Shown: positions 1-64,000 of the stretch, piece by piece
Layout: the number at the start of each line of letters is the position of its first letter
Position numbering within the stretch: position 1 is the stretch's first letter
Assembly: GCF_030186535.1 (NCBI RefSeq)
Contig: NZ_JASNVW010000004.1
Span: 1 to 64,000, forward strand
Length of the DNA: 64,000 nt
DNA from: Ignisphaera cupida
Lineage (GTDB): Archaea > Thermoproteota > Thermoprotei_A > Sulfolobales > Ignisphaeraceae
Direction: 5' to 3'
Notes under the pieces: generated by a model
The model's database searches: none
What the model saw: the letters and a program-made list of their open reading frames with translations, nothing else
Told to the model about the DNA's origin: nothing
Made by a program: the position numbers and the translations under genes

Positions 1-655
1 GACCAGCACCCTTCTTCTTAATTATCTGAATATTGTCTAAATCTACATACCATCTATCTCCTCTCTTTTCAGCTACTTGCTTAATAGCCTTTACAACAAG
101 ATCAGCTATATGTTCTCTAGCACCATGAACAGCTTTGCTAGTTAATGCAGATAATGCAGTCTTTTTCAAAAGCTCATCAGCATTTGGATCTTCAACATTA
201 ACAGTTTCAGCAATTGATTGAGCAATTTGTATTGCATAATCCAATGCTCTTTTGTATCCAGATACTATTGTTGTTGGATGCAAACCTTTATCTAATAGCT
301 CTTCAGCTCGCTTTAACAACTCTCCAGCAAAGATTACAGCAGTCTTGGTGCCATCACCAGCTTCCTCATCCTGGCCTTTAGCTATTTGAACAAGCATTTT
401 TGCAGCTGGATGCTGAACATCCATCTTATCTAATATTGTTGCACCATCATTTGTTATAGTTACATCGCCTAAGGCATCTACAAGCATTTTGTCCATGCCT
501 TTTGGTCCATATGTTGTCTTAAGCATTTCAGCTATCGTTAAAGCCGCCATCATATTAGCGCGTAAAGCATCTTTTCCAGCACTTCTAGATGTCCCCTCTT
601 TCAATATTATGACAGGTATTCCAGTTGGTTCATATACAGGTTGAGCTGCTGCCAT
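1..655 (-). CDS. Thermosome subunit (group II chaperonin), 3' part beyond the window
   Basis: ATP-dependent cytosolic protein-folding chaperonin that forms double rings. Reading leftwards from ATG 655, the product begins [19 protein letters not shown]. It then shows the family signatures [28 protein letters not shown] and the nucleotide-binding GDGTKTAV. About 218 residues (equatorial domain and start of the intermediate domain) of the usual ~550 are present; the rest lies left of position 1. A GAGGTG ribosome binding site (complement of 665-670) supports the start. The gene is divergent from the S17e gene. Several thermosome paralogues are usual in crenarchaea, and I cannot say which subunit this is. 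Confidence 0.96.
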
Positions 656-695
656 TAGATATTACACCTCTATGGGTAGTGTATTAAAGAGGTTC

Positions 696-703
696 TATAT
701 AAG
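696..703 (-). promoter_or_regulatory. Probable box A (TATA) of the thermosome gene
   Basis: On the minus strand this reads CTTATATA, close to the archaeal box A consensus. A start site about 25 bases downstream (near 673) would give a short leader carrying the GAGGTG ribosome binding site seen at 665-670. This is inferred from spacing only. Confidence 0.45.
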
Positions 704-847
704 CTTTCATGCTTACTTCAGAAAAGCTTTCTACAGCTTTAAAGTTAGTATTAAATATCAAGTGAGTTAATGCAAAGCTAAAAGATAAACTAATAAGCTT
801 GTACATAATTTACAATAATGTGTAAGCTAAAGTCAAAGGGGTCAGTA

Positions 848-1072
848 GTGGGTAAAGTTAGAATTAGTGTAGTAAAGAGAACAGCTCGCAAGTTACTTCA
901 AATGTATCGTAATGAGTTTAGTGAAGACTTTCAACATAATAAAGAAATTGTTAAAAAACTAGTAAATACACCTTCCAAAAAGCTTAGAAACCAAATTGCA
1001 GGCTACATAACACACTTAATAAAAGTTGAAAAACGTAGAGAGGCATTGACGCAACAAGGATTGCAACAATAA
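848..1072 (+). CDS. rps17e: 30S ribosomal protein S17e
   Basis: Small-subunit ribosomal protein of the archaeal/eukaryotic type. With GTG 848 as start the product is 74 residues beginning MGKVRISVVKRTARKLL, and it contains the family core PSKKLRNQIAGYITHL. An ATG at 818 is in frame, but the extra ten residues (MCKLKSKGSV) have no place in the family, whose members start MGKVR, so I prefer the GTG. It is divergent from the thermosome gene and followed 29 bases later by the MoaD-like gene. Confidence 0.9.
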   Translation: MGKVRISVVKRTARKLLQMYRNEFSEDFQHNKEIVKKLVNTPSKKLRNQIAGYITHLIKVEKRREALTQQGLQQ

Positions 1073-1089
1073 ATTGAAAAACATTAACT

Positions 1090-1095
1090 GGGGTG
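1090..1095 (+). promoter_or_regulatory. Ribosome binding site pointing to an ATA start codon
   Basis: GGGGTG matches the anti-Shine-Dalgarno sequence used by many genes in this window. It lies six bases before ATA 1102, which is normal spacing. It lies 33 bases before the TTG at 1129, which is too far. It therefore argues for initiation at the ATA. Confidence 0.55.
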
Positions 1096-1101
1096 TGCTA
1101 A

Positions 1102-1383
1102 ATAGCAAAACTAGTTTTTCTTGGTCATTTGAAAAATGTTGCTAATGTTTCATCAATAGAAATCAAGCTTAGCGAAAAAACTAATTTGAAAGAGTTTTTC
1201 CAAATAATCCTGGATAGATATCCTCAGCTAAAAAATTTATTAAGTGAAACCTCTCTTCATGAAGGAGAGTTTCTCATTCTAATCAATGGAATTGATATAA
1301 GAGTTTTTAACGATCCCTACAACGAGATTATTGTTGAGGATTCTGATGAAATTGTTTTTGTACCTGTAACACATGGAGGATAG
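1102..1383 (+). CDS. MoaD/ThiS-family ubiquitin-like sulfur carrier
   Basis: Beta-grasp sulfur carrier, likely for molybdopterin/tungstopterin synthesis or tRNA thiolation, activated by an E1-like enzyme (a candidate is at 52670-53413). The C-terminus is a free Gly-Gly (VPVTHGG), as needed for adenylation. From ATA 1102 the first strand reads AKLVFLGHLKNVA, which matches the conserved MoaD N-terminus. The first conventional codon, TTG 1129, would delete that strand. A stop at 1099 excludes any start further upstream. The length from ATA is 93 residues. The gene overlaps the Cgi121 gene by 11 bases, so the two are probably co-translated. The fold assignment is firm; the exact partner enzyme is unknown. 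Confidence 0.8.
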   Translation: MAKLVFLGHLKNVANVSSIEIKLSEKTNLKEFFQIILDRYPQLKNLLSETSLHEGEFLILINGIDIRVFNDPYNEIIVEDSDEIVFVPVTHGG

Positions 1384-1930
1384 GTGCATATCTGGCTTGT
1401 ATTTTGCATTCATACATTTGAATTCCTGTGAAAGCTTATGCAATGTATTAAGTGAATTGCATGGTCATGAGGAATTTAAATGCATTACAACGAAATATTG
1501 TTCCTTGCCTTTGCAAAGCCTTATCATAGCCTTTGAAAAGTCTTTGAGTGCATTTAAAAATAAAGAAAATATTGCGAAAAAACAGGATCTAGAATTACTT
1601 ATTAGATTATTTGGAATGAGACAAATAAAAAAACTGTTAAAGTTGATAAATGAAGAAATTTGTGTAAGCCAGAACTATTATGTGACGTTACTTTATATAA
1701 ATAACTCATTGAAAGACGAAGAAATTGTAGATATAGGAAATATGTTGGTACGTAAAGCAAAAGAGCTTAAATGCAAAGTTGTTAGCATTGAAGATCTTGC
1801 TGTCGATAAAAATACTATTTCAAATAAATGCTATGCAGTGACAAAAACTTTATTTATTAATTGGAGTAATTACTGTAATGAACAGGTATTGATAGGAATT
1901 AGTGGCACTTCTGAAGTTCTTATTTTATAA
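1373..1930 (+). CDS. KEOPS complex subunit Cgi121-like
   Basis: Probable Cgi121/TPRKB subunit of KEOPS, the complex that makes the t6A37 modification of tRNA. It has 185 residues. The motif LLIRLFGMRQIKKLLKLI corresponds to the conserved Cgi121 segment containing the RQI signature (about residues 74-91). The C-terminal half is a predicted alpha/beta region. It overlaps the upstream MoaD-like gene, and ABCE1 lies downstream. Similarity outside the RQI region is modest by eye, so the family call rests mainly on that motif and the length. Confidence 0.7.
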   Translation: MEDRCISGLYFAFIHLNSCESLCNVLSELHGHEEFKCITTKYCSLPLQSLIIAFEKSLSAFKNKENIAKKQDLELLIRLFGMRQIKKLLKLINEEICVSQNYYVTLLYINNSLKDEEIVDIGNMLVRKAKELKCKVVSIEDLAVDKNTISNKCYAVTKTLFINWSNYCNEQVLIGISGTSEVLIL

Positions 1931-1958
1931 AATAATATGCACTTGTTTAGAGAAATGC

Positions 1959-1996
1959 TTTTATTTACTCACTTGTTGTAGGATTGTTATGAGGTG
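1959..1996 (+). promoter_or_regulatory. Box A-like element and ribosome binding site of the Glu/Trp microprotein
   Basis: TTTTATTT at 1959-1966 resembles box A. A start about 25 bases downstream would fall near 1988, leaving a leader with GAGGTG at 1991-1996, eight bases before ATG 2005. The combination suggests that the microprotein has its own expression signals. Confidence 0.4.
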
Positions 1997-2004
1997 TTTG
2001 TAGA

Positions 2005-2082
2005 ATGATATTTGAAGAAGAGTGGGAAGAAGAGGAAGAGTGGTGGGAAGAAGAAGAGGAATGGGAAGAAGAGGAGTGGTAG
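2005..2082 (+). CDS. 25-residue Glu/Trp microprotein
   Basis: Tiny gene not recognised from any family. After Met-Ile-Phe every residue is Glu or Trp: 17 Glu and 5 Trp in 25 residues, with Trp at positions 7, 13, 14, 20 and 25, so tryptophans recur every five to seven residues. Codons alternate GAA and GAG, so this is not a simple nucleotide repeat. A strong ribosome binding site (GAGGTG, spacing 8) and a box A-like element precede it. It lies between the Cgi121 and ABCE1 genes. A strongly acidic peptide that binds a basic surface is possible, but that is speculation; a leader peptide is the alternative. Confidence 0.65.
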   Translation: MIFEEEWEEEEEWWEEEEEWEEEEW

Positions 2083-2154
2083 CAAAATAATGAATTAAAA
2101 TCGGTAGATCAAAAATTAGATGAAACAATAGTGTTTTTTAAAGGTGGGATTTAA

Positions 2155-3963
2155 ATGGGTAGAATTGCTACAATAGATTATGAATTATGTCAACCTAACA
2201 AATGTGGCATTCCCTGTATACGTTTTTGTCCCATTAACAAAACAAGACCTTATAAAGCAATAGAGCTTAGTTCAGAAAAACAAGGAAAGCCTGTAATATA
2301 TGAGGATAAGTGTATTGCTTGTGGAATATGTGTTAAGAAGTGTCCATTTAAAGCTATACACATAATCAATATACCAACTGAAATGGAGGAAAAAATTGTT
2401 CATAGATATGGGGTAAACGCTTTTAGTTTATATGGATTGCCAATACCCGTGGAAAATGAAGTTGTAGGTATATTAGGACCTAATGGAGCTGGAAAAACAA
2501 CGGCTATGAGAATTCTTTCAGGGTTCTTAATACCAAATTTTGGAATTTTAGATAAAGAGCCTTCGAAAGAATATGTGCTTGAAAAGTTTAGAGGTACGCA
2601 ACTCTATGATTACTTTAACAAGTTGTACAGTGGAAAAATTAAGGTTGTGTATAAGATTCAGTATATAGAAGCAATTCAAGCATATGTAAAGCAGGGAATT
2701 GTTTACGATTTGCTGAAGAAGTTTGATGAGAGAGGAATATTGAAGGAGGTTATAGATTATCTTAATCTTGGAAACATGTTGTCAAAAAATGTGAAAACAC
2801 TTAGTGGAGGTGAGTTGCAGAAACTTGCTATTGCAATAGCTTTAGAGCGTGATGCAAATACTTATATTTTCGATGAGCCAACAGCTTTTCTAGATGTGAG
2901 AGAACGAATTAATTTAATGAAAGCCTTAACTGAGCTAAGGCCAAGAAATTGCTACATTTTTATAGTAGATCACGATATCATGTTTCTAGACTATGTAGCT
3001 GATCTTATAGTAATAACATATGGTGTTCCATCAGTTTTTGGATATTTCTCAAAAACATATTCAGCAAAAGCTGGTATAGACTATTATTTAAAGGGTTTTC
3101 TGCCTGTAGAGAACATGAGAATTAGAGAAGAGCAAATAACATTCAAACTACATGATACTAGAGACGATGTTATAGCAATTGGTGAAGGTGATGTAATTTT
3201 TTGGAGCCAGCTATTCAAGAAATTGGGAGATTTTGAGCTCTTAGTTGAAGAAGGTAAGGTTAAGAAAGGAGAGGTTATCGGGATTATAGGCCCTAATGCA
3301 ACAGGTAAAACAACTTTTATTAGAATTTTAGCAGGTGAAATAGAACCAGATAAGGGATATGTTACATCACCTAGTTTAAAGATAAGCTATAAACCACAAT
3401 ATCTAAGTAGAGATAGTGTTAATTGTACAATTGTTAAAGAATGTTTAAAAGATGTGAATAAGGCTGCTCTTGAGGAGAGTAACTGGCTTTACATTGAGGT
3501 AATTAAAAGACTTGGTGTAGACAGAATACTTGAAAAAGAAATTGAGAAGTTGAGTGGTGGAGAGTTACAAAAATTTTTCGTGGCTAAAACACTAATTAAA
3601 GAAGCAGATGTTTACTTGTTAGATGAGCCATCTTCGCACATAGATGTTGAAGATCAGCTATCTGTTGCAAGAGCTATAAAAAGAATTGCTAGAATGAGGA
3701 AAACCCCTGTGTTTGTTATTGATCATAACATTCTTCTAATAGATTATGCTGTTGATAGATTAATGGTGTTTAGAGGAGAGCCTGGTGTTAAGGGTTTTGG
3801 CATGTCACCAACAGTTGTTTCAAGAGCTTTTAACAACTTCTTAAAAGAAGTTGACATAACTGTTAGAAGAGATCCAGAAACAGGAAGACCTAGAATAAAT
3901 AAACCTGGTAGCTATCTGGATAGAGAACAGAAAACAAGTGGTCAATACTTTTACACAATTTAG
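2155..3963 (+). CDS. ABCE1 / RNase L inhibitor homologue, ribosome recycling ATPase
   Basis: Cytosolic twin-ATPase that splits ribosomes after termination and works with initiation factors. It has 602 residues, normal for the family. The N-terminal ferredoxin-like domain has the two 4Fe-4S cysteine sets (CGIPCIRFCP and CIACGICVKKCP, residues ~17-65). ABC1 has Walker A GPNGAGKTT near residue 107, signature LSGGE and Walker B YIFDEPTAFLD. ABC2 has Walker A GPNATGKTT, LSGGE and YLLDEPSSHID. The start ATG follows an AGGTGGG site at suitable spacing. ABCE1 is nearly universal in archaea and eukaryotes. Confidence 0.98.
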   Translation: MGRIATIDYELCQPNKCGIPCIRFCPINKTRPYKAIELSSEKQGKPVIYEDKCIACGICVKKCPFKAIHIINIPTEMEEKIVHRYGVNAFSLYGLPIPVENEVVGILGPNGAGKTTAMRILSGFLIPNFGILDKEPSKEYVLEKFRGTQLYDYFNKLYSGKIKVVYKIQYIEAIQAYVKQGIVYDLLKKFDERGILKEVIDYLNLGNMLSKNVKTLSGGELQKLAIAIALERDANTYIFDEPTAFLDVRERINLMKALTELRPRNCYIFIVDHDIMFLDYVADLIVITYGVPSVFGYFSKTYSAKAGIDYYLKGFLPVENMRIREEQITFKLHDTRDDVIAIGEGDVIFWSQLFKKLGDFELLVEEGKVKKGEVIGIIGPNATGKTTFIRILAGEIEPDKGYVTSPSLKISYKPQYLSRDSVNCTIVKECLKDVNKAALEESNWLYIEVIKRLGVDRILEKEIEKLSGGELQKFFVAKTLIKEADVYLLDEPSSHIDVEDQLSVARAIKRIARMRKTPVFVIDHNILLIDYAVDRLMVFRGEPGVKGFGMSPTVVSRAFNNFLKEVDITVRRDPETGRPRINKPGSYLDREQKTSGQYFYTI

Positions 3964-4035
3964 AATGTGTTCTATTGTTTTTGATAAGTATTTTAAATAA
4001 AGTTTTAACTCAATATAAAAAGTATATTAAACAAG

Positions 4036-4043
4036 TTTATATT
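4036..4043 (+). promoter_or_regulatory. Probable box A of the fbp gene
   Basis: TTTATATT matches archaeal box A. It would place transcription start near 4066 and leave a leader with GGTGA at 4072-4076, seven bases before the TTG start at 4084. Confidence 0.45.
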
Positions 4044-4083
4044 TGGAAATAAGTTATATGTATAAACTTGTGGTGAATATAGA

Positions 4084-5241
4084 TTGGGTGAAAAGCAAAC
4101 AACAACAATTTCAGTAATAAAAGCAGATATAGGTTCTCTAGCAGGACACCACGTGGTACATCCAGATACAATGGCTGCTGCTGCAAAGGTTCTTGCTGAG
4201 GCGAAAAGCAAGGGCATACTAATAGATTATTACGTCACTAACGCAGGCGACGACCTAGAGCTAATAATGACTCATAGAAAAGGTGTTGATGCTCCCGAGG
4301 TTCATGAAACAGCTTGGAACGCTTTTAAAGAGGCTGCAAAAGTAGCTAAAGAACTAGGACTTTATGCAGCTGGCCAAGATCTGTTAACAGATGCTTTCTC
4401 TGGTAATGTAAGAGGGCTAGGCCCATCTGCAGCTGAAATGGAGTTTGTTGAAAGGCCAGCAGAACCTGTAGTTATATTCATGGCTGATAAAACCGAGCCT
4501 GGAGCATTCAACTTACCACTTTTCAGAATATTTGCTGATCCATTTACAACAGCTGGTCTAGTCATAGATCCAAAGCTTCATGATGGATTCAAGTTCGAGG
4601 TATATGATGTTATAGCTGGAAAATATGTTGTGATGAATTGTCCAGAGGAAATGTATGACTTGCTTGCACTTATAGGCACACCTGGAAGGTTTGTGGTTAG
4701 AAGAGTTTATAGAAAATCAGATAACGAAATTGCTGCAGTTGTAGCTGTTGAAAGACTTAATCTAATTGCTGGACAGTATGTTGGTAAAGACGATCCAGTA
4801 GCGATTGTGAGAGCACAATCAGGTTTTCCAGCAGTAGGTGAAGTTCTAGAACCATTTGCATTCCCACATCTAGTTGCAGGTTGGATGAGGGGAAGCCACT
4901 TTGGACCACTAATGCCAGTATCGCAAAGAAATGCAAGGTGCACAAGATTTGATGGACCACCAAGAGTTGTTGCACTTGGGTTCCAAATTAAGAATGGTCG
5001 CTTAATAGGCCCAGCAGATCTCTTTGATGATCCAGCATTTGATGAAGCCAGAAGAACAGCGCAAGTAATAGCAGATTATATGAGAAGACATGGACCATTC
5101 ATGCCACATAGGCTAGGACCTGAAGAAATGGAGTATACAACACTACCAGCAGTATTGCAAAAGCTGCAAAACAGATTTGTAGAGTCTAAGCTTTATCAAG
5201 TTAAAGGTCCAAAGGTAAAAACAGAGCTATTGCACGACTAA
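4084..5241 (+). CDS. fbp: Bifunctional fructose-1,6-bisphosphate aldolase/phosphatase
   Basis: Gluconeogenic enzyme of archaea that condenses triose phosphates and then dephosphorylates FBP in the same active site. It has 385 residues, the family length. Recognisable segments are SVIKADIGSLAGHHVVHP (metal-binding Asp and His), YVTNAGDDLELIMTH, GNVRGLGPSAAEMEF and the C-terminal half that supplies the Schiff-base lysine region. The start is TTG 4084 behind GGTGA. Triosephosphate isomerase follows 64 bases downstream, so two consecutive gluconeogenic steps are adjacent. Confidence 0.97.
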   Translation: MGEKQTTTISVIKADIGSLAGHHVVHPDTMAAAAKVLAEAKSKGILIDYYVTNAGDDLELIMTHRKGVDAPEVHETAWNAFKEAAKVAKELGLYAAGQDLLTDAFSGNVRGLGPSAAEMEFVERPAEPVVIFMADKTEPGAFNLPLFRIFADPFTTAGLVIDPKLHDGFKFEVYDVIAGKYVVMNCPEEMYDLLALIGTPGRFVVRRVYRKSDNEIAAVVAVERLNLIAGQYVGKDDPVAIVRAQSGFPAVGEVLEPFAFPHLVAGWMRGSHFGPLMPVSQRNARCTRFDGPPRVVALGFQIKNGRLIGPADLFDDPAFDEARRTAQVIADYMRRHGPFMPHRLGPEEMEYTTLPAVLQKLQNRFVESKLYQVKGPKVKTELLHD

Positions 5242-5305
5242 ATCTTTAAACAAAATATTGTTTTTTTTAAAAATTTTTAACTACACAACCATGTGGTGAT
5301 ACATT

Positions 5306-5992
5306 TTGAAAACCCCTGTGCTTGCAATTAATTTCAAAGTTTATAATACATCATTTGGTCAAAAAGCTGTGGATATTGCTAAAGCAGGTGAAAAAGCCGC
5401 TAAAGAATATGGTATAGAGGTTATTGTTATTCCACCAGCTACAGAGCTAAGAAGAATTGCTTCAGAAGTTTCAATACCTGTATTCGCTCAGCATGCAGAT
5501 CCCTATGACTTTGGTGCTTATACTGGTTGGTTGCCTATAGCAGCTTTAAAGGAAATGAATATTAAAGGGGTTCTTGTTAATCACAGTGAACACAGACTTA
5601 GATTAGATGAGATAGTAGCAATTGTTGAGGCAGCTAAAAAGCATGGGCTTGAAACATTGGTATGCGCAGACACACCAATTGCTGCAGCTGCTGTTGCAGC
5701 AATAAAGCCTACTGCATTAGCTGTTGAACCTCCAGAATTGATAGGAACAGGCATAGCTGTTTCAAAGGCAAAACCAGAAATTATAACAAATACTGTGCAG
5801 AAAGTGCGTGAAGTGAATAAGGATGTTATAATTCTTACAGGTGCTGGTATATCAACAGCTGAAGATGTTGAAGCAGCAATTAGACTTGGAACAGCTGGTG
5901 TTTTGGTAGCATCTGCAATAATGAAGGCTCAGAATCCTGAAAAAGTAATAAATGATATGGCAATGGCCGCTGCAAAAGCATATAGGAAATAA
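5306..5992 (+). CDS. tpiA: Triosephosphate isomerase (archaeal short type)
   Basis: Interconverts glyceraldehyde-3-phosphate and dihydroxyacetone phosphate. It has 228 residues, typical of the shorter archaeal tetrameric enzyme. It shows the substrate-binding NFKVY start, the catalytic His in VNHSEHRLR and the catalytic Glu in AVEPPELIGTG, followed by the phosphate-binding GAGIST and GVLVASAI segments. The start is TTG 5306, eight bases after a GGTGA site. It follows fbp and probably shares its regulation. Confidence 0.96.
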   Translation: MKTPVLAINFKVYNTSFGQKAVDIAKAGEKAAKEYGIEVIVIPPATELRRIASEVSIPVFAQHADPYDFGAYTGWLPIAALKEMNIKGVLVNHSEHRLRLDEIVAIVEAAKKHGLETLVCADTPIAAAAVAAIKPTALAVEPPELIGTGIAVSKAKPEIITNTVQKVREVNKDVIILTGAGISTAEDVEAAIRLGTAGVLVASAIMKAQNPEKVINDMAMAAAKAYRK

Positions 5993-6017
5993 ATATATAA
6001 AACTTTTTCAACATTTT

Positions 6018-6968
6018 TTGTTGGGGGTTGCCACGTCATTCATAACTAAAATTAGTTCTGATGTTGCAAAGCTAATAGATGAAGTTAAAGAATCTGTTGT
6101 CACAATAGTAACGGAGATACCACATCTATTCACATTATTTGGCTATAGACCTTTCACAGGTTTTGGCTCGGGATTTGCTATAGAACCTGGATACATTATT
6201 ACAAATGCTCATGTTGTTAGAAATGCTGCTACTGTTAATGTGCTATATTACGATGGTTCATCAGAAGAAGCAACAGTACTAGCAGTGGATCCACATAGAG
6301 ATTTGGCATTGTTAAAGGTAAGCAGAGCTATAAAACCAATTAAATTAGGAGACTCAGACAATGTTAAAGTTGGTGAATTTGTTTTAGCCATAGGCTCACC
6401 ACTTGGGCTTCCGGGACCCTCAGTAACTCTGGGGGTTGTTAGTGCAGTTGGTAGAACAATAGTTGGTGAGGATATAATATTAGAGGACTTGATTCAAACA
6501 GATGCTGCTATAAACCCTGGTAATAGTGGGGGCCCCCTGGTTAATGCTGAGGGTGCTGCAATAGGGGTTACAACAGCAATAATTCCATATGCGCAGGGAA
6601 TAGGCTTTGCAATTCCCATAAACACTGTGAAAAGATTTGTGGAAATGCTTAGAAGATTTGGAAGACCTGTTAGAGTATGGATAGGAGTTTATGTTGCACC
6701 AATAAACCCGTCAACAGCATTTGCATTGTCATTGCCCATTTCAGAAGGAGTGGTTGTGGTAAGAGTTGTTCCAGGATCACCAGCACATAGAGCTAGGCTA
6801 AGAGAAGGTGATGTTATAGTTAGAGCCAATGATAAAAAAGTAAAGAGCGTAAAAGATCTTAGAACAGCAATAGAAGACAGCATTGACAGAGGTTATGTTG
6901 AGTTAGAGATTTATAGAGGAAGATCATTGATAAAAATTGAAGTTCCTATTGTAGTAGAAGAACTCTAA
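6018..6968 (+). CDS. HtrA/DegP-like serine protease with PDZ domain
   Basis: Trypsin-fold serine protease with one C-terminal PDZ domain. The frame is open from 5952, but that start lies inside the tpiA gene; TTG 6018 or 6021 is more likely and gives about 316 residues. Counting from 6018, the triad is His65 (ITNAHVV), Asp95 (HRDLALL) and Ser170 (NPGNSGGPL). The PDZ covers roughly the last 90 residues (WIGVYV to the end, with RLREGDVIVRANDK). No signal peptide is visible in the short form, so an intracellular location is likely. An A/T-rich TATATAAAA at 5994-6002 may be its promoter. It opens a protease island that runs to 10.2 kb. Confidence 0.9.
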   Translation: MLGVATSFITKISSDVAKLIDEVKESVVTIVTEIPHLFTLFGYRPFTGFGSGFAIEPGYIITNAHVVRNAATVNVLYYDGSSEEATVLAVDPHRDLALLKVSRAIKPIKLGDSDNVKVGEFVLAIGSPLGLPGPSVTLGVVSAVGRTIVGEDIILEDLIQTDAAINPGNSGGPLVNAEGAAIGVTTAIIPYAQGIGFAIPINTVKRFVEMLRRFGRPVRVWIGVYVAPINPSTAFALSLPISEGVVVVRVVPGSPAHRARLREGDVIVRANDKKVKSVKDLRTAIEDSIDRGYVELEIYRGRSLIKIEVPIVVEEL

Positions 6969-7072
6969 AAATGAAACATTATCTCCAATTTTTATTTATT
7001 AGAACAACAATATCTACTTTTCATTGCTTATGTAAAAAAAGTTATATCCTGTAGAAGCTGTAGCAAAAAACT

Positions 7073-8344
7073 GTGGTAGCCGTGAATAAATTACTAAAAA
7101 CATTTGCATTCGCATTAACTGCAGTTGTGTTATTATCAATATTATTTCTTACTTTGGATAATCAACATAAATTCAATATCATCAGTTCAGTGCCTCAGCA
7201 ATTCAACTTCTTGAAGAACACAGTTAGAGATTTCATTATTAACGTTATCAGCAACTTATTTAGTTGTGCAACATGTAGCTATGGCGATACCGATTGCATT
7301 GTTATACCAGGTAAATACTGTAATGGCACAGCTGTTTTTGGAAATGAAATAATGATATTTCCAGGCACTAATGGCTCTATAGCTGATAGAGTTTACTTGC
7401 AAAGAATATATGTTGGTGTGCCAAACAACTACGCTTATGCCATAGCCGATTTCCTTAGATCTAAAGGGCTTAATGTGAATATTGATAAACAACATCTATA
7501 TACAGTGGTGATTCGTATTGTTAAGCACAGCCCAGTTCAAGAAAGATGCGGTAACAACATATGTACTGTAATACATAGGGTTCCAAGTGATGAAGCTATA
7601 GTTGTTGTTGCTGTAAAGAATGAGAATGGTCGTATAGAAACTTTTATAGGTAAAGTTTTGGGGGGTAGAAATGTCAAGGTGCTCAAAGTTTCTAAGATTA
7701 GATATGTTGTGGTGAATCAATCGCTTGTTGAAGAATCTAAACAAGATTTTTCAATGGAAATAGCATCAAAATTAAATATAACTATTGAAGATGTGAAAAA
7801 ATTTGGAATACCTTCAGAGACAATCAAAAAACTAGTTGTTTATTATTATAAGTTAGATGTAAATAGCTTAGATAAGGATCTAACTACAATTGAAGGCTTT
7901 GATATTTCACAAGCAGTTTACGAAAGCAGTCCTGGGTCTGTAACATATGAGCTTCGTTCACAAATAGCTACAGGCCCGGTAGTATATGCTGAGACAATAC
8001 TTAGATTCACAGCCTATTGGTCTCCTGTAATACCAGAAATAGTTTTGGTGATAGATGAAAGTGAATGCAAATGTTATCTCCCACCAACAACAATGATTAT
8101 AGCTGATTGTAGTCATAGAGTAGGTTTTACAGACGATAGGGTTGCGGGAAAGGCATATGGGAAATATGTTTTCTTTGTTTTACATGTTCCACCAATATAT
8201 ATAACGTATTGTGCTGGAGCAGAAATGGAGGTTGATAGATACACGGGTTATATATTAGCTAGAAATACTCGAGTGTGTTGGTGGTCAGGATCACCACCAT
8301 ATCCATCATGTGAAACTGCATGCCCTGTATATCTGTATATGTAA
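7073..8344 (+). CDS. Exported or membrane-anchored protein of unknown function
   Basis: Not recognised. The 423-residue product begins at GTG 7073 (GTG 7082 is an alternative). It has an N-terminal hydrophobic segment (residues ~8-27, FAFALTAVVLLSILFL) that should act as signal anchor or signal peptide, leaving an external domain. That domain has several cysteines, with a cluster near residues 66-85 and another in the last 30 residues (RVCWWSGSPPYPSCETACP), suggesting disulfides or metal binding. Two HtrA-like proteases flank it on the same strand, so it may be their substrate, anchor or regulator; this is inference from context. Confidence 0.7.
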   Translation: MVAVNKLLKTFAFALTAVVLLSILFLTLDNQHKFNIISSVPQQFNFLKNTVRDFIINVISNLFSCATCSYGDTDCIVIPGKYCNGTAVFGNEIMIFPGTNGSIADRVYLQRIYVGVPNNYAYAIADFLRSKGLNVNIDKQHLYTVVIRIVKHSPVQERCGNNICTVIHRVPSDEAIVVVAVKNENGRIETFIGKVLGGRNVKVLKVSKIRYVVVNQSLVEESKQDFSMEIASKLNITIEDVKKFGIPSETIKKLVVYYYKLDVNSLDKDLTTIEGFDISQAVYESSPGSVTYELRSQIATGPVVYAETILRFTAYWSPVIPEIVLVIDESECKCYLPPTTMIIADCSHRVGFTDDRVAGKAYGKYVFFVLHVPPIYITYCAGAEMEVDRYTGYILARNTRVCWWSGSPPYPSCETACPVYLYM

Positions 8345-8575
8345 AGCATTTTTCAATTCTTAACTTTATAATTTCATGTTTCTGTTGCATTTAGTAAATA
8401 CCTAGTCTTGTATTATCTATATGTGCAATGATTGAGTTTAATAATTCAATGTCAATGTGTAGAGAAAGCAAAATTGTTTTGGGTTAGTTTTGATAAGTTA
8501 TCGTGTAAAGAAAGTAAATAAATTGTGATGGTACAGAAAATTAATGGTCCCTCCTTTGAATACAGGTAATGAGGT

Positions 8576-9538
8576 ATGAATAACATTTTGAAGGTTGTGG
8601 AGGATTACGTGAAGAAGCTTATTGATGTAGTTGCTAATTCTGTTGTTATTGTTTCATCTAATAAAGATGTTTGTAGTGATTCAAATGTTGATGATTTTGG
8701 TGAAGCAATGGCTACAGGATTTTATGTTGATAGAAATATTGTTGTTTCTGTTTATCATGTTCTCAAGAAGAATGTTGGTAATGGTGAAGATGTTTGTATC
8801 TTGACGTTTGATGGTGATTTTTCAAGGGCTTCTATACTCGCTGATGACTCTGAAAATGACATAGTTTTTTTGGCTACAAACAGAAGTGGTAAGCCATTAG
8901 CTTTAAAAAACAATCTAATTGATATAGGCTCTATAGTGTTTTCAGTAGGTTTTGCATATGGTTTACTGAGATACTTCATAACATATGGTATTGTGAGTGG
9001 GTTGGATGTTAAGACAGTTGTAGAGAATATGGAAATTGAGGGTTTGATGTTATTGAATATGCCTATAGCGCTAGGAATGAGTGGTGCACCAGTGGTTGAT
9101 ATTAATGGAAATGTTGTTGGAATGATCAATTCAAGATCAATTCTCTTCAACGAACTTTCTTTAGCTATTCCATCAACTAAGATAGTAAGGGATTTAATTA
9201 TGCTTAAAAGAATTGGTAAAATAGTTAATGCTAAACTTGGATTAAAGTTGCTGCAGTCCCCAAAGACATTAAAAAAAGCAGGATTAGAAAATGGGCTAAT
9301 TGTTATTGATATTCAAAATAGAGAAATTAGTAATGTTTGTAAGATAGATGTTGGCGATGTCTTAATAGAAATTAATGGAGTTAAAATCAATTCTTTGGAA
9401 GATCTTCGTAACATAATAACTAATTCTATAATTAATAACCTTGTTATTCATTTGCTATTCAAATCTGTGAAAAACAATGCTATAAAACATTGCAGTATTG
9501 AACCAACGTCTTTCATAAAACAAAACAATATTTTGTAG
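8576..9538 (+). CDS. Divergent HtrA-like serine protease with PDZ domain
   Basis: Second trypsin-fold protease of the island, 320 residues. The triad appears intact: His61 (SVYHVL), Asp95 (ENDIVFLA) and Ser169 (GMSGAPV). The usual GNSGGP around the serine is changed to GMSGAP. A PDZ-like domain follows (about residues 222-300, with VCKIDVGDVLIEINGVK). No signal peptide is visible. It is clearly more diverged than the protease at 6018-6968 and is not a recent duplicate. The start ATG follows GAGGT closely (AATGAGGTATG), so the exact start is uncertain by a few codons. Confidence 0.85.
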   Translation: MNNILKVVEDYVKKLIDVVANSVVIVSSNKDVCSDSNVDDFGEAMATGFYVDRNIVVSVYHVLKKNVGNGEDVCILTFDGDFSRASILADDSENDIVFLATNRSGKPLALKNNLIDIGSIVFSVGFAYGLLRYFITYGIVSGLDVKTVVENMEIEGLMLLNMPIALGMSGAPVVDINGNVVGMINSRSILFNELSLAIPSTKIVRDLIMLKRIGKIVNAKLGLKLLQSPKTLKKAGLENGLIVIDIQNREISNVCKIDVGDVLIEINGVKINSLEDLRNIITNSIINNLVIHLLFKSVKNNAIKHCSIEPTSFIKQNNIL

Positions 9539-9548
9539 CTATGATATT

Positions 9549-10217
9549 TCATGAAACTTCTTTTATTAATGGTTTTCCTCCACGTTCTCTCTCAACTTCG
9601 GATCTACTTTTTGTTTCCTTAATATTAAAGACAATTTCTGTTTCCTGAGGTACTAAGATTGATTTCTCCTCGTATATGTATTTTCCTTCACCAAGATCCT
9701 TATATACATAGATAATGTATTTTCCTTCTGGCACATCAACCTCTGCAAAGCCATTTTCATTTGTTTTTGCAGATGCTACAACTCTTCCCTCTGACTCTAC
9801 GCCAACAGAAGCATTTTCAAGGTTTTTACCATTGAAAATAGATTTTATTCTAAGCTTATAATACCTTAGTTCCTTTACACATGGATTCATGCCTCTAGAT
9901 GTAAAGAATGTGTTTGTTTTTTGAGCAAGCTCCTCTATTCTTTTTTTGCTTTCAGGATCAATGCTTTTATCAAACAATATTGTTTTGTAGACCTTGGAAA
10001 AAGAATCGCAAAAATCAATATATTTTTCATTATCAAAGTGAGAGGTAAGGGAAATAAGCTTATCTCTAACACCCTCTAGATATCGAAAAACATCAGAACT
10101 AAATTTAATTATATACACATTGAATACCTTTGTTAAAAACTCGTGAACTTCGTCTGAAAAACTCTTCTTTATCTCAACTTCAACTTTTTTGTATGTTTTC
10201 CAATCCTCAGTCATCAT
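9549..10217 (-). CDS. Hypothetical protein with C-terminal Ig-like/carboxypeptidase-regulatory-like domain
   Basis: Function not recognised. ATG 10217 is chosen because GGTGA (complement of 10226-10230) lies eight bases upstream; the product is 222 residues. The first ~120 residues are charged and probably helical. Residues ~125-200 form a beta-sandwich pattern (RIKSIFNGKNLENASVGV, TNENGFAEVDVPEGKYIIYVY) like carboxypeptidase-regulatory-like or SpaA-type domains, which often mediate binding. No signal peptide is seen. It converges on the second protease gene with 10 bases between them. Confidence 0.65.
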   Translation of the reverse strand: MMTEDWKTYKKVEVEIKKSFSDEVHEFLTKVFNVYIIKFSSDVFRYLEGVRDKLISLTSHFDNEKYIDFCDSFSKVYKTILFDKSIDPESKKRIEELAQKTNTFFTSRGMNPCVKELRYYKLRIKSIFNGKNLENASVGVESEGRVVASAKTNENGFAEVDVPEGKYIIYVYKDLGEGKYIYEEKSILVPQETEIVFNIKETKSRSEVERERGGKPLIKEVS

Positions 10218-10505
10218 CAAACATTTCACCAAATCAACACACTTTCAGTATTAGATATTACCAGCATAAGGATTATAAAAATTTTATGAATAACTTAAGA
10301 TAATTTAAAAGCTAGCATTTTTCAGTCAAAGTCTTGCTGTTCGTAACTAAAGAACATTATGAAAAATACCTGAGTTTTATTAATATATCCCTAGTTAAAA
10401 AAGCTTATAATTGTGTTCTTAACATTACAATATTGTTTATTTAGTGTTTGGATGAGTTGAGGAATCTTTGTATAAACAATTGCATTTTAATGTTGGTGTA
10501 TATCT

Positions 10506-11213
10506 ATGAAATCAGATACAACAATTTTAGTTGTAAGTGCCTCTCCAAGAAGGTATGGAAATGCAAGACTTGTTGCTGAAGGTGTTAGGAGAATTGCTAT
10601 AGAGATTGAAAATGTAGAAGCTATTAAGATAGATGTTTATGACTATGATATAAAACCTTGTAAGGGATGTGTTTCAGATGATGTTAAATTATGTAAACTT
10701 CCATGTGTTATTGAGGATGATATGAGGAAGCTGTATAACCTTGTTGAGGAATCTGATGGAATAATTTTCATTACACCTGTTTACTGGTATAATGTTCCAG
10801 GGCCATTGAAAAACTTCATTGATAGGTTAACAGTATTTGAGAATGCTATTTTCATTGAAGGTAGAAGTAGGTTAGAGGGAAAAGTAGCAGGCTTCATAGC
10901 CATAGGAAACGATACAGGAGCCTTAGCTGTAATACAGAATTTAATGGCTATACTAAATAGCATGGGTGTAGCAATACCCCCATGGGCACTTGCATATCAC
11001 GAATCAGAAGATGATCCCACAGAAAACAAAAGTTTCATTCTCGATGTAGCCAATGTAGTTCGAGGAGTAGTATTACTGATCAAGGCATTAAAAGGATCAG
11101 AAAAAGTTACATATTGGTATAGAACTGATGAAGAATATCAGAAAAAAGTACTGAACATATTCAAGAACGTGTCAGAAGAATTCAAAAAGCTAAAACAACA
11201 CACAAACACTTAA
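10506..11213 (+). CDS. NAD(P)H-dependent FMN reductase / iron-sulfur flavoprotein-like
   Basis: Flavodoxin-fold protein of 235 residues. Residues 9-17 (VSASPRRYGN) form the FMN phosphate-binding loop, CKGCVSDDVKLCKLPC (about 55-70) is a cysteine cluster that could hold an Fe-S centre as in iron-sulfur flavoproteins, and ITPVYWYNVPGPLKNFIDRL is the conserved NADPH-dependent reductase motif. It is probably a cytosolic electron-transfer or reductase enzyme; the substrate cannot be told. The gene is monocistronic, followed by tRNA-Gly. Confidence 0.85.
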   Translation: MKSDTTILVVSASPRRYGNARLVAEGVRRIAIEIENVEAIKIDVYDYDIKPCKGCVSDDVKLCKLPCVIEDDMRKLYNLVEESDGIIFITPVYWYNVPGPLKNFIDRLTVFENAIFIEGRSRLEGKVAGFIAIGNDTGALAVIQNLMAILNSMGVAIPPWALAYHESEDDPTENKSFILDVANVVRGVVLLIKALKGSEKVTYWYRTDEEYQKKVLNIFKNVSEEFKKLKQHTNT

Positions 11214-11248
11214 AAATCCAAACAAAACTACTACACTCAGAAACAAAG

Positions 11249-11324
11249 GCGGCGGTCGTCTAGCCTGGTCTAGGACGCCGGCCTTCCAAGCCGGAGATCC
11301 CGGGTTCAAATCCCGGCCGCCGCA
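11249..11324 (+). tRNA. tRNA-Gly (anticodon TCC)
   Basis: All four arms can be folded. The acceptor is 11249-11255 with 11317-11323 (seven G-C pairs). The anticodon stem is 11278-11282 with 11290-11294, with loop CTTCCAA and anticodon TCC at 11285-11287. The T arm is CCGGG/CCCGG around TTCAAAT. Position 11324 is discriminator A. No intron is present and the CCA end is not encoded. Confidence 0.98.
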
Positions 11325-11464
11325 TCAAACAATTGAGGTTTTTAATCATTTATTCTTAAAATGATTTACACGTGTTATACATAAACAAATTTGAATTAAA
11401 ACCAATTGAATAAAGTATCTAAACAAAACATTATAAAAAAGCTATTCCTTAATGTATTAGGAAG

Positions 11465-11845
11465 GAAACAAGGAATAAGGTGTCTGACCTCCTCCCTACC
11501 TTAAATGGCGAGGGTTCCCCCAGGGTGGTTCATGGGTTTGTGGTTTACCACCTTCATCTTCATCGCTTCGTAGCTGGTAGGAGTTACCTACACTGCTCCA
11601 TTCGTCCAGCGGTAGACCATAGGCGGAGCCTTCGGTCCATTACCTATCCCTCACCATGGAGAGCCTCCATCCATGGTTCTTTGGGGACTCGGGGATATGT
11701 AGAGCCCTTATTGGGTATCCCCTTATGGGGACACGTTTTATTCTACAATACTTTAAAGTATTTAGAATTTAAAAAGCTTTACCCCACCCCTGGAAGGGGG
11801 CGAGGCTTGCCGTTCTTTTGTCATGTAGAATGTGAAAACTACCAT
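11465..11845 (-). mobile_element. GC-rich structured element, probably a degenerate IS200/IS605 (tnpB 3' end) relic
   Basis: This block is far richer in G+C than its surroundings and full of hairpins: 11781-11805 (ACCCCACCCC/GGGGGCGAGG), CCCCTTATGGGG near 11720, ACCATGGA/TCCATGGT near 11653-11677, and GGTAG/CTACC near 11576. On the minus strand a reading frame ends EAMKMKVVNHKPMNHPGG then TLAI and a stop, followed by GGTAGGGAGGAGGTCAGACA. This resembles the tail and right end of archaeal TnpB elements, but stops interrupt the frame upstream and no RuvC motif is present. A 123-residue plus-strand frame (11480-11851) is a by-product of the composition. A stand-alone structured RNA is the alternative. 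Confidence 0.45.
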
Positions 11846-11973
11846 GATTGATCCTTAATTAGAATGATTAGGATTAGCATTGAAGGAATTATCGATAATA
11901 TAGAATATTACTGAATGGCATAATAGCATATAAAGTTTTAAATTAAATAAAAATAATTTTTAATTGTGAAGCC

Positions 11974-12660
11974 ATGGACTCAAAGTTACAAACAGTGTTC
12001 ATATCAGTAAAGTCTTCTACCAATAGCTTCTTTGCTGAAGTAAGTAAAAGAATAGATAATAGAATAATTCTTTATGTCTATAAGTATCCCAAGGATTCTC
12101 TGTATTATGTTATAGCGTATATATCTGAGCCATTAAGTACTAATCTAATACTAGAGATTGCAAGGAATTATCGAAATAATATTCTTAAGATGCACAAATA
12201 TACATATTTTCAAGAAACATATTTAACAATAATTAAGCAGCGATGTGAATTTTATGAACTTCTGGAAGACTACAATGTTGCTACTTTTGTGCCATATACT
12301 ATTTATAAAGGTCAAAGAATATACTGTGTATGTGGAATTGCAAAAGATATTGATAGATACGTTGAAAATATGATAGCTAAGTATGGAAGGAAAAACATCA
12401 GCATTAGAAATGTTGATCCACATGTTTGTGTTGAATATCAGTTAAAAAATATTATAGATTCTTATATTTTTACAATGTTGACAGAGAAAGAAAAGCGGCT
12501 TCTTATGATGGCCTTTAAACAGGGCTACATATCTTCCAGGAGAAAGATTAACTTAGAAAGCCTAGCTGAATCACTTGACATAGCTAAGCCCACAGCGAGT
12601 TTAATGCTTCGTAAAGCTATTGAAAAAATACTTAAAAGGTTGATTGAATCAAGGCTTTAA
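11974..12660 (+). CDS. Bat-type HTH transcriptional regulator
   Basis: Probable DNA-binding regulator, 228 residues. The C-terminal ~55 residues (LTEKEKRLLMMAFKQGYI, then LESLAESLDIAKPTASLML) match the bacterio-opsin activator (HTH_10) helix-turn-helix. The N-terminal ~160 residues are a putative sensor region with no recognised family. It lies next to, and points toward, the sugar transport cluster on the opposite strand, so it could regulate that cluster; this is an inference from position. Confidence 0.82.
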   Translation: MDSKLQTVFISVKSSTNSFFAEVSKRIDNRIILYVYKYPKDSLYYVIAYISEPLSTNLILEIARNYRNNILKMHKYTYFQETYLTIIKQRCEFYELLEDYNVATFVPYTIYKGQRIYCVCGIAKDIDRYVENMIAKYGRKNISIRNVDPHVCVEYQLKNIIDSYIFTMLTEKEKRLLMMAFKQGYISSRRKINLESLAESLDIAKPTASLMLRKAIEKILKRLIESRL

Positions 12661-13097
12661 CATATTAAATAGCTTATATTTCTTGTTATTAGTTGTGAAT
12701 TATTTTAATGCATTTTATTTACTTATTTTCATTTACTATATAAGCGCATTCAAGGCTATATCATTAACTTTGAATATGAAAGGCAAGAATAAATGTTGTT
12801 GACAATCAGAAATTAACAAGGTGATATAATACTATTCATATCAAAGATATACAAAAATTTATTCTTATTGAATTATGATTATGTTATCGGTTTATAAAAT
12901 ACTTCATTTTTTGTAAGCAATTTCTTTAATGCATTAATCATATGATTTATGTTCTCTTCTAGTTAATGTTCTCTTGTATGTGCCTTGGAAATCACATAAA
13001 TCTTGCATTAAATATGTTCATGTAACTTAAAGTCCTGCATTTATTCGTAGACATGGAATAATATCATAATTAAAAATATGATGTGATATCATTTATT
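12661..13097. other. Intergenic region without a recognised gene
   Basis: 437 bases, very A/T-rich, between two convergent genes. No open frame with a plausible start, no tRNA and no canonical C/D box set was found. A short near-repeat (TTATGTTCTCTT and TTAATGTTCTCTT) occurs near 12950-12975. The segment may contain degraded sequence. Confidence 0.5.
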
Positions 13098-14129
13098 TTA
13101 TTTAGCGAATCTAGCACCTCTGGTTAATGTCGAGGCAGCGGCTATTAGTATAATACCTGTTATTATTTGTTGAATAGAATATTGTGTAAACCCTATTAAT
13201 AGAAGAATATCTATTAGTAGTGTTAATGTAAGAGCTCCTAGAAATGCACCAAAGGGATTTCCTATACCACCAGATAAAGCTATGCCGCCTAATACACATG
13301 AAGCTATTGCGTTTAATTCATATCCATAAGCAGTCCAAGGATCAATAGCTAAAGCTCCATGACCTATGTGTATAATTCCTCCTATACCATATAAAAGCCC
13401 TGCAATAGCAAATCCAATGAATTTTACTATATCCGCGTTAACACCTGCTATTCTAACAGCCTCTTCATTTCCACCAATAGCATACAAGTATCTGCCAAAA
13501 GTAGTGAATTTAAGTAATAGGAATATTGATACAACAATGAGAACAACTATTATGGTACCTATTGGTACAACACCTATTGGCATAGCTAGAGTTGCATAGG
13601 GTATTAACCCATATAGCAATTTTCCTGCAATAAGCCATACCACAACAGCTCGCCAAATTATCATACTTGCTAAAGTTCCTACAAAAGATAATATTTTTAA
13701 TTTTGCTACCATAAATCCATTAATCATTCCTATAAGCAGGCCTATAAGAATACCTACCAATATAGCTAATGGAAAATTACCATATGTCAGATATGTCAAG
13801 GCAGAAAGAACTGCAGATGCTGCAGTTGCTGATCCTGCAGAAAGATCAATACTACCCATTAAAATAACTATCATCTCTCCCGTGGCTATCAATCCTAAAG
13901 GAGCTACAAACTGTAATATTAGTTTTTGATTAGATGCTGATAAGAAATAGTGAGGCGCTAAAATGGACCCTGCAAAATAAAGCATTATTACAACAGCTAA
14001 AGGTCTAAAGGCTTCAGATAACATAATCCTTGATAAGAATTGATATAATGCTGTACCCTCTATGCCTAACCTCTTCACTAAACTCATATTTATTTTTATT
14101 TCTCTTTTACTCCTAATACTGAGACCCAT
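13098..14129 (-). CDS. CUT2-family sugar ABC transporter permease (RbsC/XylH-like)
   Basis: Membrane channel of a ribose/xylose-type ABC importer, 343 residues with about nine or ten hydrophobic segments. Conserved family pieces include ILMGSIDLSAGSATAASAV, NGFMVAKLKILSFVGTLA and IASCVLGGIALSGGIGNP. It is third in the order binding protein, ATPase, permease, all on the minus strand. ATG 14087 (MSLVKRLG) is a possible alternative start. A single permease gene is present, so a homodimer is expected. Confidence 0.93.
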   Translation of the reverse strand: MGLSIRSKREIKINMSLVKRLGIEGTALYQFLSRIMLSEAFRPLAVVIMLYFAGSILAPHYFLSASNQKLILQFVAPLGLIATGEMIVILMGSIDLSAGSATAASAVLSALTYLTYGNFPLAILVGILIGLLIGMINGFMVAKLKILSFVGTLASMIIWRAVVVWLIAGKLLYGLIPYATLAMPIGVVPIGTIIVVLIVVSIFLLLKFTTFGRYLYAIGGNEEAVRIAGVNADIVKFIGFAIAGLLYGIGGIIHIGHGALAIDPWTAYGYELNAIASCVLGGIALSGGIGNPFGAFLGALTLTLLIDILLLIGFTQYSIQQIITGIILIAAASTLTRGARFAK

Positions 14130-14171
14130 TTAACTCACCCATATTACCAAATGCAAAAATTAGGGTTAAAA

Positions 14172-15725
14172 TTATAATGCATATTTTACTAAGGTTTCTC
14201 TATCTATATCTGCTCTTTCAAGTATTGCTTTTATTTTCCCATCTTTCATAACAGCAATTCTATCAGCAATTCCTAATGCTTCATCAGGGTCGCTTGTCAA
14301 CCATAGTACGGTAATATCTTCACTTATTACCATATCACGAGTCAGTTTTCTTATTTCTCTCTTTGCATATATGTCTAGTCCAACTGTAGGTTCATCTAAT
14401 ATTATTATCTTTGGTTTAGAAAGCAAGGCTCTACCAACTAATGACTTTTGTTGATTTCCTCCACTAAGTTTGGTTATTAAAGCATTTAAGGAGGGTGTTA
14501 TGATATTTAATTTATTTACAATGGTTTTTACAGCTGTGATTTCCTTCGTATTATCAATAAAGATTCCTTTACTAAATTGTTCAAGTGATGATATTGTAAT
14601 ATTCTGTGAAACTGTAAGATTATGTATTAATCCTTCATTACGCCTATCTTCCGGAATATAAAAAATGCCAAGACTTTTTGCATGATTAGGTGATTTTATT
14701 TTTACTTCCCTCCCCATTATGAGGATTTTACCGCTTTTAATCTTAGTTAGACCTATTAATGTTTTTCCAAGTTCTGTCTTTCCAGAACCCATTAAACCAA
14801 AAATTGCTGTAATTTCTCCTTTGTATATATTAAGATTAATATTGGCTAGCGGTACCTCTACTGGTGATTTGGGAATAGTTGATAAATTTTCTATTCTTAG
14901 GATTTCCTCCTTAGTCCTACTAACTTTTGTTTCATGTACGTCTTTAACATAGTAAAACTCTTTTGGATCAATGCCTAATATAGCTTCAATTATATCATAT
15001 TCACTTATTTCACCTTTATCTTTTTCAAATGTTTTAATCTTTAATCCATTTCGTAGAACCGTTATTCTATCACATATACTCAAAGCCTCTTTAACTCTAT
15101 GTGTTACGAAAATTATTCCTATACCTTTCTCCTTTAGCTGTTCTAGAATATTAAATAACTTTTTAACATCTTCAGGAGATAGAGGACTTGTTGCCTCATC
15201 CAGTAAAATGATTTTAGCATCAACACTTAGAGCAGCTGCTATTTGAACTAACATTTTTTCTGCTGCTCTAATATCTTTAACCTTTGCCTCAGGATCAATG
15301 CTTACATCAAGCATGTGAAATATTTTTTCAACTCTGTCCTTAACTTCACTATAATTAAATCTAGAAAAGCTTTTTTCATTCCATTTAAATCCTAAAAGAG
15401 CTATATTTTCCATCACAGTTAGGTGAGGTACTACTATAAGTTCTTGTGATACTAATACAATTCCATGTTTTCTTGCATCTGTAGGGGAATTAAAGTTTAC
15501 CTCTTTATTATATACATATATTTTTCCTTCATCAGGTTTTAATGCTCCATATAAAATTTTGAGAAGCGTTGTTTTTCCAGCACCATTCTGACCTAGTAAT
15601 CCATGAATTTCACCAGCTCTCAGATCAATAGATACTCTATTTAATGCTACGACACCCGGAAAAATTTTTGTAATGTTATGTACCTTAAGTATGATATTAT
15701 TGTTTTCCTTGCTAGTATGTGTCAC
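14172..15725 (-). CDS. CUT2-family sugar ABC transporter ATPase with two ABC domains (RbsA/XylG-like)
   Basis: Energises sugar uptake with the flanking permease and binding protein. It has 517 residues with two ABC modules: Walker A GQNGAGKTTL (about 52-61), Walker B IILLDEATSPLS, second Walker A GLMGSGKTEL, signature LSGGNQQK and Walker B IILDEPTVGLD. The first module has IRAAEKMLVQIAAAL where a canonical LSGGQ would be, which is normal for this subfamily. It lies 42 bases upstream of the permease gene. Confidence 0.95.
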   Translation of the reverse strand: MTHTSKENNNIILKVHNITKIFPGVVALNRVSIDLRAGEIHGLLGQNGAGKTTLLKILYGALKPDEGKIYVYNKEVNFNSPTDARKHGIVLVSQELIVVPHLTVMENIALLGFKWNEKSFSRFNYSEVKDRVEKIFHMLDVSIDPEAKVKDIRAAEKMLVQIAAALSVDAKIILLDEATSPLSPEDVKKLFNILEQLKEKGIGIIFVTHRVKEALSICDRITVLRNGLKIKTFEKDKGEISEYDIIEAILGIDPKEFYYVKDVHETKVSRTKEEILRIENLSTIPKSPVEVPLANINLNIYKGEITAIFGLMGSGKTELGKTLIGLTKIKSGKILIMGREVKIKSPNHAKSLGIFYIPEDRRNEGLIHNLTVSQNITISSLEQFSKGIFIDNTKEITAVKTIVNKLNIITPSLNALITKLSGGNQQKSLVGRALLSKPKIIILDEPTVGLDIYAKREIRKLTRDMVISEDITVLWLTSDPDEALGIADRIAVMKDGKIKAILERADIDRETLVKYAL

Positions 15726-15801
15726 ACTATCACCAAAGGATTTACGCTTAACAATTATAAAGTTAAAAAAGAAAAAATAGATGTAATTGAAAATCTATAA
15801 T

Positions 15802-16932
15802 TTAACAATTCTTTGGATTAAGTGCTGGTGCATATATTCTTGGATTTTCTTTAGTCATTCGACCTACTAAGTCTATTATTAGTGTTGGATCTAAAATTAT
15901 ATGATCAACAAAATCTTTAACCCATGTAGCATTACATGGTAAGACTATATACGTTGGCGTGTGTATTACTGCGCCTCTAGGTGGTGTAATCTTCCCCTTC
16001 CATATGTAATATGCTGCCCATACACCCCAGTATCCCTCTAAGTGAGGAGTTTGTGTTATACTCCATGCAACATCACCAGATCTTATCATTTCTAAGAAGC
16101 TTTCAGGCTGCGCATCAAAACTTAGTACAAGAACCTCGGTTTTAGGATTAATACCTGCAGCTTTGAGTGCTTCAACAGAGGCTATTGATATTAAATTATT
16201 CACAGTGATAATGGCCGTCATCTGTCTACCCCACTTTGTAACAGCTGCTTCAGCACCTCTTCTGCACTCCTCAATTTTTCCAGAGTCAACCTCAATAGTA
16301 TCTAGAATCTGTACCTCTCCTTTCTTAATTAGCGGGTCTAAAACCATCATATAACCTTCGTATCTGTAATCTGTTACAGGGATACCTGGTAGAGCTTTGA
16401 TTATAACGAATTTATATGGCTTTGGAACTCCTTTCTGTTCTAGGTATGCTAGAAATCTTCTTAGCATCTCAGCAGCAGCAGCTCTATTGTCTGTACCAAG
16501 TGCTAGATCTCTGCAATCTGGATCAGGTAGTTGTCTATCAACATCAATAACTATTATCCCTTCTCTTCTAAGCTCTTTAAGCTTCTCAATAACGCCAACA
16601 CCTCTAGCACCTATAACAATTGCATGAGGCCTCAAAGCCTTGGCTTGATCAAGTTGTCTTATTTGCTCATCTAATGTTGTAGCATCAAATCTTTGAAATT
16701 CAATTTCAATACCTTCTTTACTCTTTAAGTCTTGAACGCCTTTTTCAACACCTGCAGCTAATAAGTCCCACCATGGGTTTCCAGGCTCTGGATCATAGAA
16801 GAATATTTTAAATGTTTGTTTAGTTGGTCTAGTATATTGATATGCAAGATAACCTCCAACAGCAGCGATAGCAACTATAACAACTACTAAAATTAATAAG
16901 GTTGTTTTAGCAATACCTTTCTTAATTAACAT
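15802..16932 (-). CDS. Sugar-binding protein of the CUT2 ABC transporter (RbsB-like)
   Basis: Extracellular solute receptor. ATG 16932 is preferred because GGGGT lies seven bases upstream; it gives 376 residues. An N-terminal hydrophobic segment (LLILVVVIVAIAAVGGYLAY, about residues 12-31) anchors it in the membrane. The periplasmic-binding fold follows, with FFYDPEPGNPWWDLLAAGVEKG and EQIRQLDQAKALRPHAIVI, typical of ribose-binding-like proteins. It heads the transporter operon and diverges from the cupin phosphoglucose isomerase gene, from which it is separated by about 125 bases. The ligand is unknown; ribose, xylose or a related sugar is plausible. Confidence 0.92.
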   Translation of the reverse strand: MLIKKGIAKTTLLILVVVIVAIAAVGGYLAYQYTRPTKQTFKIFFYDPEPGNPWWDLLAAGVEKGVQDLKSKEGIEIEFQRFDATTLDEQIRQLDQAKALRPHAIVIGARGVGVIEKLKELRREGIIVIDVDRQLPDPDCRDLALGTDNRAAAAEMLRRFLAYLEQKGVPKPYKFVIIKALPGIPVTDYRYEGYMMVLDPLIKKGEVQILDTIEVDSGKIEECRRGAEAAVTKWGRQMTAIITVNNLISIASVEALKAAGINPKTEVLVLSFDAQPESFLEMIRSGDVAWSITQTPHLEGYWGVWAAYYIWKGKITPPRGAVIHTPTYIVLPCNATWVKDFVDHIILDPTLIIDLVGRMTKENPRIYAPALNPKNC

Positions 16933-17057
16933 CTTAATACCCCATGGGATAAAGAATTGTGAAAACATGCTTATAAAGACTAAATAAAAACGATTTTATT
17001 TTTATAGCATTTATAATTCGTGTAATCATAAATATTATATTGATTTGGTGTCATTAC

Positions 17058-17648
17058 ATGAATAAGAATGAATTTATATCAATAAAATTTGATTTAGTTA
17101 ATGGATTAATCCAATGGTATACTAGAAAATATCACATTAAATTAAGTGAATTAAGAGACTATGCGTATGATTCAAATGAAGTTGATAAGCTCATTATGGA
17201 AAAAGGTGATTATGTTATTTATGAAGTTTATGAGATAGAAAGACCTGTTGTTGAAGGTGAAATGATTTTTGGTGTAACCAGGATATTTCCTGGAGTTATA
17301 GGACAGGAATACAACTTTACGAGAGGACATTATCATGTAAATAAAATGGCTGGTGAAATATATGTAGGTATTAAGGGATGTGGATTAATGTTGTTACAAG
17401 ATTTGCAAGGCAATTTCTTTACTGAGGTGCTTGAAAGAGGTTCTCTAATTTATATACCTGGAAAGTATGCTCATAGAGTTGTTAATACATGTGATGAAGA
17501 CCTAGTATTTTTATTTGCATATCCAGCTATTGCAGGTCATGATTATGAATTGATAAAGAAATGTGGATTTAAGAAAGTAGTGCTAAATATTGAAGGGAAA
17601 CCTACTATTATTGATAATCCCAAGTACAATAAATGTAAACAATCATAA
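17058..17648 (+). CDS. Cupin-type glucose-6-phosphate isomerase
   Basis: Archaeal metal-dependent phosphoglucose isomerase interconverting glucose-6-phosphate and fructose-6-phosphate. ATG 17058 is preferred over the in-frame TTG 17040 because GGTG (17047-17050) is seven bases upstream; this gives 196 residues. The cupin motifs are visible: TRGHYHVNKMAGEIYVGIKG with metal-binding His, His and Glu, and YIPGKYAHRVVNT with the last His. It is divergent from the sugar-binding protein gene and abuts the kinase gene tail to tail. Confidence 0.93.
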   Translation: MNKNEFISIKFDLVNGLIQWYTRKYHIKLSELRDYAYDSNEVDKLIMEKGDYVIYEVYEIERPVVEGEMIFGVTRIFPGVIGQEYNFTRGHYHVNKMAGEIYVGIKGCGLMLLQDLQGNFFTEVLERGSLIYIPGKYAHRVVNTCDEDLVFLFAYPAIAGHDYELIKKCGFKKVVLNIEGKPTIIDNPKYNKCKQS

Positions 17649-19190
17649 CTATTGCTGTATAGCAGCAAGTTCGTCAAATAAATTCCAAAATGTGTTTCTG
17701 AATTTTTTAAATATAGCATAGAATTTATTATATATTTCATGCTCGTACTTGTCAGGTTTTAATATAATTTTAGGTTTTACAACATTATCAACTATGTTAA
17801 CTATTTCGTTAATATTGAATATTTTCAATCCTATACAAACAAGTATCGCATCACCTAAAAGTGCACCTTCAGGAACGGCTGGTAAGAATACTGGCTTCCC
17901 AAAAATATTTGCTCTTATTTTACTCCACACAATGCTTTGGGCACCACCATTAGCTAAACGCACCTCTTCTATCTTGGTATTAGTATATTTCTCTATTTCA
18001 TCTAAAATTTCTCGCTCAGCATATGCAATTCCTTCAAGTATAGCTCTTGCAATGTGGTATCTTGTATGACTTAAATGTAATCCAAATAAGACTACTCTTG
18101 AATTAACATTACCTGGGGGTCTTTCCCCCAATGGAAATGGATATACCAATAAACCTTCTGAACCAGAATTTATTGAAGCTATTTTCTCATCTAATACCTG
18201 ATATACTGAAATATTTCTATTCTTTGCCTCCATGCTTTCTGGTATGGCAATATTATCTTTAAACCATCTATATAAAGCTCCAACTCCTTCTACTATACCA
18301 AATGTAATCCATCCATCAATAGAGTGATGCAGATTTTGTAGAGCTGGTGAGATAACAGGGTATTCAACAAAAGCTGCAACATCTGATGCTGTACCTGTCA
18401 TTATAAAACATCTACCTTTACAAGTACATCCTGCACCTAATGCTGCTGAAAGGAAATCGCCTGCTCCAGCTATTACAGGAATACCTGGTTTAAGACCTGT
18501 TATTCTTGCAGCATTTTCGGATACTGTTCCTACTATATCATAGGATTTGTATATAGGTGGAAGTTTTTCATGATCAATATTTAGTAAACTAAGCATTTCA
18601 TTAGACCAATCAAGAGTTCTAATATCCATGAGATAGGATCCCGATGCCTCAGTCCAATCAATTGATATGGATCCAGTAAGTTTATATACTATGAAGCTTG
18701 AAGAAGTTAAGAACTTAAATGTATTCTCATATAGCTTGGGGGCCTCCTCTTTAATCCAAGCTATGTGAAATCCCCACCAGGAAGGAGAAGCAAGGTTTCC
18801 TGTTACCTCCATAAGTTTTAGTTCATCAACTTTTTGTTTAACTTTAACACATTGAGGGTAGCTTCTTTTATCACACCAAAGTAGAACCCCTCTACTTAAG
18901 AGTTCACCATCTTTAGAAATAGGTACTGTGGCATGCATTTGACCACTAACACCTATGCCTATGATCTTATCTGGGCTAATGCCGGATTTGCTAAGAATCT
19001 CTCTAATACCTTCAACAGTGCCTTGCCACCATAACTCAGGATCTTCTTCAGCCCAACCAGGCCTAGGTGTTATCAGTATATTCTCTCTAAAGGCTTTTGA
19101 AATGATGTTTAAATTAGAATCAAACAATGCTATCTTGGTATTCTGAGTCCCAATATCAATAGCTAGTATGTATTCATCAGAATTTTTTAC
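17649..19190 (-). CDS. FGGY-family carbohydrate kinase (xylulokinase-like)
   Basis: ATP-dependent sugar kinase. ATG 19190 starts the family N-terminus (YILAIDIGTQNTKIALFD) and gives 513 residues; an upstream in-frame start at 19238 would overlap the next gene. Conserved features include the phosphate-1 loop DIGTQNTK, GVSGQMHATVPI, PVIAGAGDFLSAALGAGC with the MTGTASDV region, and the C-terminal RLANGGAQSIVW. Xylulose is the closest match in style, but glycerol, gluconate or other sugars cannot be excluded. It probably phosphorylates the sugar imported by the neighbouring ABC system. Confidence 0.9.
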   Translation of the reverse strand, partial: VKNSDEYILAIDIGTQNTKIALFDSNLNIISKAFRENILITPRPGWAEEDPELWWQGTVEGIREILSKSGISPDKIIGIGVSGQMHATVPISKDGELLSRGVLLWCDKRSYPQCVKVKQKVDELKLMEVTGNLASPSWWGFHIAWIKEEAPKLYENTFKFLTSSSFIVYKLTGSISIDWTEASGSYLMDIRTLDWSNEMLSLLNIDHEKLPPIYKSYDIVGTVSENAARITGLKPGIPVIAGAGDFLSAALGAGCTCKGRCFIMTGTASDVAAFVEYPVISPALQNLHHSIDGWITFGIVEGVGALYRWFKDNIAIPESMEAKNRNISVYQVLDEKIASINSGSEGLLVYPFPLGERPPGNVNSRVVLFGLHLSHTRYHIARAILEGIAYAEREILDEIEKYTNTKIEEVRLANGGAQSIVWSKIRANIFGKPVFLPAVPEGALLGDAILVCIGLKIFNINEIVNIVDNVVKPKIILKPDKYEHEIYNKFYAIFKKFRNTFWNLFDELAAIQQ

Positions 19191-19221
19191 ATGCATGCTA
19201 ATCCCAATAATAGATCTGTAT

Positions 19222-19542
19222 TCATAAATTTGTTGCATTATTTATCGAAGAGAATTCTATTGAACCTCCTGAAAGCTGTGGATATATGTATATTGATGTA
19301 CATTCTCTTGGTATTGTATCATTATAATGTAAAACTTTAATAGCATTTCCATTTACATCCTCACATATGATAAAAAATTCGTTGGGATCTAATGTTACTT
19401 TAGCAATATTTTCAATAACTTTAATTAGTTCCTTAGTTAAAGAAACTTTACTAGATACTTCTATTATTCTCATTGTTGTATTAGAACCTGGTTGTGCAAA
19501 TGAATGTGATTTTAATTTGACTAAAATTCTTTCACTTTCCAT
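19222..19542 (-). CDS. MoaD/ThiS-like beta-grasp protein with C-terminal extension
   Basis: Small protein of 106 residues. The order of strands and the segment RECTSIYIYPQLSGG match MoaD/ThiS proteins, but fifteen residues follow the Gly-Gly (ending NNATNL), so the diglycine is not terminal. AGAGGT lies seven bases before ATG 19542. It is divergent from the AOR gene and upstream of the kinase gene. MoaD-like proteins are often encoded beside AOR genes, which need tungstopterin. Either a protease trims the tail, or the protein has a non-carrier role. Confidence 0.65.
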   Translation of the reverse strand: MESERILVKLKSHSFAQPGSNTTMRIIEVSSKVSLTKELIKVIENIAKVTLDPNEFFIICEDVNGNAIKVLHYNDTIPRECTSIYIYPQLSGGSIEFSSINNATNL

Positions 19543-19686
19543 AATATAAACCTCTCACATCAACTATTAGAATTTGTATTAAGCTTTTAAATGCGTAATA
19601 AAATCTATTTTATACCTTGTATTTATATTGATAGTAATATTTTATCTTAGTGTCAGATATAATCTAAAATGAATTAGGATGATATA

Positions 19687-21519
19687 ATGAATTATGAATC
19701 AAGATACTATGGTTACAGAGGCAAAATTCTTAGGATTGATTTATCAAAGAAAAAGTATCGAAAGGAAGAAATACCGAAAGAGTACTTAATTAAATACTTG
19801 GGTGGAAGAGGTTTAGCTGCAAGATATTACTATGATGAAATCTCGCCTAATATGGATCCATATGACCCATACAATAAATTGATTTTTATGACAGGTCCTT
19901 TGACAGGTGTAAATATTTTTAGTGGATGTAAATTATCTCTAGCAACAAAATCTCCATTAACTAATCACTATTTTTGTAGTAATGCTGGAGGATTTGCTGG
20001 AGCTGAATTGAAGTTTGCTGGGTACGATGGTATAATTATTGAAGGTAAATCGGATAAACCAGTATACATAACTATAATGGATGATGATATAGAATTCAAA
20101 GATGCTTCACATCTATGGGGATTGCCAATAGATAAAACCATTGATATAATTAAAAGAGATTTTGATGTTAATGCTAAGGTAATTGCCATAGGTCCTGCAG
20201 GTGAAAATTTAGTTAAAATATCTAATATTCAAGCTGATAATAGAAGTTTTGGTAGAGGAGGAATAGGTGCAGTAATGGGGTCTAAAAACCTTAAAGCTAT
20301 TGCAATAAGGGGTACAAAGCCTGTACATGTTTTTAATGAAGAGAAGATGCGAAAACTATTAGCAGAGTCAGTATTGGACATCAAAAAAACTACAGCTTTT
20401 CATACACTATATGGTACTCTACAGTATATAGAACCTTTATCAAAACTTGGAGCCATACCTTTTTACAACTATCAAAGAACTTCATATAGAGATGGACATA
20501 ATATAGAAAAGATTTTTGCTGAAACTATAAGAAGAAATTACCCAGTAAAAGATAAACCTTGTTTTAGATGTCCAGTAATGTGCACTAAGTATGTAACAGA
20601 TGTACACACAAAAACTTCAGCTGAGTTAGACTATGAAATTGTTTGGGCTTTAGGCCCTAATTGTGGCATAGATGATGTTAGTACAATTATAACTGCTACA
20701 TATTTATGTGACACATATGGTCTTGATGCTATAAGCACAGGAGTTGTAATAGGCTTTGCCATGGAAGCGTATGAAAAAGGCATTTTATCTAGGAGTTTAG
20801 CTAATGACTTAGATCTTAAATTTGGAAATGAAAAAGCTTTAATAGAATTAATCCATTTAATAGCGAAAAGGAAAGGATTGGGAGGAATATTAGCTGAAGG
20901 TGTTATGAGAGCATCAGAAAAAATAGGAGGAGGCTCAAATCATTTTGCTATGCATGTTAAAGGACTAGAAATGACAGGCTATGAGCCAAGATCATTCTTT
21001 GGAATAGCTCTAGCATATGCTACTTCCAATAGAGGTGCATGTCACAATGTTGGTGGTTGGACTATTAGAGATGAACTACTTCAACCTAGAATTGATAGAT
21101 TTGCCATTCAAGGTAAAGGCCACTTGGTTAAGGAACTACAAGATACTAGGGCCTACATAGATTCACTTGGGTTATGTACAATTGTTAGAAGAGGACTTGG
21201 ATTTACAGCTACACCTGAAAAAGGTGAAGAACTGTTATACTACGTTACGGGAATAGATTTTTCTAAAAAATTAATGCTAATTGGGGAAAGAGTATACAAC
21301 TTGGAAAGAGTTATTTTAAATCGTGAAGGCATAACAAGAAATGATGATATACTTCCACAAAGAATATTTAAGGAGCCCCTACCAGATGGTATGGCTAAGG
21401 GCAGAGTTTTAACATATGACATGTTTAATTTCATGCTTAATGAGTATTACAACGTTCGTGGCTGGGATTCAAATGGAATTGTGCCTCAAGAAAAAATGTA
21501 CGAACTTGAAATACCATAA
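19687..21519 (+). CDS. aor: Tungsten-containing aldehyde:ferredoxin oxidoreductase
   Basis: Oxidises aldehydes to acids using a bis-tungstopterin cofactor and one 4Fe-4S cluster, reducing ferredoxin. It has 610 residues, normal for the family. The N-terminal domain has YLGGRGLAARYYYDE, TGPLTGVNIFSGCKLSLATKSPLTN and AGGFAGAELKFAGYDGIIIEG. The cluster cysteines are CFRCPVMC near residue 290 and the Cys of LGLC near 494. The context (sugar transporter, kinase, MoaD-like gene) suggests a role in sugar-derived aldehyde oxidation, possibly glyceraldehyde; the true substrate cannot be read from sequence. Confidence 0.95.
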   Translation: MNYESRYYGYRGKILRIDLSKKKYRKEEIPKEYLIKYLGGRGLAARYYYDEISPNMDPYDPYNKLIFMTGPLTGVNIFSGCKLSLATKSPLTNHYFCSNAGGFAGAELKFAGYDGIIIEGKSDKPVYITIMDDDIEFKDASHLWGLPIDKTIDIIKRDFDVNAKVIAIGPAGENLVKISNIQADNRSFGRGGIGAVMGSKNLKAIAIRGTKPVHVFNEEKMRKLLAESVLDIKKTTAFHTLYGTLQYIEPLSKLGAIPFYNYQRTSYRDGHNIEKIFAETIRRNYPVKDKPCFRCPVMCTKYVTDVHTKTSAELDYEIVWALGPNCGIDDVSTIITATYLCDTYGLDAISTGVVIGFAMEAYEKGILSRSLANDLDLKFGNEKALIELIHLIAKRKGLGGILAEGVMRASEKIGGGSNHFAMHVKGLEMTGYEPRSFFGIALAYATSNRGACHNVGGWTIRDELLQPRIDRFAIQGKGHLVKELQDTRAYIDSLGLCTIVRRGLGFTATPEKGEELLYYVTGIDFSKKLMLIGERVYNLERVILNREGITRNDDILPQRIFKEPLPDGMAKGRVLTYDMFNFMLNEYYNVRGWDSNGIVPQEKMYELEIP

Positions 21520-22037
21520 CTTAGCTAAAGATCGAGATAGGACAAATGTTATTTTTTGAATTGTTCTTGTATTTTTATAAAGTAATCAATTTCAAAATAA
21601 GAACTAATTTTCTAATGAATATTCAGATAATGTATAAAAGTCTAATCATATAGGAACATAAATTGTGTTCTTTATCCATGCTATGAAATTACAAAATATC
21701 TAAATAATTATATAGTTGTTATGCTACCATCATTTATTTCTGTAACAATTGTCAATAATATGGAAAATTATTATGACTAACTATATATTTAATTATGAAC
21801 TAATTTGAAATCGATAAACATATCTTAATCTCTTTTGCAATAAAATGTGCATCAGTATAGAAAGATAATGCTAAATTGGAAAATTTTAGCATAGTTTTCA
21901 TCATGCAATATAAATATATATTGTGAATTATATGAATAGCTTAGTAACTACTTAATGGAAATGGAAATAGTTAAATAAATGAATGTTGAAATTTATGAAG
22001 TCTCTGAAACAGAGCTCTATTGTAAGAATGATATAAG
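21520..22037. other. Intergenic region with no recognised gene
   Basis: 518 bases of very A/T-rich sequence between convergent genes. No tRNA, coding frame or full C/D box set was found. The only clear structure is an inverted repeat at 21868-21892, listed separately. Confidence 0.5.
21868..21892. repeat. Inverted repeat ATGCTAAA...TTTAGCAT
   Basis: Two perfect eight-base arms (21868-21875 and 21885-21892) separated by nine bases. It lies inside a gene-free stretch. It could be an operator, an RNA hairpin or chance in A/T-rich DNA. Confidence 0.4.
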
Positions 22038-22319
22038 TTATACATATGATGAGCATTTAATACTTTGATTAACCTTCTCTATCACTGCTTTACCTTTTTC
22101 TGTTAACGTATATACTCCATTGAATTCTTTTATTAAACCTAAAACGTGAAGTACATTAACATCGTCAATTAGCTCTTTAATTGTTGTTCTTTCAAATGAA
22201 ATTTCATTGCATTTTAGATTTTTTATTATTGAATATAGTTGTGATATTGTTAAAGCATTATGTTTAGCTAGTATTGCTAAAACTATAAACTGTGGTGGAA
22301 GGTTTTTATTAAGAGACAT
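22038..22319 (-). CDS. Small winged-helix protein
   Basis: Probable DNA-binding protein of 93 residues from ATG 22319, chosen because GAGG lies eight bases upstream. The pattern (FIVLAILAKHNALTISQLY, LIDDVNVLHVLGLIKEFNG, VYTLTEKGKAVIEKV) is that of a winged helix with a final wing and helix, as in PadR/MarR-like regulators. The target is unknown. It is divergent from the sRNA/reverse gyrase region. Confidence 0.6.
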   Translation of the reverse strand: MSLNKNLPPQFIVLAILAKHNALTISQLYSIIKNLKCNEISFERTTIKELIDDVNVLHVLGLIKEFNGVYTLTEKGKAVIEKVNQSIKCSSYV

Positions 22320-22402
22320 GTACTTAGCCTCTTGTGTCATTTGAAGACACAAAAAACATATGTTTCTAGTAATATTCTAAAAGCTGTGAGAAAGTTTAAT
22401 TG

Positions 22403-22453
22403 ATGATGAGAAAGGGGTTTAAATGAGATGGTGAAGAAGCCCTCGATCTCTGA
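22403..22453 (+). ncRNA. C/D box sRNA (2'-O-methylation guide)
   Basis: Box C ATGATGA (22403-22409), 13-base guide, box D' ATGA (22423-22426), four-base spacer, box C' GTGAAGA (22431-22437), 12-base guide AGCCCTCGATCT, box D CTGA (22450-22453). The internal boxes each differ from consensus by one base, but the spacing is canonical for archaeal sRNAs. The D guide would pair with AGATCGAGGGCT, for which I recognise no target. First of three such genes upstream of reverse gyrase. Confidence 0.72.
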
Positions 22454-22856
22454 TAAAAATGATTTATTGTATTGTCAGTTCACATCCAAGTTTTGACTTT
22501 TCCTCAATTTTAACAGCTTATCAATTTTCAGTATTCATTTACCGCTGCATCTATTAATTTATATAAACTGCTGTGGCAATTGTATTCTATCTGCCTCTAC
22601 CCTTATTTTAGCTCTAAGGCAATGCTTATTTAAGCCATTAATGTTAACGTAACTTGTCGTTAAAGAGATGGGGAGACCATTCTGGAGAAGCAAGACTTCT
22701 AGTTGTAAAAGCCCAAGTTATTTGTCTCTATTTGTGCTATAACAGATTTTTATGTTTGACGAAAATGTTTGCATGGTTTCCATGAGTCATGGATAAGATA
22801 AAAACCCTTAGATGTAACCATGGAATAATTGAAATGAGTATCTAGAAAGAAATGGA
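22454..22856. other. Gap between C/D sRNA genes, nothing recognised
   Basis: About 400 bases without a coding frame or canonical box pattern on either strand. A further RNA without C/D boxes cannot be excluded. Confidence 0.4.
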
Positions 22857-22905
22857 TCAGGTGAGACAGGTGTCATCACAATCTCAGTTTCGCTGGGGTC
22901 ATCAT
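22857..22905 (-). ncRNA. C/D box sRNA, predicted to guide methylation at 23S position 2599 (E. coli numbering)
   Basis: Minus strand, all four boxes perfect: C ATGATGA (22899-22905), 11-base guide CCCCAGCGAAA, D' CTGA (22884-22887), four-base spacer, C' GTGATGA (22873-22879), 12-base guide CACCTGTCTCAC, D CTGA (22857-22860). The D guide pairs with GUGAGACAGGU, which I know as a universally conserved 23S segment (2595-2605). By the fifth-nucleotide rule the modified residue would be G2599. Alignment is from memory of rRNA, not computed. Confidence 0.9.
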
Positions 22906-22964
22906 GATGTTGACTCTAAAATCATTTTAAGTTTTTATTTTGGAATAGGAATATATATTTTTAA

Positions 22965-23013
22965 GTGATGATACGACGGTCTCCTGAAATGTGATGAAAC
23001 TTCTCTTCGCTGA
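22965..23013 (+). ncRNA. C/D box sRNA, predicted to guide methylation at 23S position 2590 (E. coli numbering)
   Basis: All boxes are perfect: C GTGATGA (22965-22971), 12-base guide TACGACGGTCTC, D' CTGA (22984-22987), three-base spacer, C' GTGATGA (22991-22997), 12-base guide AACTTCTCTTCG, D CTGA (23010-23013). The D' guide pairs with AGACCGUCGUG of archaeal 23S rRNA (2587-2597), placing the methyl group on C2590. From memory, yeast carries a snoRNA-guided methyl at the equivalent residue (Cm2959). The gene ends 55 bases before the reverse gyrase start. Confidence 0.92.
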
Positions 23014-23068
23014 TGTGTTTAAGAGATAGATTAATAATGCTTGTTTTTACAAAAATGCTACTAGATAT

Positions 23069-26000
23069 TTGGAAACTAAGAAAGGTTGTGTGGGCGATTT
23101 CATGAATTTCATACAAAGCAGAAATGTAGCTCAAAATGTGAGTTCCTTAAATAAGTTTATGTTTCCTCACTCAAGATATATGAGTTTATGTATTAACTGT
23201 TCTGGTCCTGTAGACGATGTTAGGGCTTTGAATAGAAATGCTTGTGAAAAATGTATGAATGTAAAAGATGTTGTTAATGTAAGTTCTATTAGGGATTTGC
23301 TTAAGTATTTGAATTCTCCTTCCAAGAAAGTGTTGGATCTTGTAAAAATAGAGGAGTTTGTAAATGATTTTATAGAGTTTTTTAGAAAAGCTGTTGGTGA
23401 TTATCCGTGGAATCTTCAAATAAGTTGGGCATATAGAGTTGCTCAAAACATTAGCTTTGCTATGATTGCTCCAACAGGAGTAGGTAAAACAACATTTGGT
23501 TTGGTCATGTCGTTGTTTCTTTCATATAAATTCAATAAAAAAGTCTATGTTGTTGTACCCACATCAATTCTTGTTGAGCATTATTATAAGAGAATTCAGG
23601 AATTATCAAACAATTTAGGCATAGTCGTTGAAACTGTGGCTATACATTCAAAGATTTCGGCTAAGAGAAGAATGGAGTTAGAGAATATTGTAATGGATGG
23701 AAAGTTTGACATTTTAATAACAACCTCTAATTATTTACAAAGAAACTTTGCAGATGTGTTTAAACCTCTTATTGAAAAAGGTTTTGTGTTTCACTTCATA
23801 TTTGTTGATGATGTAGATGCTGTTATGAAAGGTAGCAAAGCGATAGAATACATATTGACGCTTTTAGGTTTTTCTCAAGAGGATATGCAAATAGGATATA
23901 AATTATCAAGCTTGAAAATCAAGCAGTTGAGATGTTTATCGCAAAAAGAAAGAGTTGAGGAGTGTAAAGAAGGAGATACTCCAGTAGATGAGTTAATAAG
24001 AAAATATCAAGATCACATAGCAAAGAAAAGAGAAGGTGCTGGAATACTAATTGTAAGTTCTGCCACGGGTAGAGCAAGAGGACGTAGAATTAAATTATTT
24101 AAAGAACTTCTAGGATTTGCAATAGGATCTAGTGTAGAACTCTATAGAAATATTGTTGATGTTTACATACCTGTGAGCAGCTATGAACAAGCAGTTGAGG
24201 AAATGGCAAATATTATTAAGAAACTTGGTCATGGAGGATTGGTTTTTGTACCACTTGATAAAGGTGTTGAAGAGGCGCAGAAACTTGTTCAAGAATTAAG
24301 AAATAGAGGAATAGAAGCTGATATTGTAGTTAGCAAAAAAAGCAAAGCACTGAAGGAGTTTGTTGAAGGTAAGTTGCATGTTGTTGTAGGTGTAGCAACA
24401 TACTATGGTCTTCTTGTTAGAGGTATTGATCTACCTGAGATTATTCGATATGCCATATTTTTTGGAGTTCCAAGACACAAAATATCAATTACAAAAATAG
24501 AGTATAACCCCAATACATTACTTAGAGCACTATCTGTTTTAATTGATGTTGTGGATGAAAAGAATAGAAATAACATCTTAAATCAGATACTGATATTGAG
24601 AAGAATAATAAGAAGAACTTCGCCATATGTGCTTAGAGATATTGTTGAATCCATTGAAAAAGGAGTGTATGATGAGAAAAATGAGATTGTAAAAACATTG
24701 CTAAAGATATATGACTATGTGTCTTCCTTGCTAAAACAAAATGAGATTATCGAGAAACTGAAGAAGAGTTCTACCATTACTATACAAGAGGAAAATGGTC
24801 AGCTTTACATGTTGTTACCTGATGCTCCAACATATATTCAGGCAAGTGGAAGAACATCAAGACTTTACATAGGGGGGATAACAAGAGGTTTATCAATAAT
24901 TATAAGTGATGATGCTAGATTAGTTAATGGTTTAGAAAAAAGGCTTAGACTTTATATTGAGGATTTTAAACTTTATAGAGTTGATGAAGTTGATTTAGAG
25001 AAGGAATTGCAAAAAATTAATGAAGATAGAGATATTGTTAAAATGATAAAAAGTGGCAATATACCTACTCATCTACTGGGGAGAAGGGAAGAGCTGATCA
25101 AAACAGCCTTATTTATTGTTGAATCTCCAAACAAAGCAAGAACAATAGCATCCTTCTTTGGAAAGCCTGCAGCTAGAGATTATGGAACACTTAGAGTATA
25201 TGAAGTAAATGTTGGCAAAATGCATTTACTTATAACAGCATCTGGTGGACATATATTTGAACTTGTTGAAGAGGAGTTATCGCCAGAGTCTATTTATGGT
25301 GTTGAAAAAAGGATTTATGACAATGTTAAAATATTTGTTCCGAGATATGACTACATAAAAAGGTGTATGGTTTGCGGAAACCAGTTTGTGAAAGGAGATA
25401 GATGTCCTGTTTGCGGCTCTTCTGAATATAAGTCATCTAAGGATGTGGTAGAATCTCTTCAAAAAATTGCTTTAGAAGTAGATGAAGTTATTATTGCTAC
25501 GGACCCTGATTCTGAAGGCGAGAAAATAGCTTATGATATAGCTGTGGCATTAGCACCTTATGCAAAGAGCATTAAAAGAGCTGAGTTTCATGAGGTGACT
25601 AGAAAAGCTATTCTACAAGCACTTGAAAATCTAAGAGAAATAAACTTGCAGCTTGTTGAAGCGCAAATAACTAGGCGAGTAGAGGATCGGTGGTTAGGAT
25701 TCTCATTATCAGAGTATGTAACAAAGCTTTATGGCACAATAAATAAGAAGGAGAAGCTGGATAGAAGATATAGTGCTGGAAGAGTCCAAACACCTGTTCT
25801 TGGAAAAGTAATAGAAACATTGATAAATAGATTAAACACACTTAGACGTAGCAAGTTAATAAAAGTTTCTAACTTACAATTTGAGGTACCGCTAGAAGTA
25901 TTTGCTTCTGCAGGTGTAGAACAGCCCATAAGATCTTCTGACATTGAAATTATTCTCCATTATATAAACTCATACAAAGATGTTATATATCCTTTACCAC

Positions 26001-27088
26001 CATTTACAACAGATGAAATGCTTGCAGAAGCCCAGAGGGTATTACGCATAAATTCTGTAGAAGCAATGCAAATTGCTCAAAATCTTTTCGAATTAGGTTT
26101 TATAACATATCATAGAACTGATAGTACCAGAGTTTCCACAGCAGGCATGGCTATCGCCAGAGAATATCTAGCATCACAAATTGGTGATGAAGTTAATAAT
26201 GTTTTTGTTCCAAGAAGCTGGGGCGAGGGTGGCGCTCATGAGGCAATTAGGCCTACAAGACCCATAGATGCTAACAGATTGCGTGAACTCATAGCTGAGG
26301 GTGTGATAGAAACACCTATAACATTAACCCAAGCTCATTATAAACTCTACGACTTAATCTTTAGAAGATTTATTGCAAGTCAGATGAAGCAAGCTACAGT
26401 GGAGAGAACAGTATTTCTTGTTGAAATAATGTGTAAGGGGAAAAAGGTTCTGGAAACAACAATAGAGGTCATAACTAATATTGTAGACCCAGGATTCACC
26501 CTTTATTATTCCATTGCACCTGTTTTATCCCTTCCAAAAACTGATTTAGTAATGAAACCATCAAAAGTAAGATTGGTTGAGATGAGTGATGTGAAATTGC
26601 CAACACAAGGAGATGTTATAAAATGGATGAAAAATGTTGGTATAGGTAGACCTAGCACATATGCTAAAATAATTGATACAATACAAAAAAGAAGATATGT
26701 TTATGTCATAGGCAAGAATCAATATTTAGTGCCTTCGCTAACGGGAGTAATAGTATATGGCTTGTTAGCTGGAAATAACTTCCCAGAGGGAAAACATGAT
26801 ATCAATGTTTTTATAGAAAAGTTTGTTCAAAAATATCCATTTCTATTTAAAGAAGTGAAAAAAGAGGAAATAGTTGAATATGTGAAAGAAGCTATGAAAA
26901 AGGCTACAGATGTTATTGCGGAAATGGTTTCAACAACTAGAACAAAGTTATTATACGACAAAATGGAGGAGATAGAGAATGGAAAAATTGATTATAGGGT
27001 GATAATAAATGAGTTATTTAATGAAATATGTACCAAGGTTATTCCAATGATATATGAACCAGGTAAAGTGAAGGAGGTATGCATGTAA
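23069..27088 (+). CDS. rgy: Reverse gyrase
   Basis: Hallmark hyperthermophile enzyme that introduces positive supercoils. At 1339 residues it is longer than most. Order: Zn finger (C41, C44, C59, C62), helicase-like domain with Walker A APTGVGKTT (134-142) and FVDDVDAV, then the topoisomerase IA half with TOPRIM IVESPNKARTIASFFG (~685), second Zn finger CMVCGNQFVKGDRCPVCGS (~765), DPDSEGE, and the catalytic Tyr in FITYHRTDS (~1012). The start is uncertain: TTG 23069 gives 30 residues before the conserved region, and ATG 23102 or 23159 are alternatives. It overlaps the next gene by 10 bases. Confidence 0.97.
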   Translation: METKKGCVGDFMNFIQSRNVAQNVSSLNKFMFPHSRYMSLCINCSGPVDDVRALNRNACEKCMNVKDVVNVSSIRDLLKYLNSPSKKVLDLVKIEEFVNDFIEFFRKAVGDYPWNLQISWAYRVAQNISFAMIAPTGVGKTTFGLVMSLFLSYKFNKKVYVVVPTSILVEHYYKRIQELSNNLGIVVETVAIHSKISAKRRMELENIVMDGKFDILITTSNYLQRNFADVFKPLIEKGFVFHFIFVDDVDAVMKGSKAIEYILTLLGFSQEDMQIGYKLSSLKIKQLRCLSQKERVEECKEGDTPVDELIRKYQDHIAKKREGAGILIVSSATGRARGRRIKLFKELLGFAIGSSVELYRNIVDVYIPVSSYEQAVEEMANIIKKLGHGGLVFVPLDKGVEEAQKLVQELRNRGIEADIVVSKKSKALKEFVEGKLHVVVGVATYYGLLVRGIDLPEIIRYAIFFGVPRHKISITKIEYNPNTLLRALSVLIDVVDEKNRNNILNQILILRRIIRRTSPYVLRDIVESIEKGVYDEKNEIVKTLLKIYDYVSSLLKQNEIIEKLKKSSTITIQEENGQLYMLLPDAPTYIQASGRTSRLYIGGITRGLSIIISDDARLVNGLEKRLRLYIEDFKLYRVDEVDLEKELQKINEDRDIVKMIKSGNIPTHLLGRREELIKTALFIVESPNKARTIASFFGKPAARDYGTLRVYEVNVGKMHLLITASGGHIFELVEEELSPESIYGVEKRIYDNVKIFVPRYDYIKRCMVCGNQFVKGDRCPVCGSSEYKSSKDVVESLQKIALEVDEVIIATDPDSEGEKIAYDIAVALAPYAKSIKRAEFHEVTRKAILQALENLREINLQLVEAQITRRVEDRWLGFSLSEYVTKLYGTINKKEKLDRRYSAGRVQTPVLGKVIETLINRLNTLRRSKLIKVSNLQFEVPLEVFASAGVEQPIRSSDIEIILHYINSYKDVIYPLPPFTTDEMLAEAQRVLRINSVEAMQIAQNLFELGFITYHRTDSTRVSTAGMAIAREYLASQIGDEVNNVFVPRSWGEGGAHEAIRPTRPIDANRLRELIAEGVIETPITLTQAHYKLYDLIFRRFIASQMKQATVERTVFLVEIMCKGKKVLETTIEVITNIVDPGFTLYYSIAPVLSLPKTDLVMKPSKVRLVEMSDVKLPTQGDVIKWMKNVGIGRPSTYAKIIDTIQKRRYVYVIGKNQYLVPSLTGVIVYGLLAGNNFPEGKHDINVFIEKFVQKYPFLFKEVKKEEIVEYVKEAMKKATDVIAEMVSTTRTKLLYDKMEEIENGKIDYRVIINELFNEICTKVIPMIYEPGKVKEVCM

Positions 27089-27894
27089 ACAATAGTATTA
27101 GCATAGCAATAGTTCATACAATTATAGAGTTGGGATCTAGAAAAAAGAATTTGAGTAAAATTAAAAATGTTTTAGAAAGATTAATGCAACATCAAAAAAA
27201 TGTTGATGTTGTGATACTGCCTCAAATGATTAATGGAGTTCCAATCTATGAAATTAACTTTAAAAAAATATTTAAAATTGTTAGTGAAACAATACCAGGT
27301 CCTACAACAGAGGACATGATTAAATTAAGCAATAAATACAATGTGGATCTGATAGTAGGTCCTCTAGTAGAGCGTCGTGGCTCTAAACTATATAGATCAG
27401 CAATCTATGTTAGTAAGGGGGGTAGCATAAAGGAAGTAGTTAGACAGGTTACACCTACAGATAAATTTAATGGCTATGCACAAATCCCATACATCACAAT
27501 GAATAATGCTAAAATAGGTTTTTTAATTGCTGATGATATTTTCTATCCAGAGTTATCATTCATCTTTTCAATTTTGGATGTTGATATAATAATAGCGTTT
27601 CCCAGTATAAAACAGGATATTCGCAAACAACAGCAAATAGCTTCTCTCAGAGCTTTAGAAGCAAATACTATGGCCTTAGTGATTGGAGGAATATTTGAGT
27701 ATAAACAAGATGTTATAGCAACAATTCCCACAATAGTTTTTGATGAGTATGGAGAAGAAATGGAGAAAATGGAGGTAGAGGAAAAAGTGCTTATTCTAAA
27801 TATTCATATGAAATCTAGATCTGTAATGAGGAAAACCTTGAATTCTAGGCTTAAAATTATAAATGAATTAAAAAAACTCTTACGTACAAAGTAA
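27079..27894 (+). CDS. Nitrilase-superfamily homologue lacking catalytic residues
   Basis: 271 residues with the carbon-nitrogen hydrolase fold. The three catalytic positions can be aligned: the Glu of LPE is Gln in VVILPQMING, the Lys is present in VTPTDKFNG, and the Cys in the usual ICYDIRFPE is Ala in FLIADDIFYPE. With Glu and Cys replaced, hydrolysis is unlikely, so a structural or binding role is more probable. It starts inside the reverse gyrase gene (10-base overlap). GGAGGT sits directly against the ATG, so translation may be coupled or the start may differ. Confidence 0.8.
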   Translation: MHVNNSISIAIVHTIIELGSRKKNLSKIKNVLERLMQHQKNVDVVILPQMINGVPIYEINFKKIFKIVSETIPGPTTEDMIKLSNKYNVDLIVGPLVERRGSKLYRSAIYVSKGGSIKEVVRQVTPTDKFNGYAQIPYITMNNAKIGFLIADDIFYPELSFIFSILDVDIIIAFPSIKQDIRKQQQIASLRALEANTMALVIGGIFEYKQDVIATIPTIVFDEYGEEMEKMEVEEKVLILNIHMKSRSVMRKTLNSRLKIINELKKLLRTK

Positions 27895-27965
27895 CTTAGG
27901 CTTTGCATCATGTTGCATTCTATACTAGCTTTGATTAAATGATGAATGCTAAACCTGATGATTTC

Positions 27966-28280
27966 TCATTTTTTAGTAACTAAGATGATGCGTCTGCTCT
28001 TTACACCTAGTTTTACAGAACCTTGTTTAATTAGGTGAAGCAACATCTTTTTTGCTAAGCCATACTTTATCCCAAGTTTTTGTGAAATTGTGAAAGTTGT
28101 TGCATATCCAGTATTGTTCACCTCCTCTAAAACCTTTGAGGCTAACCCCTCATCAACAACGCTTATTGCTGGGGCTGCTTTTTTCTCTTCTTTTACTACT
28201 TTCTTAACCTCTTCCTTTTTGACCATTCTCTTTTGTCTTTTCTCTAATGTTGAAAGTGGTTTTCCACCTTTAGTACCCAT
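27966..28280 (-). CDS. rps25e: 30S ribosomal protein S25e
   Basis: Small-subunit protein of archaeal/eukaryotic type, 104 residues. The Lys-rich N-terminal tail precedes a winged-helix domain (TTFTISQKLGIKYGLAKKML, then LIKQGSVKLGVKSRRIILV). It is convergent with the nitrilase-like gene and divergent from the ribbon-helix-helix gene. Confidence 0.95.
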   Translation of the reverse strand: MGTKGGKPLSTLEKRQKRMVKKEEVKKVVKEEKKAAPAISVVDEGLASKVLEEVNNTGYATTFTISQKLGIKYGLAKKMLLHLIKQGSVKLGVKSRRIILVTKK

Positions 28281-28365
28281 TAATGTAACCCCAGTTAATA
28301 TAAAGTATTCCCTTATTGTTTAAGCAGTATTCTCACTTATAAATTATCATCACTTAAATAGGTAG

Positions 28366-28593
28366 ATGGTGCTAGAGCAAATGCGTATTGTAACAGTAAA
28401 AATGCCTGAGTCTTACCTTGAAGCAATAGATGAATTAGTTAAAATGGGTAGATATTCATCAAGAAGTGAAGTCATAAGAACTGCGATTAGAGAATTGCTG
28501 AAGAAGGAGTTGTGGGGGAATGGATATAGTTTAGAAAAGCCAAGGAGGAGAGGGAACAGATCTAAGGTTGTTGAGGTCATAGAAGAGATTTGA
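28366..28593 (+). CDS. Ribbon-helix-helix (CopG-like) DNA-binding protein
   Basis: Small regulator of 75 residues. Residues 7-50 fit the RHH fold: a beta strand ([18 protein letters not shown]) then [19 protein letters not shown]. The C-terminal tail is basic. It is divergent from S25e. No toxin-like partner follows; the next gene is TrmI after 102 bases. It is likely a transcription factor; the target is unknown. Confidence 0.85.
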
Positions 28594-28695
28594 TTTTTGT
28601 TTTAGTTAATCAATAGTGATTTTGCTTTATTTACTCTCTTAACAATTATTCTATAGAGGTGATGATGAAGGTTGGTATTTTAGATGTGATGATAT

Positions 28696-29499
28696 ATGAC
28701 ACCAGTTCTGAGCCAGGACAACATTTTTAATTATGGTGATTATGTACTAATATATTTGGATAGAAAAAGAAGAATACTTGCGAAATTAGAGCAAAACAAG
28801 AGAATATCCTCGGATAAGGGTGTTATAATAGCTGATAACATTGTTGGAAAGGAAAAAGGATCACAAATAGTTACATCTTTAAATATCAAGGCCTGGGCGT
28901 TGAAACCTCTGCTTGTTGATTATATTGAGAAGGGAATAAAAAGAGTTACTCAAGTTATATATCCCAAGGACTTAGGTTTCATCATATTTATGCTAGGTAT
29001 AGAATCTGGTGCTAGGGTTCTGGAGGCTGGTGTGGGTTCTGGCAATACTACAATAGTTTTAGCGCATTTCGTTAAGCCTACAGGCCATGTTTATGGCTAT
29101 GATAATAGAGAGGATTTTTTGAAGATAGCCAGAAACAATATTGCTAAGCTGGGTCTGGAAAATTTTGTTACGTTGAAATATGGTGATGTAAGAAAAGGTG
29201 TTGATGAAAAGAATTTAGATGCAGCTGTAGTGGATATACCCGATCCCTGGGAAGCTCTAAATACAATCTACAACTCATTAAAACCATCTGCACCTGTTGC
29301 CTTCTTTATACCATCTGTTCAACAGTTACTGAAGCTCTATGAAGCTTTGGAAGATTTCAAGGGTTTTACAGATATTAGAGCATTTGAGTTAATACTGAGA
29401 GAATATGAATTATCAAAAACATCTATTAGGCCATCAACTCATATAGTTGGTCACACCGGGTTTATAATGTTTGCGAGAAAAATTATTAAAAGCTTATGA
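28696..29499 (+). CDS. trmI: tRNA (adenine-N1-)-methyltransferase TrmI, archaeal type
   Basis: SAM-dependent enzyme that makes m1A in the T loop (positions 57/58 in archaea) of tRNA. It has 267 residues: an N-terminal beta domain (NYGDYVLIYLDRKRRILAKL), then a Rossmann methyltransferase with motif I VLEAGVGSGNTT, YGYDNREDFLKIARNN and the catalytic-site motif VVDIPDPWEAL. ProRS follows 30 bases downstream. Confidence 0.93.
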   Translation: MTPVLSQDNIFNYGDYVLIYLDRKRRILAKLEQNKRISSDKGVIIADNIVGKEKGSQIVTSLNIKAWALKPLLVDYIEKGIKRVTQVIYPKDLGFIIFMLGIESGARVLEAGVGSGNTTIVLAHFVKPTGHVYGYDNREDFLKIARNNIAKLGLENFVTLKYGDVRKGVDEKNLDAAVVDIPDPWEALNTIYNSLKPSAPVAFFIPSVQQLLKLYEALEDFKGFTDIRAFELILREYELSKTSIRPSTHIVGHTGFIMFARKIIKSL

Positions 29500-29529
29500 A
29501 GTCTGGATTCCATATAATGACAAGGTTGT

Positions 29530-31032
29530 GTGCTGAGAGTGGAAATGGCTATGTCAATCTCCAAGCAATATCTGCAGAAAAGTGGCAAAAACTTTAGTGA
29601 ATGGTTTGACTGGATAATTTCAGAAGCTGAAATATATGACTATGGCAGATATCCGGTAAAGGGTATGGGGGTCTGGCTTCCATATGGATTTCAAATTAGA
29701 AGAAGAGTTATTGAAATAATTCGCAATTTACTTGATGAGAAAGGACATGAGGAAATATTGCTACCATTGCTAATACCAGATTTTTTGTTTAAAAAGGAGA
29801 GCGAGCATGTAAGAGGCTTTGAGGGAGAAGTTTTCTGGGTTACTAGAGCAGGTTTAGAGGATGTTGATGTTAAACTGGCTTTAAGACCAACAAGTGAAAC
29901 AGCAATAAGTTACATGGAAAGTTTATGGATTAAGAGCTATAGGCAGCTTCCAAAAAAGTATTACCAAGTCGTAAGTGTCTTTAGATATGAAACCAAAATG
30001 ACAAAGCCAATGACTAGAGTAAGAGAAATAACAACATTTAAAGAGGCGCATACAGTTCATGAGGATTTTGAGGATAGTGAAAGGCAAATTATTGAAGCTG
30101 TTGAGATATATAAGCAATTTTTTGACTCTTTAGGAATTCCATATATAATATCCAGAAGGCCTCAATGGGACAAGTTTGCTGGAGCATTGTACACAATTGC
30201 TTTTGATACGCTATTTCCTGATAAAAAAGCTGTGCAAATAGGAACTGTGCATAACCTTGGTCAAACATTTACAAGTGTTTTTGATGTTAAGATTCAAAAA
30301 AGAGATGAGTCAATAGACTATGCCTGGCAAACAAGTTATGGAATTTCTGAGAGAGTTATAGCATCTATAATAGCTTTTCATAGCGATGATAAAGGACTTG
30401 TATTGCCACCAAATATTGCGCCATATCAAGTGGTTATAGTACCAATATATCATCAAGATGTGAAAGAGAAAGTTATAGAGTATTGTAGTAAAGTAGCAAA
30501 GGTACTTAGAGAACATGGTTTAAGAGTATTTGAGGATTATAGAGACGATTTAAGACCTGTGGACAAATTCTTTAAGTGGGAGTTGAAAGGGGTTCCTATA
30601 AGAATTGAAATAGGGTTTAGAGAAGTTTCAAATGGTACTGTCACAATATTTAGGCGTGATGTTATGAGAAAAGAGGTAGTGTTTCTAAACCAACTTGTAG
30701 AGAAGGTTACTGAATTGCTGAATGAAATTCTTCAAAATGTGAAGAGCAGAGCATGGAAAGAGTTTTTATCTAGTGTAAAACTTTTCAATAACTTTAATGA
30801 AGCCATTAATTTCATTAATGAAGAAGGTGGTATAGCAATACTTCCATGGTGTGGAGATGAAAAATGTGTTCGCAATAAACTTGAGGGTGTAGAGGGTATT
30901 AGTGCTTTAGGTGAAATTCTTATTGATTCTTTAAATAAACTTGGAATTAGCGAGAAGATTAGTGAATATAGTTCTTGTGCATTTTGCAATAGAAAGGCAA
31001 AGACATTTATGAGTATAGCTAAAAAGTATTAG
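29530..31032 (+). CDS. proS: Prolyl-tRNA synthetase (archaeal/eukaryotic type)
   Basis: Class II synthetase charging tRNA-Pro, 500 residues. It has motif 1 around [19 protein letters not shown], motif 2 [25 protein letters not shown] and motif 3 region [21 protein letters not shown], then the anticodon-binding domain and the C-terminal zinc-binding extension (CGDEKC ... CAFC). GTG 29530 is the assumed start; ATG 29545 is in frame. Confidence 0.97.
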
Positions 31033-31104
31033 TTGTAGGTAAATAACTTGATTATCATTTTTAAGCTTTGCTTACAAAATATGTAAATTGCATAGTGGTG
31101 TTTT

Positions 31105-31389
31105 ATGCCTAAGAAAAGAGAGAATAGAGGAAGAAGAAAAGGAGACAAAGGATCTGTTAGCAGAGTACATTGTGATAACTGTGGAGCTTTAATACCTGAA
31201 GATAAAGCTGTTTGTGTAACAAGAATGTACTCACCTGTAGATCCACAGTTAGCAAGTGAATTAGAGAGAAAAGGAGCAATAATAATGAGATATCCAGTAA
31301 CGAAGTGTTACTGCATTAACTGTGCAATATTCTATGGAATTATAAAAGTGAGAGCAGAGGAGGAAAGAAAGAAAATAACAAAGCTATAA
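31105..31389 (+). CDS. rps26e: 30S ribosomal protein S26e
   Basis: Archaeal/eukaryotic small-subunit protein at the mRNA exit channel, 94 residues. It has a basic N-terminus MPKKRENRGRRKGDKG, a zinc site made of HCDNCGALIPEDKAVC and CYCINCAIFYGI. It follows proS by 72 bases and ends two bases before the convergent lipid gene. Confidence 0.95.
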   Translation: MPKKRENRGRRKGDKGSVSRVHCDNCGALIPEDKAVCVTRMYSPVDPQLASELERKGAIIMRYPVTKCYCINCAIFYGIIKVRAEEERKKITKL

Positions 31390-31391
31390 TT

Positions 31392-31976
31392 TTATGCTCC
31401 ATGCAATTTTTTATATATTGCATGAAGCCTTTGAACAATTGATATAACGCCAAGAATTATTAATGCATCCATTAGCAAAGTTGCTATATAAACACCATGC
31501 TTTAAATCAATAGCTATTACTAGTGATGAAAGAAACAATATTATCATTCTTTCTCCATGTTCGAGAATTCCAACACCTTCTAACTTAACTCCCTTTCCTT
31601 CTCCCAAAGCTCTTAAATAGCTCATGAGAAAAGATGTAACTAAGGCCAGGGAGACAAGCAGGGAATTGATTCCAATTAACATTAGTGATATTAGAAAATT
31701 TGCTTCAACAACTCTATCACAAAATGAATCAAGTACAGAGCCCCAGGCTGTAACCCTCTTCCTGGTTCTGGCAATAGCACCATCTAATACATCTGCTATG
31801 CCAGAGACTATAACCAGAAGTGGTACTATAATTAGGTTAAACCTGATTAATACAATCAATATTGATGCAAATGATGTAATCAATCCAAAAAGAGTAACAA
31901 CATTTGGATTTACATTGATTTTTTTGGCAAAAGAATTAATAGTGTTTGAAACACTGTTTCTAAATTTGCCTAGCAT
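31392..31976 (-). CDS. CDP-alcohol phosphotransferase, probably archaetidylinositol-phosphate synthase
   Basis: Integral membrane enzyme making a polar lipid head group from CDP-archaeol. It has 194 residues with about five or six membrane segments. The diagnostic motif DVLDGAIARTRKRVTAWGSVLDSFCDR contains the metal-binding aspartates. Archaetidylinositol-phosphate synthase is the usual function of this branch in crenarchaea; glycerophosphate is the alternative acceptor. Confidence 0.85.
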   Translation of the reverse strand: MLGKFRNSVSNTINSFAKKINVNPNVVTLFGLITSFASILIVLIRFNLIIVPLLVIVSGIADVLDGAIARTRKRVTAWGSVLDSFCDRVVEANFLISLMLIGINSLLVSLALVTSFLMSYLRALGEGKGVKLEGVGILEHGERMIILFLSSLVIAIDLKHGVYIATLLMDALIILGVISIVQRLHAIYKKLHGA

Positions 31977-32053
31977 TATTGCCCACTTTCAAAATTTATT
32001 TATGCTGTTTATGTATAAGGTATATTAGCTAAAGGTTTAAAACCACTATATAG

Positions 32054-32106
32054 ATGAAGAAGAATCCGGGAACTGAGAAATGATGTAAGGGCTAAATAAA
32101 GTCTGA
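32054..32106 (+). ncRNA. Possible C/D box sRNA
   Basis: Box C-like ATGAAGA (32054-32060), 12-base guide AGAATCCGGGAA, D' CTGA (32073-32076), three-base spacer, C' ATGATGT (32080-32086), then a longer 16-base guide and D CTGA (32103-32106). The D'/C' pair is excellent; the C box has one mismatch and the second guide is long, so the call is tentative. It lies just upstream of the gene with the possible ATA start. Confidence 0.5.
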
Positions 32107-32123
32107 TTATTGGTGAGTAGGGA

Positions 32124-32780
32124 ATAGGCGTTGTAAAACAAAAAAGAAATGTATATATATCAATATATGATGCAAAAACACTTTACAAATTTTTAGAGCT
32201 ATTAAAGACTTTTGGAGTTCTGTATCGAGGTGTTTACAATGTTTGTGAAGAAAGTGGTCTTCAAAATTGTGTGCTTGTAGTTGATGAAGATGGTTTAAAA
32301 TATTTAGAATCGATAAAATGCATGTTCAATTGTATTGTTGTAAATACCAATAAAAATGCTGTTGAGAAAAGCGCTATAATGACTTTGGTTCTATCTAGAA
32401 TAGATAAAGTAGATGTGACTACATTGATAGCTGGACTAGACTATGGCTCAAATATAGGTTTAGCTATTTTTGCAGATTCCAATCTTATTTTTGTTAATAG
32501 CTATAGAGGTGAGGAGAGCGTTATCAAAACATTGAAAATGTTTTTTGATGCTATACCAGCCAGTAAAAAAGTTATTAGAATTGGAATACCAAGTGAGTTG
32601 ATACATGCTAAGCTAAGTAAATTTATTGATGATTTGCTGAAAAAATTTTCAGGCAATGTAGTAATTGAGTTAGTGCATGAACATAAAACCTCAAAATCAT
32701 CATTAATTATAGATGAGAGTTTAGATGAAGACTCCATAGCTGCAATAAATATAGCATTAAAAGCTTTTCAAAATTATTAA
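32124..32780 (+). CDS. Conserved-looking protein with RNase H-like (resolvase-like) fold, possible ATA start
   Basis: Function unknown. A segment TTLIAGLDYGSNIGLAIFAD followed by an alpha/beta pattern resembles the first strands of RuvC/YqgF-type RNase H folds, with the Asp in GLDYGS as a candidate acidic residue. The first conventional start is GTG 32271 (169 residues). However, the frame is protein-like back to a stop at 32118 (NVYISIYDAKTLYKFLELL) with no ATG, GTG or TTG in between. ATA 32124 has GGTGA (32112-32116) seven bases upstream, giving 218 residues. The polynucleotide kinase gene follows. Confidence 0.65.
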   Translation: MGVVKQKRNVYISIYDAKTLYKFLELLKTFGVLYRGVYNVCEESGLQNCVLVVDEDGLKYLESIKCMFNCIVVNTNKNAVEKSAIMTLVLSRIDKVDVTTLIAGLDYGSNIGLAIFADSNLIFVNSYRGEESVIKTLKMFFDAIPASKKVIRIGIPSELIHAKLSKFIDDLLKKFSGNVVIELVHEHKTSKSSLIIDESLDEDSIAAINIALKAFQNY

Positions 32781-32822
32781 AACCTTAAAACTTGATTTCC
32801 ATTAGATAGTTCTTGGGCGTTC

Positions 32823-34136
32823 ATGTTGAATACAGCAATTTCAGTGCCATTGCCACAAGGTCTACAAGCTAAGTTGGTTTTAGAAAAAGGAAAGATTATA
32901 AGGATTCTAGGACCTGCTAAAATATATGTTGAAAGTGGTTGTATTAGAATTCTTGGAGTTGATTTGTGTAAGGGTCAAGAGATTTGGATTAGTAAGTATA
33001 GAAGTTATGCTGTCAAAGCTGTTGATGTAAGTACTCTAAGCGTTATTATTGGTGAAGGTGGTGCTGTGGAAGAGCCATCTCCAGGAGAAGAACCTATTGA
33101 TGAGTGGGAGAATATAGCTAGGGAGATTGTTAGTAGAGGTGGTAGAGTTGTTGTTTTAGGACCAATAGAAAGTGGAAAAACATCTTTTTCTACATTCCTA
33201 TCAAATTTAGGAATAGAGAATGGCTTAAAAACTGTTTTAATTGATGCTGACGTGGGTCAATGTGATTTAGCTCCACCAGGATTTATAGCAATGAAGTTTA
33301 TGGATAGAAAAGTTATTTGGCTTAGAGAACTTGTAGGCGATTTGATACGCTTTATAGGATTTATAACACCAGCATATAGCTTGGCAATGGCAAGAATCAT
33401 AACAAGTGTAATGGAGTTAGTAAATATAGCTGAAGAAAAAGGGTCTCAGCTAATCATAATTAATACTGATGGCTGGTTTGGAGATTTAATGTCGATAGAA
33501 TTCAAAATACAGTTAATAAGAAGTGTAAAACCATCATCAGTTGTTATAATGGGTAATAAGATACTTTGCGAACAACTCTCAAATATTTTCACAAAATTCT
33601 CTTTACCTAAAGTCTATTGTGTTTCTAGTCCTATGCATGTGCGAAAAAGAGATAGAGATGATAGACGCCAACTTAGAAGAATTAACTATATGCAATATCT
33701 TCAAAAAGCAAAGAAGAGATGTTTCAACATTAATAGCATAGCTATTTTAAATTCATGTTTATTCAACGGTACTTTAATTACTGATGATCTTGAGCAGCTG
33801 AGAATGAAACTTGGGATTGAGGCTATTATGGCAAGTAAATACGAAGATTTGTTGGTTGTTGCTGTATCCGATGATACAAAAGTTGATAGAATGCAGATAG
33901 GTTCTGACAATGTTTACATAATTAAACCATCACATGCAAAGGGGGCATTAGTAGCGCTTCTCAATGAAAATATGGAGGAGGTGGGTATGGGGATAATAGA
34001 ATCTATAGATTTATTAAGAAAGGAAATATGCATATTAACGGAGTATGAAGGAGTTGTTAAAGGAGTTTCAATAGGTAGAATAATAGTAAGTGAAGAGTAT
34101 GCTGATAAGGGAAAGGTAATGAAATGTATTATATGA
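32823..34136 (+). CDS. Clp1/Grc3-family polynucleotide 5'-hydroxyl kinase
   Basis: RNA/DNA 5'-kinase of the Clp1 family, acting in RNA processing. It has 437 residues: an N-terminal beta domain (to ~100), then a P-loop ATPase with Walker A VLGPIESGKTSF (~120-131), the DADVGQCDLAPPG segment and a lid region, then a C-terminal beta domain. Archaeal members characterised so far phosphorylate 5'-OH RNA and DNA. It follows the RNase H-like gene by 42 bases. Confidence 0.9.
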   Translation: MLNTAISVPLPQGLQAKLVLEKGKIIRILGPAKIYVESGCIRILGVDLCKGQEIWISKYRSYAVKAVDVSTLSVIIGEGGAVEEPSPGEEPIDEWENIAREIVSRGGRVVVLGPIESGKTSFSTFLSNLGIENGLKTVLIDADVGQCDLAPPGFIAMKFMDRKVIWLRELVGDLIRFIGFITPAYSLAMARIITSVMELVNIAEEKGSQLIIINTDGWFGDLMSIEFKIQLIRSVKPSSVVIMGNKILCEQLSNIFTKFSLPKVYCVSSPMHVRKRDRDDRRQLRRINYMQYLQKAKKRCFNINSIAILNSCLFNGTLITDDLEQLRMKLGIEAIMASKYEDLLVVAVSDDTKVDRMQIGSDNVYIIKPSHAKGALVALLNENMEEVGMGIIESIDLLRKEICILTEYEGVVKGVSIGRIIVSEEYADKGKVMKCII

Positions 34137-34264
34137 GTTTTATAATTATGGCTTTGTAACATATGTTTAACCAAGTAAGTAATTTGATATGCATTTGAAT
34201 AGTTTTGATAATAGCTTAGCACTAGTTACATAGCCTTATATTTTTAAATAAAGGAAATATTTAA

Positions 34265-34286
34265 CTAAGTTAATACTAAGTTAATA
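34265..34286 (+). repeat. Perfect 11-base tandem duplication
   Basis: CTAAGTTAATA occurs twice in direct succession (34265-34275 and 34276-34286), 25 bases before the ATG at 34311. The unit length is about one helical turn. It could be a regulatory site or a replication slip. Confidence 0.6.
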
Positions 34287-34310
34287 CCAAGCAAGAGGTA
34301 GGATGAGTAA

Positions 34311-35597
34311 ATGTCTTTAAAATCTTTTATAAGAGAACTTGATTTAAATGAATTAGAGGACCATACTTCAAAGGAATTGGATTTTGAATTAGAGCCCACA
34401 AAACTTCTTTTTGAATTAGATAAGCAAGAGAAGGTGGCGCTTTTCAAGGTAAAATCATCGCAATTTATTTGTGTAGGCAATGTTTTGAATAGTAGAAGTA
34501 GGTTATATAGAAGAGTGTTAAGGGTTAAGTCAGATGAGGAGGCGTACAAAAAGCTCATTGAAGCAACAACAAAGCTTGTAAAACCAAAGGAGAAAAGTTT
34601 TCACGATCTTTTTCAGGTTGTGAAGGATTTCAACTTAAACTCTATACCATTTATAAAGTTTTATCCAGGTGATGGTGGCAGATATTTATCATCAGCAATA
34701 TTCATAGCATGTCTTGATGATGTTTGCAATGCATCTATTCATAGAACAATGCTATTAACAAGAAATACTGTAGTTGCAAGAATTGTTCCACGTCATCTAA
34801 GATATATCTATGATCAGTACAAAAGAAATGGTAAGGAAATGCCTGTAGCAATTGTTGTTGGTGTGCATCCAGCAGTTGAATTAATGGCAGCATCTTCTCC
34901 ACCTTTTGGAGTTTTTGAAATGCACTTAGTTCCCAATATTTTAAATGATTTTACAGTAACATATACACCCCTATACAGCATTCCAATACCTTCTCAAGCA
35001 GCACTTGTTCTCGAGGGTAGAGTCTCAATATCACAGTTTGTTGATGAAGGGCCTTTTGTGGATTTGCTCCATCTTTATGATGCTAGGAGAAAAGAACCTT
35101 TAATAACCATAGACGCTATGTACATAAATCCGGATGAGTACTTCAATGTAATATTGCCAGCAGGAAAGGAACATAAGTTGCTTCAGAGCTTCTATAGAGA
35201 AGCAATGATTTGGCAAACTGTAAGCAGTGTTGTTCCAAAGGTACATAAAGTGAGATTGTTAGAAGCTTCAGGTTCGTGGCTTATCATTGCCTTGTCCATA
35301 ACTAAAAATGTTGATGGAGATGCAAAGAATGCTATTCTAGCTGCTTTTTCAGGACATCCAAGTGCAAAAATAGCTATTGTTGTTGATGATGATATAGATT
35401 TGGATTCTATTGATAAGATTATATGGGCTTTAGCAACTAGGTTTAGAGGTAGGGAAAGTATGGTAATTGTTGAAAAAAGTAGATGCTCCACATTAGATCC
35501 TTCTTCACCCAGTGGTATATGTGATAAGCTAGGTTTTGATCTCACAATACCTTTATCTGCAGATAAAAATATGTTTAAATATGTAAATGTTATGTGA
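34311..35597 (+). CDS. UbiD-family decarboxylase, probably trans-anhydromevalonate 5-phosphate decarboxylase
   Basis: prFMN-dependent decarboxylase of 428 residues. UbiD-family signatures include FYPGDGGRYLSSAIFIA, HRTMLLTRNTVVARIVPRHL and VVGVHPAVELMAAS. On its own the substrate would be open. Here the next two genes encode the large and small subunits of phosphomevalonate dehydratase, so the reaction is most likely trans-anhydromevalonate 5-phosphate to isopentenyl phosphate in the archaeal mevalonate pathway. It overlaps the next gene by four bases. Confidence 0.88.
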   Translation: MSLKSFIRELDLNELEDHTSKELDFELEPTKLLFELDKQEKVALFKVKSSQFICVGNVLNSRSRLYRRVLRVKSDEEAYKKLIEATTKLVKPKEKSFHDLFQVVKDFNLNSIPFIKFYPGDGGRYLSSAIFIACLDDVCNASIHRTMLLTRNTVVARIVPRHLRYIYDQYKRNGKEMPVAIVVGVHPAVELMAASSPPFGVFEMHLVPNILNDFTVTYTPLYSIPIPSQAALVLEGRVSISQFVDEGPFVDLLHLYDARRKEPLITIDAMYINPDEYFNVILPAGKEHKLLQSFYREAMIWQTVSSVVPKVHKVRLLEASGSWLIIALSITKNVDGDAKNAILAAFSGHPSAKIAIVVDDDIDLDSIDKIIWALATRFRGRESMVIVEKSRCSTLDPSSPSGICDKLGFDLTIPLSADKNMFKYVNVM

Positions 35598-36775
35598 TGA
35601 TAATGTATCTAAATGCAATTGAAGAAAAAATTCTTTCTGGTGAGTATGGAGAGGTTTTGAGGAAAGCCATGGAAGTTGTAGTCAAAGTTGGTGAGGTTCT
35701 TGGTGCAGAAAGACTCATAGATATAACTCATGCTCATATCTCAGGGGTGTCTTATTTTAATATAGGGGATGATGGGCTGGAGTTTTTAAAGGATTTAAAA
35801 CAAAGAGGTGCAAAGGTTAGAGTATATACAACAGCTAATCCATATTCTCTTGCTGGACTATCGTTATACAAAGACGAGAATATAAATAAAAAGCAAATTG
35901 AGATAATAAAAACACTTATTGAATTAGGAATAGATCCAGGTAGTTTTACATGTACACCATACGAAATTAGAAGACCATCAATAGGAGAACACTTGGCATG
36001 GGCTGAATCAAGTGCTGTAATATATGCTAATTCTTTGTTAGGAGCCTTTACAAATAGAGAAAGTGGTATAACAGCTCTGATGTCTGCTCTAATAGGAAAA
36101 ACATATGATGCTGGTATGCATAGAGTTGAAAATAGAGTGGCTACAGAGGAAATACATATACAATTTGATATAGATTCAATACTTTTTGCAAGTCTTTTAG
36201 GATTGTATATAGGGAGAGTTACAAAGGGCATTCCATACATTAAAGCAAGGTATCGTGCAGAAAACAATGCAATGCTAAATCTCTTTTTGAAAAACATGTT
36301 AGCATCAATAGCATCAACCTCGAATTCTTCCATGGCGATTCTAGATAGTATAACACCTCCAAATACATTTAAAAGAGATGACCATATTGAGAAAATCTCT
36401 ATTGACGAGAAAGAATTGAAGTATGATGTTGCATGTCAAAGTGATACATTATTGCTTGGCTGCCCCCATTTATCATATGAGGAGATAATGACTTTATTTA
36501 GAAGTAAGTATATGGAGATATTCAAGAGATATGGAATAAATAAAATAGTGGTAACAGCTGTTAGCAACATCATTAGGTATGATGTAGAGATCAAGGAAGT
36601 AATTAGAAGAATTAGGGCTATGTACAATATTGATATAGAGGTATTGCCAGGAGCATGTGCAGTTGTCTCCAATTTAAAAATGCTGAAGATAGAAAGTATA
36701 TACACACCTCATGGCAAAGCGCTGCACTACCTATACAATCTATCAGGTGCTATGCCATGTTCAATAAATGTGTAG
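35594..36775 (+). CDS. Phosphomevalonate dehydratase large subunit (aconitase X type)
   Basis: Fe-S dehydratase that makes trans-anhydromevalonate 5-phosphate from mevalonate 5-phosphate. It has 393 residues of the AcnX catalytic domain. Visible signatures are ITHAHISGVSYFNIGDDGLEF, CTPYEIRRPSIGEHLAWAESSAV and LLLGCPHLSYEEI, which supplies a conserved Cys. The start GTG 35594 overlaps the decarboxylase stop; ATG 35603 is an alternative. The small subunit gene overlaps its 3' end. Confidence 0.9.
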   Translation: MMIMYLNAIEEKILSGEYGEVLRKAMEVVVKVGEVLGAERLIDITHAHISGVSYFNIGDDGLEFLKDLKQRGAKVRVYTTANPYSLAGLSLYKDENINKKQIEIIKTLIELGIDPGSFTCTPYEIRRPSIGEHLAWAESSAVIYANSLLGAFTNRESGITALMSALIGKTYDAGMHRVENRVATEEIHIQFDIDSILFASLLGLYIGRVTKGIPYIKARYRAENNAMLNLFLKNMLASIASTSNSSMAILDSITPPNTFKRDDHIEKISIDEKELKYDVACQSDTLLLGCPHLSYEEIMTLFRSKYMEIFKRYGINKIVVTAVSNIIRYDVEIKEVIRRIRAMYNIDIEVLPGACAVVSNLKMLKIESIYTPHGKALHYLYNLSGAMPCSINV

Positions 36776-37215
36776 AACTAAAAAATGTTGTGACTATTGG
36801 TGAAGGCAGGGTCTTTGGTGAGGTAATTAAGCTAAGAACATTATCATTTCTTGGAGATGTTAATAAAGAGAATGGTGAAATAATTGCTCAGGATCTAGAG
36901 GCTCGAGGAAGAAAACTAGGAGGCTCTATTTTGGTTGTGAATAGGTTTCGTGGAAGTACTGTTGGAGTTTATGTATTATACTCACTTTGTAAAAGAGGCT
37001 TAGCACCTAAGGCCATATTAATGGTCGAGCCTGATACAGTTGTGATTAGTGGAATAATACTTTGTAACATCATAGGAGTTATCAACATCTCTAGGGAACT
37101 CTATGAAATTATTCCTGATAAAGCAAAGATAATGATAGAATGTGGGAATAGTCTAGCTAGGTTATGCATATACGAAGGTAGTAATGCAAATTCTGAAAAT
37201 AAAGCTATTCTTTAG
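36757..37215 (+). CDS. Phosphomevalonate dehydratase small subunit (aconitase X swivel domain)
   Basis: Swivel-domain partner of the large subunit, 152 residues from ATG 36757 (an in-frame start at 36655 lies deep inside the large-subunit gene and is not credible). It has GEVIKLRTLSFLGDVNKENG and the conserved NRFRGSTVGVYVLYSL loop with the active-site Ser. It overlaps the large-subunit gene by 19 bases, consistent with coupled expression of a heterodimer. Confidence 0.9.
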   Translation: MFNKCVELKNVVTIGEGRVFGEVIKLRTLSFLGDVNKENGEIIAQDLEARGRKLGGSILVVNRFRGSTVGVYVLYSLCKRGLAPKAILMVEPDTVVISGIILCNIIGVINISRELYEIIPDKAKIMIECGNSLARLCIYEGSNANSENKAIL

Positions 37216-37636
37216 CAGATCTTTTACTGCTACGCTGTTCTTGCTTTGGCTCAATTGATTTGCCTTTGCCTAATAATTTTTTTATTTTTTCAATTCTTTC
37301 TAGAGCATCTAGCCAAGCTATTATGTTTCTAGCATCATCAAACTCGGTCTCACTGCTGTTATTCTTCAATTTATTAACATATGTACTAAGTTTATTGGCA
37401 ATGCTTTTTTCAAGCTCCATTAGCGTGGATATTACACCAGCTTCAGAAACCTCTTCCTCGCTTTTAACAAGCATAACCTTTCCATGTATAGGGCAAACAA
37501 CTTCACCACTGGGAAGCTTAAATAATGGTGAACCACATAAAGGACACACATCAGCAAGCATAGTAGCGCCACTTCTAAGCAGTTCCGACGCTTTTCTAAT
37601 TATTTCATCTCTATCTGTCTTTACTTGTTTGCTCAC
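37205..37636 (-). CDS. SSSCA1/ZNRD2-family zinc-ribbon protein
   Basis: Small archaeal protein of the Sjogren's syndrome/scleroderma autoantigen 1 family (UPF0148), function unknown. GTG 37636 is chosen because GGTG (complement of 37643-37646) lies six bases upstream; the product is 143 residues. The signature LLRSGATMLADVCPLCGSPLF and GEVVCPIHG forms a zinc ribbon. A basic C-terminal tail follows. It overlaps the dehydratase small-subunit gene tail to tail by 11 bases. Confidence 0.85.
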   Translation of the reverse strand: MSKQVKTDRDEIIRKASELLRSGATMLADVCPLCGSPLFKLPSGEVVCPIHGKVMLVKSEEEVSEAGVISTLMELEKSIANKLSTYVNKLKNNSSETEFDDARNIIAWLDALERIEKIKKLLGKGKSIEPKQEQRSSKRSAKE

Positions 37637-37751
37637 TATAAACACCTTTGTATGTATTTTAACGCATAAAGGCATATAATTTTTGCGTAAAATATTTATG
37701 GCATAATTAATTTTATTATCTTCCTATAATACAAAAAGAAATGGCGATAAA

Positions 37752-39500
37752 ATGAAAAATATGTATTCAATAGTAATAGGCATTATTGTAGGCACTTTCA
37801 TAAGTTTCATTAACAGTTATTCTTATGCGATCTCCGGCTATACAACATCTGAAATGTCTATAGTATGGGTGCCTATAATAATTCTATTTATTTTCGATAG
37901 ACTAATGAAAATAAATTATGATATCTCAGATGTTGTAGTAGCTACAGCAATTGCGATAGGAATTGACATTACTACAACATTGACTTCTGGAATGTACATA
38001 ACATTTGGTTTTCTAAAATATGTTTCTTCAAGACTCAAACCATTTGGATTTAACATTATAGTGCCTAAACATTTGTTTGCTTACAATGGATTTTTAGATG
38101 TTGAGGCAATGCCTACATATATAAGCTTGGCTGTAATATCTCTTGGAGGAGCTTTCATAGCCTATGCAATGAGGACTCACTTTCTGGATAAAGAAAGACT
38201 AAAATATCCCATAGCCGTAGCAGCAGCGACGATAACTCAAACATTGAAAAATATTAAAATAGGTAAAGGCTTTTTCCTAACATTTCTTCTATTAGGCTTT
38301 GCACTACAAATGACATATTTTGCAACAGGATTAAGCATTGATTATACACCTATCACTTCAATGCTTCTTCCAGGTGCAGTATTTGCTGTGTCCTTCTCAC
38401 CTTTATTATTTGCATTGCTTATGCTTTTACCATTAGGCTCATTAAGATCTTTTTCCATAGGTTCTTTACTAACATATCTACTGTTTATACCCATGGCTGT
38501 AAAGCTGTTTGGTATTCAGTTACTGCCTTCACAAAGTTATGATGATATGTTGTTTAGTGTTGCTCCAGTTATTCTAAGCTATAATGTTGGATTTATTGTA
38601 ATATTTCTATTGTTTTATATAATTAGATATTGGTCATTACTGGCAAGGGGTTTGTCAATAGTTTTCAAATTCAATGTAGAGAGAACAGCATTTGCAACAG
38701 GTTTAGCCTATATAATATTTTTAGGAGTACTTTCAATATTATTTGCAATAACCTTTATGCATGGTTTTAACATTGCCATACTGTTGGTAGTTGTAACAAT
38801 AGTTGTCTTTCTTCATTTGATATTAATCATAGGTAATCTAAGAGTGGTAGGAGAATCAGGCACAGGGTCTCAGGCCCTTTTCCCCCTTGTAACTATAATT
38901 ATGTATATATTTGGTATACGCAATGTTACTTTATATGCTATGCTAGATCCATATACAGGTATTCCCATGCCTCAGGTAGCAGCATCTACATCAATGAACC
39001 TATTCAGATTTGCTAGATTTAATAGAGCAAATCTCATTAATATTTTAAAGTATTTTTGTCTAGGGGTATTTGTAGGAAGCTTTATAACTTACATATATGG
39101 AAACTTGTTAGTAGGTGTATATGGCTTCAATTCTAGCCAAATGCCTTTAACACGATGGATACCAACTGTAGTGTGGATGGCTGCTGTGTATCAGGGGAAG
39201 CTAACAAGCCAATCTTTGAATGTGATATTTCTTGCATCATTAATTGCAATATTAGTGTTAATTGCAAATAAATTCGTTAATATTTTGATCTTTCCATTTC
39301 TAGTTGGAATTACACTACCTCCTGATATTGGAATACAAACATTATTAGCGTATGTAATAAAAAGTATTATAGTGAAATTTGGTGTATCACTTCATGAAAA
39401 AGTTATTATAGGTTCTATAATCTTTATGTTAGGAGCTGCTCTAGCTCTTATTGTAAACATTGTGCTTACTGTCATGGGTGTGAACATAGCATGGCAATAA
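37752..39500 (+). CDS. OPT-family-like membrane transporter
   Basis: Polytopic membrane protein of 582 residues with about 13 or 14 hydrophobic segments. The segment KERLKYPIAVAAATITQTLK resembles the conserved region after the early helices of OPT oligopeptide/metal-chelate transporters, and the overall layout fits. The substrate is unknown. It overlaps the next membrane-protein gene by 10 bases, so it may work with, or be regulated with, the ABC system that follows. Confidence 0.65.
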   Translation: MKNMYSIVIGIIVGTFISFINSYSYAISGYTTSEMSIVWVPIIILFIFDRLMKINYDISDVVVATAIAIGIDITTTLTSGMYITFGFLKYVSSRLKPFGFNIIVPKHLFAYNGFLDVEAMPTYISLAVISLGGAFIAYAMRTHFLDKERLKYPIAVAAATITQTLKNIKIGKGFFLTFLLLGFALQMTYFATGLSIDYTPITSMLLPGAVFAVSFSPLLFALLMLLPLGSLRSFSIGSLLTYLLFIPMAVKLFGIQLLPSQSYDDMLFSVAPVILSYNVGFIVIFLLFYIIRYWSLLARGLSIVFKFNVERTAFATGLAYIIFLGVLSILFAITFMHGFNIAILLVVVTIVVFLHLILIIGNLRVVGESGTGSQALFPLVTIIMYIFGIRNVTLYAMLDPYTGIPMPQVAASTSMNLFRFARFNRANLINILKYFCLGVFVGSFITYIYGNLLVGVYGFNSSQMPLTRWIPTVVWMAAVYQGKLTSQSLNVIFLASLIAILVLIANKFVNILIFPFLVGITLPPDIGIQTLLAYVIKSIIVKFGVSLHEKVIIGSIIFMLGAALALIVNIVLTVMGVNIAWQ

Positions 39501-41086
39501 CACTAGAAGTAACATTCTTTGCATTAATAGGAGTGGTAATTCTATTTATAATTTCAATGCTATTAATAAAACATTTAAAAGGGCTTGTTGAAGAAGATAT
39601 TCTAAGAATTCCAGTATTTGTATCACCTGTAACCAAAATAGTAAAGCTCATTTTTTTCAATATAATAAGAAGTGCTGAGGCAATACTAATTATAATTGCG
39701 TTACTCTTAATCTCATTTTCTACAGCATATTCATCGACATATCTTTATTCATCGACAGAAATGAATGTTTCTCACATTCCTAAGGTTTACAATGTTTTAT
39801 TAATTTCAAATAGATATGTGAATAATACTGAAGAAATAAATGAAGATATTTCATTAATATCGCAAGGATTTGTAAAAATTGTTCAATTATTTAATGGACT
39901 GGTGATAGAGCAAGAAAATAAGAGCTACTATTTGTTGCCTTTGCTTATAAAATGTTACATAAATAAATCAACTGTAATTGATATTGATTATATGTGTAAA
40001 TTGATAAGGCATGGAAATGTTGCGATAATCGATGAAAAGAGCGAAGTTGATTTCAATACAATTACAATAAAAAATCAAAGATTCGAGCTGAGAAAAGTTA
40101 ATCTCTCTAATATTGCTAATGTAGAGATTTTGCCAGGCATATACCTTTTTCATTCACTAGGTATTATAGGAGGTTCACCAATCTTAGTTTCGTCTACAAA
40201 TGTTATCATCTTTCCTGATAATAGAAACCTATTCGAAAATCTATGTGAGGGTGGGTGTGATGTTAAGACGATACTGCTTATAAGAGATAGCAATACAAGT
40301 AGGTATATGGAGCATATCAACGAGTTATTAAAGTATTTTGAAATTGTTGCTATAAGGCATAATAATAAAGTTATTGTGTACAGCCCTAATTTAATCCCAT
40401 CCTCAAAGACCATTATAGGTATAGGTATTTCATTGTTTTTCTCGTTAATATTTTCAATATCAGTTTCAGGAGGGTTAGCTGAAAAGATTAATCAAATCTC
40501 TCAAAAATTAACATTATCTGGTATAACTCATAACATGTTATCATCGTCTTTAGCAATGGTAATGATTATAACATTTCTCATATTTTTTACTCCAATATTG
40601 GCTTTAGTATTATTGAATAGGGTATCGGCTATATCATTAGTCACATATCTACTATCGGCAATACTATCAACTATGGTGATAATGGTTAGAGCATCAATGG
40701 GTTTAAAAACAAGAGGAGCAAAAATTTCTGTGAAGTCTTCAATATCAATAAGCGTTCCTACTGAGTTAAACGTAAATGAATTTAGAATAGAATTAGAAAG
40801 AAGCTTCTCAGCAGATGACTTTTTCTTACTTACAGAACTTGAAACTATAGAAGCTACACCTAGTAATATTGAAATAAGAGTTGAGCTAATGTATAAAAAA
40901 AGCTTGTCATCGATAATTACTGTTGAAATATATGGAGAAAAAAGCAATGGCATTTGGAGTTACAATATATTGGTTGATGTTTGGAGCTTGGAAGAAATGA
41001 GTGTGCATGAGAATGTCAAATTAGCCTCAATGGCTTTATCAAAAGTTCAGGGGATAGTAATAAAATGCATTACAAAATCCCAGTAA
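39491..41086 (+). CDS. Large membrane protein of a putative ABC exporter
   Basis: Not assigned to a family. In 531 residues there are two N-terminal membrane helices (about 8-28 and 57-80), an external domain of ~230 residues rich in beta strands, three further helices (about 305-405: IGIGISLFFSLIFSISVSG, MVMIITFLIFFTPILALVLL, TYLLSAILSTMVIMV) and a cytosolic tail. This layout recalls FtsX/MacB permeases, and an FtsE/LolD-type ATPase is encoded two genes downstream. It overlaps both neighbouring genes. Confidence 0.7.
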   Translation: MAITLEVTFFALIGVVILFIISMLLIKHLKGLVEEDILRIPVFVSPVTKIVKLIFFNIIRSAEAILIIIALLLISFSTAYSSTYLYSSTEMNVSHIPKVYNVLLISNRYVNNTEEINEDISLISQGFVKIVQLFNGLVIEQENKSYYLLPLLIKCYINKSTVIDIDYMCKLIRHGNVAIIDEKSEVDFNTITIKNQRFELRKVNLSNIANVEILPGIYLFHSLGIIGGSPILVSSTNVIIFPDNRNLFENLCEGGCDVKTILLIRDSNTSRYMEHINELLKYFEIVAIRHNNKVIVYSPNLIPSSKTIIGIGISLFFSLIFSISVSGGLAEKINQISQKLTLSGITHNMLSSSLAMVMIITFLIFFTPILALVLLNRVSAISLVTYLLSAILSTMVIMVRASMGLKTRGAKISVKSSISISVPTELNVNEFRIELERSFSADDFFLLTELETIEATPSNIEIRVELMYKKSLSSIITVEIYGEKSNGIWSYNILVDVWSLEEMSVHENVKLASMALSKVQGIVIKCITKSQ

Positions 41087-41472
41087 ATAGCATTAAATAC
41101 TCCTATTCATGTAATGGCTTTAAATATATTATGCTTTATAGTATAGCATTATCCCTTTATCTCATACTATATAATGATATAGTTTCAAAAACCATTTCAA
41201 TAGTACTAAGTTCTGTAGCAATTCTTGCTACATCATTATCTGATAGAAGCAACATTATTCAATTTGTTAATGCTTATCATCTTGTTGGGCTACGCAAGAA
41301 AAGCATTGCTTTTATTCTTTGGCTATTCTTTAATGTGAGAATAGTAATATTGTTAATAGTATATTGCATTTTTGCAATGAACATAATAATTTCATTAACA
41401 TTTTTTATTACATCTAATGTTGCTGTAGCATTAATTATCTTTCAATCAGTATTTAAAGAGGTGAAATTATGA
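41065..41472 (+). CDS. Small membrane protein of the putative ABC exporter
   Basis: 135 residues, three to four hydrophobic helices, no recognised family. It overlaps the upstream permease-like gene by 22 bases and the downstream ATPase gene by 4 bases. The overlaps argue that it is a subunit of the same transporter. Confidence 0.65.
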   Translation: MHYKIPVNSIKYSYSCNGFKYIMLYSIALSLYLILYNDIVSKTISIVLSSVAILATSLSDRSNIIQFVNAYHLVGLRKKSIAFILWLFFNVRIVILLIVYCIFAMNIIISLTFFITSNVAVALIIFQSVFKEVKL

Positions 41473-42149
41473 GGGAACCTGTTGTTATAGTAAGGAACTT
41501 GTGGAAATATTACAATTATATGGGTCAAAGAATAGCAATTCTTAAAGGAATTAATATGCTGCTCTATAGAGGTGACATAGCTGGGATTCATGGACCTAGT
41601 GGTGCAGGTAAAACAACATTACTAAAAATTTTGGCTGGTTTGGAAAGACCCGATAGTGGTGAGGTTGTGATAGAGGGCTATAACTTGACTATGCTGGGTG
41701 ATGATGGTTTAGCTGAATTGAGAACAGGTGTTGTAAGCTTTATTCCACAAGACTATGGACTTATAGATGATTTTACAGTGTATGAAAATGTTGAATTGCC
41801 TTTATTAGTTGCAGGAGCTCCTGAGGAGGAGAGGAAAGTAATAATTAGTGATATTTTAAGGTACATGGGAATAGCAGACAAGATTAGAACAAAAGTTAAA
41901 TTTTTAAGTGGTGGAGAAAAGCAAAGAGTTGCAATAGCAAGAGCATTAGTAATAACACCCTCACTTTTATTAGCAGATGAGCCAACAGCTAACCTAGATT
42001 GGGAAAATGCAAAAAAAGTGTTGGAGCTTTTTATTAGAATAAACAAAGATTTCCAAACAACAATTATTATAGTATCTCATGATGCAAGAGTTTTGGAATA
42101 TACGAATAGAAGATTTGTTCTTCTCGATGGTATGTTAAAAGAGGTTTAG
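41469..42149 (+). CDS. ABC transporter ATPase, LolD/MacB type
   Basis: Cytosolic ATPase of 226 residues. It has Walker A GPSGAGKTTL (about 38-47), Q-loop FIPQDYGLIDDFTVYENVELPL, signature LSGGEKQRVAIARAL and Walker B LLLADEPTANLD. The YENVELPLL segment is typical of the LolD/FtsE/MacB group, which powers mechanotransmission or extrusion rather than uptake. It overlaps the upstream small membrane protein gene. Confidence 0.93.
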   Translation: MREPVVIVRNLWKYYNYMGQRIAILKGINMLLYRGDIAGIHGPSGAGKTTLLKILAGLERPDSGEVVIEGYNLTMLGDDGLAELRTGVVSFIPQDYGLIDDFTVYENVELPLLVAGAPEEERKVIISDILRYMGIADKIRTKVKFLSGGEKQRVAIARALVITPSLLLADEPTANLDWENAKKVLELFIRINKDFQTTIIIVSHDARVLEYTNRRFVLLDGMLKEV

Positions 42150-42157
42150 ATGGCTCA

Positions 42158-42454
42158 TTACTCTTTTTCCAATATTGCTAAATAGTTTTTCAATCTTTCA
42201 ACAACATCATTTAACTTATTCTTATCACTCTTTAGCGAATTATGATAGGTTGTTACAATGGCGTCAAGCCAGTCTAACGCAGCTAAAGCCGCATCATAAG
42301 GGCACATCACATTTCCTTCAGCATCCTCTAGAATCTCTCTATCAACACAATCTTCATGCATTAAACTACCACATATACTGCACTTCACACTTTTTTCATC
42401 TTCCTTTATCTCCTTACCACATATGATACAATACCTATTACTGCCTCTTTCCAA
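42158..42454 (-). CDS. RING/PHD-like zinc-finger protein
   Basis: 98 residues. The N-terminal half has a treble-clef pattern C9-x2-C12, C25-x2-C28, H33-x2-C36, C51 and Asp54 in place of the last Cys, close to the C4HC3 spacing of PHD/RING fingers. The C-terminal half is helical and probably coiled. Start TTG 42454. Function unknown; possible roles include protein binding or a ubiquitin-like system, but nothing here proves it. It is convergent with the ABC ATPase gene. Confidence 0.7.
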   Translation of the reverse strand: MERGSNRYCIICGKEIKEDEKSVKCSICGSLMHEDCVDREILEDAEGNVMCPYDAALAALDWLDAIVTTYHNSLKSDKNKLNDVVERLKNYLAILEKE

Positions 42455-42460
42455 GGGTAT

Positions 42461-42515
42461 TCACACGGTCCGTGAATTCATCACTATTTCAGCTAACCCA
42501 GCGTAAGCACATCAG
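42461..42515 (-). ncRNA. Weak candidate C/D box sRNA or 5'-leader structure
   Basis: On the minus strand D' CTGA (42489-42492), a four-base spacer and C' GTGATGA (42478-42484) are perfect, but the outer boxes are poor (C as CTGATGT, D as GTGA) and one guide is 16 bases. The sequence also forms an inverted repeat (ATTCACACGG/CCGTGAAT) just upstream of the zinc-finger gene start, so a leader hairpin is an alternative. Confidence 0.25.
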
Positions 42516-42572
42516 AAAAAGATTTATTTTTAGAGCTTAATAAATTATCATAGGTTTTTGTGGTGTAATGTA

Positions 42573-43280
42573 ATGAAGGTGGCTATATTAGCTGGGGGTT
42601 TGGGAAAGAGATTAAGACCATTGACAGAGGATAGACCAAAGATTCTTGTTGAGATTTGTAAGAGACCTATTCTCGAGTGGCATATTTATTGGTTAAGTAA
42701 ATTCGGATTCAAAGATTTTATATTGTTGATTGGTCATGCCAAGGAGAAAGTAATTGAGGTTATAGGTAGTGGGAAAAGGTATGGAATTAATGTTGCATAT
42801 GTTGTTGAGGATGAGCCTTTGGGTACAGGTGGAGCAATAAAGAATGCTGAATCTGTTTTAAGAAATGAGGAATGGTTTCTTGTCATAAATGGTGATATAA
42901 TTACAGATTTAAATCCAATGCTATTAGTTGATGAGGTAAAGGAAAACAATGTGGTCGCTGCCATAGCCTTAGTTCACATGAAAAGCCCATATGGAATTGT
43001 GAAGATAGTTAATAGCTATATTAAAGAATTTGTTGAGAAACCAGTATTGGAATACACAATCAATGCTGGTGTCTATATAATGAAGCCTCAGATTTTTGAC
43101 TACCTGCCTGACAAAGGGGATATAGAAACAACAGCTTTTCCGGCTCTAGCCAGGGAAGGAAAGTTAAAAGGGTATGTATATAAAGATGTTTTATGGAAGT
43201 CTATAGATACAATAAAAGATCTTGAAGAATGTGAAACTCTTCTAAAGCAAAAATATCCTAGCTTTTGTAGAAATAATTAG
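42573..43280 (+). CDS. Sugar-phosphate nucleotidyltransferase
   Basis: Makes an NDP-sugar from NTP and a sugar 1-phosphate. ATG 42573 has GGTG seven bases upstream and starts MKVAILAGGLGKRLRPLTED, the nucleotide-binding signature with the conserved Lys in RPK; 235 residues. ENDVV-type residues and GDIITDL carry the metal-binding Asp, and FVEKP is conserved. No C-terminal left-handed helix domain is present. The adjacent glycosyltransferase suggests a role in glycan or glycolipid synthesis. The sugar is unknown. Confidence 0.9.
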   Translation: MKVAILAGGLGKRLRPLTEDRPKILVEICKRPILEWHIYWLSKFGFKDFILLIGHAKEKVIEVIGSGKRYGINVAYVVEDEPLGTGGAIKNAESVLRNEEWFLVINGDIITDLNPMLLVDEVKENNVVAAIALVHMKSPYGIVKIVNSYIKEFVEKPVLEYTINAGVYIMKPQIFDYLPDKGDIETTAFPALAREGKLKGYVYKDVLWKSIDTIKDLEECETLLKQKYPSFCRNN

Positions 43281-43282
43281 TT

Positions 43283-44380
43283 TTAATAAACAGATTTTCT
43301 TTTCCATATACCAAGCTCGCTGAACACATAATTGAATGGAAACCCTATTAAAATTCCAATTAGTTGTGCAATAAAAGGATTCATTGCTAAGCCATATTTA
43401 ATTGATATTGAAGATAGATACTGTATTAGAATAGCAGGTGCTGAGGAAACATGAAATAGTGCAAAACGTGTAAAAACATTTCCAAAACGCCTATCTCTAA
43501 ATGTCCAAAGCTCGTGAAGTATAAAATTGAATATGACACTAGCTTCAATGGCAATTGCACTTCCAACTGCAAAGTATTTGCTTATAAGCAATGGAGTTAA
43601 GTATCCAATTAAGTTCAATATGCCTAGATTAACGCCAACCCCTGCTAACCCAACTAAAGCAAATTTAAATGGTCTCCAACCACTTAATTTCAACACATGA
43701 AATATGTATTGTATTATAGTTTTTGCTCCAAGCTTACTTTTACCATATCTTCGTGGTTTAAAGACATAAGGTACCTCAATTACCTTTTGTGGATTACAAC
43801 GCTCAAGAATTTCAAGAAGAATTTTGAATCCATAGGGATTCAACTTGGTCAAGTTTTCAATAACGATTTTTCTTTTAACCATGAAGAATCCCGACATGGG
43901 ATCAGCTATTTTTCTTGTTGATGGCAGAAACAGTTTCGCAATTAATGTAGCTGTTTTTGATATTATTAATCTTGTTCTTGACCAACCCTCAACATGCCCA
44001 CCTTTCACATATCTTGAGCCTATAACAACATCAGCATCAGATCTACTAGCTTCAAAAACCATGTTTTTAATGTATTCAGGTGGGTGTTGCAGATCAGCAT
44101 CAATTACAAGCACATAATCCTTAGCCGAAAACACCACACCATCTACAATTGCAGTTGAAAGTCCTTTAAACCCAATTCTTCTAACAACAAGTACATCATC
44201 ATTTAAAAGCTCAACAGCTTTTCTCCATGTACCATCAGGACTATTATCATCAACAATAATTACCTCAAATTCCATATCCTTAGGAACATTTTTCCAAATT
44301 TCACTAAGTAATAGACTAATATTTTCAACTTCGTTATAAGTTGGAACAACAATAGATACATTTACAAATTGATTTGTCAT
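43283..44380 (-). CDS. Dolichyl-phosphate sugar synthase (GT2) fused to GtrA membrane domain
   Basis: Transfers a sugar from a nucleotide donor to dolichyl phosphate at the membrane. Residues ~8-225 are a DPM1-like GT2 domain with IVVPTYNEVENI, IIVDDNSPDGT and the DADLQHPPEYI metal site. Residues ~240-360 carry four hydrophobic helices of the GtrA family, probably flippase or anchor. 365 residues. It is convergent with the nucleotidyltransferase gene with two bases between them. Confidence 0.92.
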   Translation of the reverse strand: MTNQFVNVSIVVPTYNEVENISLLLSEIWKNVPKDMEFEVIIVDDNSPDGTWRKAVELLNDDVLVVRRIGFKGLSTAIVDGVVFSAKDYVLVIDADLQHPPEYIKNMVFEASRSDADVVIGSRYVKGGHVEGWSRTRLIISKTATLIAKLFLPSTRKIADPMSGFFMVKRKIVIENLTKLNPYGFKILLEILERCNPQKVIEVPYVFKPRRYGKSKLGAKTIIQYIFHVLKLSGWRPFKFALVGLAGVGVNLGILNLIGYLTPLLISKYFAVGSAIAIEASVIFNFILHELWTFRDRRFGNVFTRFALFHVSSAPAILIQYLSSISIKYGLAMNPFIAQLIGILIGFPFNYVFSELGIWKRKSVY

Positions 44381-44535
44381 ATAATCACATCCAATCTATA
44401 TGTAATTAAATACTGTTGCGTAAATATGCTTTGCACTGTTATTGCTTAGATTAGCTTTAAACTGAGGATTTGACATTTATTGTTAGTGAGAAACTTATTT
44501 TTGGTTTATGCAATAGATGATTTAGTGTATTAATT

Positions 44536-45228
44536 ATGAACATCTTAATAGATATTTTAAAGAGATTGGAAACGAGATACAAACCAGATATCAATAACTT
44601 TATTGTTTTGCATTTACTGACTAATAACATTGTTATTAACCATTTTGAAATAATGCTAGGGATTATACTAAGTCAGAATACTAGTGATAAAAATGCTATA
44701 AAGGCATTGAATAATCTAAGAAGTGCTTTAGGGAAGATAGAGCCTGAAACTGTGTTAAAGACAAGCATGGATGTTATTGCAAATGCTGTTAGAGTTGCTG
44801 GAATTACTAATAGAAGAGTGAAAACAATTTATGAATTAGCTAAGTGGTTTATTAACAATAGAGATATCATTGAAAAACTGGCTTTGCTGGATATTGATGA
44901 TGCTCGCAATATTTTAATGCAGATATATGGTGTGGGACCAAAAACAGCTGATGTATATTTGCTTATGGTTTTACACAAACCAAGTTTTCCTATAGATACT
45001 CATATCAGAAGAGTTCTAACTAGAATTGGCTTGGCATCACAAAATGAAAGTTATGAGAACGTGAGAAAAAGGGTTATGAAGATGATGAATAATGATGTTG
45101 ACTCATTGAAGAAGCTACATATATTGTTAATAGAACATGGAAGAAATGTGTGCAAAGCTAAGAAGCCTCTATGTAGTGAATGTGTATTGAAAGACTTGTG
45201 TAGGTACTATAACTTGTTCAAGTATTGA
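44536..45228 (+). CDS. nth: Endonuclease III-like DNA glycosylase
   Basis: Base-excision repair glycosylase/AP lyase, 230 residues. It has the helix-hairpin-helix GVGPKTADVYLL with the catalytic Lys, the catalytic Asp in FPIDTHIRRVLTRIG, and the 4Fe-4S motif CKAKKPLCSECVLKDLC (C-x6-C-x2-C-x5-C). All key residues are intact. A C/D sRNA gene lies just beyond its stop on the opposite strand. Confidence 0.93.
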   Translation: MNILIDILKRLETRYKPDINNFIVLHLLTNNIVINHFEIMLGIILSQNTSDKNAIKALNNLRSALGKIEPETVLKTSMDVIANAVRVAGITNRRVKTIYELAKWFINNRDIIEKLALLDIDDARNILMQIYGVGPKTADVYLLMVLHKPSFPIDTHIRRVLTRIGLASQNESYENVRKRVMKMMNNDVDSLKKLHILLIEHGRNVCKAKKPLCSECVLKDLCRYYNLFKY

Positions 45229-45237
45229 TTGAGTAGC

Positions 45238-45285
45238 TCAGCTACACCGGGTACATCACTCTTCAGAGCTCAGCTAAATCATCAT
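45238..45285 (-). ncRNA. C/D box sRNA (2'-O-methylation guide)
   Basis: Minus strand: C ATGATGA (45279-45285), 12-base guide TTTAGCTGAGCT, D' CTGA (45263-45266), three-base spacer, C' GTGATGT (45253-45259), 11-base guide ACCCGGTGTAG, D CTGA (45238-45241). Only the last base of C' departs from consensus. Predicted targets are AGCUCAGCUAAA and CUACACCGGGU; I do not recognise them with certainty. Confidence 0.87.
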
Positions 45286-45366
45286 TTTGCTCTGGATTTG
45301 TCTCTAATCTATGTTTATAAAAACAATTTTATATGTTGTTTCTAAAAAGTATTATGATGAAATACT

Positions 45367-46584
45367 ATGAAATATGATTATAAGCCTATTGATGAAGCGT
45401 TAAAAACGTTGTTGGAATATAGCAGATTAGATATAGGTTATGTGGAAACAGATTTAATTGATGCAATTGGCATGGTTTTAGCTGAAGACATTTATGCACC
45501 CATAGATCTACCGCCATTTGATAGAAGTGCTGTCGATGGTTATGCTGTATGCAGCGATGCCACAACTTCTGCATCTCCTAGTAATCCAATACCATTAAAA
45601 GTGGTGGTTGGTGAAGCGCTTGCTTCTTGTGATGAGGCAATACCAGTGGCAACAGGTCAGAGAATACCTAAAGGTGCTGATGCTGTAGTTATGTTAGAGG
45701 ATGTTATAAGGAAAGATAATGGTATCTATGTTATAAAATCTTTACCAAAATATGCAAATGTATCTAGAAAGGGAGAGGATGTTAAGGCAGGTGAAAAAAT
45801 TGCATCAAAAGGAGAGATAATTAAGCCTATACATCTAGCACTCTTTTCAGCACTTGGAATAACAAAGCTAAGAATATTTAAGCATGTTCATGTAGGTGTT
45901 GCTGCAACAGGTTCTGAAATTGCTGAACCTGCCTATGGTGTTAGAGCATATGATGAGGGGTTAATACTAGACTCAACATCTATTCTTATACGCTCAACTC
46001 TTTCAAAGTATAGATTTATCAAAGTTAATTGGTATGGTTTTGTTAAAGATGATGAAAATGAAATAGCTAACATTGCTAAAATGGCTTTAGATGAAAACAA
46101 TATTCTAATTCTTACCGGTGGTACCGGACCTAGTGAACAAGACAAAACATTTAGAGCCATTCTTAGCATTGATAGCAATGCAAAAGTTATTGCAAGAGGG
46201 TTGGCCATGAGACCAGGAAGACCAACATCAATAGTTGTTGTGAAAAGCAAACCTGTTTTCTTATTATCTGGTTTTCCAGTTGCAGCTTATATAGCATTAA
46301 ATGTGGTCGTGCTAAACTTTCTATTTAGAGCTTTGAATATTAAGGAAGAGTTATTTATTGAAGTTCCAGCACAAATGACAAAAAGGATAAGCGGTTCTAT
46401 AGGATATGATTCATTCATAAGAGTAAAGGTTTTTAAATGTGATGAGGATTTATGTACAGAGCCTATAATGATTCATGGTTCAGGGGTATTGAAATCGCTA
46501 TTACATTCAAATGCCTTGTTGGTCATTCCAAAAAATGTTGAGGGTTTTGATAAAGGTGATAGGGTGTGGGTAAAGATGTTGTAA
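45367..46584 (+). CDS. moeA: Molybdopterin molybdenumtransferase MoeA
   Basis: Inserts molybdenum or tungsten into adenylated molybdopterin. 405 residues. The family segments are LAEDIYAPIDLPPFDRSAVDGYAV, TGQRIPKGADAVVMLED, LTGGTGPSEQD and GRPTSIVVVKSKPVFLLSGFPV. It overlaps the next moeA-like gene by 19 bases. The organism's AOR is the likely consumer of the cofactor. Confidence 0.94.
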   Translation: MKYDYKPIDEALKTLLEYSRLDIGYVETDLIDAIGMVLAEDIYAPIDLPPFDRSAVDGYAVCSDATTSASPSNPIPLKVVVGEALASCDEAIPVATGQRIPKGADAVVMLEDVIRKDNGIYVIKSLPKYANVSRKGEDVKAGEKIASKGEIIKPIHLALFSALGITKLRIFKHVHVGVAATGSEIAEPAYGVRAYDEGLILDSTSILIRSTLSKYRFIKVNWYGFVKDDENEIANIAKMALDENNILILTGGTGPSEQDKTFRAILSIDSNAKVIARGLAMRPGRPTSIVVVKSKPVFLLSGFPVAAYIALNVVVLNFLFRALNIKEELFIEVPAQMTKRISGSIGYDSFIRVKVFKCDEDLCTEPIMIHGSGVLKSLLHSNALLVIPKNVEGFDKGDRVWVKML

Positions 46585-48545
46585 AGCAAAAAAGAAAGCT
46601 ATTTCATACCCTTCTCTCAGTAGAGGAGGTGCTGTCAAAGCTTGAGCAACTGATAAAACCATTGGGTATAGAAACTGTTGATATATTAAATGCTTACAAT
46701 AGAGTCATAGCTGAGGATATTTATGCACCTATGGACTATCCACCATTTGATAGATCAGAAGTAGATGGTTATGCAGTCTCCATAAAATCTGTTGAAGGTG
46801 TTGACGAGCTTCATTCAGTAGAGTTAAAGGTTATTGGAAAAGTTTCTATAGGTGAGAATCCTTCACTTGAGGTTAGCGAGGGAGTGGCTGTGGCTATAGA
46901 TACAGGTGCGGTTATACCTAGAGGTGCTGATGGTGTTGTAATGGAGGAGTTTATTGACAAAATAAATGATAAGGTTGTTGTTTTCAGAGGTATTGCCCCA
47001 GGAGAGAATATATCGTATGCAGGAAGTGATATAGCTCGTGATGAAATTATTCTTTACAAAGGTTCTAGATTAACACATTTGGAAATAGGTGTTTTAGCTG
47101 CATTAGGAATAAAACATGTTAAGGTTTATAAAAAGCCTAGAGCAGTTGTTTTGTCTATAGGTAATGAATTGAAAATGCCAGGAGACAAACTGGATGTAGG
47201 AAGAATATATGATAGCAACGGTTATGCAATAACAACTTATCTTAAATCACTTGGTATTGAAGCTGATTACTATGGTATTCTACCTGATGATGAGAACATT
47301 GTTTATAATGCAATAAGTACTCTATTATCAAAATATGATATTGTTATCACATCTGGAGGAACATCAGCTGGCGAAGAAGATGTGACATATAGAGTTTTTG
47401 AAAAAATAGGTAACATCATTGTTCATGGAATTAGAGTAAAACCAGGAAAGCCTACAGTTATTGCAGTAACTGAAAACGGGAAGATTTTGTTTGGTTTACC
47501 AGGATTTCCATTTTCAGCACTATCTATTGCAATAACAATACTAAAATTTGTTATAGACAAGCTTGAAGGTCATGAATATACAAAAAGTAGCACAATTAAA
47601 GCATTAACAACATTCAAGATTAGAAAAGACATTGGAAGAAAGTGGTATATTCCAGTAGTTTTAAGCAATGTTGCTGGAAGAAAATATGCAATTATGTTGG
47701 CTTCTTCTTCTGGTAGTGTATCATCACTGTTAAAAGCAGATGGAATAGCTATATTGGAAGAAAACAGGGATTATATTGATGAGGGTGAGGAGATAGAGGT
47801 TATACCAGTGAGAGAAAGAGAAAGAGAAGCTGTAATAGCAGGTAGTCATGACATGTTACTAACAGCTCTCTTATCTAAACACAATTTAATAGAGAGATTC
47901 GCTCTTAGCTTTATTGGATCCTACAAAGGATTAGATTTGGTTAGAAGAGGTTATGTTGATATTGCCCCAGTACATTTATTTGATCCAGTTTCTGGCGAAT
48001 ACAATGTACCGTTTATAAAAAATGATGAGATTTTAAAGAAAATGGCTATTCTAGTTAGAGGTTATAGAAGAAGACTAGTGTTGGCATTTAGAAAAGGAAA
48101 TCCAAAGAATATTAAAGGATTTGCTGATATAGTTAGAGAAGATATAAGGTTTGTTAACAGAAATAAAGGTTCGGGAACAAGAGCTTTAATTGATAAAATG
48201 ATAATGAATTTGTCCAGGCAAATGGGAATAGAGTTTAGTGCTTTAGTCAAGAGAATTAATGGATATTGGTACGAAATTTCTACTCATACTGGTGTTGCAG
48301 CTGCTATTGCTCAAGGCAGAGCTGATGTTGGTGTTTGTAGTGAGTATGCCGCGATTAGCTACGGCCTAGATTATTTGCCATTAACTTGGGAATTCTATGA
48401 TTTTCTTATCAATGTTAACAGCTTGGAGAAAGATGCTGTGAAAAAGTTTATTGATTTATTACTAAAAACAGAAAGTAGGGAGCTTATAAATAGTTTTAAA
48501 GGCTATGAAGCACCTAATGACATGGGTTCAAAGCTTTGCTGCTAA
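46566..48545 (+). CDS. MoeA fused to a periplasmic-binding-protein-like domain
   Basis: 659 residues. The first ~405 are a second MoeA (EDIYAPMDYPPFDRSEVDGYAV, GAVIPRGADGVVMEEF, TSGGTSAGEEDVTYRVFEKIG). Residues ~415-650 form a PBP-like domain with HDMLLTALLSKHNLI, VNRNKGSGTRALID and TGVAAAIAQGRADVGVCSEYAA, a fusion common in archaea that may sense molybdate/tungstate or pterin. GTG 46566 overlaps the upstream moeA. The 3' end overlaps the endonuclease V gene by 18 bases. Confidence 0.93.
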   Translation: MGKDVVKQKRKLFHTLLSVEEVLSKLEQLIKPLGIETVDILNAYNRVIAEDIYAPMDYPPFDRSEVDGYAVSIKSVEGVDELHSVELKVIGKVSIGENPSLEVSEGVAVAIDTGAVIPRGADGVVMEEFIDKINDKVVVFRGIAPGENISYAGSDIARDEIILYKGSRLTHLEIGVLAALGIKHVKVYKKPRAVVLSIGNELKMPGDKLDVGRIYDSNGYAITTYLKSLGIEADYYGILPDDENIVYNAISTLLSKYDIVITSGGTSAGEEDVTYRVFEKIGNIIVHGIRVKPGKPTVIAVTENGKILFGLPGFPFSALSIAITILKFVIDKLEGHEYTKSSTIKALTTFKIRKDIGRKWYIPVVLSNVAGRKYAIMLASSSGSVSSLLKADGIAILEENRDYIDEGEEIEVIPVREREREAVIAGSHDMLLTALLSKHNLIERFALSFIGSYKGLDLVRRGYVDIAPVHLFDPVSGEYNVPFIKNDEILKKMAILVRGYRRRLVLAFRKGNPKNIKGFADIVREDIRFVNRNKGSGTRALIDKMIMNLSRQMGIEFSALVKRINGYWYEISTHTGVAAAIAQGRADVGVCSEYAAISYGLDYLPLTWEFYDFLINVNSLEKDAVKKFIDLLLKTESRELINSFKGYEAPNDMGSKLCC

Positions 48546-49178
48546 TCTTCTAACCTCTTTTCTCGATATTTCATCAGCTAGTCTTATTGGTTCTGGCAAG
48601 GCATAAGCTTTTTTCCATGTTTTTAAAACAAGTTCCATTGCTTCTTCAGCTGTAACTTTATGGCCTATGGTAACATATATTTTGTGATTGTTATTTGTAA
48701 TTACATAGCCAACAACATTACCATTTACAACTATCGCTTTTTTATCACCATATGCAATTATTTCACCATACAGCAAATTCTTTGCAACACCAATTGATGG
48801 CATGTTGAAAACAACGCCTATATGTGAAGCAATGCCAAATTTTCTTGGGTGTGCAAGACCATGGCCATTGACAAACAAAACATCTAATCTAGTTTTACTT
48901 AGTATTTTGTTCAAAGCTTTTATAATTAAAGGAGCTTCTCTAAATGCTAAAAAGCCAGGAATATATGGAATGGACACCTTATCGCAGTAAATTGTATAAG
49001 TAACAACGTTATCTTGTTGAATGTTATATGCAACAGCAGAGGCACATCCAAAATCTTTTTTATAACTAACATCAACTCCTCCAACAATTTTCAAATTACT
49101 TATGTTTAAGGGAGCTATAACAACATACTTGCTTAAAGTTATTTGTGCTCTTTTTGCATTTTCTATCAAAAAATTCAT
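48528..49178 (-). CDS. nfi: Endonuclease V
   Basis: Repairs deaminated adenine (inosine) by cutting near the lesion. ATG 49178 gives 216 residues without overlapping psmB; an in-frame start at 49223 would overlap it. Conserved catalytic segments are VGGVDVSYK, PYIPGFLAFREAPLI and DVLFVNGHGLAHPRKFGIASH, with the Asp/Glu/Asp metal ligands present. It is downstream of psmB on the same strand. Confidence 0.93.
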   Translation of the reverse strand: MNFLIENAKRAQITLSKYVVIAPLNISNLKIVGGVDVSYKKDFGCASAVAYNIQQDNVVTYTIYCDKVSIPYIPGFLAFREAPLIIKALNKILSKTRLDVLFVNGHGLAHPRKFGIASHIGVVFNMPSIGVAKNLLYGEIIAYGDKKAIVVNGNVVGYVITNNNHKIYVTIGHKVTAEEAMELVLKTWKKAYALPEPIRLADEISRKEVRRLAAKL

Positions 49179-49191
49179 TAGAATATCAACA

Positions 49192-49794
49192 CTACAACAA
49201 CACACTTTTTTCGTTAATTCCATCTTTGCTTATAGTTATTATATCGATGCCATCACCTGAAACAGCATCTCTTGATATAGCAGCCTTTATAGCTCTTATA
49301 GCAAGGTCAGCAGCATTTTCTAAACTTAAGTCTTTTCTATATTCAGCTTCAATAATTCCAATAGCTATTGGAGCTCCAGTACCAACAGCTGCATAATCAT
49401 CTTCAATTACAGAGCCTACAGGATCCAAAACATAGAGGTGGTAGCCTTCTTCATCATATCCTCCGAATATAATTTCCGATATGAATGGCATTAACTTGTA
49501 GCTATATAGAATTGCTGATAAAAGTTTTGCAGCTGCTCTTACACTAACCTTTAAAGATGTGACAAGCTCTCTATACATTATTTCAGCATTTAATATTCTG
49601 TGCAATGTCTGCATATCTCCAACAAGTCCAGCAGCAGCCATAGCCATTCTATTCCCTATTTTAAACACCTTTCTACCAGCTCTACTAACTATATATCCTC
49701 CATAGCTAATTCTTCTCTCAGCCCCGAGCACTACACCACTATCAACTCTTATACCAACAGCAGTAGCTCCCGTAACTAGCCTTTCATATGACAT
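49192..49794 (-). CDS. psmB: Proteasome beta subunit with altered catalytic residues
   Basis: 20S proteasome beta-fold subunit, 200 residues from ATG 49794 (GGTGA is eight bases upstream). The conserved start of the mature chain, normally G|TTTVGI, reads G|ATAVGIRV here after a nine-residue leader. Position 1 is thus Ala rather than the catalytic Thr, position 17 is Glu rather than Asp, and Lys33 is retained. It is probably the non-catalytic beta subunit that crenarchaea pair with an active one encoded elsewhere. Confidence 0.93.
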   Translation of the reverse strand: MSYERLVTGATAVGIRVDSGVVLGAERRISYGGYIVSRAGRKVFKIGNRMAMAAAGLVGDMQTLHRILNAEIMYRELVTSLKVSVRAAAKLLSAILYSYKLMPFISEIIFGGYDEEGYHLYVLDPVGSVIEDDYAAVGTGAPIAIGIIEAEYRKDLSLENAADLAIRAIKAAISRDAVSGDGIDIITISKDGINEKSVLL

Positions 49795-49847
49795 AAGTTT
49801 TATCACCTTAACAAAAATAGGTTATAACTCCAATAAAAACGTTGATG

Positions 49848-50204
49848 CTACTTTTGCATAAGCTCACTAGGATCATAGCCATAGAGTATTTTAAAAAGCT
49901 TTTTCCCTTCTTCAGTCATCATCGAAGGATTCCAGACACGCTCTAAATCTAATTCAACATGTATTTCCATATCTGGAAAAGCATTTCTTAAAGCATCTTC
50001 AGCTTGCTTAACTACAAGATGAGCAATGGGACAGAATGGTGATGTCAAACCAAGGACAACAACTATTTTATTTTTGTCTATGTCTATTGAATACACAAGC
50101 CCAAGATCATATACATTAATTGGTATTTCGGGATCATAGACATTTCTTAAAACTTCAACAACTTTTCTTTTTATTTCATTCGTTTCATTCTCTGTTGATG
50201 TCAT
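49848..50204 (-). CDS. MIP18/DUF59-family iron-sulfur assembly factor
   Basis: Probable factor for cytosolic Fe-S protein maturation, 118 residues from ATG 50204 (GAGGTT lies eight bases upstream). Signature LRNVYDPEIPINVYDLGLVYSI and LTSPFCPIAHLV with the reactive Cys. It is located between psmB and the hexulose-phosphate synthase gene on the same strand. Confidence 0.92.
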   Translation of the reverse strand: MTSTENETNEIKRKVVEVLRNVYDPEIPINVYDLGLVYSIDIDKNKIVVVLGLTSPFCPIAHLVVKQAEDALRNAFPDMEIHVELDLERVWNPSMMTEEGKKLFKILYGYDPSELMQK

Positions 50205-50273
50205 TCTTGTCCAACCTCTTACTTTCACAGCATAATCTATTGGATCTATAATTAATATTTTTGACTACTATAA

Positions 50274-50957
50274 CTACACCAACTGTTTTCTTTTAATTAT
50301 TTCAACAGCTTTTTTAGCAGCCTCGTATGGATCACTACTTCTTGTTATTGCTGAACCCATTACAATTATTTTTGCACCACTTTGTAAAAACAACTCTATA
50401 TCAGAATGCTTTATACCTCCAGCTACAGAAACTATAACATCGCTTTGCGATATTTCCTCAACCTCACGTAACAACTGCTTAGCTGACACCCCTCTTTTTC
50501 TCTGAACATCAACTCCTATATGTAAATTAACTATGTTTACTCCACAGCTTGCTAATCTAAGTGCTCGATCCACAGGGTTTTGAACATAGATCAGGTCAAC
50601 AACTAAATCGATTCCAAGATTTCTACACATTTCAACAGCATCTTTAATTACATCATCATCAACAATACCAAGAATTGTAACTGCATGAGCCCCTTCACTA
50701 GCATAAGGATTGAACTCAAGTGCTATTGCATCAGCTGTCTTTAAATCAGCTAAAACAATTTTCTCTTTAACAATCTTCTTTATCTCTCTTAAAGCGTGAA
50801 GCCCAAAGGACTTTATTAGCGGGGTTCCAATCTCTATAACATCAACATCGGCATTAAAAACCTTTGAAGCTATATTTACAGCCATGTTTATATCTGTAAA
50901 ATCAAGAGCCACTTGTAGAAGAGGTCTTTTCATTGCTTGTTGTAATAATAAACCCAT
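50274..50957 (-). CDS. 3-hexulose-6-phosphate synthase-like enzyme
   Basis: OMP-decarboxylase-superfamily barrel, 227 residues. VALDFTDINMAVNIA, VIEIGTPLIKSFG, VLADLKTADAIALEFN, LHIGVD and VAGGIKHSDI match hexulose-phosphate synthase. In archaea the enzyme usually runs in reverse to make ribulose-5-phosphate (pentose supply) in the absence of the oxidative pentose pathway. GGTGA eight bases upstream supports ATG 50957. The phosphohexuloisomerase partner is not in the window. Confidence 0.88.
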   Translation of the reverse strand: MGLLLQQAMKRPLLQVALDFTDINMAVNIASKVFNADVDVIEIGTPLIKSFGLHALREIKKIVKEKIVLADLKTADAIALEFNPYASEGAHAVTILGIVDDDVIKDAVEMCRNLGIDLVVDLIYVQNPVDRALRLASCGVNIVNLHIGVDVQRKRGVSAKQLLREVEEISQSDVIVSVAGGIKHSDIELFLQSGAKIIVMGSAITRSSDPYEAAKKAVEIIKRKQLV

Positions 50958-50965
50958 TTACTTTA

Positions 50966-52564
50966 TCACCATCTAAATTTAGATAATATTTTATCCAATA
51001 ACACCTTCCCCTCTTTAGTTTTTGGATAACTAACTGTGGATATTGACTGTGGAAATGGAGTTTCTTTAACATAATCCACAAATTTCTTAGGCCAGTTATC
51101 AATATCAAAACCTTTTTGAGCTAACAAAGCTATAAGCCATCTTTCAGTGCCAAAACCTGAGCAACCAGTCCAAAGAGTTTCACCCTTGTTGTGCTTCACC
51201 TTAAATGGCTCTGTAAACTTTGTTCCATGAATCGATATGTTTCCTATTTCTAGCCAGTTCTTATTATCCTCCCTAGGCCCTCTATATGGAAGCCATGCCT
51301 CAAAATCAATGGTTCCTGGCACATTTATGTTTATTTCCCTCTCCTCTTCTTCTACAGTTCCACTCTGCTCATAAAACCATGGTGTTACCCATGCCATTCT
51401 CCACTCCAAATCAAGTACCTGATCCATGAATTTTTCGTATCCTTCTAAAAGCTTATTTCTAACATCTATCACTTGTTCTGGTTTACCTAGCCACACCACC
51501 TCAATTCTATGAAACTCTATAACTCTTTCAATTCCATGTATACCACCAGCCTCCCATCTGTATGAAGGACCACTCATATCATACCACTTCACCGGAAGAA
51601 TAGAATCATCAACTATTTCATTCTCAAAAAACCAATAGAAAGGCTCGCACTGAGCAAAGCATAGAAAATAGGTTGGAGGCTTTAAATACTTTTGAAGCTC
51701 CTCTGGCTCTATTTCATCCATTACATACATGTAATCTATAAGCTCCTCATATTCTGAAATATCATAGCTTTTGGGTAATGAGGCAAACATCATAGAATTT
51801 ATAACACCTTTTAAATGACCTGTTTTAAGCCCTACTTCAAGTGGATAGATCTTTGGAAATATTGCTTCTTGGAAACCCAAAGGCTTAACAACTTCATCTA
51901 GAAACAATTTTTTAAGAGCATTAATTAAGTGTGTTAATGGTGGTGTGAAAAGCCACTGTCCAATGCTCATTCTCTTTATCCATCCAATGTCTTCCAAGAT
52001 CTTATTAGGGTCTTCACTAATGGGCTTCTCTATTTTAATTCTACTACTTTTTATAAGAGTCCAATGCTCCGCTTTTCCACCCCACTTAGCCCTTTTCTCT
52101 TTTTCTTCTATTAATCTGATTAATCGTAAAAATACAGGTTTTCTTAAATCATCTTCATGAAGCTCTGAAAGCTCTATCAAGTTCTTGCCATCTTCTACAG
52201 TGATGTTTTTCACAAAGGGTAATTTTAACGATATGCTTATTTTGCTTTCCATAATTACCTTAACATCCTTTAACACAAGATTACGTATACCAATCTTATA
52301 TTTAGGTCCCAAATTACTGGCAAGCACATTTTTTATACGTAGAGAAGCTTCATCTGGTCTAACCTTGCTTCCTGTCTCTATTTTTATTATCAAAACATTG
52401 GAATTTATCTTATATTCCTTTATCGATGCAGCCTCTTCGGCTTTTCTAGTTCCTCTCTTAAGATAATCTCTATTGAGAAACTCAATTAGCTTCACAATAT
52501 CGTTAACCATTTCATTATTTAATGGCTTATTAAATGTTATTTCTAGTGTGCCAGTAAAAATCAT
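50966..52564 (-). CDS. serS: Seryl-tRNA synthetase, methanogen-type (type 2)
   Basis: Class II synthetase of 532 residues, much longer than the common SerRS and without its coiled-coil N-terminal arm. The active-site zinc ligands expected in this type are visible: Cys in FLCFAQCEPF, Glu in YRWEAGGIHGIERVIEFHRIE and Cys in LWTGCSGFGTERWL. The HPS gene follows 8 bases downstream. The type 2 form is best known from methanogens. Confidence 0.92.
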   Translation of the reverse strand: MIFTGTLEITFNKPLNNEMVNDIVKLIEFLNRDYLKRGTRKAEEAASIKEYKINSNVLIIKIETGSKVRPDEASLRIKNVLASNLGPKYKIGIRNLVLKDVKVIMESKISISLKLPFVKNITVEDGKNLIELSELHEDDLRKPVFLRLIRLIEEKEKRAKWGGKAEHWTLIKSSRIKIEKPISEDPNKILEDIGWIKRMSIGQWLFTPPLTHLINALKKLFLDEVVKPLGFQEAIFPKIYPLEVGLKTGHLKGVINSMMFASLPKSYDISEYEELIDYMYVMDEIEPEELQKYLKPPTYFLCFAQCEPFYWFFENEIVDDSILPVKWYDMSGPSYRWEAGGIHGIERVIEFHRIEVVWLGKPEQVIDVRNKLLEGYEKFMDQVLDLEWRMAWVTPWFYEQSGTVEEEEREININVPGTIDFEAWLPYRGPREDNKNWLEIGNISIHGTKFTEPFKVKHNKGETLWTGCSGFGTERWLIALLAQKGFDIDNWPKKFVDYVKETPFPQSISTVSYPKTKEGKVLLDKILSKFRW

Positions 52565-52669
52565 GTATTATCACAGTGTTTATAATTTTAAAATGAAAAG
52601 AGTGTAATAAGAATTTAAGCTATGATGAATAATGGTAAAGTTATGTATTGTTGTGGGTGGATACAGTAT

Positions 52670-53413
52670 ATGATGTTGGATGAATACGATATTTCTAGAT
52701 ATGATAGACAGATAAGAGTGTTTGGTGTGGAAAATCAGGAGAAGTTGAGAAATTCAACTGTACTAGTTGTGGGGGCTGGTGGGCTAGGGTCAGCTGTACT
52801 AACATATTTAACCTACATGGGAATTGGAAAGTTAATGGTTGTTGATGAAGGAATTGTTGAGTTATCAAATCTCAATAGACAAATACTCTACAATGATTCA
52901 GATATTGGAAAACTCAAGGCTGATGTTGTATGTAGAAAGCTGAAAGAGGCTAATCCAAGAATATATGTAGAGTGTTTTGCTAGAAAATTTGATAGGGTGC
53001 TAGGGGAGGAACTGGTTAAGAAAGCAGATGTTGTTATAGATGCATTAGATAACTGGGATGATAGACTGCTTCTAAATGAGCTTTGTGTTAAATACAAAAA
53101 GCCTTTGATACATGCAGGTGTGGAGGGATGGTACGGGCAGATAACAACAGTATTGCCAGGTAAAACACCATGTCTTTATTGTATAAAACCATCTCGTCGT
53201 CGTGCCAAATCCACTATACCTGTTGTGGGAGTTACACCAGGTGTTTTAGGAGTTCTAGAAGCAGCCGAAGCTATAAAAGTTATTTTAAATCTTGGTCAAC
53301 CTCTATATGGCAGGTTGCTGCTTATTGATTTGTATACAATGGAGTTTAGAAGCATAGAAATTAAACGTAATCCATTATGTCCTGTATGCAGTATACTCTC
53401 GGCAGAGTCGTAA
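52670..53413 (+). CDS. ThiF/MoeB/HesA-family E1-like adenylyltransferase
   Basis: Activates the C-terminal glycine of MoaD/ThiS-type carriers. ATG 52670 (GGTGG nine bases upstream) gives 247 residues. SRYDRQIRVFGVENQEKL, VLVVGAGGLGSAV (nucleotide binding), DEGIVELSNLNRQILY and the zinc cysteines CLYC ... CPVC are all present. Partners in this window are the MoaD-like proteins at 1102-1383 and 19222-19542. The gene is divergent from serS. Confidence 0.92.
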   Translation: MMLDEYDISRYDRQIRVFGVENQEKLRNSTVLVVGAGGLGSAVLTYLTYMGIGKLMVVDEGIVELSNLNRQILYNDSDIGKLKADVVCRKLKEANPRIYVECFARKFDRVLGEELVKKADVVIDALDNWDDRLLLNELCVKYKKPLIHAGVEGWYGQITTVLPGKTPCLYCIKPSRRRAKSTIPVVGVTPGVLGVLEAAEAIKVILNLGQPLYGRLLLIDLYTMEFRSIEIKRNPLCPVCSILSAES

Positions 53414-53586
53414 CTTTGCATAAATAATAAATTGATTTTTGTCAAATTTAAATATCTACAGTTGTAGACCTCGTCACTTATGGTAGGGATGAGTGCTTTA
53501 TAAACTTTTCTTGTTTTGTTATTCAGCAGATGACAGATGTAAACCTGGATAGATACTGAGAGTCAATGAACTCCCAGAGGGAGCTC

Positions 53587-55356
53587 TTATTCTTTATGGC
53601 TTGGAGGAGGTAAATTCTCTGAAGAAATTACCTCAATTAGATTGAGCTCAGTAAGATAGTGGATTAACTTTCTCAGTGTATCAGTATTTACATTTATGCA
53701 ATATTCATTCCAAATACCTCTTCTTATCTCTTCCAAGCTCAGAGCATTATTCATTAGCAGTAGTGGTATGTATCTAGTTAGTAAGAAGGAGTTGAATTCT
53801 TTTTCTACTATATTTAATAATTCTTTTAACCTATGTTGAGGCATTCTTCTCACAATATATCTTAGGCTTAAAACACCCTTTGGGCCTTTATACCTATACT
53901 TTTCAGCATATATAGTTGTGCTTGCCTCATATTCCATATCACATAACTTAAGTGTTTTGTATCCATGTCTGAAACTCCTGTATTCATTAACTAATAGCTG
54001 TGGATTGATGTGTAAAGCATTTTCGGTTAACACAATGTATGAGAAGACTCCTATGGAAACACCAACTAGCTTAGCCATTTCAGGATCGAATTTGTGAATA
54101 TCATCCAGATTTGTATGGTAAAATATATCTGGCCACTGATTTAGCATTACTGATGGAATTGAGAACTGAAGGTATATATCATGATCGCTACCACCCTCAT
54201 ATGGCAAAATATCAAATCTATATTTAGTAATGTTTGCGACCCCATTAAAGGATGGGTTATTAGTAGAAAGTGCATTAATCAATATTTTTATTAGAAGTGC
54301 TTCATATAATGGATTTGATATGAAACTTGGTGGAAGTACCAGATTTAAAGTTGATTTTGTTATATCCTGTTTTTCACCAATCATGTCCAAATTTATGCCA
54401 AAAACAATATTTGTAGCCTTATCAATTACTTTATTCATAAGATATGGTAAAGAGCCATAGTATTCAGGAAACCACACAAATACAAGCTTTTTCTTCGAAG
54501 AAGGCTTTAGAAATCCTTTAGAAACGAGTCTATCAATTGTTAAGACAAGTTCCAGAAGTGTAGCTGAGCCGCTTACATTATCATTAATTTCATAGCTTGG
54601 ATGACAATAATGAGCAAATAAGTGAACTTCATCATTGCTATCTCTATCATCAAGCGACGCCTCAACTGTAACAATGTTTGCATTCAGTGAATAATTGGCT
54701 TTAACATCTATTCTAACAACAACTTTATCTCCTCTTTCAATAAATCTCAGAATTCTATTAGCAACTTTCCTTGGTATTGAAACAGCTGGTGCAGCATATT
54801 CATCAGCTTCACTGGGTGTGAGAAATAGCGATAAATAGGGAATAGCATTATCATCAACATTTGTTTTATAGAACATAAATCCTATTGCACCAGTTTTTAC
54901 AAGAGTTTTATAAACTATGTATGGATTACCATGACTCAAAACAATCTTATTTCTTAGTTCATCACTTTTCAAAGATTCTATTTCAACACCACTACCCACA
55001 TATATAACCTCTCCTTCGACAGAACCTGGAGGGGAATGAGCAACAGCACAGTTTTTTGAATGTATAGATGATGCTATGGTCATGTGAATAGGCTTTAGAA
55101 TTTCTACTTCACAGCTTTCTAAATTCCAGCCAACAACAGGGTCGTGTAAACCATATGAATCCTTGTAGCTAAATTCATAGGTTTTTACATTAAAAGATTG
55201 TGTATGCTTTAAGATATTGTAAATGTATTTAGCACTGTTTTCAAGATCTTTAGAGCCTTGTATTCTATGAAACTTTGCCAATGTCACTACATATTCAATT
55301 AACTCATTCGCGGAGAAATTTTCATAGAATTGCGAAAATATGTTGCTTATTTTCAT
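53587..55356 (-). CDS. M28-family zinc aminopeptidase-like protein
   Basis: 589 residues. A PA-type insert is followed by an M28 core: HLFAHYCHPSYEINDNVSGSATLLEL (metal His and Asp), VFVWFPEYYGSLPYLM (Glu), GINLDMIGE (Asp) and IFYHTNLDDIH (His), with GGSDHDIYLQFSIPSVML. The C-terminal ~130 residues are an additional domain, perhaps winged-helix. No signal peptide is seen, so it is probably an intracellular peptidase. The first catalytic Glu position is in PE rather than the common EE. Confidence 0.85.
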   Translation of the reverse strand: MKISNIFSQFYENFSANELIEYVVTLAKFHRIQGSKDLENSAKYIYNILKHTQSFNVKTYEFSYKDSYGLHDPVVGWNLESCEVEILKPIHMTIASSIHSKNCAVAHSPPGSVEGEVIYVGSGVEIESLKSDELRNKIVLSHGNPYIVYKTLVKTGAIGFMFYKTNVDDNAIPYLSLFLTPSEADEYAAPAVSIPRKVANRILRFIERGDKVVVRIDVKANYSLNANIVTVEASLDDRDSNDEVHLFAHYCHPSYEINDNVSGSATLLELVLTIDRLVSKGFLKPSSKKKLVFVWFPEYYGSLPYLMNKVIDKATNIVFGINLDMIGEKQDITKSTLNLVLPPSFISNPLYEALLIKILINALSTNNPSFNGVANITKYRFDILPYEGGSDHDIYLQFSIPSVMLNQWPDIFYHTNLDDIHKFDPEMAKLVGVSIGVFSYIVLTENALHINPQLLVNEYRSFRHGYKTLKLCDMEYEASTTIYAEKYRYKGPKGVLSLRYIVRRMPQHRLKELLNIVEKEFNSFLLTRYIPLLLMNNALSLEEIRRGIWNEYCINVNTDTLRKLIHYLTELNLIEVISSENLPPPSHKE

Positions 55357-55492
55357 TAGTGCAACCCCTGCTTCACAGTTTAACTAAGGTTATTTAATTA
55401 TGTGGAGATACATAAATAAAAATTCATTAAATGCCTATTGCAGCTGTTTTGAGTTTCATAAAAGTTTATAAGTGTTGATGCAAATCTTTTTT

Positions 55493-55745
55493 GATGAACC
55501 CTGGATGCGGGTATATCATGAAGACCCAAGAGGGGTGCTAAAACAAGCCAGGATGCGGGGGTTTCCCCACAGCTATGATCCAGAGGCTTCAATGAAGGAG
55601 GAGCTGTGGGCTGGGGTCACCCAAAGCGGGTGAAGCCCAATGATATGGATCCCGATGAAGAGGGATCCTGAGGGCGATGAAGCTAAGGGTGGAGGGCTTA
55701 ACACCAAACAATACAAAGCCCTATGAAACCCGAACCCCTATTGCT
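55493..55745 (+). other. GC-rich structured island; possible tnpB 3'-end relic or non-coding RNA
   Basis: This segment is clearly richer in G+C than its surroundings. Hairpins: CACAGCT/AGCTGTG (55566-55613), GGGCT with TCACCC/GGGTGA and AGCCC (near 55607-55642), GGATCCC/GGGATCC (near 55647-55670). A box A-like GTTTATAAG (55464-55472) lies about 26 bases before its start. It shares GCGATGAAG and a following G-rich stretch with the element at 11465-11845. No continuous frame covers it. An IS200/IS605 relic, an omega-like RNA or another structured RNA are possible. Confidence 0.35.
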
Positions 55746-55778
55746 ATACAACTAATTCAGGTAGTTAAGTGAATAGCG

Positions 55779-56916
55779 ATGGAGATAGCAATTATTGGTG
55801 CAGGAATTGCTGGCTTACTTTCTGCTTATAATCTATTGAGAAAAGGTGTAAATGTCACCATATTTGAAAAAAGAAGGTATTTTCCAAGAAAACATTGTAC
55901 AGGTGTTGTTTCAAAAAATACATTGAATAATATGCCATATGCCAATAGGTTTGTGACAGGTAAATACAATACAGTTGCTTTATATCTTGACTTAGGCAAC
56001 AAACTGCTTCAAATTAGGATATACTTTAATGAGTTTGCTGCTTATAAAATTGAAAGAGTGTATCATGAGCTATTGTTACTTGAACGCTTAAAGGAGTTAG
56101 GTGCTTCAATACAATCACTTCACAACGTCTTAGAGATTAACGAGTGTTGTGAAAAAGTTAAGCTAAGTGTTTTTCAACATAACTCTAACAAAGTTTTGAA
56201 GCTCTTTTTTTGATAGAGCTGTAGTTGCTGAAGGCTATCCAAGCAATCTCTCGTTGAAAATTGGGTGTAAATCTACTTCATTACCTTTAAATGCATTGCA
56301 AAGAGAATTTATTATAAAGGGATCTTACGACAAAAACTCCTTATATGTATATATAAATCCAAAGTATTTTGGCTTTGGTTTTGCATGGCTTGTTCCATAT
56401 GGTGATGAGAATGCTGTTATAGGTTATGCTAGTGAAAAGATTACTCCCAAATACTTGTTTTCTCATGTAATAAATAAGTTTAGTAGAATTATGGACATAA
56501 AAATAGAACGTACTTTGAGTAATTTTTATGGAGGTAATGTGCTAATTGGGTATCCAATTAAATTTACTAGTAGTAAAAGGAAATGTATATGTATTGGCGA
56601 TGCTGTAGCTATGGTGAAAAGCATTAGTGGTGGCGGTCTCTATGCAATAACTCATTTTGCAAATTCTTTATACAATATTATGATTGAATATGGTAAAACC
56701 AATGAAAAATCTCTGCATAAATTATCTAATGAGCTTATGAAACAATATTACTTAAAAAGGATTATATGGCAAGCAATTTCCAGCTCTGTGCTTAAGAAAA
56801 TCCTAAGTTGTGTAACATTGGAAAAGAACATCATAGAAATTAGGGCTAGAGACATAGAACAATTTGACAAACATGAAAAAATTCTGTTATCAAAACCCAA
56901 ATTTGCTAAAGTCTAG
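55779..56916 (+). pseudogene. Geranylgeranyl reductase-family flavoprotein, interrupted by a frameshift
   Basis: FAD-dependent enzyme of the archaeal lipid-saturating family, read as two frames. The first (to 56213) has IAIIGAGIAGLLSAYNL and KHCTGVVS. The second, joined at a run of seven T (56205-56211), continues FDRAVVAEGYPSNLSLKIG, FGFGFAWLVPYGDENAVIGYAS and CIGDAVAMVKSISGGGLYA. One T fewer would restore a single frame of about 378 residues. The downstream frame is intact and protein-like, so this may be a fresh mutation, a sequencing error in a homopolymer or programmed slippage. Membrane lipid saturation is the expected pathway. Confidence 0.85.
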
Positions 56917-56954
56917 ATTACCTTACTCAACTAATAAAGCATATTCAGAATGTT

Positions 56955-57455
56955 TCAATGCTGTCTATTCCTCAAACAATTTGTAATCTTATCAATTGTT
57001 TCCATAACTATGGGGCTTAACTCCATTTTAACACCTAAGTCATATGCAACAATACCAAAAATTTTGATATCACTCAAGGAAATAATGTTTTGAAGAATCT
57101 TCATAGAAAGTGATAATGGAATAGAATGTGTTGTTGCAAAAACAATATCTTCATTAATATCCTCAAAATTTAGATGAACTATGGAGCCTGGCTCAATACT
57201 TTCAGAAATTACAGCATCGCAAATTGCAATTTTATCGAATTTTTCTCTTGATATTTCAGATATACAATTTTCCAAACCAAATTCACAGTTGATAACATTT
57301 TCATAAATGTTGTAATCTCTTAACTTATTGCAGAACTCTAGACAAGCTCCATCATCACCTCTTAGCAATGTTCCTATGCAAACAATTAGGTATTTGGATA
57401 GCATTAGGTTTTGTATAAAGTTGCAAGCGTCTTCAATATTAAGCTTCTTTACCAT
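56955..57455 (-). CDS. Hydrogenase maturation endopeptidase (HycI/HybD-like)
   Basis: Cleaves the C-terminal tail of the NiFe hydrogenase large subunit after nickel insertion. 166 residues. VCIGTLLRGDDGACLEF is the family start with the nickel-sensing Asp, ICDAVI holds a second acidic ligand and FATTHSIPLS the His. It overlaps the upstream ATPase gene by 17 bases. No hydrogenase structural gene occurs in the window. Confidence 0.88.
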   Translation of the reverse strand: MVKKLNIEDACNFIQNLMLSKYLIVCIGTLLRGDDGACLEFCNKLRDYNIYENVINCEFGLENCISEISREKFDKIAICDAVISESIEPGSIVHLNFEDINEDIVFATTHSIPLSLSMKILQNIISLSDIKIFGIVAYDLGVKMELSPIVMETIDKITNCLRNRQH

Positions 57456-58236
57456 TTTTACTTAACCTCGATACTATTTTTTGCAACATTTTTCTAAGTA
57501 TAGGCTCGGCAATACCTCCAATTTTTTCTAATTGAGATCCAAAGAAGTTTTCTACATTATCTATATACGGTATACATCCAAGGCATTCTAGTTCGAGTTC
57601 TGTTGATGTTTTACATATCTTTTCAAAATCATGTTCATTCCTACACATATTTCCTAATATCCCTATTAGCGGAAGTTTTTCAAGAAGTAATGTCTTAGCA
57701 TATTTTTCAACAGATCTAAGCGACATGATATGAGGTGTTGAAATAATTGTTATCAAGGTTTTAGATAAGTTAAAAAGACGGAAAAATTCAAGATGAGAAT
57801 CTGAGAATCCTGGTGGCATATCAATAATAAGCACATTGCCACTCCACCTAGTTACTGAAAGAATCTCTTTAATAACATTTTCAACATCCCTACCTCTAAG
57901 TGGTGTTGAATAATCTTGAGTGAAATATGCTAGTGTCATAAGCTCTATCTTTTCATTAACTTTCAAAGGTTTGATGCCCTTGTCTTCTTCAATTCTAACA
58001 TTTTTTAAATCTAATCCAAATACTATATGAAGTGTTGGATTAGCTAAATCCATGTCTAGAATGGAAACATTTACATCATATTTATTTGATAGCAAAAAAG
58101 CTGTTACTGCAGCTAGAAATGTTTTTCCAACACCTCCCTTGGGGCTCATCAAGGCTACAAAAACCTTGAAATCTTCCATTCTTTTCTTTATTGAAGCTAT
58201 TCTAGGATCAATAATGCTCATTTTATTTACAACCAT
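57439..58236 (-). CDS. Mrp/MinD-type ATPase, probably the archaeal HypB substitute
   Basis: P-loop ATPase of 265 residues with deviant Walker A MSPKGGVGKTFLA and DMDLANPTLH, VLIIDMPPGFSDSH. Not a GTPase-type HypB. In Thermococcus an Mrp/MinD-family ATPase acts with HypA in nickel delivery, and here the neighbours are HypA and a hydrogenase endopeptidase, so the same role is likely. ATG 58221 is an alternative start. Confidence 0.8.
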   Translation of the reverse strand: MVVNKMSIIDPRIASIKKRMEDFKVFVALMSPKGGVGKTFLAAVTAFLLSNKYDVNVSILDMDLANPTLHIVFGLDLKNVRIEEDKGIKPLKVNEKIELMTLAYFTQDYSTPLRGRDVENVIKEILSVTRWSGNVLIIDMPPGFSDSHLEFFRLFNLSKTLITIISTPHIMSLRSVEKYAKTLLLEKLPLIGILGNMCRNEHDFEKICKTSTELELECLGCIPYIDNVENFFGSQLEKIGGIAEPILRKMLQKIVSRLSKNGKEA

Positions 58237-58479
58237 GATGCTTACATTTTTATGGCTGGGATGAAGGTTTATAAGTTTTTGATTTTTGATTTCTCAATAA
58301 CTTATCATGTATAAAATTTCTGGTACTGTCATTGAATTAAGGATTAATTTTAAGTTTATTGTTCTAAATATTTTAAAAGCCTGGAAATGTCTACTTCAGT
58401 TGTTTAATAGATGAAAATAGATCTAGGTGTATGCTGAAAATTAATGATCAATTTAAAACATTTTTGAGTTAGAGAAGAA

Positions 58480-58878
58480 TTAAAGTCTTAGATACACCCC
58501 TCTACCCTGAATGATTTCAAAATCGTGAGAACCACACTTAGGACATTGTATATAACTATGTGCAACCTCAGGTATGAAATGTATTGATTCCTTTGCAAAA
58601 CTGTCAATATTAACCTCATCTAAGCTCCATACATAGTTGCATCTATTACATTTGAACATTGCTTTTTCTTCAACAATTTTAAGATTCTTTATTACAACAT
58701 TGTTTTCTTTTTCAGCAAGAGTCTTCAATTCATTGAGTGCAAATTCAAATATGTCTTTATCTATTTCTTGTAGTTCTCCAATTACAATTTCTACAGTTTC
58801 AACAATATTTTTATTCTCGCTTTTAGCTTTTTCCAAAACTGTTAATATAACAGATTCTGCTAAAGCCCATTCATGCAT
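58480..58878 (-). CDS. hypA: Hydrogenase nickel-incorporation protein HypA
   Basis: Nickel-binding metallochaperone of 132 residues. It starts MHEWALAESV, with the nickel-binding His at position 2, and has the zinc motif CNRCNYVW ... CPKCGSHDF. The insert between the two zinc-binding CxxC pairs is longer than in the bacterial protein, as in Thermococcales. About 240 bases separate it from the ATPase gene downstream. Confidence 0.95.
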   Translation of the reverse strand: MHEWALAESVILTVLEKAKSENKNIVETVEIVIGELQEIDKDIFEFALNELKTLAEKENNVVIKNLKIVEEKAMFKCNRCNYVWSLDEVNIDSFAKESIHFIPEVAHSYIQCPKCGSHDFEIIQGRGVYLRL

Positions 58879-58889
58879 AGCACTATTAC

Positions 58890-59555
58890 CTAATCTATGC
58901 TGATTAATGATTCTTCGAAATAAGTTAAAAGGCTATATAAATCTTTGATAAAGTCAAAAAGAAGATTATCTCTATAAAGCATTTCTATATGCATTTTTGC
59001 CTCAACTGTTACACCTACTTCTACTCTACTATTTGTAATAATAGATAATGTTACTTGGTATTTCCTTAAGTTTTTACCTATGTAGAATCCTTTAACAATA
59101 GTTACATTGAAATCGTTTATGAGTCTTCTATCTATAACCTCAATAACTATGCCCATATTTTTAAAAAGCTGTAGTATGTGATTAATTGTTTTTGAACTTG
59201 GTGTTAAGATTATTCTTAACAGAATTATTGGCTCATCCATAATATTTGCTAAGGAGGAAACAGTTTTATTTATAGGCATTAAAAACTTTTTCAAATTCTC
59301 TATAATGTTATAAACATCTTGCTTAACACTAATAAATGTGGATAATGTTCCTTCACCAGTTGGTGACATGTATACCCTTATTTCAAAATCCTTTCCCACA
59401 ATAACAATTCGAGCACAGCTTGGCCTTTCTATGGCAATGGAAACAGCACTGTCTTTAAATGATGAGTAAAACTTGTAGCAAAGCTCATCAATACTATTCA
59501 AATCTATTGAAAATCTCTCTATAAAACCAATTAAAACATTATTATAACTTATCAT
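58890..59555 (-). CDS. Hypothetical protein
   Basis: Not recognised. ATG 59555 (MISYNNVLIGFIERF) gives 221 residues; a longer frame to 59612 overlaps the kinase gene more deeply. The sequence is soluble and alpha/beta in character, with no obvious catalytic motif or cysteine cluster. It sits between the dephospho-CoA kinase gene (overlap of 14 bases) and hypA. Confidence 0.6.
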   Translation of the reverse strand: MISYNNVLIGFIERFSIDLNSIDELCYKFYSSFKDSAVSIAIERPSCARIVIVGKDFEIRVYMSPTGEGTLSTFISVKQDVYNIIENLKKFLMPINKTVSSLANIMDEPIILLRIILTPSSKTINHILQLFKNMGIVIEVIDRRLINDFNVTIVKGFYIGKNLRKYQVTLSIITNSRVEVGVTVEAKMHIEMLYRDNLLFDFIKDLYSLLTYFEESLISID

Positions 59556-60120
59556 AAAAATTGTCCTCTTTATGCAAAAAATTATTGATTTTTTGTAGCT
59601 GGAATTTAGCAAACAGATTTATAGCCTCAATACTCGAGTATAGCACATCAGCTATGGCAACACCCTCATGTGGTAAGCCATAGATTACATATCCTCTTAG
59701 AAGAATTGATTGAAGAACCAAACCAAGTAAATCTTCTTCACCATCAACAACAACAAGGCTTTTGGGAATACTTAAAGCCTTTCTTATAACATCTATGCAT
59801 TCACTAGATATTGCTCCTCTGGGATTGCAACACCTAGCTACGTTTTCAAAATATTTTGATATCGTATGATGCGCTTCATAAGGTTTTCTCATAATATTTC
59901 CATCTACAATACACATTCTAGGTATGCCAATATAAAGCAAAAATGTTTCGCATGTGTAATCCCCTACAACATAAACTTCATGTAGCTTGTCATAGAATAT
60001 CGATCTGAGTACCATGGCCACGTATTCTCTCGGTCCTTTAATTACAACAAGGTTTTTGTTATATGTATGTGGTGCTGATAATCTTTTTCTAAGGTCATCA
60101 GGCATTCTGTATATAATCAT
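59542..60120 (-). CDS. GTP-dependent dephospho-CoA kinase (DUF359)
   Basis: Last step of archaeal coenzyme A synthesis, phosphorylating dephospho-CoA with GTP. 192 residues. Conserved blocks are VYVVGDYTCETFLLYIGIPRMCIVDG, CCNPRGAISSECIDVI and VVDGEEDLLGLV with YGLPHEGVAIADV. It lies 20 bases downstream of ileS. Confidence 0.88.
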   Translation of the reverse strand: MIIYRMPDDLRKRLSAPHTYNKNLVVIKGPREYVAMVLRSIFYDKLHEVYVVGDYTCETFLLYIGIPRMCIVDGNIMRKPYEAHHTISKYFENVARCCNPRGAISSECIDVIRKALSIPKSLVVVDGEEDLLGLVLQSILLRGYVIYGLPHEGVAIADVLYSSIEAINLFAKFQLQKINNFLHKEDNFYDKL

Positions 60121-60140
60121 TGCTTACAATGTCACCACTC

Positions 60141-63089
60141 TTAGATATTAACCTGAACATAAATATCGTTGTCTTCTATATTCCAGTGAATAAATTGTTC
60201 AGGTTTTGTAGAGGTTACTACTATTTTCTGAGCTCTTATTTCATTAGCGATATAGTTACGATGCTTTTCCAAAGCTTTAAGCATTAATTGTGATGGTGAG
60301 TATACAATAATTTCTTGTAAAACATGGTCCACAGGTAGATTCAGCTCCTTTCTATACATTTGCACTCTTCTAATAAAGTCTCTGGCCAAGCCCTCCAAAA
60401 CAGCCTCCTCATCCATTGTAACATCTATGAACACCTCATATGGTTTATCACAAACTTTAACAATGTTTTCACTTAGATGAATACTTTGATTTTCAATTTC
60501 AACACTTTTCACATTTGCATATATTTGAACAACATGCTTTGCCATACTAACTAACTTAGCCTCATCATCATTACTAACTCTTATCCACATCTTTTTCAAG
60601 GGCCATCTTCTCTTAATGTTGTATTTAGCACGCAAAGCCAAAATTTCATCAGCTACTTTAAACAAGTTGTTAACAATGCTCCACTGATTCTTATCCACAT
60701 CAATTTCTATTCGAGACCACCTCTCAAGGTGAACACTGTCCTTAGAGAGCTCATATCCATATTTTCTTGTAAATGCTTGGTATAGATACTCTGAAATAAA
60801 TGGTGCAAAAGGTGCTAGAACCTTGTATAGCGCTGTTAAAACCAGAAACAGCGTTGCATATGCAGCTCTTTTCTCCTTTGCCTCTTTCTCAATCCATACC
60901 CTAGGCCTTATAACAGTTATGTAGCGATGACTAAGAGACTCTGTTATAAAGTTTAGAATTGCTCTTGCAGCTATGTGCAAATCGTTTTCCTCAATAGCCT
61001 TCTCTACAAGGTTTATTAAATTATTTACCTCATGTAAAATCCAGTGATCCTCTGGCAGTAAATACTTTATGTCATTGTGTAGGTTATTAGCATTCCATTT
61101 ATCCAAGGACATATATGTATCAGCAAAATTGGTTGCATTCCATAAAATATTCAATACTGATTTGATGTCATCAGTTTCGTCAGGATCAAAGTTTATGTTA
61201 TCCCAAGGAGCAGCTTTAGATGTTACATACAATCTTAGTATGTCAGCACCTTTCTTTTCCATGAAGTCAAGAGCCCATATAACATTGCCTCTACTCTTAC
61301 TCATTTTCTTACCATATTTGTCTAAAACATGGCCTTGGCACAAAACCTTTTTATATGGTGATCTGCTGTAAAGCGAAGTTGATGTGAATATAAGTGTGTA
61401 AAACCAGCCTCTTGTTTGATCAATTGCTTCTGTGATCCAATCATATGGAAACAGATTATTAAACATTTCAAGCTTGTTTATTTGAGCAAGAGATGCTGTA
61501 TGAGCCATTCCACTATCCATCCAAACATCAACAACAAATGGCTCTCTAAACATTTCAGATCCACATCTTGGACATTTTATAGTGATTTTGTCTATCCAAG
61601 GCCTATGAACATCCTCAAGTTTTCTATTACTCAGCCTCTCCAGTTCCTCAATACTGCCCACAGCTATTCTATGTCCACATTTTAGACATGTCCATATAGG
61701 TAATGGTGTTCCCCAGTACCTCTCTCTAGATATGCACCAATCTCTTGCATTAACAATCCAGTCTTCAAATCTTTTCCCAGCCCATTCAGGATGCCATTCA
61801 ACTCTGCGATTTTCTTCTATCATAGTATTCTTTATAGGATCTATTCTCAAAAACCACTGCCTATCAGCATAATACATTAATGGTGTTTCACATCTCCAGC
61901 AATGGGGATACTCATGCTCTACTTCACTAATATGTACTACAAGATCCTTCCTCTTTAAATCCTCAACAACCTTTTTACTAGCATCCTTAAACCACATGCC
62001 TTTGTATGCTCCAGCTTCATCAGTGAAAACACCATTCTTTTGAATTGGCTTAAAGACTATAAGACCATATTTCTTGCCAAGCTCATAATCCTCTGGACCA
62101 TGTGCAGGTGCTATGTGAACAATTCCCGTTCCTTCCTCCATACTAACCCATTCAGCAACTAGAATTCTATGATTAGAAGGCTCATGTAATTTATGAGCAG
62201 GCACCTCATCTAATAGTGGATGAATGTATTTCTTGTTGAATAGTGATGAACCAGGAAATGCATCAACAACTTCAAAATTGTTCAATCCAATTTCGCTAAC
62301 AAGTGGTTTTAGCCTTTTTTCAGCAATAATCCAATATTCGTTATTAACTTTAATTTTGACATATTTCTCATTTGGATGCACAGCCAAAGCTTCATTGGCT
62401 ATGATAGTCCATGGTGTAGTAGTCCAGGCAACAACATATGTTTCTTCATCAGCAAGCTTAATCTTGAAATAGAGACTAGGGTCTTTAACAAGTTTATAGC
62501 CTAACGCAACCTCATGAGAACTCAAAGCTGTTTCACATCTTGGGCACACTGGTATAACTCTATAATCCTCGTATAAAAGGCCCTTATCCCACATCTTTTT
62601 TAGAAACATCCACACAGCTTCAATATATTTTGGATGTCTTGTTTCATAAGCATTGTCATAGTCAAGCCATAGACCCAGTCTTTCACTAGCTTTGCGCCAG
62701 TGACTGATGTAGTAATCAACAAGCTTTTGACATTCATAAATAAACTTGTCAACACCATATAACTCTATATCCTTTTTCGATTTAATTTTTAGATTTTTCT
62801 CAACCTCAAGCTCTACTGGTAAGCCCTGAGTATCCCACCCCGCCTGATCCCATACACAAACACCCTTCATTCTATTGTATCTAAGCACAATATCTTTAAA
62901 TGTCCTTCCTCTTGCATGCCCTACATGCATAAAGCCATTAGCTGTTGGCGGGCCTTCTAAGAATCTAAACAATGCTGATTCTTGTGAACATGTATCCTTC
63001 TTTACTTTATCATATATTCCATTTGCTTTCCAGAATTCTAAAACCCATTGCTCAACTTTTACTGGATCATATCTACCCTTAACAGACAT
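60141..63089 (-). CDS. ileS: Isoleucyl-tRNA synthetase
   Basis: Class I synthetase of 982 residues from ATG 63089 (an in-frame start at 63116 gives 991). The HIGH-type motif reads HVGHARG, KMSKS is in KYGKKMSKSRGNV, and the editing domain is present with TTPWTIIANEALAVHP. Zinc-binding CPRCETALSSHEVALGYK and WTCLKCGHRI are visible. A strong GGAGGTGA lies 17 bases before ATG 63089, farther than usual, so the start is uncertain. Confidence 0.96.
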   Translation of the reverse strand: MSVKGRYDPVKVEQWVLEFWKANGIYDKVKKDTCSQESALFRFLEGPPTANGFMHVGHARGRTFKDIVLRYNRMKGVCVWDQAGWDTQGLPVELEVEKNLKIKSKKDIELYGVDKFIYECQKLVDYYISHWRKASERLGLWLDYDNAYETRHPKYIEAVWMFLKKMWDKGLLYEDYRVIPVCPRCETALSSHEVALGYKLVKDPSLYFKIKLADEETYVVAWTTTPWTIIANEALAVHPNEKYVKIKVNNEYWIIAEKRLKPLVSEIGLNNFEVVDAFPGSSLFNKKYIHPLLDEVPAHKLHEPSNHRILVAEWVSMEEGTGIVHIAPAHGPEDYELGKKYGLIVFKPIQKNGVFTDEAGAYKGMWFKDASKKVVEDLKRKDLVVHISEVEHEYPHCWRCETPLMYYADRQWFLRIDPIKNTMIEENRRVEWHPEWAGKRFEDWIVNARDWCISRERYWGTPLPIWTCLKCGHRIAVGSIEELERLSNRKLEDVHRPWIDKITIKCPRCGSEMFREPFVVDVWMDSGMAHTASLAQINKLEMFNNLFPYDWITEAIDQTRGWFYTLIFTSTSLYSRSPYKKVLCQGHVLDKYGKKMSKSRGNVIWALDFMEKKGADILRLYVTSKAAPWDNINFDPDETDDIKSVLNILWNATNFADTYMSLDKWNANNLHNDIKYLLPEDHWILHEVNNLINLVEKAIEENDLHIAARAILNFITESLSHRYITVIRPRVWIEKEAKEKRAAYATLFLVLTALYKVLAPFAPFISEYLYQAFTRKYGYELSKDSVHLERWSRIEIDVDKNQWSIVNNLFKVADEILALRAKYNIKRRWPLKKMWIRVSNDDEAKLVSMAKHVVQIYANVKSVEIENQSIHLSENIVKVCDKPYEVFIDVTMDEEAVLEGLARDFIRRVQMYRKELNLPVDHVLQEIIVYSPSQLMLKALEKHRNYIANEIRAQKIVVTSTKPEQFIHWNIEDNDIYVQVNI

Positions 63090-63183
63090 TGTACTAGATA
63101 ATGCTATCACCTCCAATCCTTCTCATTTGTTACCTCATTTGAATAAAGTTGAATAATTCTGTTTTTAAGTATTGCATTGAATA

Positions 63184-63534
63184 CTAGCAAATTTTTGAAC
63201 CAGGTTTAGCAACACCCTCAACTGTTATTAGCAGTGGTTTTTCGCCATTACATGTCGCTAAAAGCATTCCCTGGCTTTCGTAATTCATAATCTTTTTTGG
63301 TTTTAGATTAGTTACAATAACTACTTGTTTTCCAACAAGATCTTCTGGCCTATACCACTCAGCAAGACCAGCAACTATTTGACGCACCTCAGAACCTATA
63401 TCGACAAGCAATCTCAATAACTTCTTCGAACCAGGGATTTTTTCTGCATACTTAACAATACCAATTCGAAGGTCTATTTTCTTAAAATATTCTATATCAA
63501 TGATTTCTTGTGATTGAGATGTGTCATTGTCCAT
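63184..63534 (-). CDS. tRNA-binding OB-fold protein (MetRS beta / EMAP-II-like)
   Basis: Stand-alone tRNA-binding domain, 116 residues from ATG 63534 (GGTG seven bases upstream). FKKIDLRIGIVKYAEKIPGSKKLLRLLVDIGS and VTNLKPKKIMNYESQGMLLA are characteristic of the MetRS C-terminal / CsaA fold. It probably acts as a free beta subunit of methionyl-tRNA synthetase, in keeping with archaeal practice, but MetRS itself is not in the window. Confidence 0.9.
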   Translation of the reverse strand: MDNDTSQSQEIIDIEYFKKIDLRIGIVKYAEKIPGSKKLLRLLVDIGSEVRQIVAGLAEWYRPEDLVGKQVVIVTNLKPKKIMNYESQGMLLATCNGEKPLLITVEGVAKPGSKIC

Positions 63535-63582
63535 GTGTTTGCACCAGTACATATTTTCCTTTGTCACTTAAAAAAATGTTAA

Positions 63583-64000
63583 TTATATAAATAAGGTTTT
63601 CAGCACTGAAAATACTACTGTGGGTATTAATGGAAGAGTTAGATTATCTTCTGGACTAAACATTTCTACTAATATAGATGTGGCGGAAACAATCAATGCT
63701 ATAATAATATTCTTAACTAAAAAGAATAGAATAGATGCAAAAATAGAAAAGGCTATTAGATAAGCCTTAACCGTATGTTTAAACACCTTTCTGCTTTTTC
63801 CATCAAGCAAAGTTACTATAGATGTTATACTATCTACGAACGCTAATGCTAATATCCCTACATAAGCATCATATCCACAAGTCACATAACTTAAAAATAT
63901 TGATAACAAAGCAAAGGTAACACTAACATAGCCATATCTCTTTTCATAATCTCTCTCAACACTTTCAATAAAACTATCTAAGCTTTCCTCATACCTACTA
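63583..64000 (-). CDS. Dolichol/phytol kinase-like membrane protein, 5' end beyond the window
   Basis: The frame is open to the right edge, so the N-terminus is missing; at least 138 residues are encoded here. Four or five hydrophobic helices are seen, with ALAFVDSITSIV and LVEMFSPEDNLTLPLIPTV matching the C-terminal part of dolichol kinase/CDP-diglyceride synthase-like enzymes, where FADS and DNL are the conserved elements. It probably makes a polyprenyl phosphate. Confidence 0.72.
   Translation of the reverse strand, partial: SRYEESLDSFIESVERDYEKRYGYVSVTFALLSIFLSYVTCGYDAYVGILALAFVDSITSIVTLLDGKSRKVFKHTVKAYLIAFSIFASILFFLVKNIIIALIVSATSILVEMFSPEDNLTLPLIPTVVFSVLKTLFI

Follow-up and report, generated by a model that had tools for sequence, protein, structure and literature searches.

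ABCE1 is the universal ribosome splitter of archaea and eukaryotes. DSS1/Sem1 is a small, disordered and very acidic eukaryotic protein, with spaced Trp and Phe residues. The C-terminal tail of the archaeal stalk protein aP1 is reported to bind ABCE1, aEF1A, aEF2 and aIF5B (PMC6791870, PMC11624264), and consists of an acidic stretch followed by a hydrophobic or aromatic end. In the N-terminal acidic (NTA) motif of eIF3j/HCR1, a conserved Trp inserts into a hydrophobic pocket of the eIF3b RRM (PMC2824034); yeast HCR1 is an interacting partner of ABCE1/RLI1, and deletion of HCR1 is rescued by extra ABCE1 (PMC3836723). The acidic tail of LysW ends in EDWGE (PMC10433800), and early acidic residues destabilize or pause ribosomes in bacteria, as in leaders of the MgtL type, which act by intrinsic ribosome destabilization (PMC11282234).

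The window analyzed here, a 64,000-nucleotide stretch of the Ignisphaera cupida genome, encodes a 25-residue protein made almost entirely of Glu and Trp (hereafter the E/W microprotein), directly upstream of ABCE1. It shares with the aP1 tail an acidic stretch and an aromatic end, but aP1 has a further domain at its N-terminus and a conserved tail of the LSALFG type, whereas the E/W microprotein is free-standing, two-letter, and repeats its Trp. Membership of the aP1 family (PF00428) is ruled out, as the protein has 25 residues and no Pfam match, and a canonical aP1, ending in ...SEEQLAEGLSALFG, is encoded separately in the same genome. The eIF3j/HCR1 motif is matched in having Trp embedded in an acidic segment; however, eIF3j/HCR1 is eukaryotic, much larger, and possesses domains beyond the NTA, while the E/W ORF stops after 25 codons and matches no family. 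Homology between the two is not demonstrable from a two-letter sequence, and for the ABCE1 binding expected of an eIF3j/HCR1 protein the counterpart here is gene linkage, and a weak AlphaFold2 test that did not dock the peptide. LysW and ArgW are likewise small, acidic and archaeal, with Trp within an acidic tail, but have a zinc ribbon and a C-terminal Glu; the E/W microprotein lacks Cys, has no PF21344 or NF041070 match and ends in EEEEW, which rules out membership. DSS1/Sem1 differs in being eukaryotic and longer, and in including other residues. Finally, MgtL-type leaders resemble it as short upstream ORFs with early acidic residues, but in many cases the E/W gene does not lie upstream in cis, and its Trp residues are kept everywhere.

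The E/W gene in Ignisphaera cupida and its relatives

The E/W microprotein gene (MIFEEEWEEEEEWWEEEEEWEEEEW and a TAG stop codon) spans positions 2005–2082 of the forward strand. Its translation is exactly as claimed by the sequence-only reading from which this analysis started: MIF followed by 22 Glu or Trp residues, with Trp at positions 7, 13, 14, 20 and 25, and then a stop. The ribosome binding site it proposed, GAGGTG with a spacing of 8, was located at 1991–1996 (forward strand), 8 nt 5′ of the ATG, as a Shine-Dalgarno (SD) element. Its box A-like element was likewise found, as an archaeal-type BRE/TATA-like element (TAGAGAAAT-GCTTTTATTTAC, 1948–1968, forward strand) about 45 nt 5′ of the ORF, and is kept at a similar position in close relatives. 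Both elements are read from the sequence. Elsewhere in the window, mixed E/W runs reach at most 3 residues, against 22 in the ORF; 40 simulated versions of the window (order-3 Markov) gave longest runs of 3–4.

The gene lies between KEOPS and ABCE1 genes, also as first described. Upstream is a Cgi121-like KEOPS subunit (1373–1930, forward strand; NCBIfam NF011465, E = 2.2e-6, under the curated cut-off), and downstream is the ribosome recycling ATPase ABCE1 (2155–3963, forward strand; Pfam Fer4_RLI, Fer4 and two ABC_tran domains; PDB 6tmf_d, E = 2e-203). Biosynthetic genes are absent around it. Further upstream, between the S17e-like and Cgi121-like genes, positions 1129–1383 encode an 84-residue Urm1/ThiS-like beta-grasp ORF (PF09138, E = 6.5e-5, above the cut-off), possibly a small archaeal modifier-like protein adjoining KEOPS. 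The E/W stop is followed by 23 open codons in the frame of ABCE1 (2080–2155), leaving one readthrough and one stop codon between the two proteins; this shared frame is probably due to chance, as the two frames agree at less than half of the related loci compared.

ABCE1 was used as an anchor to reach the equivalent locus in related genomes. A Glu/Trp ORF is present 64–221 nt 5′ of ABCE1 in all 16 Ignisphaera-family loci examined, with E-run lengths that vary by whole Glu/Trp codons. The sequence-only reading had pointed to a missing frame or internal stops in relatives as the sign of a spurious ORF; the frame is intact in them. It had also remarked that mixed GAA and GAG codons are not a simple repeat, and had proposed comparing synonymous and non-synonymous changes. 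Across 13 genomes, picked for their common 13-residue stretch WWEEEEEWEEEEW (the remaining three of the 16 are set apart by a single Glu close to the end), Glu codons vary freely: all four TGG codons are invariant, all nine Glu columns swap GAA and GAG, and not one residue changes. When five close relatives are aligned, the BRE/TATA element, SD, ATG, ORF and stop are kept, while the DNA on both sides is not. Of 41 related loci, the majority have a TATA-like box together with a G-rich SD between −8 and −14. Free GAA/GAG variation with constant residues, between intergenic flanks that do not align, implies that the ORF evolves as a protein. It is thus almost certainly a real protein-coding gene that carries promoter-like and SD elements of its own, and I infer that it is translated. 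The initial proposal, which was of a Glu/Trp microprotein not described before and equipped for its own translation, came without a mechanism and is supported at the level of sequence. Within positions 2047–2073 and their equivalents, 12 of the 13 genomes use GAA for the Glu directly after WW and for the Glu that follows the next Trp, although later Glu codons are mixed; a context effect on codon choice is possible.

Distribution and genomic context

Of 229 genomes from the class, 39 contain a strict core pattern, WW-E5-W-E3, and 99 a looser W/E codon pattern, which matches 114 of 398 sampled genomes of the phylum; the reversed controls gave no match. An Asp-permissive pattern matched 112 of 299 near-complete genomes (control, 2/299), and the W/E codon pattern matched none of 249 genomes of a bacterial phylum. 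When 84,980 GTDB species were scanned for WW-(D/E)5-W, microproteins came from Thermoproteota only, namely Ignisphaera, Zestosphaera, a Staphylothermus sp. and many Desulfurococcales and Sulfolobales MAGs; no microprotein with this WW-specific pattern was found in other archaeal phyla, and each bacterial match lies within an unrelated ORF of at least 100 residues.

The products of pattern matches are mostly ORFs of 25–60 residues, with ∼92% Glu and Trp. In 113 distinct blocks the composition is 75.5% Glu, 16.5% Trp, 3.8% Asp and 1.7% Phe, with no Lys, Arg or His, partly by construction since the blocks were chosen for acidic and aromatic content. Their aromatic residues are usually spaced by 4–6 or paired; 90 blocks end in EEW or EEF, and 96 in Trp or Phe. 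Sulfolobaceae-like genomes (family f11; the f-, G- and L-labels used here are arbitrary codes for families, genomes and loci) carry an Asp- and Phe-containing version, for example MEEDWEDIEEEDWEDIEEEDWEEDEW, immediately 5′ of ABCE1. One genome possesses two separate E/W loci (L216 and G313:C1:326190-326269). In two further cases the E/W block forms the C-terminal tail of another protein: a LysW-like zinc ribbon at L245:6041-6316 (reverse strand; PF21344, E = 3.3e-6; NF041070, E = 2e-9, under the cut-off), and a small Cys-rich zinc-finger ORF at L226:5920-6150 (reverse strand). These fusions could hint at partners.

Searches of Pfam, NCBIfam and the PDB with the E/W microprotein returned no profile, sequence or structure match, which bears out the initial impression that no family like it is described, and no earlier description was found in open-licence papers. 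I conclude, from sequence comparison, that these ORFs form a real and undescribed microprotein family, Thermoproteota-wide. Since a two-letter sequence alone proves no homology, the inferred common descent of the deep-branching E/W genes as one family rests on their make-up, size and position beside ABCE1.

That position, noted initially at a single locus, recurs across many families. In five families of the order, coordinates place the E/W gene upstream of ABCE1 and no more than 1.5 kb away, in 16/16 (f1), 19/19 (f2), 9/10 (f7), 16/20 (f9) and 2/2 (f11) genomes, the last of these families also having it upstream in most genomes inspected. The ORF is co-directional and 60–460 nt 5′ of ABCE1 in f1, f2, f7 and f11; of the 16 linked f9 genomes, 12 encode it divergently and four co-directionally, and in f3, f4, f5 and f8 it is unlinked. 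For deeper families, ABCE1 lies within ∼6 kb of the E/W gene, always downstream and co-directional, in 22 of 44 fetched loci, against a random expectation of ∼0.8%. Cgi121, a phosphoribosyltransferase, a THUMP protein and an RPB9-like zinc ribbon are also recurrent neighbors, but ABCE1 is directly linked in more lineages than any other gene. Linkage of such breadth, in genomes whose gene order is otherwise shuffled, argues for a functional tie between the E/W gene and ABCE1. In eight genomes of f18, a family with zero pattern matches, and at six of eight f25 loci, no E/W gene was found at a distance of up to 1.5 kb from ABCE1, so that ABCE1 does not in general depend on it.

Two other arrangements were observed. 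At ten loci (L198, L217, L219, L224, L225, L228, L236, L237, L240, L241) a zinc-ribbon ORF of ∼95 residues directly follows the E/W gene, ahead of ABCE1; its representative L217_8 matches the RPB9-type PF02150 (E = 9e-5, under the cut-off). At four deep-branching loci unlinked to ABCE1 (L202, L212, L238, L239), the E/W gene is flanked by the same two opposite-strand genes, by eye AbrB/PhoU-like and HTH-like, a second conserved context.

A candidate ligand in ribosome recycling

The best overall explanation, to which I give slightly less than an even chance, is a trans-acting acidic-aromatic microprotein that would serve in ribosome recycling with ABCE1. Several other readings have to be weighed against it. 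The strand encoding the ORF is almost all purine, except for the T of TGG, as might be expected of a purine-rich DNA or RNA element, or of a low-complexity expansion, in which the ORF arose by chance. However, changes are confined to the third position of Glu codons, with codon positions 1 and 2 and each TGG fixed, lengths change by whole codons, and start, SD, TATA and stop are kept; in f11 and in deeper families Glu gives way to Asp and Trp to Phe, so that the purine pattern is broken and the chemistry retained. The purine-tract and chance-ORF readings are rejected on the codon pattern and the simulations, and that the ORF is no gene is scarcely credible. It could instead be a leader peptide in cis, whose acidic run destabilizes or pauses ribosomes, so that the upstream ORF would respond to the stability of ribosomes, or to the capacity to recycle them, and set ABCE1 expression accordingly, in the manner of MgtL-type leaders. 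This would make an elegant autoregulatory loop on a ribosome-splitting factor; it draws on the bacterial effect of early acidic residues cited above, and on the co-directional upstream position in f1, f2, f7, f11 and the 22 deeper loci. Destabilization alone, however, needs neither spaced Trp nor an aromatic C-terminus, there are promoter elements directly 5′ of the ORF, and the pattern is kept where the gene is divergent, as in most linked f9 genomes, or elsewhere, as in f3, f4, f5, f8 and many deeper families. A cis leader is insufficient given such genes in several lineages, and as a general explanation the pure leader-peptide reading is rejected, because copies are not always upstream or co-directional; I consider it improbable.

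A different possibility is that the peptide has no specific relation to ABCE1, and is an acidic-aromatic hub or chaperone comparable to DSS1/Sem1, for example by mimicking nucleic acid or by chaperoning some basic protein of ribosomes or chromatin, in which case the linkage would reflect only an old translation neighborhood. Extreme acidity without any basic residue in the blocks, the recurrence of Cgi121, THUMP and RPB9-like zinc-ribbon genes as neighbors, and the lack of ABCE1 linkage in about half of the deeper families are all consistent with it, but ABCE1 has the E/W gene directly upstream in more lineages than does any other neighbor, and I regard this reading as rather unlikely, less so than the leader. 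A LysW/ArgW-like aminoacyl carrier, or a peptide scaffold for C-terminal amino-acid addition, is brought to mind by the LysW tail and by the L245 fusion. The window ORF nevertheless has no zinc ribbon, and almost none of its relatives does; Trp or Phe and not the Glu used by LysX/ArgX ends most blocks, and the window locus has no biosynthetic neighbors, making this very improbable.

For the recycling ligand, the separate parts of the proposal deserve different degrees of trust. The E/W product very likely acts in trans, as a peptide; that it acts in translation together with ABCE1 is about an even bet; and that it binds ABCE1 itself, through its Trp residues, is a tentative suggestion. Mechanistically, the spaced Trp and the usual C-terminal -EEW would sit in one or several hydrophobic grooves rimmed by basic residues, on ABCE1 or on a ribosomal subunit or factor bound by it. 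With many Trp units and an aromatic C-terminus, the peptide could be a multivalent ligand for a groove of the type that receives the aP1 tail or eIF3j. Its most likely effect would be to tune the recruitment or release of ABCE1, competing with or replacing aP1- or eIF3j-like tails. It counts against the proposal that the gene is unlinked to ABCE1 in several families, and that nearby translation genes, namely Cgi121, THUMP and the zinc ribbon, could encode the true partners instead.

AlphaFold2 was applied to a microprotein-linker-ABCE1 fusion, made by translating past the E/W stop, across the in-frame gap and on into ABCE1, with an alignment of 50 sequences. The E/W part has a pLDDT of ∼27 and does not dock, in a monomer model of a low-complexity segment for which only the confidence is visible; direct binding to ABCE1 thus stays a guess. 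A 30-residue relative modeled alone forms a single confident helix, which is expected for any Glu-rich peptide and is therefore uninformative.

The E/W gene would be unusually small for a conserved gene and its sequence unusually simple, with essentially two amino acids whose make-up, and usually a C-terminal aromatic residue, are kept over a phylum; its size makes it easily missed by annotation. It provides a clean natural model of acidic-aromatic binding peptides, and its tie to ABCE1 a direct way to ask if recycling cofactors like eukaryotic eIF3j exist in archaea. More speculatively, and rather doubtfully, it may be an ancient and so far overlooked translation factor of Thermoproteota, a free two-letter peptide that would place multivalent Trp on ABCE1 or the ABCE1-bound 30S subunit to control splitting or the hand-over to initiation, as a functional counterpart of the eIF3j acidic-Trp motif.
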